From: Spirochaetales bacterium
GTDB lineage: Bacteria > Spirochaetota > Spirochaetia > Sphaerochaetales > Sphaerochaetaceae
Reading direction: 5' to 3'
NCBI GenBank assembly: GCA_022788185.1
Contig: JALEVV010000052.1
Coordinates: 1-43,670 of the forward strand
DNA length: 43,670 nt
Under the pieces are notes generated by a model, which saw only the letters and a program-made list of their open reading frames with translations, ran no database searches and was not told where the DNA came from. The position numbers and the translations under genes are program-made. Below, piece by piece: positions 1 through 43,670 of the stretch; positions within the stretch are counted from its first letter, which is position 1, and every line of letters starts with the position of its first letter.

Positions 1-1
1 C

Positions 2-151
2 GGACAGACATGTCGTGTATCCGGTCTTAGAACCAGCGGATATTTTGCTTTGCGTACGCTGAATGACAACACGCTGCTCAACCTGAACTGCAGCAGGCTG
101 AGATTATTGGAACGGGCAGGTGGGCTCATTATGGTTCCATCTGCATCTTAG
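2..151 (+). other. Open C-terminal-like reading frame, possible end of an upstream gene
   Basis: The frame starting at base 2 is open from the window edge to a TAG at 149-151. It reads as a plausible protein tail with the segment GYFALRTLNDNTLLNLN followed by a Leu/Arg-rich stretch. I do not recognise the family with any confidence. It may be the last ~49 residues of a gene that starts outside the window, a decayed remnant, or chance. Its only support is length and amino-acid character. Confidence 0.2.
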
Positions 152-868
152 TGTCGGCTCCTCCCCGCGGCAGAGCCAGCGAAGTTTCCGCCGACTGATA
201 AGGAGTATTACTATGAATGTACCTGGAGCATTGAGGATAAGGGCGTGAGATGTTTTCTTCTGAAGGGAAGGGACAGAGCACTGCTTATCGATTGCGGAAT
301 GACGCTTAAGGGAGTGAGGGCATTTGCCTCCGACCTCGCAGGAACTGATGTCACGCTGCTTCTCTCCCACGCCGATCCGGACCATGTGGGTGCTCTCGGT
401 GAGTTTGATAGTTTCCTGATGCATCCATGCGAGAAGGAAAACCTCCGCCCAGCGAGAGAATTCGTGCCCGTGACGGACGGCCAGATCATTGAGCTTGGCG
501 GCAGGACGCTTGAGATCATACACGTGCCGGGACACACACCGTGATCCATCATGGTACTCGATGTCACCAACCGGTTGCTCTTTTCCGGTGACAGCATCCA
601 GGATGAGAGAATCTTCCTCTTCGGACCTGCGAGAAACATCAATGTGTTTCCCGATTCCTTAAGGCGGCTTGAAACCTTCAGTGACCGGTTTGACCTGATA
701 TATCCCTCCCATGGCACCATGCCGCTGAAATCCGGGATCATAGGAAAGATCATCAGCGGAACTGAGGATGTGATCAGCGGAAAGATACCCGGCCATAAGG
801 CCACGGTCTTCGGACATGACATTCTTGTTTATGACATCGGGGTTGCCAGAATCCTCGGAAACGCCTGA
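152..868 (+). pseudogene. Metallo-beta-lactamase-fold hydrolase, broken by an in-frame TGA
   Basis: The translation carries the metal-binding signatures of the metallo-beta-lactamase fold in the right order: SHADPDHVG (His codon at 368, Asp 380, His 383), HVPGHTP (521-541), FSGDS, and YPSHG near 705-716. Family members have Gly after HTP, giving HTPGSIM. Here that codon is TGA (542-544), one base from GGA, and the frame resumes at once with SIMVLDVTNRLLFSGDS. The 5' end is also poor. Homology-like sequence (EYYYECTWSIEDKGVRCFLL) begins near 203, upstream of the first usable GTG at 245, and no in-frame ATG exists after the TAG at 149-151. The ATG at 213, which has a good AGGAG before it, is out of frame. 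Both defects indicate a decayed gene. Read-through of the UGA is unlikely because TGA ends many other genes here. The substrate is unknown. Confidence 0.75.
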
Positions 869-901
869 TTTTTTCCTGACATTTGGTGCTGAATATGCCA
901 T

Positions 902-951
902 AAATGACATAATCATAAATACTTGTCATTTTTGACGTTTGCCATCATAAT
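902..951 (+). promoter_or_regulatory. Promoter and inverted-repeat operator of the TetR gene
   Basis: TTGTCA (923-928), 17 nt, CATAAT (946-951) is a good sigma-70-type promoter. The start codon follows 6 nt later at 958, so the transcript would be leaderless. A perfect 8-bp inverted repeat, AAATGACA (902-909) and TGTCATTT (924-931), with a 14-nt spacer, overlaps the -35 box. This is the expected arrangement for autorepression by the TetR protein encoded just downstream. The sequence shows the repeat; the regulator assignment is inferred. Confidence 0.65.
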
Positions 952-957
952 GAAATC

Positions 958-1563
958 ATGCCAAAGAAGATCAACCATGAAGAACGTCAGGTGATGATCC
1001 TGAAGAAAGCCCTTGAGATATTTGCCCGCGACGGATACAAGGACAGCAACCTCTCGACTATAGCCGAGGAGTGCGGCCTGTCACGCCCCACGCTCTATCA
1101 GTATTTCAGGGACAAGAACGAGATCTATTACTATGCGGTAAAGCTCGTCACCGGAAAGATGTTCGCCCACTACAGCACCATGGCCTGGGATACCTCCTTC
1201 GGCAATTCCATCGACCGCCTCATCCATATATGCTATGACATCGTTGATCAGGCCGTCATCTATGAGGGTGAACTCCAGTCCCTCATGGACGTGATGCTTC
1301 AGAGCAAGCGGGAGCATGTGGATTTCTCCCAGATCATAATGAAGCGCACCGCAAAGCTTACCATTCTCTTCAAGAGACTGCTGAACAGCGGCATCAAGAA
1401 CGGGGAGGTCATCCCCGACTGTGACATCGAGATGGTTTCCCGCCATCTTTTCACCCTGCTTGAGGCCTTCTGCTTCCAGATCGCGTTCCTGGGTAACTTC
1501 TCCTCCTCCGATTCCAAGGTTTTCATCTCCACTTACCTCGATTTCTTCCGCACTGATAAGTGA
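958..1563 (+). CDS. TetR/AcrR-family transcriptional regulator
   Basis: This 201-aa protein has the family's usual length and a clear N-terminal helix-turn-helix at residues 33-53 (STIAEECGLSRPTLYQYFRDK), with the classic LYQYF recognition-helix end. The rest, residues ~60-201, is a divergent helical ligand-binding and dimerisation domain from which no ligand can be deduced. The ATG at 958 is chosen because the HTH begins at the normal distance. It has no Shine-Dalgarno, but a -10 box ends 6 nt upstream. An 8-bp inverted repeat over its promoter suggests autorepression. Possible targets are itself, the decayed hydrolase upstream, or the c-di-GMP gene downstream, although that gene has its own promoter. 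Confidence 0.9.
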   Translation: MPKKINHEERQVMILKKALEIFARDGYKDSNLSTIAEECGLSRPTLYQYFRDKNEIYYYAVKLVTGKMFAHYSTMAWDTSFGNSIDRLIHICYDIVDQAVIYEGELQSLMDVMLQSKREHVDFSQIIMKRTAKLTILFKRLLNSGIKNGEVIPDCDIEMVSRHLFTLLEAFCFQIAFLGNFSSSDSKVFISTYLDFFRTDK

Positions 1564-1574
1564 CATTAATTCTG

Positions 1575-1603
1575 TTGTAAAGCTACCTGCCTCATCATAT
1601 ACT
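1575..1603 (+). promoter_or_regulatory. Sigma-70-type promoter for the c-di-GMP gene
   Basis: TTGTAA (1575-1580), 17-nt spacer, TATACT (1598-1603). Transcription would start near 1610, giving a leader of about 40 nt that contains the AGGGGG ribosome binding site at 1634-1639, 9 nt before the ATG at 1649. Confidence 0.6.
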
Positions 1604-1648
1604 TAACTGAAAGGCGGGGAATATTATGGCTGAAGGGGGCAGAGTCTC

Positions 1649-4585
1649 ATGAGCAGGATAGTCTTCCTGTTCATTTATCTTTTCATAACCGTGATGAACA
1701 TCGTGCTTTGGAAGAAGTGTTCATCATTCACATCCAGGGAAGGCATTCTTTTCCGCCGTTCCCTCCTTTGCACTGTCTTCGTGACCATCCTCTACATGGC
1801 AACGGTACTCATTGACAGCTATAGGGTGATAAACTGGATGTACAGCCTCTATTTCTCATCCATCGACGTGATGCTCTATTTCGTGATGGGCTACCTTTTC
1901 GCGCTTTCGGGAAAGACCGGTAACAGAGTGCTGCTGCGCATTTTCAGAAGGGCATGCCTGATATTCCTTTTCATCGACATAACGCTCCTGATGACCAATC
2001 CCATGACCGGTGCCGTGGTCGGGTATTACATGGTTCCTGATAAGCTTGCTTCCTGGAACTTCAGGGGCACGTTTTTGTATAACATCCATCTCGGATTCTG
2101 CTACACCATGCTGCTTGCGGGTTTTTCGGCGGTCGTCATCGAGTCGCTGACCCTTCCTTCCATCTACAGACGTTACTACAACCGGGTGATAATAAGCATA
2201 CTGGTCGTTGTCGGCATCAATGCGCTTTACCTGCTTATGATGGACCTTGTCAGCATTGACCTTTCAGTCGAGACCTACAGCATCCTGGGGTATCTCATCT
2301 ACTGGAACTCCTTTGTTGCCCGGGACAGATACCTTCTTTCCCAGCTGAAGGAAATCATCTTTGAGGACATACTGCAGCCGGTATTCCTCTTTGACTGGAA
2401 CGAGCAGCTGGTCTACTGCAACAGGAGTGCGGAGGAGATGGTCGGACCGCTCAGGGAAAAGTGCACGATAAGGGAATTCATGGAGCTGGGAGGCTTTGAG
2501 GACCGGATCGGTTCGTTTGATGAGGACACCCGCTTTTACTGGAACAGCCGCAGGAACAGAAGGGCTTCCTATATCTGTGATTTCAGGACCCTGACGGGTG
2601 ATGGCGGTGAGATAATAGGGCGTTTCTTCATCTTCACGAACAATACGCTCGGAACCGACCCGCTTACGGGTTTCCAGACCGAGAGTTACTTTCAGAGCCA
2701 CTATACCGAGCTTCTCGGCCGTGATGCCCATGACCTTATGGTGTGTGTATCGGACCTTAACAGACTTACGATTCTCAACAATACGGTAGGCCGGGAAGGG
2801 GGTGACCGGGCGATCGAGGTGCAGGCCATGCTGCTGAGACAGCACCTTCCCTCATCGACCGTCTTTGTCAGGCTTCAGGATGCCTTCCTCTGTGCCGTGG
2901 TTCCCTCAATTAGTCAGGAAGTCCTCTCTGACCTGATGGCCGCAGCCAATGCGGACATCTCCGTGGAGGATGGCTTCCCGTTCCGCCTTACCTTCAACTA
3001 TGCCATAACATCCGCTGCCAGTGCCTCGGACATCCATGATGCCATCGATGGTGCCCTGACGATTCTCAGGACAAGGAAGCTGCTGGACAGCGGTTCGGAC
3101 CGTTCCTCAGTCATAGACTCCCTCCACCAGATGCTGATGGAGTGCGATGCGGAGACCGAACTTCATGTAAGGCGCACCAGGGAGCTGGGAGACAGGCTGT
3201 CCTACCGCATCGGTCTTTCAGGGTACGAACGGGATCAGCTCTCGCTGCTCTGTCTCTTCCATGATATCGGAAAGGTCGGTATACCCAGGGAGATCCTGAA
3301 CAAGGCGGGAAAACTCAACGACAGTGAGCGGGAGATAATGCGCAGTCATGCCGAAAAGGGCTACAGGATTGCCAGGGCCACGCCCGAGCTTAACGTCATA
3401 GCCTCCGCCATAAGGCATCACCATGAGAACTGGGATGGCAGCGGTTATCCCGACGGACTCAGGGGAGAGGCCATTCCCCTCCTTTCACGGGTGATTTCCG
3501 TCGTGGATGCTTATGATGCCATGATTTCGGATAGGCCTTACCGCAGCGCCATGAGTCATGAGGCGGCTGTCGCAGAGCTGAAAAAGCATGCCGGAAGGCA
3601 GTTCGATCCATATATCGTAAACTGTTTCCTTTCCATGGTGGATACAAAGGGTGAGACTGTCGTCCCTGAAGCGGAGGCGGAGGAGAGCGATGCCGGAAGC
3701 GAGCTTACGGGACTGGTCAATCCGGTAAGCTACTCCAGATATACCGTCGGGGAAGGCATGCGTATCACGAATGTGGACAGGAACTTCGAGCACATGACGG
3801 GTTATACCGCCTATGATGTCCAGAAGCTCGGTCTCAGCCAGAATGACCTTATCTTCGAGGAGGACAGGGAGCAGTACTGGAGTCTGGTAAATGAACAGAT
3901 GGCAAAGAGTGAAATAATCTATCTGGAACACCGGCTGAGGCGAATGGACGGAACGGGCCGTTACGTTTACTGTACCGGCGTTCTGACAGGCAAAGAACAC
4001 ACCATCATAGTCTCCGACATCACCGACTCCGTTTCAGTGCAGCTGCAGGTGGGTATTGCGAGAAACCGTGTAATGATGAGCCTGCACAGGCTGGAGGAGG
4101 CGAACCAGAAGGATCCGCTGACCGATGTGCTCAACAGGTCCGCCTTCAGAAAGAGCTGTGAGCGCATCTTTGAGACATCTCCTTTCTGTCTTCTCATAAT
4201 GCTCGACATCGACAACTTCAAGAAGCTGAACGACACCTATGGCCATCCCATCGGGGACAGTGCCCTGATTTCGGTGGCTGAGGCGCTTACGGAGGTGCTG
4301 CCCGCAAACTCAGAAACTGCCAGAATGGGCGGGGACGAGTTCTGCTCCGTAATTCCGATGAAGCGCCGCCTGACACCGGCCGAGACCGATTCCATGTGCG
4401 AGAGCATCAGGATCAGGGTAAGGGACAGGATAAGAAGTGATAAAGTGTCCCCGACCGTGTCCATGGGCTCTGCCTGGGGTGACGGCAGGTACTCTGAGTT
4501 CGATGAGCTGTACAGACGCGCTGACAGGGCGCTCTACCGGGCGAAGAACACCGGTAAGGACAGATCCGTCACGGATTTTGAGTGA
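1649..4585 (+). CDS. Membrane-anchored dual c-di-GMP enzyme (PAS, degenerate GGDEF, HD-GYP, PAS, GGDEF)
   Basis: The 978-aa protein starts with roughly seven hydrophobic segments (residues ~1-225), a sensory membrane module. A PAS-like region (~235-325) follows, then a GGDEF-like domain whose active site is lost: the signature position reads RLQDAF (~408-413). The HD-GYP phosphodiesterase domain is intact, with FHDIGKVGIP near 536 and HHHENWDGSGYP at ~590-601. After an acidic linker come a second PAS (~695-800) and a C-terminal diguanylate cyclase with LDIDNFKKLNDTYGH and an intact GGDEF at ~894-898. The inhibitory RxxD site that normally precedes GGDEF reads PANS, so product inhibition at that site is probably absent. 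The protein could both make and hydrolyse c-di-GMP, with the degenerate GGDEF perhaps sensing GTP. The balance of activities and the signals cannot be read from sequence. Confidence 0.9.
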   Translation: MSRIVFLFIYLFITVMNIVLWKKCSSFTSREGILFRRSLLCTVFVTILYMATVLIDSYRVINWMYSLYFSSIDVMLYFVMGYLFALSGKTGNRVLLRIFRRACLIFLFIDITLLMTNPMTGAVVGYYMVPDKLASWNFRGTFLYNIHLGFCYTMLLAGFSAVVIESLTLPSIYRRYYNRVIISILVVVGINALYLLMMDLVSIDLSVETYSILGYLIYWNSFVARDRYLLSQLKEIIFEDILQPVFLFDWNEQLVYCNRSAEEMVGPLREKCTIREFMELGGFEDRIGSFDEDTRFYWNSRRNRRASYICDFRTLTGDGGEIIGRFFIFTNNTLGTDPLTGFQTESYFQSHYTELLGRDAHDLMVCVSDLNRLTILNNTVGREGGDRAIEVQAMLLRQHLPSSTVFVRLQDAFLCAVVPSISQEVLSDLMAAANADISVEDGFPFRLTFNYAITSAASASDIHDAIDGALTILRTRKLLDSGSDRSSVIDSLHQMLMECDAETELHVRRTRELGDRLSYRIGLSGYERDQLSLLCLFHDIGKVGIPREILNKAGKLNDSEREIMRSHAEKGYRIARATPELNVIASAIRHHHENWDGSGYPDGLRGEAIPLLSRVISVVDAYDAMISDRPYRSAMSHEAAVAELKKHAGRQFDPYIVNCFLSMVDTKGETVVPEAEAEESDAGSELTGLVNPVSYSRYTVGEGMRITNVDRNFEHMTGYTAYDVQKLGLSQNDLIFEEDREQYWSLVNEQMAKSEIIYLEHRLRRMDGTGRYVYCTGVLTGKEHTIIVSDITDSVSVQLQVGIARNRVMMSLHRLEEANQKDPLTDVLNRSAFRKSCERIFETSPFCLLIMLDIDNFKKLNDTYGHPIGDSALISVAEALTEVLPANSETARMGGDEFCSVIPMKRRLTPAETDSMCESIRIRVRDRIRSDKVSPTVSMGSAWGDGRYSEFDELYRRADRALYRAKNTGKDRSVTDFE

Positions 4586-4589
4586 TGTC

Positions 4590-4618
4590 TTGTCGATTTC
4601 ACACCTGTTTATTACATT
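4590..4618 (+). promoter_or_regulatory. clpB promoter
   Basis: TTGTCG (4590-4595), 17-nt spacer, TACATT (4613-4618); CATTAT at 4615-4620 is an alternative -10. Transcription would start near 4625. No CIRCE (HrcA) repeat is visible. The 5' leader of about 36 nt contains the hairpin described separately. Confidence 0.5.
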
Positions 4619-4636
4619 ATCTCATGTGTGGAGCGT

Positions 4637-4655
4637 TCTCCTGAAATACAGGAGA
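4637..4655 (+). promoter_or_regulatory. Hairpin sequestering the clpB Shine-Dalgarno (candidate RNA thermometer)
   Basis: TCTCCTG (4637-4643) pairs perfectly with CAGGAGA (4649-4655) across a 5-nt AAATA loop. The 3' strand contains the AGGAG ribosome binding site (4650-4654) of clpB, whose ATG is at 4661. A short stem that hides the Shine-Dalgarno of a heat-shock chaperone gene is the textbook layout of an RNA thermometer. It does not match the ROSE or fourU consensus, so the mechanism is inferred from position and pairing. Confidence 0.55.
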
Positions 4656-4660
4656 TAATT

Positions 4661-7225
4661 ATGGATTTCAATAAATTTACAATCAAAATGCAGGAAGCCG
4701 TTGAGCGGGCAAACCAGTTTGCGGGTGAGGAGAATCACAGCGAACTGACCTCTGCCCACATCCTCATTGCGCTTCTTGACCAGAAGGAAGGTGTCATACG
4801 GCCCCTTCTTGAAAAACTGGGCGTCAGCGTGCAGAGCGTTGATGACGCCATGAGGAAGGTCCTTTCCTCCCTGCCCAAGGCTTACGGCAGCGTTCAGAGG
4901 AGTCTGTCCCAGAGGTGTTATGAGGATCTTACCCAGGCAGAGAAGATCGCATCATCATTCAAGGATGAGTATACCAGTGCGGAGCACTTCCTGCTGGCAC
5001 TCATCGACTCCTCCGGTGCCGAGGGTGATGCCTTAAGAAACCTCGGCCTTAAGAAAGAAGAGGTGATGAAGGCCCTTCAGACTATCAGGGGCAATGTCAG
5101 GATCACGAATCAGGATCCTGAGGCAGGTTACCAGGTGCTGGATAAGTACTGCCGTGACCTCACCAAGGCCGCCAGGGAGGATAAGCTCGATCCCGTCATC
5201 GGCCGTGATGAGGAGATCAGGCGTGTGATGCAGGTCCTGTGCAGGAAGACGAAGAACAACCCGGTACTCATCGGTGAGCCCGGTGTCGGTAAGACCGCCA
5301 TCGTTGAAGGGCTTGCCCAGCGTATCGTCAAGGGTGATGTCCCTGAGTCCCTGAAAACCAAGAGACTCCTTTCCCTGGATGTGGGCTCCCTCGTTGCAGG
5401 CGCGAAGTTCCGCGGTGAGTTCGAGGAGAGGCTCAAGGGCGTGATCAATGAGGTGACCAAGAGTAACGGTGAGGTCATCCTATTCATCGATGAGCTGCAC
5501 ACGATCGTCGGTGCGGGCGCATCGGAGGGTTCCACCGATGCCTCCAACCTCATCAAGCCGGCCCTGGCCAGGGGCGAGCTTCATGCCATCGGTGCCACGA
5601 CCCTTGATGAATACAGGAAGTACATCGAGACCGATAAGGCCCTGGAGAGAAGGTTCCAGACCGTTTACACGAAGGAACCGACCGTCGAGGATACCATCGC
5701 AATCCTGAGGGGTCTGCAGCCCAAGTATGAGGTGCACCACGGTGTCAGAATCAAGGATGAGGCGCTTGTTGCCGCCGCAACCCTTTCCGACAGGTACATC
5801 ACCAACCGTTTCCTCCCCGATAAGGCCATAGACCTGGTCGATGAGGCCGCTTCCCAGCTCAAGATGGAGATCGAGAGCCAGCCTGTCGAGCTGGATAAGA
5901 TCGACAGGAAGATGCTCCAGCTCTCGGTTGAGAAGAGTGCCCTTTCAAGGGAGAAGGATGATGCCAGCAGGGAGCGCCTTGAGAAGATCAATGCCGAGCT
6001 TGCCGACCTCCAGTCCAGACACGATGCAATGCATCTGCAGTGGAGCAATGAGAAGGAAGTCATTGACGGCCTCAAGAAGAAAAAGAGTGAACTGGAGAAG
6101 CTTCAGAACGAGCAGGCTGCCGCCGAAAGGGAAGGAAACCTCAACAGGGCTGCCGAGATCAAGTATGGCCTGATACCCTCCGTTCAGAAGGATATCAGGG
6201 AGCGGGAGGAGAAGCTTAAGGCCACTCAGGGCAGTGAGCACAGGCTCCTCAGGGAGGAAGTTACCGAGGACGACATTGCCAGAATCGTCTCTTCCTGGAC
6301 CGGTGTTCCCGTGAGCAAGATGATGGGCAGTGAGATGCAGAAGTACCTGAAGCTTGAGGATACCCTCGCAGAGAAGGTCATCGGTCAGGATGAGGCCATC
6401 AGGGCCGTGAGCAACGCCATCAGGCGTAACAAGACCGGTATCGGCGATGAGCACAGACCGCTTGGCTCATTCCTCTTCGCAGGACCCACCGGTGTAGGTA
6501 AGACCCTGCTTGCCAAGGTGCTTGCGGACTTCCTCTTTGATGATGAAAGGGCGCTGACCCGTATCGATATGTCTGAGTACATGGAAAAGTACTCGGTGTC
6601 CAGACTCATCGGAGCGCCTCCAGGATATGTGGGCTATGATCAGGGCGGTCAGCTTACCGAGGTGGTCAGGAGAAGACCCTACTCGGTAATCCTCTTCGAT
6701 GAGATCGAGAAGGCGCACCCCGATGTCTTCAACATCCTGCTTCAGGTGCTTGATGACGGACGTCTGACCGATGGTCAGGGCAGGGTGGTGGACTTCACCA
6801 ACACGATCATCATCATGACCAGTAACCTGGCATCCCGTGAGATTCTGGAAGGCAGCGTTAAGAAGGAGGAGATCCTTTCCGTGATCGAATCCCACTTCAA
6901 GCCTGAGTTCATCAACCGTATCGATGAGATCGTCATCTTCAATCCGCTCGGTAAGGAACAGGTGTCGAAGATCGTTGAGCTTCAGCTCGGCATCCTGAAG
7001 AACCGTATCGCAAAGCGCGGTTACACGCTCACCTGGGATGAGAGTGTCGTGGCTTACATCAGCAATGTGGGCTTCGATCCCGATTTCGGTGCCCGCCCGA
7101 TCCGCCGTGCGATCCAGAACGAGATCGAGAACACCCTTGCAAAGGAGATGCTCTCAGGCTCGCTTCCGACCTCAAAGCCGATAAGGCTTACCGTAAAGGA
7201 CGGTGCAATAGCAGTCACCGCCTGA
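4661..7225 (+). CDS. clpB: ClpB disaggregase, AAA+ chaperone
   Basis: ClpB is a hexameric ATPase that threads aggregated proteins through its central pore together with DnaK. At 854 aa it has the normal length and all parts: the N domain (~1-145, [17 protein letters not shown]), NBD1 with Walker A GEPGVGKT (205-212) and Walker B LFIDELHT, a long coiled-coil middle domain (~400-520) that distinguishes ClpB from ClpA and ClpC, and NBD2 with GPTGVGKT (608-615), the pore loop near GYVGYDQGG, and [14 protein letters not shown]. The ATG at 4661 is preferred over an in-frame GTG at 4628 because AGGAG lies 6 nt before it and the N domain starts there. The gene is monocistronic, with its own promoter, a hairpin over the ribosome binding site, and a strong terminator. 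Confidence 0.98.
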
Positions 7226-7232
7226 CTGACAG

Positions 7233-7273
7233 ACCCCATTCCGGAGACCTCCGGGGTGGGGTTTCACTTTTTT
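7233..7273 (+). terminator. Rho-independent terminator of clpB
   Basis: A 13-bp stem (7233-7245 with 7250-7262, including two G-U pairs) closes a GACC loop. It is followed by a T-rich tract with six to seven Ts at 7267-7273. It separates clpB from the convergent minus-strand gene, whose stop codon lies inside the T-rich tail. Confidence 0.85.
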
Positions 7274-7818
7274 GTTTCCATGAGTCTTTCCAGAACATCC
7301 GGTGTGTCAATGTCCATTATGTTTTCGCGTCTTCCCTCATAGAAGCAGTGGGGAAGCTCTTTTATGAGATCCCTTATCCGTCTGTTCTCCCCGGGAAGGA
7401 GCTTTATCAGCTCTCCTGAGATGGCCACTGGGTGTCCTGCCGTGTTCTCGTAGAAGGGGCGGGCTGAGAAGTATCCCTTCAGCTTTTCCTCAGCAAGGGC
7501 AAAGTCCTCCGGAGTGAGGAACGGCATGTCGGCAAGGGTTACGATTATGTCGCCTGCGGTCTCTGAGAGCAGGAGCCTCAGGGAGGTTTCCTGTCCTGCT
7601 TCGTAGCAGGGATTATAAATGATCCTGACGGGGTATCTGGAAAGGATTTCCTCCGTGCGCTCTCTCTCATGCCCTGTGATGACGGTTACGCTGTCGGAAT
7701 ATGAAAGGGCATTTTCCACGGAGAGCTCAAGAATGGTTTTCCCTGCAAGCTTCTCATGAAGCTTGTTGGCACCCCTCATTCGTTTTGACATGCCGGCCGC
7801 AAGAACCCCTATTCTCAT
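7264..7818 (-). CDS. MobA/MocA-like nucleotidyltransferase (NTP_transf_3)
   Basis: The 184-aa protein begins MRIGVLAAGMSKRMRGANKL, the nucleotide-binding signature LAAGxSxRMG with its conserved Lys. It also has LADMPFLTPED, the metal-binding Asp motif of MobA/MocA-type enzymes that transfer CMP or GMP to molybdopterin. The closing MDIDTPDVLERL is typical of the same family. The start at 7818 puts the signature at the N-terminus; an upstream in-frame ATG at 7854 would add 12 residues and overlap the divergent promoter. No molybdenum-cofactor or xanthine dehydrogenase genes are nearby, so the acceptor is unknown. Related proteins also act in sugar-nucleotide synthesis. Confidence 0.85.
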   Translation of the reverse strand: MRIGVLAAGMSKRMRGANKLHEKLAGKTILELSVENALSYSDSVTVITGHERERTEEILSRYPVRIIYNPCYEAGQETSLRLLLSETAGDIIVTLADMPFLTPEDFALAEEKLKGYFSARPFYENTAGHPVAISGELIKLLPGENRRIRDLIKELPHCFYEGRRENIMDIDTPDVLERLMETKK

Positions 7819-7820
7819 AA

Positions 7821-7850
7821 TGGAACAAAGCCCCCTTTCTATATATAATA
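7821..7850. promoter_or_regulatory. Divergent promoter with perfect TATAAT, 7 nt before the DUF554 start codon
   Basis: On the + strand TATAAT (7844-7849) is followed by 7 nt and then the ATG at 7857, with no Shine-Dalgarno; the -35 (TGGAAC, 7821-7826, 17-nt spacing) is weak. The AT stretch is nearly palindromic and gives TATTAT on the minus strand, which could serve the nucleotidyltransferase gene starting at 7818. Confidence 0.5.
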
Positions 7851-7856
7851 ACACAC

Positions 7857-8552
7857 ATGACAGCCACGTTCATTAATGCTTTTGCAGTAATCCTGGGAGG
7901 TCTGCTCGGTCTCCTGTTAAAGAAGAAAATATCGTCATCCTTCAAGGATATCGTCATGATGGCAGCCGGTGTGACCACCCTGGTCCTGGGAATTGACATG
8001 GCACTTGAGGCCCCCAGTGCGATCGCAAATCTCTTTTCCCTGATAATAGGGGGCTTTATAGGCTTTGCCCTCCGCATCGAGGACAGGGTACTCTCCCTCG
8101 GGGACAGGATAGAGCGCCTTGGAGGAAATAAGAGCTCCGGCGGAGACTTTGCCAAGGGCTTTCTCAACTCCTCCCTGCTTTTCTGCACCGGTGCGATGAG
8201 CATCGTGGGCTCCATACAGGCCGGAACATCAGGCAACTGGGAGCCCATCCTGATCAAGTCGGTTATGGACGGCTTCATGGCAATCGTGTTTGCATCCACC
8301 TATGGGCTCGGAGTCTTTGCTTCCGCCGTCACCATCATAATCTATCAGGGATTCTTCACACTGGCAGGTGTGTATATTGAACCGATTCTCGGTACTGAAG
8401 GCATCAATGCGATGGCCTCTACCGGAGGACTCCTGCTGATCTTCCTGGCCCTCAGCCTGCTGAACCTGAAGGACTGCAGGACGGGAAACTTCCTTCCCGC
8501 CCTCATCCTGGCGCCTTTGATGCAGTATCTTTACAGTCTGCTTCCGCTCTGA
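7857..8552 (+). CDS. DUF554 family membrane protein
   Basis: The 231-aa protein has the DUF554 pattern: an N-terminal segment ending GGLLGLLLKKKIS, a second helix with TTLVLGIDMALEA, a cytoplasmic-like charged loop (EDRVLSLGDRIERLGG), LLFCTGAMSIVGSIQAG, and about six to seven membrane segments in all. The biochemical role of the family is not established; a transport function is often assumed. The ATG at 7857 has no ribosome binding site but sits 7 nt after a perfect -10 box, so the mRNA may be leaderless. It is divergent from the nucleotidyltransferase and 24 nt upstream of a small orphan gene. Confidence 0.9.
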   Translation: MTATFINAFAVILGGLLGLLLKKKISSSFKDIVMMAAGVTTLVLGIDMALEAPSAIANLFSLIIGGFIGFALRIEDRVLSLGDRIERLGGNKSSGGDFAKGFLNSSLLFCTGAMSIVGSIQAGTSGNWEPILIKSVMDGFMAIVFASTYGLGVFASAVTIIIYQGFFTLAGVYIEPILGTEGINAMASTGGLLLIFLALSLLNLKDCRTGNFLPALILAPLMQYLYSLLPL

Positions 8553-8576
8553 CAGGGTTTCACACTATATGTAAGT

Positions 8577-8936
8577 GTGAAGACCTTTATTGATTTCCTG
8601 ATAAGACATGGGCTTCGTGAGATCACGGAGCCTGTTTATTCCATCCAGTCGTATGATGAGATTTCCGTCACGATCGAACATGAGCCTGATGAGAGGACCT
8701 TCAGTAAGAAGTGGCTCACGGTCAGTATTTGTGAAGACGGCACCGTAACCTGCTCTCTCCTGGACAAAAACTCATATCCGCACAGAAAAAAGAAATACTC
8801 CGGAAGGCTTTCGGAAATTCATGATGACTCCTTCGTCCTGACCTTCCGGAGGGAAGAGTGCTTCGGGGAGTGGAATGCCCTCAGTTCCTCTGTCGTGACT
8901 GAGGGGAGGGTGGAAATATCGGTTCCGGAAGGATGA
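8577..8936 (+). CDS. Hypothetical protein, 119 aa
   Basis: I do not recognise this protein. It is small, soluble and charged, with no signal peptide or membrane segment. It opens with a short helix (FIDFLIRHGL) followed by alternating hydrophobic and polar residues that suggest a beta-rich fold, and ends VVTEGRVEISVPEG. The only start that keeps this frame is GTG at 8577; no Shine-Dalgarno precedes it. A 6-bp inverted repeat (CACACT 8561-8566, AGTGTG 8574-8579) includes the start codon. It lies 24 nt after the DUF554 gene and is probably cotranscribed with it. Confidence 0.6.
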   Translation: MKTFIDFLIRHGLREITEPVYSIQSYDEISVTIEHEPDERTFSKKWLTVSICEDGTVTCSLLDKNSYPHRKKKYSGRLSEIHDDSFVLTFRREECFGEWNALSSSVVTEGRVEISVPEG

Positions 8937-8963
8937 AAAAATGTCCGGGCATTTACCCGGACA
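8935..8963 (-). terminator. Terminator of glycogen phosphorylase gene
   Basis: TGTCCGGG (8942-8949) pairs perfectly with CCCGGACA (8956-8963). Read on the minus strand the stem is followed immediately by a run of six Ts (8935-8941), so it serves the gene ending at 8982. On the plus strand no T run follows. Confidence 0.85.
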
Positions 8964-8981
8964 CTGATGAAACAGGTTTTA

Positions 8982-11495
8982 TCAGCTGTTCTTTGCATCC
9001 TCGAGAACGCTGTCGGTCCTGCTTTTCTTTACAGGGCACTTCTTTACGTTCCAGATCTCGGAAGCATACTCACTGATCGTTCTGTCTGAGGAGAACTTAC
9101 CGGAGGATGCGATGTTGATGATCGCTCTCCTGTTCCACTCATCGATATCATTCTTATAGAGATCGGTGGCTTTGTCATGCATCTCATTGTACATCTTGAG
9201 GTCTGCAAAGATGCAGTACTTGTCGCCGTACTCGAGAATTGATCTGAAGAGCGGCTCGAAGATGTTGGGCTCGGTTACGTTGAAGTGGCCGGAGGTGATG
9301 AGGTTGACGAGCTTGGAGATCTCATTGTCCTTATAGATCCAGTCATACGGGTTGTAGCCGTTCTGCTTGAGAGCTGCGATCTCATCCTCGGTGTGACCGA
9401 AGATGAAGCAGTTTTCAGCACCGGCTTCTTCCTGGATTTCCACGTTTGCACCGTCGAGGGTACCCATCGTGAGCGCACCGTTGATCATGAACTTCATGTT
9501 ACCCGTGCCGCTGGCCTCAAGACCGGCAGTTGAGATCTGCTCGGAGATGTTGGTTGCGGGAATGACCTTCTCTGCCATGGTAACGCGGTAGTTGGGCATG
9601 AAGAATACCTTAAGGACCTTGTTAACCTGGGGATCGGAGTTGATGACTGAGGCAACGTTGTTGATGAACTTGATGATGAGCTTGGCATTGACATATCCGG
9701 GAGCGGCCTTACCGCCGAAGAGGAATGTCGTGGGCGGGAAGGATTCCCTGTATGCCCTGTCTTCCTTCATCCTGTTGTAGATCAGCAGGATGTTGAGGAT
9801 GTTCATAAGCTGTCTCTTGTACTCATGGATACGCTTGACCTGAACGTCGAAGAGGGTAGAGGGATCGACGATGATTCCGCAGTCCTTCTTCAGGAATGCC
9901 GCAGCGGTTTCCTTTGCATGCTGCTTGATGAGACCGAAGTCATCCCTGAATGCCCTGTCTTCCGCAAAGGCCTTCAGCTTTGAAATCTGGGAGAAGTCCG
10001 TGATCCAGCCGTCACCGATTGCCTCGGTGATCTTTGCTGCGAGCATCGGGTTGGAGTCAAGGAGCCAGCGGCGCTGTGTGATACCGTTGGTCTTGTTGTT
10101 GAACCTCTCGGGGAAGATCTGGTTGAACTCGGGGAACATGCTGGTCTTCAGAAGCTCTGAATGGAGGGCGGCAACACCGTTCGTGGAGTGGGTGCCGATG
10201 ATGGCCAGGTTTGCCATCCTGATCATCTTGGGTTCGGACTCCTCGATGATGGAGACCTTCGCGATCTTGTCGTTCTGGAACGGGAAGAATGCGACTGCCT
10301 GCTGCAGGAAGCGGTAGTTTATTTCATAGATGATCTGGAGGTGGCGGGGAAGGATTGAACCGAGCATCGGTACTGACCACTTCTCGAGTGCTTCGGGCAT
10401 GAGGGTGTGGTTTGTGTAACCGAGGGTCTTTACGGTGATGTCCCATGCGAGATCCCATTCAAGGCCTTCCTGATCGATGAGGACTCTCATCAGTTCGGGA
10501 ACCGTGATGGAGGGGTGGGTGTCGTTGAGCTGGATTGCGGCTTCGTTGGGGAAGTTATTCCAGTCATACTTGCCCGTTCTCTTGAATCTCCTGACGATAT
10601 CGGCAACTGAACATGCGACGAAGAAGTACTGCTGTCTCAGTCTGAGTTCCTTACCCATGTAGAGAGTGTCGTTGGGGTAGAGGACCTGTGAGATGTTTTC
10701 AGCCGTGATCTTGTTCCTTACTGCCTCGGTGTAGTCACCGGAGTTGAACTCCTGGAAGCTGAATTCGGCGGGGGATTTGGCTGACCAGAGGCGGAGTGTG
10801 TTGATCGTCTTTCCGCCGTAACCGATGATCGGGGTATCGTAAGCCATGCCGTTGACCTGCTCTGCGGGGACCCACTTGTAGATGTCCTTGCCGTTCTCCC
10901 TTATTACCTTTACCTCACCGCCGAAGTAGACGGGGTATACGATGGAAGGTCTTTTGATCTCCCAGGGATTGCCGTTCTCGAGCCAGTTGTCGGGAAGCTC
11001 AGCCTGCCAGCCGTTTCTGATCTGCTGCTTGAAGATACCGTAATTATATCTGATACCATAGCCGTAAGCAGGAATCTCGAGAGTCGCGAGGCTGTCGAGG
11101 AAACATGCGGCAAGACGTCCGAGACCGCCGTTGCCGAGTCCGGCATCGGGCTCTGCATCCATCAGTTCCTCGAGGTCATATCCGAGTGAGGAGAGGGCAT
11201 CCTTAACCTGCTTTTCGATTCCGAGGTTGATGATGTTGTTTGTCATTGCCCTTCCCATGAGGAACTCGAGTGAGAGGTAGTAGACCCTCTTGGCACTCTT
11301 GGCCCTCTGGGTCTTTCTGGAGAGGTCCCACTGGTGAACGATCCTGTCGCGGATCGCGAGCACTGCTGCCTGATACTTTGCCTCGTCGGTGACGTGATAA
11401 GTGTCGGCATCAAGAGTATACTTCAGCTGCTCCGCGAAATCCTGAGCGATGTCCTTCGCGGTATGTCCGTATTTTGTACGAATTTCGTTGGCCAT
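8982..11495 (-). CDS. glgP: Glycogen/starch/maltodextrin phosphorylase
   Basis: This enzyme releases glucose 1-phosphate from the non-reducing ends of alpha-1,4-glucans using phosphate and pyridoxal 5'-phosphate. At 837 aa it matches the GT35 family length. Visible motifs are GLGNGGLGRLAACFLDSLATL near residue 110-130, YGIRYNYGIFKQ, QLNDTHPSITVPELMR in the middle, RIHEYKRQLMNIL, and EASGTGNMKFMINGA, which contains the PLP-binding lysine. The start at 11495 has GGAG 7 nt upstream (GGAGATAAT). A possible promoter on this strand is TTGCTT (11561-11556), 18 nt, TATATT (11537-11532). The gene stands alone without other glycogen genes, so glycogen versus maltodextrin preference is not settled. Confidence 0.97.
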   Translation of the reverse strand: MANEIRTKYGHTAKDIAQDFAEQLKYTLDADTYHVTDEAKYQAAVLAIRDRIVHQWDLSRKTQRAKSAKRVYYLSLEFLMGRAMTNNIINLGIEKQVKDALSSLGYDLEELMDAEPDAGLGNGGLGRLAACFLDSLATLEIPAYGYGIRYNYGIFKQQIRNGWQAELPDNWLENGNPWEIKRPSIVYPVYFGGEVKVIRENGKDIYKWVPAEQVNGMAYDTPIIGYGGKTINTLRLWSAKSPAEFSFQEFNSGDYTEAVRNKITAENISQVLYPNDTLYMGKELRLRQQYFFVACSVADIVRRFKRTGKYDWNNFPNEAAIQLNDTHPSITVPELMRVLIDQEGLEWDLAWDITVKTLGYTNHTLMPEALEKWSVPMLGSILPRHLQIIYEINYRFLQQAVAFFPFQNDKIAKVSIIEESEPKMIRMANLAIIGTHSTNGVAALHSELLKTSMFPEFNQIFPERFNNKTNGITQRRWLLDSNPMLAAKITEAIGDGWITDFSQISKLKAFAEDRAFRDDFGLIKQHAKETAAAFLKKDCGIIVDPSTLFDVQVKRIHEYKRQLMNILNILLIYNRMKEDRAYRESFPPTTFLFGGKAAPGYVNAKLIIKFINNVASVINSDPQVNKVLKVFFMPNYRVTMAEKVIPATNISEQISTAGLEASGTGNMKFMINGALTMGTLDGANVEIQEEAGAENCFIFGHTEDEIAALKQNGYNPYDWIYKDNEISKLVNLITSGHFNVTEPNIFEPLFRSILEYGDKYCIFADLKMYNEMHDKATDLYKNDIDEWNRRAIINIASSGKFSSDRTISEYASEIWNVKKCPVKKSRTDSVLEDAKNS

Positions 11496-11531
11496 ATTAT
11501 CTCCTGTATTAATAGTGAATCAACGAAATTG

Positions 11532-11561
11532 AATATACGTATTTTTTTTCAAATTAAGCAA
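11532..11561 (-). promoter_or_regulatory. Possible glgP promoter
   Basis: On the minus strand TTGCTT (11556-11561) and TATATT (11532-11537) are 18 nt apart in an AT-rich stretch, leaving a leader of about 30 nt before the ribosome binding site. The -35 match is weak. Confidence 0.35.
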
Positions 11562-11653
11562 GTACTAAACCGATGTAAAAGAAAACAAAGATGTTAAAAG
11601 AGTGAAATCCGCAGCTTTTTCACAAAATATGCAAGAATATTTGTTCAATGATG

Positions 11654-11682
11654 TTGACAACCGGGTTCATCTCTGATAAAGT
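11654..11682 (+). promoter_or_regulatory. Promoter of the tRNA(Thr)-rpmG-tRNA(Trp)-secE-nusG operon
   Basis: A consensus TTGACA (11654-11659) is followed after 17 nt by TAAAGT (11677-11682). Transcription would begin near 11689, about 40 nt before the tRNA(Thr). No other promoter or terminator is evident before nusG, so the two tRNAs and three proteins probably share this transcript. Confidence 0.65.
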
Positions 11683-11729
11683 TCCTTCTGCATGTTCGGA
11701 ACCACTCGGAGCAGTGTTCTTGTGCAATT

Positions 11730-11802
11730 GCCCTTGTAGCTCAGTCGGTAGAGCACCACCATGGTAAGGTGGGGGTCAGCGGTTCAAATCCGCTCGAGGG
11801 CT
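11730..11802 (+). tRNA. tRNA-Thr (GGT anticodon)
   Basis: A complete cloverleaf is present: acceptor GCCCTTG/CGAGGGC, D arm TAGCTCAGTCGGTAGAGC, anticodon stem CCACC/GGTGG with loop ATGGTAA (anticodon GGT, reading ACC/ACU), and T arm with GGTTCAAATCC. The discriminator base is T and no CCA is encoded. The gene is 73 nt, 34 nt upstream of rpmG. Confidence 0.95.
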
Positions 11803-11836
11803 TAAAGAAACGGTTATAACCGAGGAGATATACGTT

Positions 11837-12016
11837 ATGGCAAATGCAAAGAAGAAAGGTCCTGTGGAGAAAATCGCACTGCAGTGCACTGAATGCAAGC
11901 AGAAAAACTACACAACCGAGAAAAACCGTCGTAATACACCCAATAAGCTTGAACTCATGAAATACTGTCCTTTCGAGAGAAAGCACACTCTTCACAGAGA
12001 GACAAAGATCAAATAA
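11837..12016 (+). CDS. rpmG: 50S ribosomal protein L33 (bL33)
   Basis: bL33 is a small 50S protein near the exit site. The 59-aa product contains [18 protein letters not shown] and the C-terminal [11 protein letters not shown] typical of the family. It has the first zinc-type pair, Cys17 and Cys20, and Cys44, but the fourth position reads F-E-R ([10 protein letters not shown]) instead of a second CxxC, so a full four-Cys zinc site is not present. GAGGAG at 11822-11826 precedes the ATG at a workable distance. It sits between two tRNA genes. Confidence 0.93.
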
Positions 12017-12031
12017 GAAGAAACGAGTACT

Positions 12032-12130
12032 TCGAGGTACCGGCAGGTCAATAGCTCCAACGGCTAGAGCACTGGTCTCCAAAACCGGGTGTTGTAGGTT
12101 CGAATCCTACTTGGCCTGCCGGTATCTCGA
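12032..12130 (+). other. Long helix enclosing tRNA-Trp, candidate processing stem
   Basis: The 13 nt before the tRNA (12032-12044) pair with the 13 nt starting at its discriminator base (12118-12130), with one G-U pair. They stack directly on the 7-bp acceptor stem. The mature tRNA therefore sits at the tip of a ~20-bp helix within the rpmG-secE mRNA. A duplex this long resembles RNase III processing stalks of rRNA precursors; that enzymatic role is inferred. Confidence 0.7.
12045..12118 (+). tRNA. tRNA-Trp (CCA anticodon)
   Basis: Acceptor AGGTCAA/TTGGCCT with discriminator G, D arm GCTC/GAGC, anticodon stem CTGGT/ACCGG with loop CTCCAAA (anticodon CCA), and T arm GTAGG TTCGAAT CCTAC. The gene is 74 nt. 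A tRNA-Trp just upstream of secE-nusG is a widespread bacterial arrangement. Confidence 0.95.
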
Positions 12131-12147
12131 TAATGGGAGAAAGACAA

Positions 12148-12327
12148 ATGAAGAAAATCATCAGATACTTCAAGGAATGCTACCTTGAAATGAAGAAGGT
12201 CTCCTGGCCCAATCGCCAGATGGTCCTCCAGTCAACCAAAATTGTCATCATCTCTACCGTTGTTTTCGCACTTATCCTCGGTCTTGTCGATTTCCTTCTC
12301 CTGAAGGGTATCTTCATCATTTTCTGA
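12148..12327 (+). CDS. secE: Preprotein translocase subunit SecE
   Basis: SecE clamps the SecY channel in the inner membrane. The 59-aa product has the minimal SecE form: an amphipathic helix ending LEMKKVSWPNRQMV, the conserved K-K-V-x-W-P motif, then one membrane span (IVIISTVVFALILGLVDFLLL). The ATG at 12148 is chosen because GGGAG (12135-12139) is its ribosome binding site; the in-frame ATG at 12133 overlaps that site. It is 12 nt ahead of nusG. Confidence 0.96.
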   Translation: MKKIIRYFKECYLEMKKVSWPNRQMVLQSTKIVIISTVVFALILGLVDFLLLKGIFIIF

Positions 12328-12339
12328 TAGGTAACGGTA

Positions 12340-12906
12340 ATGGCGAAAGGTTGGTACATCGTACATACATATTCCGGCTATGAGCAGAAGATCCAGAGAA
12401 CGATCATGAAGCTCCGCGAGATGGATGACGAGTTCGCTCTTGTCGTGAGCGACGTCAAGGTCCCGATGGAGACAGTGACCGAGATCAAGGACGGAAAGAA
12501 GAAGGAAGTGAAGCACAAGCTTCTTCCTGGTTACATTCTCGTCGAGATCGATTTCCCCGAGGGTCCCACATGGAAGAACACCTATTCCAAGATCAAGAGG
12601 ATTCAGGGTGTCACCGGATTCGTAAGTGCAATGGACGGCAGGAAGCCACAGCCTTTATCAGCTGCTGAGATGAAGGACATCCTGCAGAAGACCGGTGAGG
12701 TTCCTGCAGAGAAGACCTTCAAGCCCAAGCAGAATTTCCAGGTCGGCGAAGAAGTCAGGATCGTTGACGGTCCCTTTGAATCGTTCTCCGGTGTCATCGA
12801 GGAGATTGACAGCGTGAAGGGCAGGATGAGGGTTTCCGTACAGATCTTCGGACGTTCGACTCCGGTGGAGGTCGAGTACCTCCAGGTCGAGAAGACAGTT
12901 CTCTGA
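12340..12906 (+). CDS. nusG: Transcription termination/antitermination factor NusG
   Basis: NusG binds the RNA polymerase clamp to increase processivity and links it to ribosomes or Rho. The 188-aa protein has the NGN domain (GWYIVHTYSGYEQKIQ at the start, LLPGYILVEID in the middle) and a C-terminal KOW domain (VGEEVRIVDGPFESFSGVIEEID). No extra inserted domain is visible. It is the last gene before a terminator at 12916-12954. Confidence 0.97.
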   Translation: MAKGWYIVHTYSGYEQKIQRTIMKLREMDDEFALVVSDVKVPMETVTEIKDGKKKEVKHKLLPGYILVEIDFPEGPTWKNTYSKIKRIQGVTGFVSAMDGRKPQPLSAAEMKDILQKTGEVPAEKTFKPKQNFQVGEEVRIVDGPFESFSGVIEEIDSVKGRMRVSVQIFGRSTPVEVEYLQVEKTVL

Positions 12907-12915
12907 CCGCAATGA

Positions 12916-12954
12916 GTAAGACGGTTTCTTGACGCCGTCTTACAAGTGTTTTTT
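12916..12954 (+). terminator. Terminator after nusG
   Basis: GTAAGACGG (12916-12924) pairs perfectly with CCGTCTTAC (12935-12943) across a 10-nt loop, followed by AAGTG and six Ts (12949-12954). The last Ts are also the first bases of the next promoter's -35 box. The loop is long and the T run slightly offset, so termination may be partial. Confidence 0.7.
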
Positions 12955-12980
12955 GACATCGTCAAGCTAAATTGTTTACT
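12953..12980 (+). promoter_or_regulatory. Promoter of the rplKAJL-rpoBC operon
   Basis: TTGACA (12953-12958) overlaps the T run of the preceding terminator. TTTACT (12975-12980) follows at 16 nt. Transcription would start near 12987, leaving a structured leader of about 110 nt before rplK. Confidence 0.6.
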
Positions 12981-13004
12981 CCCCGCTTGGGCATCAGCTC
13001 AACC

Positions 13005-13045
13005 GGGTGGGAGCCAGATCGTATGACTGGCGTTAATACCAGCGC
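13005..13045 (+). promoter_or_regulatory. L11-L1 mRNA leader resembling the 23S rRNA L1-binding site
   Basis: The leader contains GGTGGGAG (13006-13013), a GCCAG/CTGGC stem (13013-13017 with 13027-13031), then GTTAATACCA (13032-13041). The 23S rRNA L1 site has GGUGGGAG opposite AUACCACC. L1 is known to repress the L11 operon by binding an mRNA copy of its rRNA site. The match here is partial and the fold is my own reading. Confidence 0.55.
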
Positions 13046-13098
13046 AGAGTCCCGCTTATCGGTCAACTCAGACCAGACTCTGTCGTAAGGAGAAAAAA

Positions 13099-13530
13099 AT
13101 GGCAAAGAAAAAGGTTACTGCAGTAATCAAGTTGCAGTGTCCTGCACAGAAGGCCACACCGGCACCTCCCATCGGACCGGCTCTCGGCCCTCATGGTGTC
13201 AGTGCCCCCCAGTTCGTTCAGCAGTTCAATGACAAGACTAAAGGTTATGAACCTGGACTTATCCTCCCCGTCATCATCACCGTCTATGCGGATAAGAGCT
13301 TCACTTTTATCCTCAAGACCCCGCCTGCAGCGGTTCTCATCAAGAAAGCCCTTGGCTTACAGAGCGGAAGCGGCACTCCGAACAAGACAAAGGTCGGAAA
13401 GCTCACTCAGGCTCAGCTTACTGAGATCGCCACGACAAAACTGCCTGACCTCAATGCATTCGATATCGAAGCTGCAAAGAAGATCATCGCAGGTACTGCA
13501 CGCTCAATGGGCGTAGAGGTGGAGAAGTAA
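13099..13530 (+). CDS. rplK: 50S ribosomal protein L11 (uL11)
   Basis: uL11 forms the base of the L12 stalk at the GTPase-associated centre. At 143 aa it is full length, with [29 protein letters not shown] at the start, whose proline-rich stretch is the thiopeptide-sensitive hinge, and the C-terminal RNA-binding domain ending [20 protein letters not shown] 8 nt before the ATG gives a strong start. It is followed by rplA after a single base, so the two are probably coupled. Confidence 0.98.
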
Positions 13531-13531
13531 G

Positions 13532-14218
13532 ATGAAAAGAGGTAAGAAATATCAGGAAGCAGCAAAGAAGATTGACAGAACAAAGCTCTACTCTCTTCAG
13601 GAAGCTGCACAGTTAGTCAAGGACTGCTCCTTCGCAAAGTTTACCGAAACTGTTGAGATCTCAGTCTTCCTCCAGCTCAAGAAGAGCCAGACGGTTCGTG
13701 ACACGGTCGTGCTCCCCAACCAGTTCCAGGCTCAGAAGAAGATCCTTGTTTTCGCAAAGGGTGACAAGGCTCAGGAAGCTCTCGACGCAGGCGCAGCTTA
13801 CGTCGGTGACACCGATCTCATCGAGAAGGTCCGCTCCGGCTGGATGGACTTCGATGTTGCAGTTGCAACCCCTGACATGATGAAGGACGTAGGTCGTCTC
13901 GGTCCCATCCTCGGTCGCCGCGGTCTCATGCCCAACCCCAAGACTCATACCGTTACCTTTGACATCAAGGAAGCTCTTGCCGAACTGAACAAGGGTCGTG
14001 TTGAGTTCCGCGCCGACAAGACAGGTGTCGTACACCTCGCTATCGGTAAGGTCAGCATGGATGCAGACAAGATCGCTGAAAACGCACAGGCCACACTCGA
14101 CGAGATCCTCAGGAAGAGACCTGTCGATGCAAAGGGTGAGTTCATCCTTTCCGTCGCACTCTCATCAACAATGGGTCCCGGTGTCCATGTCGATTTCAGA
14201 TCAGCACAGGCTAATTAA
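13532..14218 (+). CDS. rplA: 50S ribosomal protein L1 (uL1)
   Basis: uL1 builds the L1 stalk and is the usual translational repressor of this operon. The 228-aa protein has [15 protein letters not shown] at the N-terminus, the domain-II motif [21 protein letters not shown], and the closing [11 protein letters not shown]. It starts one base after the rplK stop, as expected for coupled translation. A candidate L1-binding leader lies upstream of rplK. Confidence 0.98.
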
Positions 14219-14230
14219 GGAGGAGACGTT

Positions 14231-14755
14231 ATGGAAAACTATCAGACACGTATCACCCCCGCCAAGGAAGATGCAGTAAAGGCTCTTAAGGAAGAGTTCG
14301 AGGGATACAACGGATATATCTTCACTGATTACAGAGGTATGACCGTTGCACAGCTCACCGAGCTCAGAACACAGCTGAGGAAGAACGATGCTCAGTACCG
14401 CGTCATCAAGAACCGCTTCGCAAAGATTGCGATGAAGGATCTCGGAAAGGGCGGTGCCGAAGAGCAGATGGTCGGCCCCACAGCAGTCGCTCTTGCAAAG
14501 GGTGATGAATCAAACGTTGTTGCAAAGGCACTTTTCGAGGCAATCAAGAACGGTGCACCTATGCAGGTCAAGGGAGCTCTCATCGACGGTGAACTGATGA
14601 GTGCGGAGTCCGTTGAGGCACTCAGCAAGCTTCCTACAAAGCTCGAGCTCATCGCTTCCCTCATGGGTACCATGAAGGCACCGGTCCAGAAGCTCGCAGC
14701 CACACTGCTTGCATATGTCGAATCAAAGGGTGGCGTTGCTGCCTCTGAAAACTGA
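14231..14755 (+). CDS. rplJ: 50S ribosomal protein L10 (uL10)
   Basis: uL10 anchors L7/L12 dimers on the stalk. The 174-aa product has the uL10 features YIFTDYRGMTVAQLTELR, LRKNDAQYRVIKNRFAKIA and GPTAVALAKGD. The C-terminal helix that carries L12 is LAATLLAYVESKGG. AAGGAGGAG stands 6-7 nt before the ATG. Only 12 nt separate it from rplA, so the long L10 leader known from other bacteria is absent. Confidence 0.97.
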   Translation: MENYQTRITPAKEDAVKALKEEFEGYNGYIFTDYRGMTVAQLTELRTQLRKNDAQYRVIKNRFAKIAMKDLGKGGAEEQMVGPTAVALAKGDESNVVAKALFEAIKNGAPMQVKGALIDGELMSAESVEALSKLPTKLELIASLMGTMKAPVQKLAATLLAYVESKGGVAASEN

Positions 14756-14826
14756 GAATACGATCATAGTCTTCGTTAAAGCGTAACCTGCTAGATCGTG
14801 AAAAATATCTTATAGGAGAAGATAAT

Positions 14827-15198
14827 ATGGCTACTAAAGAAGAAATCCTGGAATCAATCGCACAGATGACCGTCATGGAGGTTGCTGACCTCATCAAGAT
14901 GATGGAAGAGAAGTTCGGCGTTGTCGCAGCTGCTGCTGCAGTCGCTGCCGGTCCTGCTGCTGCAGCTGCTGAGGCTGCTGAGGAGCAGACAGAGTTCACA
15001 GTTGCTCTCAAGAGTGTTGATGCTGCAAAGAAGATTGCATGTATCAAGGAAGTCCGCGCTATCACAGGTCTCGGACTCAAGGAAGCAAAGGAACTCTGCG
15101 AGAACGGCGGTGTTCTTAAGGAAGGCGTCAGCAAGGACGAGGCTAAGAGCATGAAAGAGAAGCTCGAGGCTGCCGGCTGCGTGATCGAAGTCAAATAA
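14827..15198 (+). CDS. rplL: 50S ribosomal protein L7/L12 (bL12)
   Basis: bL12 recruits translational GTPases. The 123-aa protein has the N-terminal dimerisation helices ([21 protein letters not shown]), an alanine-rich hinge ([22 protein letters not shown]), and the C-terminal domain with [31 protein letters not shown] lies 7 nt before the start. The 71-nt gap from rplJ has a weak ACGATC/GATCGT inverted repeat. Confidence 0.98.
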
Positions 15199-15210
15199 CA
15201 TTTCCTGATT

Positions 15211-15269
15211 GGGGGCCCTTTCAGGGGCCTCTGCCAGATGTGCCATCGGGGGGAAACCCTCTGGTGGCA
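15211..15269 (+). promoter_or_regulatory. Two hairpins between rplL and rpoB
   Basis: The first stem is 15211-15218 with 15225-15232 (8 bp, TTTCAG loop). The second is 15241-15253 with 15257-15269 (13 bp with three G-U pairs, AAA loop). Neither is followed by a T run, so they look like an attenuator or RNase-processing signals rather than a terminator. E. coli has an RNase III site and attenuator in the same gap. A lone TATAAT at 15291-15296, without a convincing -35, might give extra rpoB transcripts. Confidence 0.6.
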
Positions 15270-15331
15270 TAATCTGTCTTTTGTAAACAGTATAATTCCG
15301 GTGGCTTCAGGCCACTTGTTTTGGAGGGTAC

Positions 15332-18300
15332 ATGATGGTTGCCAAAGGCAAACTCATTGAACGTAAATATATCGGTTCCGATTTCCAGGAAGTCTGCGAA
15401 CTGCCGAACCTCATCGGTGTTCAGCTGGACAGCTATGAGAGATTCCTGCAGCTGGATAAACTGAAGGCAGGCGCTGAGCCGGATCCCAGATATGGTCTGG
15501 AGTCCGTATTCAGGAACGCTTTCCCAATCGTAAGCCCCAACGGCGAGATGACTCTTAACTATGACGGCTACACACTCGATTTCGACGGTATCAAGTATAC
15601 TGAGGAAGAGTGTAAGAAGAAGGGGCGTTCATATTGTGTACCAGTCAAGGCCAGGATCAGCCTTGAACTCAGAAACGGTGAGATAAGGGAGAAGGAGATC
15701 TTCTTCGGCGATATCCCTGTCATGACCGACAGAGGCACGTTCATCATCAACGGTGCCGAGCGTGTCGTGGTCTCACAGATCCATCGTTCCCCCGGTGTCA
15801 TCTTCCAGGTCGAGAAGGGCGTATACTCTTCCAGGATCATCCCGTACCGCGGTTCCTGGCTCGAATTCGAGATCGATGAGAAGAAGAACATCATCTGCGC
15901 AAAGGTCGACAGAAAGAAGCGCATTCTCGGAACCCTCTTCCTCAGGGCAATCGGTGTCGATACCCGCGAGAAGATCGTAAGCGCCTTCTATAAGTCAGAG
16001 ACCATTGAGCTTTCAGAGGAAAAGAGAGGAGAAGCCGAAAACCGCTACTCCTATAAAGACATATATGCCGTAGTCGACGGTGAGGAGAGAAAGATTGTCC
16101 GCGCCGGTGACATGCTGCACCCCCATGAGATCGATGCCCTCGTGGCAGGCGGAATCGCCTCCGTCGAGGTCGTTGACATGAAGAGTGAGGACACTCTCCA
16201 CTCCGAGATCATCCTCAACTGTCTCGAGTATGAGTCAACCAAGTACACTTCCGAGGGTGAGGATGAGCCCAGCAAGGAAGAGTACCTTTCCGTCATCTAC
16301 CAGGTCCTCATGCCCGGTGAGATGATCGCAATGGAGAGAGCCGAGAGAGACCTTCCCGAGATGTTCTTCTCCGAAAAGAGATATGATCTTGGAAAGGTTG
16401 GCCGCTATAAGTTCTACAAGAAGTTCGGATCCCCCGATGAGGAGATGAATACGGACCTTACCGTCCTTACGCCCGAAGACATCGTTCACACGATGGGCTT
16501 CCTCATCAAGGTATTCAACAGAGAGGCCAACGTCGATGATATCGACCACCTTGGAAACAGGCGTGTGAGATCCGTCGGTGAGCTGCTTCAGACTCAGCTC
16601 AATGCCGCATTCTCCAGAATGGAAAGAATCGCCCGCGAAAGGATGAACCTCGAGAATGAGGCCACTGTCCGCCCGCAGGAGGTCATCTCCATCAAGCCGA
16701 TCGTTGCCTCCATCAAGGAGTTCTTCGGTTCCTCACAGCTGTCCCAGTTCATGGATCAGGTCAACCCGCTCGCTGAGCTTACCCACAAGAGAAGGCTCAA
16801 CGCTCTCGGTCCCGGCGGTCTTTCCAGAGACCGTGCAGGCTTCGAAGTCCGTGATGTACACTACACCCACTACGGAAGAATGTGCCCCATCGAGACACCT
16901 GAAGGTCCGAACATCGGTCTTATCGTCTCTCTGGCAAACTATACCAGGATCAACGAGTACGGCTTCCTCGAGACTCCGTACAGGAAGGTAGAGAACGGTA
17001 TTGCCACTAAGACAGTTTGCTACCTTGATGCAAATGATGAGGAGAAGTACTACATCGCCCAGGCTTCCGCCAAGGTTGATAAGGACGGTAACTTCATCGA
17101 TAAGGAAGTCCCCGTACGTCACCAGGGTGATTACTCAACCCGTGACCCGAAGGACGTTCAGTTCATGGACGTATCCCCGAAGCAGGTAATTTCAGTTGCC
17201 GCATCCCTCATTCCGTTCCTTGAGCACGACGATGCAAACCGTGCGCTCATGGGATCGAACATGCAGCGTCAGGCAGTACCGCTCGTATTCCCTGAGGCTC
17301 CCCGTGTCGGTACAGGTATGGAGGGCAAGTCCGCATATGACTCAGGCGTCCTCGTAAAGGCAAAGAGGGGCGGTGAGGTAGTATATGCTTCCGCAACTGA
17401 GGTCAGGGTTAAGGTAAACAAGGCAGAGTGCGAGATCGAGGGTGAGGTCGATACATACCACATCCATAAGTTCGAGCGCACGAACAACGATACATGTCTC
17501 AACCAGAAGACCATCGTAAGCGTCGGTCAGAAGGTGGAGAAGGGAACCGTTCTTGCAGACGGACCCGCTACCCAGAACGGTGAGCTGGCCCTCGGCCGCA
17601 ACATTCTCGTAGGCTTCGTTCCCTGGAACGGCTACAACTACGAGGATGCCGTCCTCATCAGTGAGCGTGTCGTCAGGGAGGATATCTACACCTCCATCCA
17701 TATCAAGGAGTTCTCAATCGATATCCGTGAGACCAAGCTCGGACCCGAGCGCCTCACCCGCGATATCCCGAACACCAGCGAGAGAGCAGTGGCAAACCTC
17801 GACAGCGAAGGTATCGTCACGATCGGTACGTACGTGCGTCCCGGTTCGATCCTCGTAGGTAAGGTAACACCCAAGAGTGAGTCCGATACCACTCCTGAGT
17901 TCAAGCTCCTCAACTCGATCTTCGGTGAGAAGGCCAAGGAAGTCAGGGACACCTCCCTCAAGGTTCCCCATGGTACCGAGGGTACCGTCATCGACATCCA
18001 GAGGATGAAGAAGAGCGACAAGGATGAGCTTCCTCCCGGAGTCGATGAGACCGTAACGGTCCTCATCGCGATCAAGAGAAAGCTTACCCAGGGCGATAAG
18101 ATGGCCGGCCGTCACGGTAACAAGGGTGTCGTATCCAGAATCCTGCCTGAAGAGGATATGCCGTACATGGAAGACGGTACACCGCTCGATGTATGTCTCA
18201 ACCCCCTCGGCGTTCCGTCACGAATGAACATCGGACAGCTCATGGAGACTCAGCTCGGCTGGGCAGCCGTCAAGCTTGACGAGTGGTACTCATCACCCGT

Positions 18301-18841
18301 CTTCCAGTCCGCATCGATGGAACAGATCGAGGCAAAGATGAAGGAAGCAGGACTTCCCGTCACCAGTAAGACCAAGCTGATGGACGGCCGCACCGGCGTT
18401 CCGTTCGTCAACCCGGTATTCTGCGGTTACATCTACTACCTCAAGCTGCACCACCTTGTCGATGACAAGATGCATGCACGTTCAACCGGTCCCTACTCAC
18501 TCGTGACCCAGCAGCCTCTCGGCGGTAAGGCACAGTTCGGTGGTCAGAGACTCGGAGAAATGGAGGTATGGGCACTCGAGGCATATGGTGCCGCCAACAC
18601 ACTGCAGGAGCTTCTGACGATCAAGTCCGATGACATGAACGGAAGAGTTAAGATTTACGAGTCCATCGTCAAGGGTGAGCCTGCCCAGAACGCAGGTATG
18701 CCTGAGGCCTTCAACGTTCTCGTTCAGGAGATCAGGGGACTGGCACTGGATATGAGCGTATATGACTCCAACGGAAAACAGGTACCTCTCACCGAACGTG
18801 AGGAGGAGCTGATCGAGAAGAAGGAAAAGGGTTCCATCTAG
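15332..18841 (+). CDS. rpoB: DNA-directed RNA polymerase beta subunit
   Basis: The beta subunit forms one pincer and half of the active centre. The protein is 1169 aa, compact for a bacterial beta. The rifampicin pocket reads [31 protein letters not shown], with Asn490 where E. coli has Ser531. Other landmarks are [52 protein letters not shown] and the C-terminal [30 protein letters not shown] precedes the first of two adjacent ATGs (15332, 15335). Its stop overlaps the ribosome binding site of rpoC. Confidence 0.98.
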
Positions 18842-18850
18842 GAGGAGAGG

Positions 18851-21800
18851 ATGAAAGAAATTCAGGATTTTGACAGTATTCAGATAAGACTGGCTTCCCC
18901 GGAACAGATCAGGGCATGGTCCTATGGTGAGGTCAAGAAGCCGGAGACCATCAATTATCGTACACTCCGCCCGGAAAAGGACGGCCTCTTCTGCGAGAGG
19001 ATCTTCGGTACCACCAAGGAGTGGGAATGCTACTGCGGTAAGTTCAAGTCCATCCGTTACAAGGGCATGATCTGTGACCGCTGCGGCGTTGAAGTCACAA
19101 ACACAAAGGTGAGAAGGGAGAGGATGGGTCACATCAATCTCGCTTCCCCCGTATCACATATCTGGTATTACAGGAGCGTTCCCTCCAGAATGTCCCTGCT
19201 TCTGGATATCTCAAAGAGCAACCTTCAGAGCGTTCTCTACTATGAGAAGTACGTCGTCACCGATCCCGGTGATACCGAGCTCAAGGAGAAGGAGCTTCTT
19301 TCAGAGGAAGAGTACGGCGCCGCCGTTGACAAGTACGGTGAGGATGCCTTCAAGGCAGGCATGGGCGCTTCCGCCATCAGGACCCTGCTTGAGAACCTCG
19401 ACCTCGATGCCCTTTCAAAGGAGCTCAGACAGCAGATGAAGGACAAGAAGGGTGTCAAGGACGCACGCCTTCTCAAGAGGATCAAGGTATGTGAGGATTT
19501 CCGCGATTCAGGCAACCGCCCTGAGTGGATGATCCTTACCGTAATCCCCGTCATCCCGCCAGATCTCCGCCCGATGGTCCAGCTCGACGGCGGACGCTTC
19601 GCCACGTCCGACCTCAACGACCTTTACAGAAGGGTCATCAACAGAAACAACCGCCTGCAGCGCCTCATCACGCTCCATGCGCCTGACATCATCATCCGCA
19701 ACGAGAAGAGAATGCTCCAGGAAGCAGTCGATGCCCTCTTCGACAACTCAAAGAGGAAGAAGGTCGTCAAGGGTGCTTCCAACCGCCCCCTCAAGTCCCT
19801 CTCAGACATGCTCAAGGGTAAGCAGGGCCGTTTCCGCCAGAACCTTCTCGGTAAGCGTGTTGACTACTCAGGACGTTCCGTTATCGTCGTCGGGCCTGAA
19901 CTCAGGATTCACCAGTGCGGTGTTCCCTCAAAGATGGCTCTCGAGCTCTACAAGCCCTTCATCATGCGCCGTCTCGTTCAGAAGGATGTCGCACTCAACA
20001 TCAAGAGGGCCAAGACCCTTGTCGAGAGCGAGGCTCCCGAAGTATGGTCAATCCTCGATGAGGTCGTAAAGGAGCACCCCGTAATGCTGAACCGTGCACC
20101 TACGCTGCACAGACTCGGTATTCAGGCCTTCGAACCCGTTCTCGTTGACGGTAAGGCGCTCAAGCTTCATCCGCTCGTATGTCAGGCCTTCAACGCCGAC
20201 TTCGACGGTGACCAGATGGCTATCCACGTACCCCTCACTCAGGCTGCACAGCTCGAGTGCTGGACGCTCATGCTCTCCGCAACCAACCTGCTGGACCCTG
20301 CAAACGGTAAGCCTATCGTAGCTCCCCATCAGGACATGGTTCTCGGTATCTTCTACCTTACCAAGGAGATGGAGGGTGCCCATGGAACAGGACATTATTA
20401 CAACAGCATTTCCGAGATCGAGGCAGCCCTTGATCAGGAGGCTGTAAGCTATAACGCAAGGATCAAGTTCCGCTTCAAGGAAGGCCTCACTATCGTCGAC
20501 AAGGATGGTAACAGGGTCGTCAGTGACGGAAAGACCTGGTTTGACACCACTCCCGGAAGGATCATCTTCAATGAATCCCTCCCCGAGGGCGTGCCTTTCC
20601 AGAACTACCTGCTCGGAGACAAGCAGCTGAAGAAGGTCATCGGCGAGACGATCAAGAACAACAAGGCATCCGTTGCCATTCAGCTCCTGGACTCCATCAA
20701 GGACGTCGGTTATAAGTATGCAACCCTCTTCGGTGCCACCATCGGACTTTCAGATATGATCGTTCCTGACACCAAGAAGGATCTTGTCGAGAAGGCCAAC
20801 GAGGAGCAGAGCCAGATCATCAGCCAGTACCGCTCCGGTCAGATCACTCAGGAAGAGAGATACAACCGTGTCATCGGTCTCTGGTCCAAGACCAACGATG
20901 AGCTTACCGATGCCCTCATGGATCAGCTGGAAAAGAGCCAGAACGGCTTCAACCCGCTCTATCTCATGGCCGTTTCCGGTGCCCGCGGTAGTAAGACCCA
21001 GATCAGACAGCTCGGTGCAATGAGAGGACTCATGGCACGCCCGAGCGGTGATATCATCGAATTCCCGATCAAGTCGAACTTCAAGGAAGGTCTCTCGATC
21101 ATCGAGTTCTTCATCTCCACCAACGGTGCACGTAAGGGTCTCTCCGATACGGCTCTCAAGACCGCTGAGGCAGGTTACCTTACAAGAAGACTTGTCGATA
21201 TCTCTCAGGATGTCGTCGTCAACATCGATGACTGTCACACGATCAACGGTATCTGGCGTTCAGCCATCAAGGAAGGCGATGAAATCATCGAGCACCTTGC
21301 TGACAGAATCACCGGACGTTGCCCTGTCGACGATGTCGTTCATCCGTTCCTGCGCGATGAGAACGGCAGACCCGTCGTCCTCGCAAAGGCAAACACAGAG
21401 ATCGATGACGAGACTGCAAAGAAAATCGAGGATGCAGGTATCGAGAGAGTCTATCTCAGGACAGTTCTCACATGTGAGGCCAAGTACGGCGTCTGTGCAA
21501 AGTGTTACGGAAGGAACCTGGCAAACAACCGCCCCGTCGATATCGGTGAGGCAGTCGGTACCATCGCCGCCCAGTCAATCGGACAGCCCGGTACCCAGCT
21601 TACCATGAGAACGTTCCACGTCGGTGGTACGGCTACCGCATCAAGTGAAGCCAACAAGCTCTTCTTCGACCATATGACCATCGTCGGAAAGATCAGCGGT
21701 CTCATCATCACAAGTGATGCCGACGGCAGCAGGATCTTCCCGAGAAAGGGTTCCGTCGAGATTTCCCGTGTCCTCCAGGAGCTTACGGGTCTTTACGATG

Positions 21801-23200
21801 AGCTCATCGCCCAGCCGGGCAGCCTCGTCGCAAAGGGTTCTGAGCTCTATAAGAAGGATGGCATTGTATGCACTTCCGCCTTCAACGGCACGGTCGCAGG
21901 CATCGGGGAAAGAATCTTCATCGTGGGTAACCCCGTAGTACACAAAGTTGCACCCGGTTCCGTCCTCTGCGTCAGCGAAGGTCAGATTGTCAACACCGGC
22001 GAAGCCGTTGTCGAGTTCGACCCCTTCAGCGAACCCATCATCAGTGAAGTAGCAGGTACAGTGCTCTTTGCCGACATCAAGGAAGGTTCAACGCTCATCA
22101 ACGAGGTCAACGAGGAAACAGGTAACGTCGAGAGAAAGATCACCGAGCACAACCTCGAAAACCTCCAGCCGAGAATGGTCATCAGACTTGCAGACGGTTC
22201 GGAAGTCACATACTCACTCCCCGGCGGTGCATACCTCCAGGTTGAGGAAGGCGCACACATCGGTGTCGGTACTGTTCTTGCCAAGCTGTCAAAGGCTTCA
22301 CTCAAGACAAAGGATATCACCGGTGGTCTTCCCCGTGTCGGTGAGCTCTTCGAGGCCAGAAGACCTAAGGATCCCGCAGTGCTTGCCCAGGTTTCCGGTA
22401 CCGTTGAAATCGGTGCGGTCTCCAAGGGTAAGAGGATCATCAATGTCATCGACGCCTTCGGCAAGGAGTTCAGGCACGTGGTTCCGATGAGCTCCAACAT
22501 CCTGGTGCGTGACGGAGATACGGTCGTCGCCGCAGAGCCTCTCTGTGACGGTGCGAAGGATCCGCATGACATTCTGACCATCCTCGGTGAGAATGCACTC
22601 CAGTCGTTCCTGGTCGATGAAGTCCAGCAGGTTTACAGACAGCAGGGCGTAGACATCAACGACAAGCACCTCGGCATCATCATCCGCCAGATGCTCAGGA
22701 AGGTTCAGATCCTCGATGTGGGTGATACATCGTTCATCTTCCAGCAGCAGGTCGACAAGCACAAGTTCCTCGAGGAGAACGAAAGGGTAATAGCCCAGGG
22801 TGGTAATCCCGCGGTTGCATGCCCGATCCTTCTCGGTATCACAAGGGCTTCGCTCTCCATCGACTCGTTCATCTCCGCTGTCTCCTTCCAGGAGACCACG
22901 AAGGTATTGACAAATGCCGCGATTGCTGGTAGTAAAGATGAACTTAGAGGTCTCAAGGAAAACGTGGTCATCGGCCACCTGATTCCGGCAGGTACCGGTA
23001 TGAAGAAGTACCGCCAGATCCACCTTGATGATGAGAAGCTGCTCGAGCTCCAGAAGTCCGTTGACAAGGCCAGAAAGGAAATGAAGGCCGAGGAAATCGA
23101 CGATGATGAGTTCGATGTGGAACAGATTGCAGATATGAAGACTGTGGGAGATGCGGCAGACATCGACGGTGTTGACGTTGATGACAGCCTTGATGAATGA
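18851..23200 (+). CDS. rpoC: DNA-directed RNA polymerase beta' subunit
   Basis: The beta' subunit carries the catalytic magnesium. The 1449-aa protein has the N-terminal zinc site ([20 protein letters not shown]), the active-site motif NADFDGD at residues 448-454, the bridge-helix/trigger-loop region ([33 protein letters not shown]), and the second zinc cluster ([16 protein letters not shown]). The tail is acidic ([12 protein letters not shown]...DDSLDE). The start lies 9 nt after rpoB, with AGGAGGAG overlapping the rpoB stop. Confidence 0.98.
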
Positions 23201-23345
23201 TGACGCCTGTCGGCGCCGTCTGAAGTCGGCTGAGCCAGTATCTCATGCTGACCCGGTCTTTATGAGAAGTGCCGCCTGCGCGGCACCTCCCGGTTCCTCT
23301 GTGAGGAGGGGAAACGGATATATAAAATAAGGAGCGTATCGAAAG
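23201..23345 (+). promoter_or_regulatory. Structured rpoC-rpsL intergenic leader
   Basis: This 145-nt gap contains TCTCAT/ATGAGA (23241-23246 with 23262-23267) and a perfect GTGCCGC/GCGGCAC stem with CTGC loop (23269-23275 with 23280-23286). A CCTC/GAGG hairpin lies around 23295-23306. No T run follows, so transcription can continue into rpsL. GGAG at 23331 is 11 nt from the rpsL ATG, a rather long spacing. The region could bind a ribosomal protein or be processed; nothing in the sequence decides which. Confidence 0.45.
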
Positions 23346-23720
23346 ATGCCTACTATTAATCAGCTGGTAAGAAAGGGCAGGACCACTCTCAAGAACAAGA
23401 CGAAGTCACCTGCTCTCGAAGGATGTCCGCAGAAGCGCGGCACATGTACAAGGGTTATGACAGTCACACCTAAGAAGCCTAACTCAGCTCTGAGAAAGGT
23501 TGCCCGTGTCCGCCTGTCTAACGGTATCGAAGTAACGGCTTACATCCCCGGTATCGGCCATAACCTTCAGGAGCACTCAGTTGTCCTGATCAGGGGCGGC
23601 AGGGTCAAGGACCTTCCCGGTGTCCGTTATCACATCATCCGTGGTTCCAAGGATACACTTGGTGTCGCAGACAGAAAGAGAAGCCGCTCTAAGTACGGTG
23701 CTAAGAAGCCAAAGGCTTGA
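23346..23720 (+). CDS. rpsL: 30S ribosomal protein S12 (uS12)
   Basis: uS12 lies at the decoding centre and controls accuracy. The 124-aa product is full length: [11 protein letters not shown] at the start, [22 protein letters not shown], and [18 protein letters not shown]. The lysines equivalent to E. coli Lys43 and Lys88, where changes give streptomycin resistance, are wild type. The C-terminus is the usual basic [12 protein letters not shown]. rpsG follows after 15 nt. Confidence 0.98.
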
Positions 23721-23735
23721 TAGGAGGAAAAGAGA

Positions 23736-24206
23736 ATGTCTAGAGGTTCAAAAACTCCTGTTAGGAATGTCACACCCGATGCTGTTTACAACAGCACAGT
23801 CGTTGAGAAGTTCATCTGCCGCATGATGATTGACGGTAAGAAGAACGTCGCTTCAAAGATCCTTTATACCGCACTTTCCACAGTTGGTGAGAAGAGCGGT
23901 GAGAGCCCGATCGATGTCTTCACAAAGGCACTCGACAACGTCAAGCCCATGGTAGAGGTCAAGAGCCGCCGTGTCGGTGGTTCCACATACCAGGTTCCGA
24001 CCGAGATCAGGGAGCCCAGAAGAGAAGCACTTGCAATGAGATGGATCATCGCTGCTGCAAGGACACGCTCCGGAAAGAGCATGGCTGAGAAGCTCGCTAA
24101 CGAACTTCTTGATGCTTACAACTCAACCGGTGCAGCTTTCAAGAAGAAGGAAGATACACACAGAATGGCAGATGCCAACAAGGCATTCACCCACTTCAGG
24201 TGGTAG
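23736..24206 (+). CDS. rpsG: 30S ribosomal protein S7 (uS7)
   Basis: uS7 nucleates the 30S head and contacts the E site. The 156-aa protein contains the family motifs [44 protein letters not shown] and [31 protein letters not shown] lies 9 nt before the ATG. A strong terminator follows, and fusA, which comes next in the classical str operon, is absent from the window. Confidence 0.98.
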
Positions 24207-24222
24207 TTCCCTTCCGGAGAAG

Positions 24223-24255
24223 AGAGAGACAGCTTCAATGCTGTCTCTTTTTTTT
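24223..24255 (+). terminator. Terminator of the rpoBC-rpsL-rpsG transcript
   Basis: AGAGACAGC (24225-24233) pairs perfectly with GCTGTCTCT (24240-24248) across TTCAAT, followed by seven Ts at 24249-24255. This is a textbook Rho-independent terminator and ends the str-type operon after rpsG. Confidence 0.93.
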
Positions 24256-24323
24256 GCTCATGCATTGTCATTCACGGCCTTTATATGAGCAATATGGAGT
24301 TTTCATTTTCCCCTTACAGCTGT

Positions 24324-24329
24324 TATATT
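24324..24329 (+). promoter_or_regulatory. -10 box directly before the NYN gene (probable leaderless promoter)
   Basis: TATATT (24324-24329) ends 7 nt before the ATG at 24337. No Shine-Dalgarno is present in between or just upstream. A -35 candidate (TTTTCA, 24300-24305) is weak at 18-nt spacing. The preceding terminator at 24223-24255 means the gene needs its own promoter. Confidence 0.5.
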
Positions 24330-24336
24330 CCACTAT

Positions 24337-25038
24337 ATGGATGAAGATTACAGAATCGCGCTGCTTATAGACGCGGACAATACACAGCTTTCAAAGATCG
24401 GGGCAATCATACAGGAGCTTTCCGCCTACGGCCGCATCGTGGTCAAAAGGGCATATGGAAACTGGAAGAAGAATGCCCTCAAGAACTGGGAAGGGGAACT
24501 GAAGAGGCTCGCCATCAAGGCCGAGCAGCAGTTTGATTATGTCTCAGGGAAGAACGCAACTGACATGGCACTGGTGATAGATACGATGGACCTGCTTCAC
24601 AGGGAGTCATATGATGCCTTTGCAATAGTCGCTTCCGACAGCGACTACACGCCTCTGGCGATAAGACTCCACGAGGATGGCGTCTTCGTCATCGGGGTGG
24701 GGGAGAAGAAGACTCCCGAGCCCTTCAGGAATGCCTGCGATGAATTCATCTTCATCGAGAACCTCGATGAGGAGGAGAGTGAGGTGCCTGTCATCAGGGA
24801 GAGTGCCACCGGAGGGGCTGATGAGATACACCGCCTCCTTCTCAGGGCCTCTGACAGATACAGCGATGAGGAGGGCTTTACCGACATCTCCCAGGCCGGT
24901 ACGTACATCAAGCGTGTCAAACCCGACTTCGATGTCAGGACATACAAATACCGAAAGCTCTCTGACTTCATCTGCGCCTTTCCCAAACGTTATGAGGTCA
25001 GAAGGGAAAAAACAGCCTTCTACTACCGCTGCAAATAG
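24337..25038 (+). CDS. NYN-domain (LabA/DUF88-like) protein with C-terminal LOTUS/OST-HTH domain
   Basis: The 233-aa protein begins with an NYN/PIN-like nuclease fold: ALLIDADNTQ near residue 8-17, NATDMALVIDTMDLL near 74-88, and AIVASDSDYTPLAIRLHEDGVFVIGVG near 97-123. These supply the conserved acidic residues of the family. The C-terminal ~75 residues (EIHRLLLRASDRY...DFDVRTYKYRKLSDFICAF) match the LOTUS/OST-HTH RNA-binding pattern. This suggests a metal-dependent RNase acting on structured RNA, but the substrate is not established. It is monocistronic, likely leaderless, and sits between the two ribosomal clusters. Confidence 0.88.
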   Translation: MDEDYRIALLIDADNTQLSKIGAIIQELSAYGRIVVKRAYGNWKKNALKNWEGELKRLAIKAEQQFDYVSGKNATDMALVIDTMDLLHRESYDAFAIVASDSDYTPLAIRLHEDGVFVIGVGEKKTPEPFRNACDEFIFIENLDEEESEVPVIRESATGGADEIHRLLLRASDRYSDEEGFTDISQAGTYIKRVKPDFDVRTYKYRKLSDFICAFPKRYEVRREKTAFYYRCK

Positions 25039-25040
25039 AA

Positions 25041-25064
25041 AAAGTGAGGCGTTAACCTCACTTT
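25041..25064 (-). terminator. Hairpin between convergent genes, terminator of the TSCPD gene
   Basis: AAAGTGAGG (25041-25049) pairs perfectly with CCTCACTTT (25056-25064) across CGTTAA. On the minus strand a T-rich stretch (TTTTTC) follows, so it ends the TSCPD gene, whose stop codon lies inside the stem. It may also slow plus-strand transcription after the NYN gene. Confidence 0.75.
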
Positions 25065-25309
25065 GCAAGTGCTTCCCTGATCGCTTTTGCCAGCTGGTCG
25101 GGGCAGCTTGTCTGCTTGAACCCGCAGGTGGTTCCCTCGATTCTGTCGGCGGTTTCCTTTGCATCCTGTCCTTCGACAAGTCTGCCGATACCCTTGAGGT
25201 TGCCGTTGCAGCCTCCCGTGAATCTCACGTCGTGGAGTCTGCCCTCGTCATCGATCGAGAATTCGATCAGCTGGGAGCAGGTTCCGCGTGTCTTATATCT
25301 CACGTCCAT
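25058..25309 (-). CDS. TSCPD-domain protein (TIGR03905-like)
   Basis: The 83-aa protein has the family pattern: GTCSQLIEFSIDDEGRLHDVRFTGGCNGNLKGI, then GTTCGFKQTSCPDQLAKAI with the name-giving TSCPD. Four cysteines (11, 34, 62, 69) are suitable for metal binding; the domain also occurs at the C-terminus of some ribonucleotide reductases. The function of the stand-alone form is unknown. The start at 25309 has GGAG 8 nt upstream. A longer frame back to 25522 has no family sequence and is not used. Confidence 0.88.
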   Translation of the reverse strand: MDVRYKTRGTCSQLIEFSIDDEGRLHDVRFTGGCNGNLKGIGRLVEGQDAKETADRIEGTTCGFKQTSCPDQLAKAIREALAK

Positions 25310-25534
25310 GTTGTTTACTCCTTGGCTTTGAATGTAAGCGAGATGGAGGCTTAAATCAAGGGTGAAAAAGCGAAACTTCCGGTTTTCAGCTTCCAAATAT
25401 TTGTGACAGAGAATTTTACGCATAAGGTGTACAAATTTAATATTTTGGCAGGGCAAAACACATTCAAAGCTGTTGTACACAAATTCCCAAGTGATTAATA
25501 TATGTGACGGAATTATATACATATAGAGGATAAA

Positions 25535-26830
25535 GTGGACACTATTCTTATTTCATTGGCGTTCGCACTGATCGCCGGGCTTCTGATGTCCAGAGCCGCA
25601 AAGCTGGTGAATCTTCCTGCAGTCACCGCATATCTCATCGCAGGACTTCTTATCGGACCGTTCTGCCTCGGCAGACTCAATATTGCAGGCGTGGGCTTCA
25701 ACAGCCTTACCCAGGTCGGTGGCTTTGAGATAGTAAGCCAGACAGCCCTCGGCTTCATCGCATTTGCAATCGGAAATGAATTCAGACTGAAGGACCTGAA
25801 GGTCATGGGAAGGGCCGCCATAACGGTCGGCATCCTTCAGGCCGTCATCACGACAGCCATCGTCGATCTTGCCCTCGTCGTGCTTCATTTCCTGTTTCCT
25901 TCCGTCATTTCGCTCTCATCGGCCATCACCCTCGGTGCGATTGCCGCAGCCACGGCACCTGCCGCAACGCTGATGGTTGTCCGTCAGTATAAGGCAGAAG
26001 GTCCCCTCACAAAGCTCCTTCTCATGGTCGTTGCCATCGATGATGCCGTGGGTCTGGTGCTTTTCTCAGTCTCCTTCGGCATTGCCTCCGCACTGGAGAC
26101 AGGTGCCATCAGCATCGTGTCAGTCCTTGTCGAGCCCCTGCTCGAGATCGGATGCTCACTGGTCCTCGGTGTGATCGCAGGCCTGCTTCTCAACTGGCTT
26201 GAGGTATACTTCCACTCCAGAAGTAAGCGTCTTGCCCTTGCAGTTGCCTTCGTATTGCTTACCGTCGGATTCTCCAGCAAGACCTTCGTCATCGGAGGAG
26301 TGCATGTGGGCTTCTCCCTTCTTCTCGTGTGCATGATCACGGGAACCGTGTTCTGCAACATATGTGAGACCAGTGAGGAGCTCATGGCCAGGGTCGAAAG
26401 GTGGACAGCACCCCTTAACATGCTTTTCTTCATCTTAAGCGGTGCCGAGCTCAATCTTACCGTGCTTTCAAATCCGATGGTCATCATGATCGGCGTGATC
26501 TACATCATCTTCCGCTCTGCAGGCAAGTTCGGCGGTTCCTACCTCAGCTGTCTCATGGAGCACACCTCAAAGGAGATCAGGACCCACCTGGGCATCACGC
26601 TGCTGCCCCAGGCAGGAGTTGCGCTGGGCATGGCCCTGACTGCCGCAAACCTCTCCGACGGTGCGATGGTGAGGAGCGTGGTTCTGTTCAGCGTCCTCAT
26701 CTACGAGCTGGTCGGCCCGACCCTCACGAAATGGTCGCTCACGCAGGCCGGGGAAATCAAGCCGGAGGGCAGGAAGAGCAGCAGAGAGATCAACCAGCCC
26801 GACAGCAAACCCGCAGTCACGCTCAAATAA
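25535..26830 (+). CDS. CPA2-family cation/proton antiporter (KefB/GerN/NapA-like)
   Basis: The 431-aa protein is almost entirely membrane helices (about 12). It begins LISLAFALIAGLLMSRAAKLVNLPAVTAYLIAGLLIGPF, typical of Na+/H+ exchangers, and has the discontinuous-helix region GAIAAATAPAATLMVVRQY. The ion-binding motif is AIDDAVGLVLFS; the adjacent Asp-Asp pair is associated with electrogenic exchange in this superfamily. There is no RCK/TrkA-N domain; the C-terminal tail is short and charged. The start is GTG at 25535, with AGAGGA 4 nt upstream. It probably exchanges Na+ or K+ for H+; which ion is not determinable here. Confidence 0.9.
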   Translation: MDTILISLAFALIAGLLMSRAAKLVNLPAVTAYLIAGLLIGPFCLGRLNIAGVGFNSLTQVGGFEIVSQTALGFIAFAIGNEFRLKDLKVMGRAAITVGILQAVITTAIVDLALVVLHFLFPSVISLSSAITLGAIAAATAPAATLMVVRQYKAEGPLTKLLLMVVAIDDAVGLVLFSVSFGIASALETGAISIVSVLVEPLLEIGCSLVLGVIAGLLLNWLEVYFHSRSKRLALAVAFVLLTVGFSSKTFVIGGVHVGFSLLLVCMITGTVFCNICETSEELMARVERWTAPLNMLFFILSGAELNLTVLSNPMVIMIGVIYIIFRSAGKFGGSYLSCLMEHTSKEIRTHLGITLLPQAGVALGMALTAANLSDGAMVRSVVLFSVLIYELVGPTLTKWSLTQAGEIKPEGRKSSREINQPDSKPAVTLK

Positions 26831-26840
26831 ACTATTATTC

Positions 26841-26868
26841 AGGTCCTGCAAGGCGCAGGACCTTTTTC
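26841..26868 (+). terminator. Terminator of the antiporter gene
   Basis: AGGTCCTGC (26841-26849) pairs perfectly with GCAGGACCT (26855-26863) across a 5-nt loop, followed by four more Ts. This isolates the tuf promoter from upstream transcription. Confidence 0.9.
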
Positions 26869-26900
26869 ATGCCAATTTTTCGCTAATTTAACTTCCCTGA

Positions 26901-26958
26901 ATAAAAAGAAATAAAAAAGAAAAAGCGTGTTGACAAAGATTGGGGAAAGTAATATATT
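26901..26958 (+). promoter_or_regulatory. Strong tuf promoter with A-tract UP element
   Basis: TTGACA (26930-26935), 17-nt spacer, TATATT (26953-26958). The bases just upstream (26901-26925) are nearly pure A-tracts broken by single G or T, as in an UP element that binds the alpha C-terminal domain. This is the best promoter in the window and probably drives tuf and much of the ribosomal cluster. Transcription would start near 26965. Confidence 0.85.
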
Positions 26959-26964
26959 GCTTAA

Positions 26965-27222
26965 AGTGTCCGCACTACGGGCTAAACCGTTGTGCGAATT
27001 TGAGAGCCAAACCGACTGCGCAGTCGCGGCAGTGACAACGGTGGTTCCGGAAGCAGGTTTTTGATAACATAAACGAATGTCGGCCGTGACATGATTCGCA
27101 GTCGACCTCTGGATCCCCTGATGTTCGCCTCGATAATGCGATCAGTTTGTAACTCTGAAATCAGTAAAGGCTTGGGCCTTTATGACAATATTTTGATTTT
27201 GTGACATTAAGTCACAAGGAGG
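26965..27222 (+). promoter_or_regulatory. Long structured tuf leader with alternative pairings
   Basis: About 260 nt separate the predicted start of transcription from tuf, with no convincing gene inside. Stem A pairs 26971-26980 with 26987-26996 (10 positions, one T-T mismatch). Stem B pairs 26986-26993 with 27035-27042 (8 perfect bp) and uses the same bases, so A and B exclude each other. A palindromic hairpin lies at 27013-27026, a TAAAGGC/GCCTTTA hairpin at 27165-27182 followed by T-rich sequence, and TTGTGAC/GTCACAA at 27199-27217, whose last two bases enter the AAGGAGG ribosome binding site. I do not recognise it as a known riboswitch class. Control of elongation-factor synthesis is the obvious hypothesis. 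Confidence 0.55.
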
Positions 27223-27227
27223 AACTG

Positions 27228-28418
27228 ATGGCAAAGGAAAAATTCGAGAGAACCAAGCCACACGTAAACGTAGGTACTATTGGTCACGTTGACCATGGTA
27301 AGACCACACTCACAGCTGCTATCACATCACACTGTGCTAGACTCTTCGGTGATAAGGCTCTTGCTTACGATGCAATCGATAACGCACCGGAAGAAAAAGC
27401 TAGAGGTATCACCATCAACACAAGACACGTTGAGTACCAGTCAAAGAACCGCCACTATGCACACGTTGACTGCCCGGGCCACGCTGACTATGTCAAGAAC
27501 ATGATCACCGGTGCTGCTCAGATGGATGGTGCTATCATCGTAGTTGCCGCAACTGACGGTGCAATGGCTCAGACAAAGGAGCACATCCTCCTCGCAAGAC
27601 AGGTTGGTGTACCCTGTATCATCGTTTTCATCAACAAGTGCGATCAGGTTGACGATCCTGAACTCATCGACCTCGTTGAGGAAGAGATGAGAGACCTCCT
27701 CACAGAGTATGGCTTCGACGGCGCTAACTGCCCTGTCATCAGAGGATCCGCTTACCAGGCAATGACAAACCCCGATGATCCCGCAGCTACAAAGTGCATC
27801 GACGAGCTCCTCGACGCTATGGATTCCTACATCCCGCTTCCTGAGAGAGCAGTTGACAAGCCCTTCCTCATGCCTATCGAAGATATCTTCTCAATCTCCG
27901 GTCGTGGTACAGTTGTTACAGGAAGAGTCGAGGCTGGTGTCATCCACGTCAACGATCCCGTTTCAATTGTCGGTATCAAGGAGACCAAGGACTCTGTCGT
28001 TACAGGTGTTGAGATGTTCAACAAGCTCCTCGACGAAGGTCAGGCCGGTGATAACATCGGTGCTCTCCTCAGAGGTGTTGACAAGAAGGAAGTTGTCCGC
28101 GGACAGGTTCTCGCTAAGCCAAAGTCAATCACACCGCACTCAAAGTTCACAGGTGCTGTATACGTACTGAGCAAGGAAGAGGGTGGCAGACACTCCCCAT
28201 TCTTCTCCGGTTACAGACCTCAGTTCTACTTCAGAACAACCGATATCACAGGTACAGTCACTCTTCCTGCAGGTAAGGAAATGGTCATGCCTGGCGACCA
28301 CACAGAGATCAACGTTGAGCTGATCCACAAGGTTGCTATGGATAAGGGTCTCCGCTTCGCTATCCGTGAAGGCGGCAGAACAGTCGCTTCCGGCCAGGTC
28401 ACAGACATTCAGGACTGA
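27228..28418 (+). CDS. tuf: Elongation factor Tu
   Basis: EF-Tu delivers aminoacyl-tRNA to the ribosome. The 396-aa protein has P-loop GHVDHGKT at residues 19-26, switch [23 protein letters not shown], and the guanine motif NKCDQVDD. Domain II and III landmarks include [13 protein letters not shown] and the C-terminal [12 protein letters not shown]. The ATG at 27228 has AGGAGG 5 nt upstream; an in-frame GTG at 27201 lies within the leader hairpin and is rejected. It leads the S10-spc-alpha cluster, with no fusA beside it. Confidence 0.98.
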
Positions 28419-28432
28419 TTGCGTGATCACGT

Positions 28433-28458
28433 CTGTCAGGGTCTCAGGACCCTGACAG
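28433..28458 (+). promoter_or_regulatory. Perfect 11-bp hairpin between tuf and rpsJ
   Basis: CTGTCAGGGTC (28433-28443) pairs without mismatch with GACCCTGACAG (28448-28458) across TCAG. Five Ts occur only at 28466-28470, seven bases after the stem, so it is a weak terminator at best. It could set the ratio of EF-Tu to ribosomal protein mRNA by attenuation or by RNA processing and 3'-end protection. Confidence 0.65.
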
Positions 28459-28485
28459 GATTAGATTTTTGGAGATTTTTAGAAA

Positions 28486-28794
28486 ATGGCTAATGAAAGA
28501 ATTCGTGTAAAACTGAGAGGCTTTGATGTTGAACTCGTTGAGCAGAGCTCAAAGGCTATCGTTTCAACAGTAGTGAAAGCCGGTGCGAAGGTTTCCGGTC
28601 CTGTGCCTCTTCCGACACGTATCAATAAGTATACTGTCTTGAGATCACCTCATGTAAATAAGAAGGCTCGCGAACAGTTCGAGATGAGAACACACAAGAG
28701 ATTGATTGACATTTTGGAGCCTACACCTAAGGTAGTAGAAGCCCTTATGAAACTCGAACTCCCTGCTGGTGTGGACGTTGAAATTAAACAGTGA
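28486..28794 (+). CDS. rpsJ: 30S ribosomal protein S10 (uS10)
   Basis: uS10 is part of the 30S head and also the NusE transcription factor. The 102-aa product has [61 protein letters not shown] and the C-terminal [11 protein letters not shown], all standard. GGAG lies 11 nt before the ATG, which is long. It is the first ribosomal protein gene after tuf and is separated from it by a strong hairpin. Confidence 0.98.
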
Positions 28795-28810
28795 GAAGTT
28801 GAGGTAAGAG

Positions 28811-29431
28811 ATGTTAGGGCTTATCGGCAAAAAAATAGGAATGACACAGGTATTTGACGCTAAGGGCGTTCTGACTCCTGTGACAGTTATAAAGATAGAG
28901 GACAATGTCGTTGTCGCGAACAGGACTGAAGAGAAGAATGGTTACTCAGCAGCAGTCCTCGCAACAGGCGACATGAAGAAGGAACGCGCTACAAAGCCGT
29001 ATGCAGGACAGTTCGCTGATGTCTGCGATCCCAAGAAGACCGTCATGGAAATGAGGGATTTCGAGAGCGAAGTCAAGGTCGGTGATGTACTCGGCGTGGA
29101 TATGTTCAAGGATATCGCATTCGTTGATGTGACCGGTACCTCAAAAGGTAAGGGTTATCAGGGCGGTATGAAGCGCTATGGTTTCGGCGGCGGACGTGCA
29201 ACTCACGGTTCAAAGTTCCACAGAGACCTCGGCGGTACGGCAATGTCCTCAACACCTGCCCGCACCTTTAAGGGCCACAGAATGGCAGGTCACATGGGTA
29301 ATGAGAAGACCACCGTCCAGAATCTCAGGGTGGTCGCGGTAGACAGTGAGATGCAGGTACTCATGGTCAAGGGTGCAATTCCCGGACCTACTCAGAGCAC
29401 TGTCATCGTCAGAAAAGCGATTAAGAAGTAG
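28811..29431 (+). CDS. rplC: 50S ribosomal protein L3 (uL3)
   Basis: uL3 is an early assembly protein close to the peptidyl transferase centre. The 206-aa protein has [16 protein letters not shown] and the extended loop with [59 protein letters not shown] precedes the ATG. Its TAG stop overlaps the first of two possible rplD starts. Confidence 0.98.
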
Positions 29432-29442
29432 TGGGGCGACAT

Positions 29443-30072
29443 ATGGAAGCAAAAGTTTATTCAACTTCAGCTAAAGAGATCCGCACATGCGAACTCAACG
29501 AAGAGGTCTTCGCAAGAGAAGTCTCCGACGGTGCGATCTACTACGCTGTAAACAACGAACTCGCTAACCGTCGTGTTGGCACTGCATGCACAAAGACACG
29601 TGCTGAAGTAAACTACAGCAATACAAAGCCTTTCAAGCAGAAGGGTACAGGTAGCGCCCGCCGCGGTGACAAGAAGTCACCTGTCATGGTCGGTGGTGGC
29701 ACGATCTTCGGACCGAAGCCGCGTGATTACTCCTACACGATGCCCAAGAAGGTCAAGCGCCTTGCTTACAAGAGCCTCCTGAGCCTCGGCGTCCAGGAAA
29801 ACCGCCTTGTTGTCGTTGAGGATTTCACCAGCGAGAACGGAAAGACAAAGGATCTTGCTCAGATCATGAAAGCGTTTGATACGGAAAACCAGAGAACGGT
29901 CATCATCATGAAGGATGACGATGCGATGCTCCGCCGCTCTGCAAGGAACATCCCTTACCTTCATGTTCTTGCATACGACAAGCTTTCCGCAAAAGAACTT
30001 CTTTACGGAAGGAAGATTCTCGTTCTTGAGAGTGCGGCTGTGGAACTCGGTAAGTTCTATGGTGAGAGATAA
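29443..30072 (+). CDS. rplD: 50S ribosomal protein L4 (uL4)
   Basis: uL4 lines the exit tunnel, and in E. coli represses the S10 operon. The product has the tunnel loop with TRAEVNYSNTKPFKQKGTGSARRGDKKSPVMVGGGTIFGPKPRDYSY and the C-terminal SAKELLYGRKILVLESA. I use the ATG at 29443 (209 aa), which is preceded by GGGG; a GTG at 29431 overlapping the rplC stop would add four residues. No typical S10 leader of the E. coli kind was recognised. Confidence 0.96.
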   Translation: MEAKVYSTSAKEIRTCELNEEVFAREVSDGAIYYAVNNELANRRVGTACTKTRAEVNYSNTKPFKQKGTGSARRGDKKSPVMVGGGTIFGPKPRDYSYTMPKKVKRLAYKSLLSLGVQENRLVVVEDFTSENGKTKDLAQIMKAFDTENQRTVIIMKDDDAMLRRSARNIPYLHVLAYDKLSAKELLYGRKILVLESAAVELGKFYGER

Positions 30073-30083
30073 GGGTTAGTAAG

Positions 30084-30386
30084 ATGAGAGCAGATCAGGT
30101 AATCATTGAACCAATTGTGAGCGAGAAGTCAACCATCGCTCGTGAGAATGTTTGCAAGAAATACACATTCCGCGTCGATCCTCAGGCTAACAAGTTTGAG
30201 ATCATGGCTGCGGTCAAGGAGATCTTTAAGGTCGAAGTGGAATCCTGCAATGTTATGAACATGAAAGGTAAGCCCAAGTATTCAAGAGGTAAGGGCGGTT
30301 ACATCAAGGGAACCACATCCTCATGGAAGAAGGCTATCGTTACTTTGGCCAAGGGTCAGTCCATTTCGGCCATCGAAGGCGTATAA
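30084..30386 (+). CDS. rplW: 50S ribosomal protein L23 (uL23)
   Basis: uL23 lies at the tunnel exit and docks trigger factor and SRP. The 100-aa protein has IEPIVSEKSTIARENVCKKYTFRVDPQANKFEIMAAVKEIFKVEVESCNVMNMKGKPK and a basic end. It is of normal length and lies 11 nt after rplD. Confidence 0.97.
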   Translation: MRADQVIIEPIVSEKSTIARENVCKKYTFRVDPQANKFEIMAAVKEIFKVEVESCNVMNMKGKPKYSRGKGGYIKGTTSSWKKAIVTLAKGQSISAIEGV

Positions 30387-30401
30387 GGGGAGAGAGTTAA
30401 A

Positions 30402-31226
30402 ATGGCTTTAAAATCATATAAACCCAATACTCCGGGCCTTCGCCAGAAGACCGTTCTGGTGAACAGCGAGATCACTGCTGTCAAGCCGGAGAAGTCTCTC
30501 ACAACCAGCCTTAACAAGACTGCTGGACGTGATACTTTCGGTCGCATCAGCGTAAGACGCAGAGGCGGCGGTCACAAGAGAGCTTATCGTATCATCGACT
30601 TTAAGCGCAGCAAGACTGGCGTACCCGGTGTCGTCAAGACTATCGAATACGATCCGAACAGAAGCGTTAACATCGCTCTCGTGTTCTATGCTGACGGTGA
30701 GAAGAGATACATCATCGCTCCGAAGGGAATCAAGGTTGGTACAACCGTTGTCGCAGGACCCAACGCTCCTCTGACAGTCGGTAATGCACTTCCCCTGAAG
30801 AATATCCCCCTCGGTCTCATCGTGCACAACGTTGAGCTCACACTCGGCCGCGGCGGTCAGCTCGTCAGATCCGCAGGTGTAGGTGCAACAGTCGTTGCAA
30901 AAGAAGGTGACTATGTCACACTCCGCCTTCCCTCAGGTGAAATGAGAATGGTCTTCGGTGAGTGTATGGCAACAATCGGTGAGCTCGGTAACGAGGATCA
31001 CATGAACGTTTCCCTCGGTAAAGCCGGTGCATCACGCCACCTTGGCAGAAGACCTAAGGTCCGCGGTGTCGTCATGAACCCGATCGATCACCCGCATGGT
31101 GGTGGTGAAGGTAAGACTGCTGCCGGACGCCATCCTGTCACTCCGTGGGGCAAGCCGACCAAGGGTGCGAAGACTCGTTCTAAGAAGAACCCTTCAAACG
31201 CATTCATCGTTAAGAAGCGCAAGTAG
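30402..31226 (+). CDS. rplB: 50S ribosomal protein L2 (uL2)
   Basis: uL2 supports subunit association and the peptidyl transferase centre. The 274-aa protein is full length, beginning [18 protein letters not shown], with [18 protein letters not shown], a [18 protein letters not shown] core, and the conserved loop [35 protein letters not shown] containing the essential His of HPHGGGEG. It is followed by rpsS after 12 nt. Confidence 0.98.
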
Positions 31227-31238
31227 TAGGAGAAGCAA

Positions 31239-31511
31239 ATGGCAAGGTCAATTAAGAAAGGCCCTTTTGTTGACGACAGTCTTCTGAAAAGGGTAGAAGC
31301 ATCTAATAAAGCTGGTCAGAAGCAGATGATCAAGACTTACTCAAGAAGCAGTGTGATCATCCCGGACATGGTCGGTTTTACCATCTCTGTTTACAACGGT
31401 AAGACCTGGATCCCAGTGTTCGTCACAGAAAACCTCGTAGGTCACAAGCTCGGTGAGTTCGCTCCTACACGTATCTTCCGTGGCCATGCATCTGACAAGA
31501 AGGGTAAATAA
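31239..31511 (+). CDS. rpsS: 30S ribosomal protein S19 (uS19)
   Basis: uS19 sits in the 30S head and contacts the A-site finger. The 90-aa product has [49 protein letters not shown] and [20 protein letters not shown], all standard for the family. AGGAG is 8 nt upstream of the ATG. Confidence 0.98.
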
Positions 31512-31520
31512 TAGGTAAGA

Positions 31521-31886
31521 ATGATGGAAACTAAGAAAGGTTATCAAGCAATTGCTAAGTTTTTACTGGTTTCACCTTCAAAGGTCCGCCCTGTCGCTAA
31601 CCTGGTTAGAGGCAAGGCTTACCCCGAAGCAGTGGCCATTCTTGAAGCAATGCCCCAGAAAGGCGCACGCCTTATTCTGAAAGTTCTCAAGTCCGCAGGT
31701 GCAAATGCTCTGAACAGCAACAGAAAACTCGATGAGGATTCACTCTATGTCGCTGCTCTCATGGTTGATGACGGTCCCCGCCTCAAGAGAGTGTGGGCTC
31801 GCTCCCACGGAAAACGTGACATCCTCTTAAAGAGAATGTCTCATATTACCGTTGTTGTCGACGAGAAAGTTAAGGAAGGTAAGTAA
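31521..31886 (+). CDS. rplV: 50S ribosomal protein L22 (uL22)
   Basis: uL22 extends a beta-hairpin into the exit tunnel. The 121-aa product has [50 protein letters not shown] and the hairpin region [33 protein letters not shown]. Two adjacent ATGs (31521, 31524) are possible. Its TAA stop overlaps the ATG of rpsC by one base (TAATG), so the two are coupled. Confidence 0.97.
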
Positions 31887-32587
31887 TGGGACAGAAAGTT
31901 AATCCGATCGGACTCAGGCTCGGTGTCAACAAGACATGGAAGTCAAAGTGGTATGTCGATCCCAGGGAATATGCGGATACCCTCCACGAGGATCTCGTCC
32001 TCAGAAAGGCTCTGCTCGCTTGTCCTGAGGTCCAGGGTGCGGATATCGCAGATGTTGAGATCGTCCGCAAGCCGCAGCGCATCACACTGAACATCGCAAC
32101 CGCCCGCCCCGGCATCATCATCGGTGCAAAGGGTGCCAACGTTGAGAAGCTCAGCGAGTCACTGCAGAAGCTCACTGACAAGAAGGTTCAGATCAAGATC
32201 AAGGAGATCAAGAAGCCTGAAGTCGACGCTCAGCTCATCGCTCTCTCAGTCGCCAAGCAGCTCGAGAACAGAGGTGCTTTCCGCCGCGTAATGAAGAACA
32301 GCGTCTCACGCGCCATCACTGGCGGTGCTCAGGGTATCAAGATTAAGTGCTCAGGCCGTCTCGGCGGTGCCGAAATCGCAAGATCAGAGTGGATGAAGGA
32401 AGGAAGAGTACCTCTTCACACTCTCCGCTCAGACATCGATTACGGCTTTGCCACCGCGAACACTTCCTTTGGTGCAATCGGTGTCAAGGTCTGGGTCTTC
32501 AACGGTGAGATCTATGATCATGCATCTACAGAAGAGGATGCAGGCGGTGTTCTCAAGAAGAAGACCGATGATGCTTCAAGGAGTTAG
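31886..32587 (+). CDS. rpsC: 30S ribosomal protein S3 (uS3)
   Basis: uS3 helps form the mRNA entry channel. The 233-aa protein begins [22 protein letters not shown] and has a KH domain with [14 protein letters not shown]. The C-terminal domain contains [28 protein letters not shown]. Its length is typical, and its start overlaps the rplV stop. Confidence 0.98.
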
Positions 32588-32589
32588 TC

Positions 32590-33006
32590 ATGCTTAGTCC
32601 AAAGAGAATTAAATACAGAAAGAAGCAGCGCGGTACACGCGATGCAGTAGCTCACAGAGGCAACACTCTGGCATTTGGTGAATTCGGTCTCATGGCTACA
32701 GAGCCCCTCTGGATCACAAACCGCCAGATTGAGGCTGCCCGTGTCGCCATGACTCGTCACGTAAAGCGTGGCGGTAAGGTCTGGATCCGTATCTTCCCCG
32801 ACATGCCCTACACAAAGAAGCCTGCTGAAACAAGACAGGGTAACGGTAAGGGCGCTCCGGAAGGATGGGTTGCAGTCGTAAAGACCGGCGCAATCATGTT
32901 CGAGATGGGCGGCGTTGATGAGACTCTCGCAAGGGAAGCTCTCGAGCTCGCAGCATCCAAACTTCCGATCAAGACGAAGTTCGTCTCCAGGGCAGCACAG
33001 GAGTGA
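32590..33006 (+). CDS. rplP: 50S ribosomal protein L16 (uL16)
   Basis: uL16 organises the A site and binds tRNA elbows. The 138-aa product begins [39 protein letters not shown] and contains the essential [42 protein letters not shown]. Only 2 nt separate it from rpsC; its ribosome binding site (AAGGAG) lies inside the end of rpsC. Confidence 0.98.
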
Positions 33007-33019
33007 GGAGTAAAGCAAA

Positions 33020-33226
33020 ATGAAAAAGAACATCAAGAAAATGACTTACGCCGAGCTTACTGCGGAGCGTGACAAGCTCAGAAAGGAGCACCTCGACCTC
33101 AGAATGCAGAAGGTTCTCGGTCATCTCGACAACCCTCTCGCACTCAGGACAGTCAAGAGGGATATCGCCCGCCTGAACACTCTGATTCACGCACAAGACA
33201 TTGGCATTGCCAAGGCATCCAAGTAG
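33020..33226 (+). CDS. rpmC: 50S ribosomal protein L29 (uL29)
   Basis: uL29 lies beside uL23 at the tunnel exit. The 68-aa product has the two-helix hairpin sequence [51 protein letters not shown], typical of the family. GTGAGGAG precedes the ATG. Confidence 0.96.
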
Positions 33227-33237
33227 AGAGGCTAGAA

Positions 33238-33489
33238 ATGGAAGCTAGAAAGAAATCTTTTAACGGTATTGTAGTGAGCGACAAGATGGACAAGACCATC
33301 GTTGTTGAGGTTACCAATAGAACCCTTCATCCTCTCTACAAGAAGTACGTTAACAGTACTAAGAAGATCAAGGCTCATGACGAGAAGAATGATGCTCATG
33401 TCGGTGACACTGTAACAGTCGTTGAGTGCCGCCACCTCAGCAAGGACAAGTGCTGGAGACTTGAGAAGATCGTCGAGAGAGCTCGCTAA
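33238..33489 (+). CDS. rpsQ: 30S ribosomal protein S17 (uS17)
   Basis: uS17 is an early-binding OB-fold protein of the 30S body. The 83-aa product has [66 protein letters not shown], which is canonical. AGAGAGGC is a modest ribosome binding site. It lies 11 nt after rpmC. Confidence 0.97.
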
Positions 33490-33500
33490 GGAGAACTGTT

Positions 33501-33866
33501 ATGGTACAGATGCAGACTTATTTGAACGTAGCGGACAACAGCGGTGCAAAGCGCGTGCAGTGCATCAAGGTCCTCGGCGGCAGCCATAGATATGTTGCTT
33601 CAGTCGGCGACATCATCGTGGTCGCTGTCAAGGATGCCCTCCCGAACGGTGCCATCAAGAAGGGTGACGTTCTGAAGGCCGTTATCGTCCGTACTAAGAA
33701 GGAATACCGCAGACCTGACGGTACCTATATCAGGTTCGATGACAACGCATGCGTTATCATCGATGCCAACAATAACCCACGCGGTAAGCGTATCTTTGGC
33801 CCGGTAGCACGTGAGCTCCGTGACGGCTACATGAAGATCGTTTCACTCGCACCGGAAGTGTTGTAG
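33501..33866 (+). CDS. rplN: 50S ribosomal protein L14 (uL14)
   Basis: uL14 forms an intersubunit bridge. The 121-aa product begins [31 protein letters not shown] and ends [23 protein letters not shown], both family hallmarks. AAGGAG is 8 nt before the ATG. It is the first gene of the spc-type section and is directly continuous with rpsQ. Confidence 0.98.
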
Positions 33867-33877
33867 GAGAAAAACAC

Positions 33878-34177
33878 ATGAGACTAAAGAAAAACGACAC
33901 AGTCAAGATTATTGCAGGTAAGGACAAAGGCAAAATCGGTAAGATTGTGAAGATCAACCCCGAAACAGAAAGGGTTATCGTCCAGGGTGCTAACATGGTC
34001 ACAAAGACCATCAAGAAGAAGAACCCGCAGGATAAGGGCGGTATCATGGTTGTTGAAGCTCCGATCCACGTTTCAAATGTTGCCATTGTAAGCAAGGACA
34101 AGACATCAAGGATCGGATACAAGCTCGAGAACGGAAAGAAAGTCCGTTATGCAAAGAAGACAGGAGAGGTGCTCTAA
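33878..34177 (+). CDS. rplX: 50S ribosomal protein L24 (uL24)
   Basis: uL24 is an assembly-initiating 50S protein with a KOW motif. The 99-aa product has [46 protein letters not shown] and a standard C-terminus. rplE begins one base after its stop, implying coupled translation. Confidence 0.97.
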
Positions 34178-34178
34178 A

Positions 34179-34733
34179 ATGGCAGAAAAGTTTATCCCTA
34201 ATTTCAAGGTTAAATACTCTGAGACAGTTGCACCTGAGCTGATGAAGGAGTTCGGTTACTCCTCAGTCATGCAGATTCCTGCAATCGAGAAAATCACAGT
34301 ATCTGTCGGCGTCGGTGAAGCGACGACCAACAAGAAGCTCCTGGACGCAGCTGTCAAGGAACTCGAGCAGATCACAGGTCAGCACGTTGTGAAGACCAGG
34401 GCACGCAAGTCCATCGCTAACTTCAAGGTCAGGGAAGGACAGGAAATCGGTGCCATGGTTACACTCAGAGGCGACAACATGTGGTACTTCCTCGAGAGAC
34501 TCATCAGCATCGCGCTCCCTCGTGTCAAGGACTTTAAAGGTGTCAATCCCAATGCCTTCGACGGTCACGGAAACTACTCTCTCGGTATCACCGAGCAGAT
34601 CATCTTCCCTGAGATTGACTTCGATAAGATCGAAAGGGTTAGCGGCCTGAACGTTGCAATCGTCACTACTGCTAACACGGACGAGGAAGCATTTGCCCTG
34701 CTGAAGAAGCTCGGCATGCCGTTTGCTAAATAA
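34179..34733 (+). CDS. rplE: 50S ribosomal protein L5 (uL5)
   Basis: uL5 binds 5S rRNA in the central protuberance. The 184-aa protein has the family motifs [63 protein letters not shown] and [22 protein letters not shown]. The ATG at 34179 is used; an in-frame upstream start inside rplX would add ten residues that do not belong to the family. CAGGAGAGG lies inside the end of rplX. Confidence 0.97.
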
Positions 34734-34745
34734 GGAGCTTTTTCA

Positions 34746-34931
34746 ATGGCAAAGAAGTCTTTAATCGTTAAATGTAACAAGGACCCGAAGTTCTCAACGC
34801 GTTCTTACAACCGCTGCAGAATCTGCGGACGTCCCCGTGGATATATGCGCAAGTTTGATATGTGCAGGGTCTGCTTCCGCAAACTTGCAAGCGAAGGCCA
34901 GATCCCTGGCGTTACCAAATCTAGCTGGTAG
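34746..34931 (+). CDS. rpsZ: 30S ribosomal protein S14, zinc-binding type (uS14)
   Basis: uS14 is a small 30S head protein. This 61-aa short form has two CxxC pairs ([21 protein letters not shown]) that bind zinc, plus the C-terminal [11 protein letters not shown]. The N-terminal extension of the zinc-free E. coli form is absent. It lies between rplE and rpsH as usual. Confidence 0.97.
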
Positions 34932-34941
34932 GAGTAGAGAT

Positions 34942-35340
34942 ATGGCAGTAAGTGATCCAATTGCTGATATGCTGACTAAGATCAGAAATGCTAGTCTGGC
35001 AAAGCACGAGAAAGTAGATATTTCAACTAGCAAGATGAAGCTTCAGATCATCAAGATCATGAAGAACGAAGGCTTCATCAAGAACTTCAAGAAGGTGACC
35101 AAGGATAACATGTCCGTTATCAGGGTTTACCTCAAGTACGATGATGCTCAGGCACCGGTCATTCACGGTCTCGAGCGTATCTCCACACCGGGTCGCCGTG
35201 TTTACAGCGGTTACAAGGATATGCCCCGTGTCTATAACGGTCACGGTGTTGTGGTAGTCTCATCTTCAACCGGCGTCATCACCGGCAAGAAGGCCACTGA
35301 GAACAAAGTCGGCGGCGAACTGATCTGCACGATCTGGTAA
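34942..35340 (+). CDS. rpsH: 30S ribosomal protein S8 (uS8)
   Basis: uS8 binds central-domain 16S rRNA, and in E. coli represses the spc operon. The 132-aa protein begins [26 protein letters not shown] and ends [17 protein letters not shown]. The ATG at 34942, with GGAG upstream, is chosen over an in-frame start at 34837 that lies inside rpsZ. Confidence 0.97.
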
Positions 35341-35351
35341 GGGAGGAAGAA

Positions 35352-35891
35352 ATGTCACGTATCGGTAAATTACCCGTTGCAATCCCTGCCGGAGTAAAGG
35401 TCAGCGTAACTGACAGCCTCATTACCGTTGAAGGTCCCAAGGGAACCCTCACTCAGGCCACTCGCCCTGAAGTTACGGTCGAAGTCAAAGACAACGAAGT
35501 CTTCGTAACACGCCATGACGACGAAATGGCAAGCAGAAGCTGCCATGGCCTTTATCGCCAGCTGATCCACAACATGATCGTAGGCGTAAGCCAGGGCTAC
35601 ACAAAGGTCCTCGTCATCAACGGTGTCGGTTACAGAGCCGAGCTTAAGGATAACGTCCTCACACTGGCTCTCGGTTACTCCACGATCATCGACTACATCA
35701 TTCCGGAAGGCATCTCCGCCAAGGTTGACGGAACCAAGGTTGCCATCACCGGTATCGATAAGGCCAAGGTCGGTCAGGTCTGCGCCGAGATCCGTTCTCT
35801 CAGAGGTCCTGAACCCTATAAGGGCAAGGGCATCAAGTATGAGACCGAGAACATCCGCCGCAAGGTCGGTAAGTCCGGTGGTAAGAAATAA
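35352..35891 (+). CDS. rplF: 50S ribosomal protein L6 (uL6)
   Basis: uL6 lies near the sarcin-ricin loop. The 179-aa protein has two similar halves: [33 protein letters not shown] in the first and [33 protein letters not shown] at the end, the standard C-terminus. GGGAGG lies 7 nt before the ATG. Confidence 0.98.
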
Positions 35892-35903
35892 GGGGTAGGT
35901 TAA

Positions 35904-36263
35904 ATGAACAGAATTGTCGATAAGAATCGCAAATTAGCAAAGCGTAAGGCACATATCAGAAAGAGAATCTCCGGTACTCCGGAGCGTCCCCGCATGACTG
36001 TGTTCAGAAGCAACCTCCACATGTATGTTCAGGTCATCGATGATGTCGCCGGAAAGACTCTTGTTTCCGCATCAACCGTTGAAGCTGACCTCAAGGGGCT
36101 TAAGAACAACGTCGCCGATGCCGCTAAGCTCGGTGAGGCAGTCGGTAAGAGGCTTCTCGAGAAGAACATCGACACAGTGGTATTCGATCGTAACGGTTAC
36201 ATCTACCACGGTATCGTTAAGGCCATTGCAGACGGTGCACGCGCTGCAGGCGTAAAGTTCTAA
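35904..36263 (+). CDS. rplR: 50S ribosomal protein L18 (uL18)
   Basis: uL18 binds 5S rRNA together with uL5. The 119-aa product has [46 protein letters not shown] and ends [26 protein letters not shown]. It is of typical length and lies 12 nt after rplF. Confidence 0.98.
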
Positions 36264-36273
36264 GGAGTTTGAT

Positions 36274-36780
36274 ATGGAAAAAGCTAGAGAAAAAGAAGTC
36301 AAGGACGGATACGTAGAAAAACTTATCAAACTCAACCGCGTTGCCAAGGTCGTAAAGGGTGGTAGAAGGTTCTCCTTCTCAGCTCTGGTCGTCGTTGGTT
36401 ACGGTGATGGAAGGGTAGGATACGGCTTCGGTAAGGCCAATGATGTGACCGATGCCATCAGAAAGGCAACGGAGAAGGCTAAGTCCAGCCTCATCACCGT
36501 TCCTCTCAAGGGCAACACGATCCCTCATGAGATGCTCGGCAAGTTCAAGAGCGCAAGCGTTCTCGTCCGCCCGGCTGTTCCCGGTACCGGTGTCATCGCC
36601 GGCGGTGCAGTCCGCGCAGTCGCAGATGCAGCAGGTATCAAGGACATGCTCAGCAAGTCCCTTGGTTCAAAGAACTCGATCAACACCGTCAAGGCTACAT
36701 TTGACGCTTTCGAGCACCTCTTTGATGCCAAGAAGGTCGCAGCTGACAGAGGTAAGTCTCTGAAGGAAATTTGGGGTTAA
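36274..36780 (+). CDS. rpsE: 30S ribosomal protein S5 (uS5)
   Basis: uS5 takes part in decoding accuracy and mRNA unwinding. The 168-aa product has [57 protein letters not shown] and the C-terminal [38 protein letters not shown] lies 8 nt before its ATG. rpmD starts 2 nt after its stop. Confidence 0.98.
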
Positions 36781-36782
36781 TT

Positions 36783-36968
36783 ATGGCAGAGAAACAGATC
36801 AAGATCACACTCGTCCATTCAGTCGCAGGCACACTTCCCAAGCAGAGAAAGACCGTCAAGGCTTTAGGACTTGGTAAGATGCACAGCTCTGTTGTCCATG
36901 CTGCAACACCTGCCACACTCGGTATGGTTCGCACCGTGGCTCACTTAGTCAAAGTTGAGGAGATGTAA
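36783..36968 (+). CDS. rpmD: 50S ribosomal protein L30 (uL30)
   Basis: The 61-aa product has KQIKITLVHSVAGTLPKQRKTVKALGLGKMHSSVVHAATPATLGMVRTVAHLVKVEEM, the full uL30 pattern. The start at 36783 is used; an upstream in-frame ATG at 36771 lies inside rpsE. There is no clear Shine-Dalgarno and only 2 nt after the rpsE stop, so re-initiation after rpsE is likely. It ends 1 nt before rplO. Confidence 0.96.
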   Translation: MAEKQIKITLVHSVAGTLPKQRKTVKALGLGKMHSSVVHAATPATLGMVRTVAHLVKVEEM

Positions 36969-36969
36969 G

Positions 36970-37401
36970 ATGGGACAGATTAACGCACCCTACGGTGCTA
37001 ACACAAAGAAGACCATTGTCGGTCGCGGCGCTTCTTCCAAGGGAAGAGCCTGCGGTCGCGGTCATGACGGTCAGAACAGCCGCTCCGGCGGCGGTGTCCG
37101 CCTCGGTTTCGAGGGTGGACAGATGCCTCTTTACAGACGTGTTGCACGTCGCGGCTTCTCCAATTGCCCCTTCAAGGTGACATACGAAGTTGTTTCCCTC
37201 TCAGTGATCAGCGAGAAGTACGCTGACGGTGAGACAGTCAGCCTCGAGACCCTTAAGGAAAAGGGTATTGTCAAGGGCAATGGTGTTCAGGTTAAGGTCC
37301 TCTCAAACGGAACCCTTACAAAGAAAGTCGCATTTGAAGGAGTATGTATGTCTCAGTCTGCCAAGGCAGCTGCTGAGGCGGCAGGTTGCTCCGTAAAATA
37401 A
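36970..37401 (+). CDS. rplO: 50S ribosomal protein L15 (uL15)
   Basis: uL15 is a late-assembly 50S protein. The 143-aa product has GANTKKTIVGRGASSKGRACGRGHDGQNSRSGGGVRLGFEGGQMPLYRRVARRGF and a C-terminal globular domain ending KAAAEAAGCSVK. Normal N-terminal residues follow the ATG at 36970, just downstream of GAGGAG in the end of rpmD; an in-frame start at 36955 is rejected. Confidence 0.97.
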   Translation: MGQINAPYGANTKKTIVGRGASSKGRACGRGHDGQNSRSGGGVRLGFEGGQMPLYRRVARRGFSNCPFKVTYEVVSLSVISEKYADGETVSLETLKEKGIVKGNGVQVKVLSNGTLTKKVAFEGVCMSQSAKAAAEAAGCSVK

Positions 37402-37416
37402 AAAAAGAAGGCAATC

Positions 37417-38748
37417 ATGTCAAATTCACTCACAGATATGATGAGAATGAAGGACATCAGAACCAAAGTACTTATTACGATCGGCTTACTTGTCGTAAGC
37501 CGTATCGGAACGGTAATTCCTATTCCTGGTATTGATCCTAACGTTCTCGAGAACTACTTCATGCTCCAGAGCAACTCCACCACGGTCGGATTTGCTGAGT
37601 ATCTGAACTTCTTCTCAGGCGGCGCATTCAGCAACTTCTCGCTGTTCATGCTCGGTGTTATGCCTTACATCAGCACCCAGATCATCGTACAGCTCCTGAT
37701 GCTCGTTGTGCCTTCCCTCAAGAAGCTTGCTCAGGATCCTCACGGCAGCAAGAAGATCCAGCAGTATACCCGTTACGGTACGATCCTGGTATGTATGATT
37801 CAGGCTCTTGTCGTTACGGTATATGCGAAGTCCATTGAAAGCTATGGGTTCAACGTCATAACGATTGACAGCACAGTGCTCTTCACGATTGTTGCGATGA
37901 TTTCAACGACTGCAGGTTCCATGCTCCTTATCTGGCTCGGTGACAAGATCACTCAGCACGGTATCGGAAACGGTATCTCACTCCTGATCTTCGCAGGTAT
38001 CGTTGCCAGAATGCCTTCTGCCTTCGGTACACTGATCAGCAGCATCTCCACAGGAACACTCAACCCGGTCGCTCTCATCCTTGTCGTGATCATGTTCGTC
38101 TTCGTCGTCATCATGGTCGTCTACGAGGAGCAGGGACAGAGGAAGATCCCCGTCAACTATGCAAAGCGCGTTGTTGGCAGGAAGATGTACGGTGCAGGTT
38201 CATCCTACATTCCGTTCAAGATCAACCCCTCCGGCGTTATCCCCGTCATCTTCGCATCCGCGTTGCTGACATTCCCGCTTCAGATTGCATCATCCCTCGG
38301 AAATAATGTAAGATGGTTGCAGTCAGTCGCCAATTTCTTAAATCCTCAGGGTGCCCCCTATCTGATTATCTACACCCTGCTGATTATAGGTTTTGCGTTC
38401 TTCTATACTCAGATCAGTCTCAATCCGGTCGAGATGGCTAAGAACATCAGGGACAACGGCGGTTCAATCCCCGGAGTCAAGAACGAGAACATGGAGAAGT
38501 ACCTCACAAAGGTTCTCAACAGAATCGTTCTTCCTGGTGCAATCTTCCTTGCTTTCATCGCCCTGATCCCGACTCTGATCCAGAAGCTGTTCAGCTTCCC
38601 TGCTTCAGTGGCGATGCTCTTCGGCGGTACATCACTGATCATCATGGTCGGTGTATGCCTTGACACTGTCAGACAGCTCGACGGACTGATGAAGATGCAT
38701 CACCACGACGGATTTGTCGGCTCTGGCCGCAAGACCAAAAAAATTTAG
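37417..38748 (+). CDS. secY: Preprotein translocase subunit SecY
   Basis: SecY is the channel of the Sec translocon. The 443-aa protein has ten membrane segments and the family signatures [16 protein letters not shown] at the start, [18 protein letters not shown] near residue 90, [21 protein letters not shown] near 180, and [27 protein letters not shown]. The cytoplasmic loop with [11 protein letters not shown](V)K and a basic C-terminus (SGRKTKKI) are also standard. adk, map and infA, which often follow, are not here. Confidence 0.98.
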
Positions 38749-38759
38749 GAGCTTTAACT

Positions 38760-38873
38760 ATGAAAGTAAGAGCAAGTGTTAAACCGATTTGTGACAAGTG
38801 CAAGGTCATCAGACGTGCAGGAGTTGTACGCATTGTCTGTGAGAACCCCAAGCACAAGCAGAGACAAAAATAA
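38760..38873 (+). CDS. rpmJ: 50S ribosomal protein L36 (bL36)
   Basis: A 37-aa zinc-binding protein, [19 protein letters not shown], with ligands Cys11, Cys14, Cys27 and His32 all present, so it is the zinc-type form. It is preceded by AGGAG and lies between secY and rpsM, with infA missing. Confidence 0.96.
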
Positions 38874-38891
38874 TCTAGGAGGCCTTTAATT

Positions 38892-39257
38892 ATGGCACGT
38901 ATCGCAGGTGTAGACTTGCCTAATAAGGCAGTCAAGATCGCCCTGACTTATATCTATGGCATCGGCAGAGTTTCTGCAGAAGAGATCTGTGTTAAGACAA
39001 ACATCGATCCCGATGTTAGGATCAATACTCTTTCCGCTGATGATATCGCACTTCTCAGAAAGGTGATTGAAGAGGAATACAAGATCGAAGGTCATCTCAG
39101 GACCGAGGTCGCCCTCAACATCAAGCGTCTGATGGATATCGGCTGCTATCGTGGTCTCAGACACAGAAAGGGACTTCCTGTCCGCGGACAGAGGACCAAG
39201 ACCAACGCACGCACACGCAAGGGTAAGAAGAAGACCGTTGCAGGAAAGAAGAAATAA
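38892..39257 (+). CDS. rpsM: 30S ribosomal protein S13 (uS13)
   Basis: uS13 contacts P-site tRNA and makes bridges to the 50S subunit. The 121-aa product has [38 protein letters not shown] and the basic tail [46 protein letters not shown] lies before the ATG, after the stop of rpmJ. Confidence 0.98.
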
Positions 39258-39274
39258 GGGTTAGGTGAAGAAGT

Positions 39275-39652
39275 ATGGCTAATGTAAAACGCAAAGCTAA
39301 GAAGACAGTTATCGAAGGTAATGTCTATATTCAGGCTACATTCAACAACACTATCATCACTGTGACTGACATTAACGGAAACGCCCTTTCATGGGCTTCT
39401 GCCGGCGGACTCGGTTTCAGAGGTGCTAAGAAGAGTACTCCTTATGCAGCTCAGACCACATGTGAGACCGCTGCCAAGAAGGCTATGGATTTCGGCCTGA
39501 AGGAAGTCAATGTGTTCGTCAAGGGACCCGGTGTGGGACGTGAGAGTGCTATCAGGACTCTCGGTGTCCTCGGACTCAAAGTCCGCTCCATCCGTGATGT
39601 GACCCCGATCCCTCACAACGGCTGCCGCCCGAGAAAGTCACGCCGTGTATGA
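39275..39652 (+). CDS. rpsK: 30S ribosomal protein S11 (uS11)
   Basis: uS11 lines the mRNA exit region of the platform. The 125-aa product has [57 protein letters not shown] and the C-terminal [10 protein letters not shown]...[20 protein letters not shown]. It is followed by a hairpin and rpoA; rpsD, the usual next gene, is missing. Confidence 0.98.
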
Positions 39653-39680
39653 CCCATGCGGGAGCTTCCGCTCCCGTGGG
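39653..39680 (+). promoter_or_regulatory. Strong hairpin between rpsK and rpoA
   Basis: CCCA (39653-39656) and CGGGAGC (39659-39665) pair with GCTCCCG (39670-39676) and TGGG (39677-39680); two bases (TG) bulge out, and the loop is TTCC. Only TATTTGTG follows, so it is at most a weak terminator. It occupies the place where rpsD normally sits and starts immediately after the rpsK stop codon. Confidence 0.65.
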
Positions 39681-39726
39681 TATTTGTGTTCGTTGAACGC
39701 ATGATTTAAAAAAACAAGGAGTAATC

Positions 39727-40782
39727 ATGGCACGTAAAAACCTACTGAAAGGCTTCAAAAAGCCTACAGGTATTTCCTATGACCAGAATGTGCTGACACC
39801 CGATTACGGCAAGTTTGTCGCATACCCCTTTGAAAGAGGATTCGGACATACAGTCGGTAACACTCTAAGACGTGTTCTACTCTCATCCATTCAGGGCTAT
39901 GCAGTGACTGCAGTTCAGTTCACGACCTTCTCCAACGACGGTCGTGAGCCGCACATCATCACTTCGGAATATGAACCCATTCCGGGTGTGCGCGAGGACA
40001 TCGCAGACATTGTGGCAGCACTGAAGAAACTTCAGATCGCTATGCCTGAAGACTGTGAAGGCACCACGCTTACCATCTCCTGCAAGGGACCTGGAATCAT
40101 TACCGGTGCTGACTTCGAAAAGGACCAGGTGACAATCACTAATAAGGACCTTGAGATCTTCACTATGATGGATGACTGTGATCTTGAGATGGTTGTGGAT
40201 ATCAATCTCGGTCGTGGTTATGTTCCCTCCGAACTTAATGAAAAGTATTCTGAGGACCTCGGTGTCATCGCCATCGATGCTTTCTTCTCTCCCGTCAAGA
40301 GAGTCAAGATTGCAATCGAGCCTACCAGGGTCGGTCAGAGGAACGATTACGATAAGCTCATCCTTGAGATCTACACAGATGGAACGATCTCTCCCGATGA
40401 TGCCCTTGCAGAAGCTGCAAAGATCATCAAGGAGCACTTCTCCATCTTCATCAATTTCGACGAGAGCCTAGTGAACAACAACGAGGAGATCGACGAGGAA
40501 GAAGCAAGGATCAGAAAGATCCTCGATACTTCCGTTGAAGAACTCGAGCTCACTGTCCGTTCCTCCAACTGTCTGAAGAATGCAAACATCAGGACGATCG
40601 GAGATCTGACCAAGAAAACTGAGGAGGAAATTGCCAAGACAAGAAACTTCGGTAAGAAGTCTCTTACGGAGATCAAGGACAAGCTCAAGGAGTGGAATCT
40701 TTCTCTCGGCATGACCGACTACAGTGTCTTAAAGACTGCTATAAAAGTTCCAGGTAACAAGGAAGAAGAAAATGAAGCATAG
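39727..40782 (+). CDS. rpoA: DNA-directed RNA polymerase alpha subunit
   Basis: Alpha dimers nucleate RNA polymerase assembly and contact UP elements. The 351-aa protein has the N-terminal domain with [35 protein letters not shown] and [10 protein letters not shown]. The C-terminal domain has [18 protein letters not shown], with Arg278 matching E. coli Arg265, the UP-element contact, then [32 protein letters not shown] precedes the ATG. Its 3' end overlaps rplQ by 11 bases. Confidence 0.98.
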
Positions 40783-41179
40783 AATCGGATTCAATGCGCT
40801 TTCACGCAACTCCAGCGAGCGCAAAGCGCTGAAGCGCAACATGGTCACTTCCCTCTTCAGATATGAGAGGATCGAGACCACAAAGGCAAAGGCCCTTGAA
40901 GTCAGAAGAATGGCTGAGAAGATGATCACACGCGCTAAGGAAGATACAGTCCACAACCGCAGAATCGTCGCTCAGGATATCTACGACGAAGCTGTCGTGG
41001 CTAAGCTCTTCAAGGAAATCGCTCCCATGTTCGCAGAACGCAAGGGTGGTTACACAAGGATCCTCAAGACTGGTAACCGTCTCGGGGACGCAGCTGAGAT
41101 GGTAATCCTCGAGCTCGTCGAGAAGACAGAGAAAAAGGATGCCAAAGCTGAAAAGAAGGCCGCTAAGGAAGACAAATAA
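40772..41179 (+). CDS. rplQ: 50S ribosomal protein L17 (bL17)
   Basis: bL17 lies at the tunnel-exit side of the 50S subunit. The 135-aa product has [58 protein letters not shown] and [26 protein letters not shown], then an unconserved Lys/Ala-rich tail. Its start lies 11 nt before the rpoA stop, so translation is probably coupled to keep the two in step. It is the last gene of the cluster. Confidence 0.98.
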
Positions 41180-41215
41180 TCCTTAGGGTTAAGTAAACAG
41201 GAATCATTTCCTGAA

Positions 41216-41242
41216 GCCGTCACATCAGGTGGCGGTTTTTTT
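41216..41242 (+). terminator. Terminator of the tuf-S10-spc-alpha cluster
   Basis: CCGTCAC (41217-41223) pairs with GTGGCGG (41229-41235, one G-U) across ATCAG, followed by seven Ts. It is the only convincing intrinsic terminator after tuf. Confidence 0.9.
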
Positions 41243-42016
41243 ATACCCTTCGGTATTCCAAGTTTCATGAAGGTTTCTTATCTTACAAAAATAACTGAGT
41301 TCTCTGTCCATAAGGAATTGGATAATCGTTGATGCCATCTAATTGTCGTAATAGTTCTGGATTTCATCCACAAGGAGATATCCATCAGTGCGGAGTATCT
41401 CATAAACCATACAGGAGAACCAATGACTTCGTTCATGCCGGAAGACATATGATTCCCGATTCTTCTTCATTTCAAACTCTGATTAAAAACGGGAAACCCG
41501 TTTTTTATTCCGGATAATCACTGGGTATTAGGCGAAAATTTCTGATTATCAACGGATTTTTCGGTTTTATTGGAAATCCTGATCTTGAAATTCGGAATGA
41601 ATGTGTTCGAATAAGGGTAAGGAATAGGGCGGTTTATTCCTAAGTATGCCACTGACTCTTACTATACGGATTGTCTTGCAGGAATCATTAATGACGACAG
41701 CTTTTCAGTGCGGAGAGATTGATTTACACAGATGCTAACACTGTTAATTGATGTAAACGTCGGAAGTTCATGGTAACTTCAGACCTTGTCTGAGCTCAGC
41801 CCAGAAGTAAATTAAGATACAGCTCAACTACCGGGAGCATGTAGTTGATAAGATGGACAGGACCCTGAGAAAAGCTCAATAAAAGGAGTGCCGTGATGTT
41901 GTGGCTTTTCTTCATAAAAGCGATTGCCATGGAAAAGACAGCATATGGAATTAGACAGTATTACGGTGGCTATGTGCTCTGCAGGAATTCATTATAAAAT
42001 TATCAATTGATTCCTG
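41243..42016. other. 774-base region without a convincing gene
   Basis: Reading frames here are short and without family resemblance; the longest (41329-41517, +, 62 codons) ends after a terminator-like hairpin begins and has no clear ribosome binding site. The region is more AT-rich than its neighbours. Two 11-base direct repeats are present: TCAGTGCGGAG at 41385-41395 and 41705-41715, and CAGGAATCATT at 41198-41208 and 41679-41689. There are two inverted repeats: GAAGTT/AACTTC at 41763-41780 and TCAACTAC/GTAGTTGA at 41824-41848. It may hold decayed genes or an uncharacterised RNA. Confidence 0.5.
41485..41506. terminator. Terminator-like hairpin in the gene-poor region
   Basis: AAAAACGGG (41485-41493) pairs perfectly with CCCGTTTTT (41497-41505) across AAA. 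The A and T flanks make it terminator-like on both strands. No clear gene precedes it on the plus strand, which leaves open a short RNA between 41243 and 41506. Confidence 0.6.
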
Positions 42017-42796
42017 TCAGAACAGATTCTCTTCAATCAGATCCTTCCTTCTCAAATCCCTTATCCACTCTTCCGGTATGCTGTCAAAGCCGTACTTTAA
42101 TCCGGCAAGTCCTCCTGCCAGGGCTCCGATCGTGTCGGTGTCACCTCCGAGATTGATGGCCTTCAGTACGCATTCCTCATAGGATGAGGTGGTGGTGAAA
42201 GCGTATATGGCGCTGTTGAAAGTGTCCTTTACATATGCACTTGAGTACAGGGGCAGGGTGTATGTGATTTCACTTTCCATGCCTTTCCTGATGGCCTCTG
42301 CAACTCTCACATATCCGGTGCAGTACTTTATCGCAAGCTCATGGGCATGGGTGAGGGTGACGACCCGCCTGATATCCTCATCTGAGATATCCTCGACAAA
42401 GGCAAGGGGGAGCATCCTCATGAGGGCACCGTTTCCGTTGTTCCATTCGCTTGAACGTCCGCAGAATGGGTTCACTCCGTCAAAGGCGTTTATTGCCTGC
42501 AGGGTGGAGTTACCCACATTGATGACCTTTCCGTCCGGTGTGTAGTCGCCGCGGTAGAGCCAGAAGGCAAGACGCCTCATCATATCCAGAGCATTCACCT
42601 TGCCATACTTCTTTATCGAGGCACAGGTGGCAAGCAGGACTGACGTGTCATCGGAAAAAGTACCTTTCACCTGGTTCCAGGTGCCTCCACCGGTCATTCC
42701 GGTGCAGGTAAAGGAACCTCTTTCCTTATATTCATAGGGAAGTCCGAGAGCATCTCCGACTGCAAAGCCATATACGGCGTCACGTAACTTACTCAT
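42017..42796 (-). CDS. ADP-ribosylglycohydrolase family protein (second copy of tandem pair)
   Basis: The 259-aa protein belongs to the DraG/ARH family, which removes ADP-ribose from proteins or related substrates using a two-metal centre. Motifs are FAVGDALGLPYE near the start, GTFSDDTS (metal ligands) around residue 48-55, NNGNGALMRMLPLAF, LTHAHE, and NLGGDTDTIGALAGGLAGLKYG near the C-terminus. The start at 42796 is chosen because its ATG overlaps the stop of the upstream paralogue (ATGA). A start at 42808 would add four residues. The substrate (Arg-, Ser- or small-molecule ADP-ribose) is unknown, and no ADP-ribosyltransferase gene is adjacent. Confidence 0.92.
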   Translation of the reverse strand: MSKLRDAVYGFAVGDALGLPYEYKERGSFTCTGMTGGGTWNQVKGTFSDDTSVLLATCASIKKYGKVNALDMMRRLAFWLYRGDYTPDGKVINVGNSTLQAINAFDGVNPFCGRSSEWNNGNGALMRMLPLAFVEDISDEDIRRVVTLTHAHELAIKYCTGYVRVAEAIRKGMESEITYTLPLYSSAYVKDTFNSAIYAFTTTSSYEECVLKAINLGGDTDTIGALAGGLAGLKYGFDSIPEEWIRDLRRKDLIEENLF

Positions 42797-43575
42797 TGAA
42801 ACAGACACGCCTCTATGATTTCCTTACCCCTGAGAGCATCGAGCCAGTCTTCAGGGATTGCTTCAAAGCCGTACTTTATTCCGGCTAGCCCTCCCGCAAT
42901 GGCTGCAACCGTATCCGTGTCATCCCCCAGGTTAACTGCCTTAAGGACGCACTCCCTGTATGAGGCCGTGGTTGCAAGTGAGTACATCACTGCATTGAAG
43001 GTATCACTGACAAAGCCTGAAGCCCTTACAGGCTCTTCATAGGGGAAGGTCACATCCTCACCCCTGATGAGTGCCTCTGCCAGACGCACATACCTGATGC
43101 AGTAGTCTATGCTCATCTCATGGGCATGGGTCAGTGATGACACAGCCGCAATCTGTTCATCCGTCACATCCCTGACGAATGCAAGGGGAAGAATCCGCAT
43201 TAGTGAGCCGTTCCCGTTATCGCTTTCATTCCTTCCGCCACAGAATGGTGTAGTACCATCATACAGGCTCAGGGCTCTGAACGTTGTGTTCCCGATATCG
43301 AAAACTTTTCCGTCTGGAGAGTATTTGCCTTCATTGAGCCAGGAGAGGAAGCGCTTCATGATGTCATCGGGATCGACAGTGCCAGTGGCCCTGATCGAGT
43401 CTGCGGTTGCCAGTGTCATCGATGTGTCATCCGAAAAAGTTCCCTTCTTCTGAAAATGCGTGCCGAAGCCTACCATGCCTTCGCAGGTAAAGGATCCAAA
43501 GCTTTTGAATTCATATGGCACGCCAAGGGCATCCCCGATGGCAAAGCCGTAGATGGCGTCACGCAGTTTGCTCAT
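42793..43575 (-). CDS. ADP-ribosylglycohydrolase family protein (first copy of tandem pair)
   Basis: The 260-aa paralogue is colinear with its downstream neighbour, with visibly similar sequence throughout: FAIGDALGVPYEFK, GTFSDDTSMTLAT, DNGNGSLMRILPLAF, LTHAHEMS and NLGDDTDTVAAIAGGLAGIKYG. All predicted metal ligands are kept, so both copies could be active. The second conserved Gly in the C-terminal motif is Asp here (GDDTDT versus GGDTDT), a common variant. The start at 43575 has no Shine-Dalgarno; TATAAT lies 9 nt upstream. The pair forms a two-gene operon and probably arose by duplication. Confidence 0.92.
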   Translation of the reverse strand: MSKLRDAIYGFAIGDALGVPYEFKSFGSFTCEGMVGFGTHFQKKGTFSDDTSMTLATADSIRATGTVDPDDIMKRFLSWLNEGKYSPDGKVFDIGNTTFRALSLYDGTTPFCGGRNESDNGNGSLMRILPLAFVRDVTDEQIAAVSSLTHAHEMSIDYCIRYVRLAEALIRGEDVTFPYEEPVRASGFVSDTFNAVMYSLATTASYRECVLKAVNLGDDTDTVAAIAGGLAGIKYGFEAIPEDWLDALRGKEIIEACLFQ

Positions 43576-43584
43576 ATCACATAT

Positions 43585-43590
43585 ATTATA
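43585..43590 (-). promoter_or_regulatory. -10 box before the ADP-ribosylglycohydrolase operon
   Basis: On the minus strand TATAAT (43590-43585) ends 9 nt before the ATG at 43575. No Shine-Dalgarno intervenes, so the transcript would be leaderless or nearly so. No convincing -35 is seen at 16-18 nt. Confidence 0.5.
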
Positions 43591-43670
43591 ATCGAACGAT
43601 GCTCATTTACACTCATGAAGGTATAAAAAACTGAGAAAATTATCGGATTTTTAACCTTACGTAAGAATCT

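Follow-up and report, generated by a model that had tools for sequence, protein, structure and literature searches.

The clpB locus and its leader

The window (the whole stretch of 43 670 nt that was analysed) is one contig of a draft genome of 2.27 Mb in 90 contigs. It was compared with the genomes of the window genus (g1, 16 genomes, referred to as the genus) and of two sister genera, g10 and g16. These relatives are spirochaetes, which bears out a preliminary description of the DNA as spirochaete-like. A clpB gene encoding a protein of 854 aa starts with an ATG at position 4661, and was the only whole-protein match in the source genome. The perfect 7 bp stem that had been described over the Shine–Dalgarno sequence (SD) of this gene was confirmed, with the SD in the 3′ arm and 6 nt between the SD and the ATG. 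The features of the region are as follows.

4590..4595, + strand: −35-like box TTGTCG of the clpB promoter; a TTnnC-type box with a spacing of 16–18 is present in 15/16 clpB leaders of the genus, and the pattern match is perfect, as it is for groES
4613..4618, + strand: −10-like box TACATT, identified on the same basis; the start point is predicted from it
4625..4636, + strand: predicted mRNA 5′ end with unpaired sequence TGTGTGGAGCGT ahead of the stem; the consensus drawn from the 16 genus leaders contains TGTG
4637..4643, + strand: 5′ (anti-SD) arm TCTCCTG, from sequence, folding, genus comparison and the swap test
4644..4648, + strand: loop AAATA, from sequence and folding
4649..4655, + strand: 3′ arm CAGGAGA including the SD AGGAG (4650–4654), from sequence, folding, genus comparison and the swap test
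4661..7225, + strand: clpB (ClpB chaperone/disaggregase) with an ATG start, from the open reading frame and protein matches

The unpaired stretch ahead of the stem may possibly serve as a ribosome standby site.

Promoter and transcriptional control

The two boxes of the clpB promoter are separated by a 17 bp spacer. Judging from this conserved promoter, the transcription start would fall near 4625 and give a leader of about 36 nt, the length proposed earlier. The stem would lie wholly downstream of this start, so a start within or beyond the stem, which would have refuted the preliminary description, is not predicted. A TTGnCG-like box and a TAnnTT-like box 16–18 bp apart occur in 15/16 clpB, 15/15 groES and 16/16 dnaK leaders of the genus, and the predicted clpB leaders have a median length of 34 nt (range 30–44 nt). 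In the source genome the pattern has two perfect matches, which are clpB and groES, and dnaK is among five sites with one mismatch; a reversed control pattern gave one site per strand. Because the pattern was derived from these genes, the matches indicate consistency and are not proof. The clpB promoter, with 8/12 consensus positions by count, was missed by a promoter scan that required at least 9 of 12.

A sigma factor of approximately 290 aa resembling RpoH (174–184 bits, against a curated cut-off of 323) is encoded in 14 of the 16 genus genomes, and in 11 of these 14 its gene is no more than 1 kb from groES (one copy is at G000:C49:31417–32199). This makes it a candidate for the heat-shock sigma factor of the lineage. 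The promoter type shared by clpB, groES and dnaK together with the RpoH-like sigma gene suggests that transcriptional heat control may well exist, and the earlier proposal that translation-level sensing replaces transcription control is therefore doubtful. HrcA had no match in any of the 16 genus genomes, 12 of which are at least 90% complete. CIRCE, searched for with up to three mismatches, was absent from 14 of the 16, including the source genome, consistent with the earlier remark that no CIRCE element is visible; the pattern matched in the other two genomes and a control pattern matched in four of the 16. The repeat and an hrcA gene, which together would indicate CIRCE/HrcA control, were not found together, and control of clpB by this system was rejected given the lack of an HrcA match in the genus and of CIRCE in the source genome.

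Three other readings of the leader region were also rejected. No intrinsic terminator was found in 4300–4800. An upstream in-frame start is open in the window (GTG at 4628), but only 6/16 genus leaders have such a start within 36 nt, and its distance takes four different values among them. For a transcript beginning upstream of the −10 box, pairing of the −10 flank with the rest of the leader was examined, and the swap test described below gave no significant effect in any group taken separately (2276 of 20 000 for g1, 1163 for clade a of g10, hereafter g10a, and 2850 for g10 outside this clade). When all g10 were pooled the same test gave 4/20 000, which we tentatively read as a contrast between subclades. 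Inverted repeats starting in the −10 box were seen in leaders L061, L064, L065 and L067 and in several g10a leaders (TATATTTCCATT...AATGGAGGTATA; TATATTCC...GGAATATA). They lie on the side expected to stay untranscribed, and no swap test within a subclade reached significance. By eye, a TGTG or TGTAC motif several nucleotides past the clpB −10 box is present in the window (4625–4630) and in many g1, g10 and g16 leaders; leaders of groES and dnaK do not carry it regularly.

Strength of the hairpin in the window

Folding of 4625–4680, as the preliminary description had proposed, recovered the hairpin with a z-score of only −1.15, and 27 of 200 shuffled sequences folded equally well. Pairing of the window SD had a dinucleotide-shuffle p of 0.109, and p was below 0.05 in seven of the 16 genus leaders. 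Taken alone, the window hairpin is thus only weakly distinguished from chance; we judge it to be non-random because it is conserved with compensating changes across the 16 genus leaders.

A background set of 54 SD-bearing genes, clpB included, was assembled from the window and five other stretches of the same genome (about 143 kb). The duplex between the upstream arm and the SD of clpB was the strongest of the 54 (−11.7 compared with a mean of −4.24), and clpB was one of only two genes with an SD pairing probability (P) of at least 0.95, while 20/54 reached 0.7. The cost of opening the window SD, 4.3 kcal/mol, ranked 16th of 54 and was no outlier. The mean over the 16 genus clpB leaders, 4.73 kcal/mol, was raised over the background mean of 2.86 kcal/mol (p 7.5e-4), and the genus means for the comparison genes were 2.24 kcal/mol for groES and 1.41 kcal/mol for dnaK. 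Mean clpB opening costs were 7.86 kcal/mol in g10a, 5.31 in other g10 and 2.11 in other genera; five g16 leaders, with 2.62 kcal/mol, were not raised over the background.

Conservation and compensating changes

clpB is present in all 16 genus genomes and its N-terminal part was matched in 124 of the 139 genomes of the family. Leaders were read for 16/16 g1, 45/45 g10, 25/26 g16 and 21/37 from other genera, where 23 were fetched and two (L096 and L102) were not located. L019, a C-terminal fragment, and L031, a second clpB of genome G064, were excluded, and identical leaders were collapsed to one in the swap, SD-pairing and background-pairing counts. A contig scan retained 80 of at least 584 matching stretches, and the best among those retained was just 69% identical.

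The SD lies within an upstream hairpin in the minimum free energy structure of all 16 genus clpB leaders, and the stems differ in sequence. The arms include TCTCCTG/CAGGAGA (the window), TCTCCAA/TTGGAGA, TCTTCTTTTT/GGAAAGGAGA, TCCTCC/GGAGGA and CCCTCCG/TGGAGGG. The pair preceding GGAG (5′ arm to SD side) is A-U in five of the leaders, U-A in four, G-U in one and G-C in one; in the remainder this position is unpaired (4/16) or paired downstream (1/16).

In the swap test, each leader was divided into a half with the 5′ arm and a half with the SD arm, and native combinations were compared with halves exchanged between species in 20 000 permutations. For the 15 distinct genus leaders the native mean was −10.47 kcal/mol and the swapped mean −7.57 kcal/mol, and none of the 20 000 permutations was as good. 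The structure is thus kept by compensating changes, one of the properties of a zipper-type thermometer, and the conservation and compensation in relatives, whose absence would have refuted the preliminary description, are present, with no gain from column covariation. In a MAFFT alignment, pairs slid by one column scored equally well. The g10 leaders with a local hairpin (18 distinct) gave 77/20 000, and 0/20 000 when pooled with the genus (n=33), the g10 rows having been picked by eye, after viewing, from the 29 leaders outside clade a, of which 20 were used. The 16 leaders of clade a, also delimited by eye, gave 332/20 000. Values for the 31 remaining clpB leaders then collected (12595/20 000), the 15 genus groES leaders (1241/20 000) and g16 (1351/20 000, n=18, not significant) were higher. 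When the 5′ half was shuffled, p was below 0.05 for 13/15 genus clpB leaders and 0/15 groES leaders. One genus leader, L008, is an outlier with an upstream SD pairing probability of 0.36. A covariance model built from these leaders, with 150 candidates scored per genome, recovered the clpB leader in 13 of the 16 genus genomes and missed it in three, and the best match elsewhere had an E-value of 0.352.

At the DNA level the arms make up an inverted repeat, so they could represent the operator of a transcription factor, or simply chance, which the shuffles of the single sequence would allow. This is very improbable, as the arm sequences change while their complementarity stays, with no swapped set as good as the native one, and by inspection the hairpin tracks the SD at a variable distance from the promoter.

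Comparison with groES, dnaK and more distant clpB genes

The clpB SD is paired upstream with a probability of at least 0.7 in 15/16 genus leaders, 25/25 distinct g10 leaders outside clade a and 15/19 distinct g16 leaders, as well as in 2/16 of g10a and 8/20 from other genera. An upstream SD hairpin at this threshold was found in none of the 15 groES and none of the 16 dnaK leaders of the genus. The groES and dnaK SDs do pair to some extent once the coding region is included; in the predicted transcript up to codon 20, at 37 °C, the SD core was paired with P of at least 0.8 in 13/15 clpB, 6/15 groES and 4/16 dnaK leaders. Outside the family, 20 clpB leaders were sampled from the 88 matching genomes of the class. 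An SD was found in 14 of these, of which four reached a pairing probability of 0.7 and none reached 0.95.

The hairpin structure and its selection are well supported by these data. We consider it reasonably probable that the short clpB leader hairpin burying the SD is a selected translational brake, leaving the release signal aside. Selection on the structure, together with the established knowledge that covering an SD lowers translation, implies that the hairpin probably lowers clpB translation.

Thermal stability

The SD is predicted to be paired in the leader structure at normal temperature, as in zipper-type RNA thermometers, in which heat shock would melt the hairpin, free the SD and switch on clpB translation directly. 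The SD-covering leader hairpin of a heat-shock gene, conserved with compensation, is consistent with such a thermometer, as are the lack of an HrcA match in the genus and of CIRCE in the source genome. The isolated window hairpin, however, has a predicted ΔG of −9.3 at 37 °C and −8.3 at 42 °C with a predicted Tm of approximately 86 °C, and the values across the genus hairpins are −6.4 to −11.6 kcal/mol at 37 °C and 67–92 °C for the Tm. By the same method, the SD hairpin of Escherichia coli ibpA has a ΔG of −4.1 at 37 °C and a Tm of 67 °C. The mean SD pairing for 15 genus clpB leaders (predicted start to codon 20) was 0.91, 0.90, 0.89, 0.88 and 0.87 at 30, 37, 42, 45 and 50 °C, respectively, and for the window it went from 1.0 to 0.99 between 30 and 50 °C. 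Over the same range, SD pairing fell from 0.77 to 0.59 for groES and from 0.61 to 0.35 for dnaK. A Pseudomonas ibpA variant with a perfectly paired SD is described as too stable to respond to heat (PMC3669281). Together, the stable stem, the flat SD pairing and the Pseudomonas variant make a switch-like zipper unlikely in this species.

The predicted open fraction of the clpB SD rises between 37 and 42 °C by 2.9-fold in the genus mean, 1.7-fold in the window, 2.4-fold for the local type in g10 and 3.8-fold in g10a, compared with 1.6-fold for groES, 1.8-fold for dnaK and 1.4-fold for ibpA. The genus mean favours a thermometer, and a modest heat effect in a deeply repressed regime may occur. As the rise for ibpA is only 1.4-fold, this calculation would miss a known thermometer and so cannot settle the heat response. 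Of the candidate RNA thermometer proposed in the preliminary description, the conserved SD-covering hairpin stands, whereas heat sensing by melting does not find support in the predictions, poor judge though these are. Overall, the hairpin looks too stable for a simple heat-melting thermometer, and we regard direct activation by melting as rather unlikely.

An Rfam search of 4300–5000 with E-values up to 5 found no ROSE or FourU match and listed only a sub-threshold Mu-gpT-DE (E-value 0.015, 21.9 of 49 bits). In the fourU type, four U residues lie opposite the AGGA of the SD; the anti-SD arm in the window is UCUCCUG. Identity of the hairpin with ROSE or FourU elements, already denied on first description, was rejected.

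Possible mechanism of the proposed brake

If the hairpin is a translational brake, the short clpB leader would fold into a stable structure in which the SD is buried, and ClpB output per mRNA would be held low in unstressed cells. The unpaired 5′ stretch is the probable landing place of the 30S subunit, which would then compete with the hairpin; alternatively, a factor may open the hairpin. Heat would raise ClpB output mainly through the promoter common to groES and dnaK, and any direct boost, through cheaper opening of the hairpin, would be modest at most. The brake would thus be akin in logic to RNA thermometers, with a doubtful response to temperature.

Release in trans, with a chaperone, RNA-binding protein or small RNA acting on the 5′ stretch (TGTG...) or the loop and opening or closing the hairpin, for example in proteostasis feedback, would fit a hairpin so stable that opening needs help. 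TGTG beside the predicted 5′ end in the genus consensus could be the site of action, though it may instead be part of the promoter start region, and E. coli IbpA is described as repressing its own translation via the 5′ UTR (PMC10474464). We regard such a gate as unlikely.

Somewhat less doubtful, and a real possibility, is a hairpin with no regulatory response that only sets a low fixed rate of translation or shields the mRNA at its 5′ end. The nearly nil response to temperature in the predictions is consistent with this, as are 5′ hairpins in g10a that leave the SD out. A stabilizing hairpin would not need to cover the SD, yet SD cover recurs in three genera in different forms.

Predicted forms of SD cover in the sister genera

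In g10a, which comprises 16 g10 species (leaders L042, L044–L047, L049–L051 and L053–L060), the SD lies mostly outside any local hairpin. Pairing is predicted between the leader sequence UAUAGAACUCUGGAGG and CUG CAG AGC GCU AUA, which are clpB codons 10–14, and the members carry TATAGAACTCTGGAGG or a near variant complementary to these codons. GCT and ATA are used in 16/16, CTG in 15/16 and AGC in 14/16 (AGT in the other two), while the same amino acids vary in codon elsewhere. The mean codon entropy ratio is 0.16 for codons 11–15 compared with 0.77 for 45 other codons, and g10 species with other leaders mostly have different codons at positions 10–14. The g10a clade is predicted to have a long-range stem between leader and coding region that covers the SD and has frozen synonymous sites, unlike the hairpin in the window.

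In g16, a hairpin over the SD is predicted in 19 of the 25 leaders. Thirteen are interrupted, e.g. UGCUUC-A-UACC/GGUG-A-GGAGUA, and three are CCUCAU/GUGAGG. The leader of Spirochaetales bacterium Spiro_05 (L119) is identical to the g16 leaders L264 and L266. That g16 corresponds to Sphaerochaeta is only a guess.

A broader proposal, which we make tentatively and hold to be somewhat short of probable, is that clpB translation in this one spirochaete family is gated by SD-covering RNA structures of at least three forms, rebuilt in the course of evolution. These would be the local hairpin in the window genus and part of its sister genus, the longer interrupted hairpin in g16 and the leader-to-coding stem freezing synonymous codons in g10a. 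They would respond to heat or folding stress via ribosome competition or a factor rather than simple melting.

Relationship to known systems

In zipper thermometers of heat-shock genes, such as the ROSE and ROSE-like elements of ibpA, the SD of a chaperone gene is likewise paired within a short hairpin of the leader, and fourU in agsA and the Synechocystis hsp17 leader are further zipper thermometers of heat-shock genes. The clpB stem differs from the ibpA type in being perfect and more stable than that of E. coli ibpA, in having no Rfam match and in its target gene. In the thermosensor of E. coli rpoH mRNA, the early coding region pairs with the start region and holds it. This resembles the leader-coding pairing predicted in g10a, though the gene and the pairing differ, while clpB in the window uses a local leader hairpin. 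Among spirochaetes, the leader of the Leptospira LigA and LigB mRNAs is said to be temperature-regulated through structure (Matsunaga et al. 2013, named in PMC5243855), a likeness by description in another gene and another organism. No clpB leader thermometer in a spirochaete was found in the literature searched, which leaves out most subscription papers.

If the brake is real, a major heat-shock gene would be subject to an added post-transcriptional layer of control, and this in a lineage of spirochaetes for which HrcA/CIRCE control was not found. SD cover re-invented several times, together with compensating stems and frozen codons, would form a natural experiment on the limits of SD-covering regulators, and one that bears on whether very stable hairpins can respond to stress.

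Neighbouring genes and assembly

In the window, a large open reading frame (1649–4585) with HD-GYP- and GGDEF-like motifs, recognized by eye, lies between a TetR-like open reading frame (958–1563) and clpB. In several relatives, the C-terminus of a TetR-like protein seems, by eye, to be encoded directly ahead of the clpB promoter. The second clpB start in the g10 genome G064 (L031, contig C54) is near-identical to that of the g1 genome G012 (L008/L032), and for this reason it is probably contamination of the draft genome.
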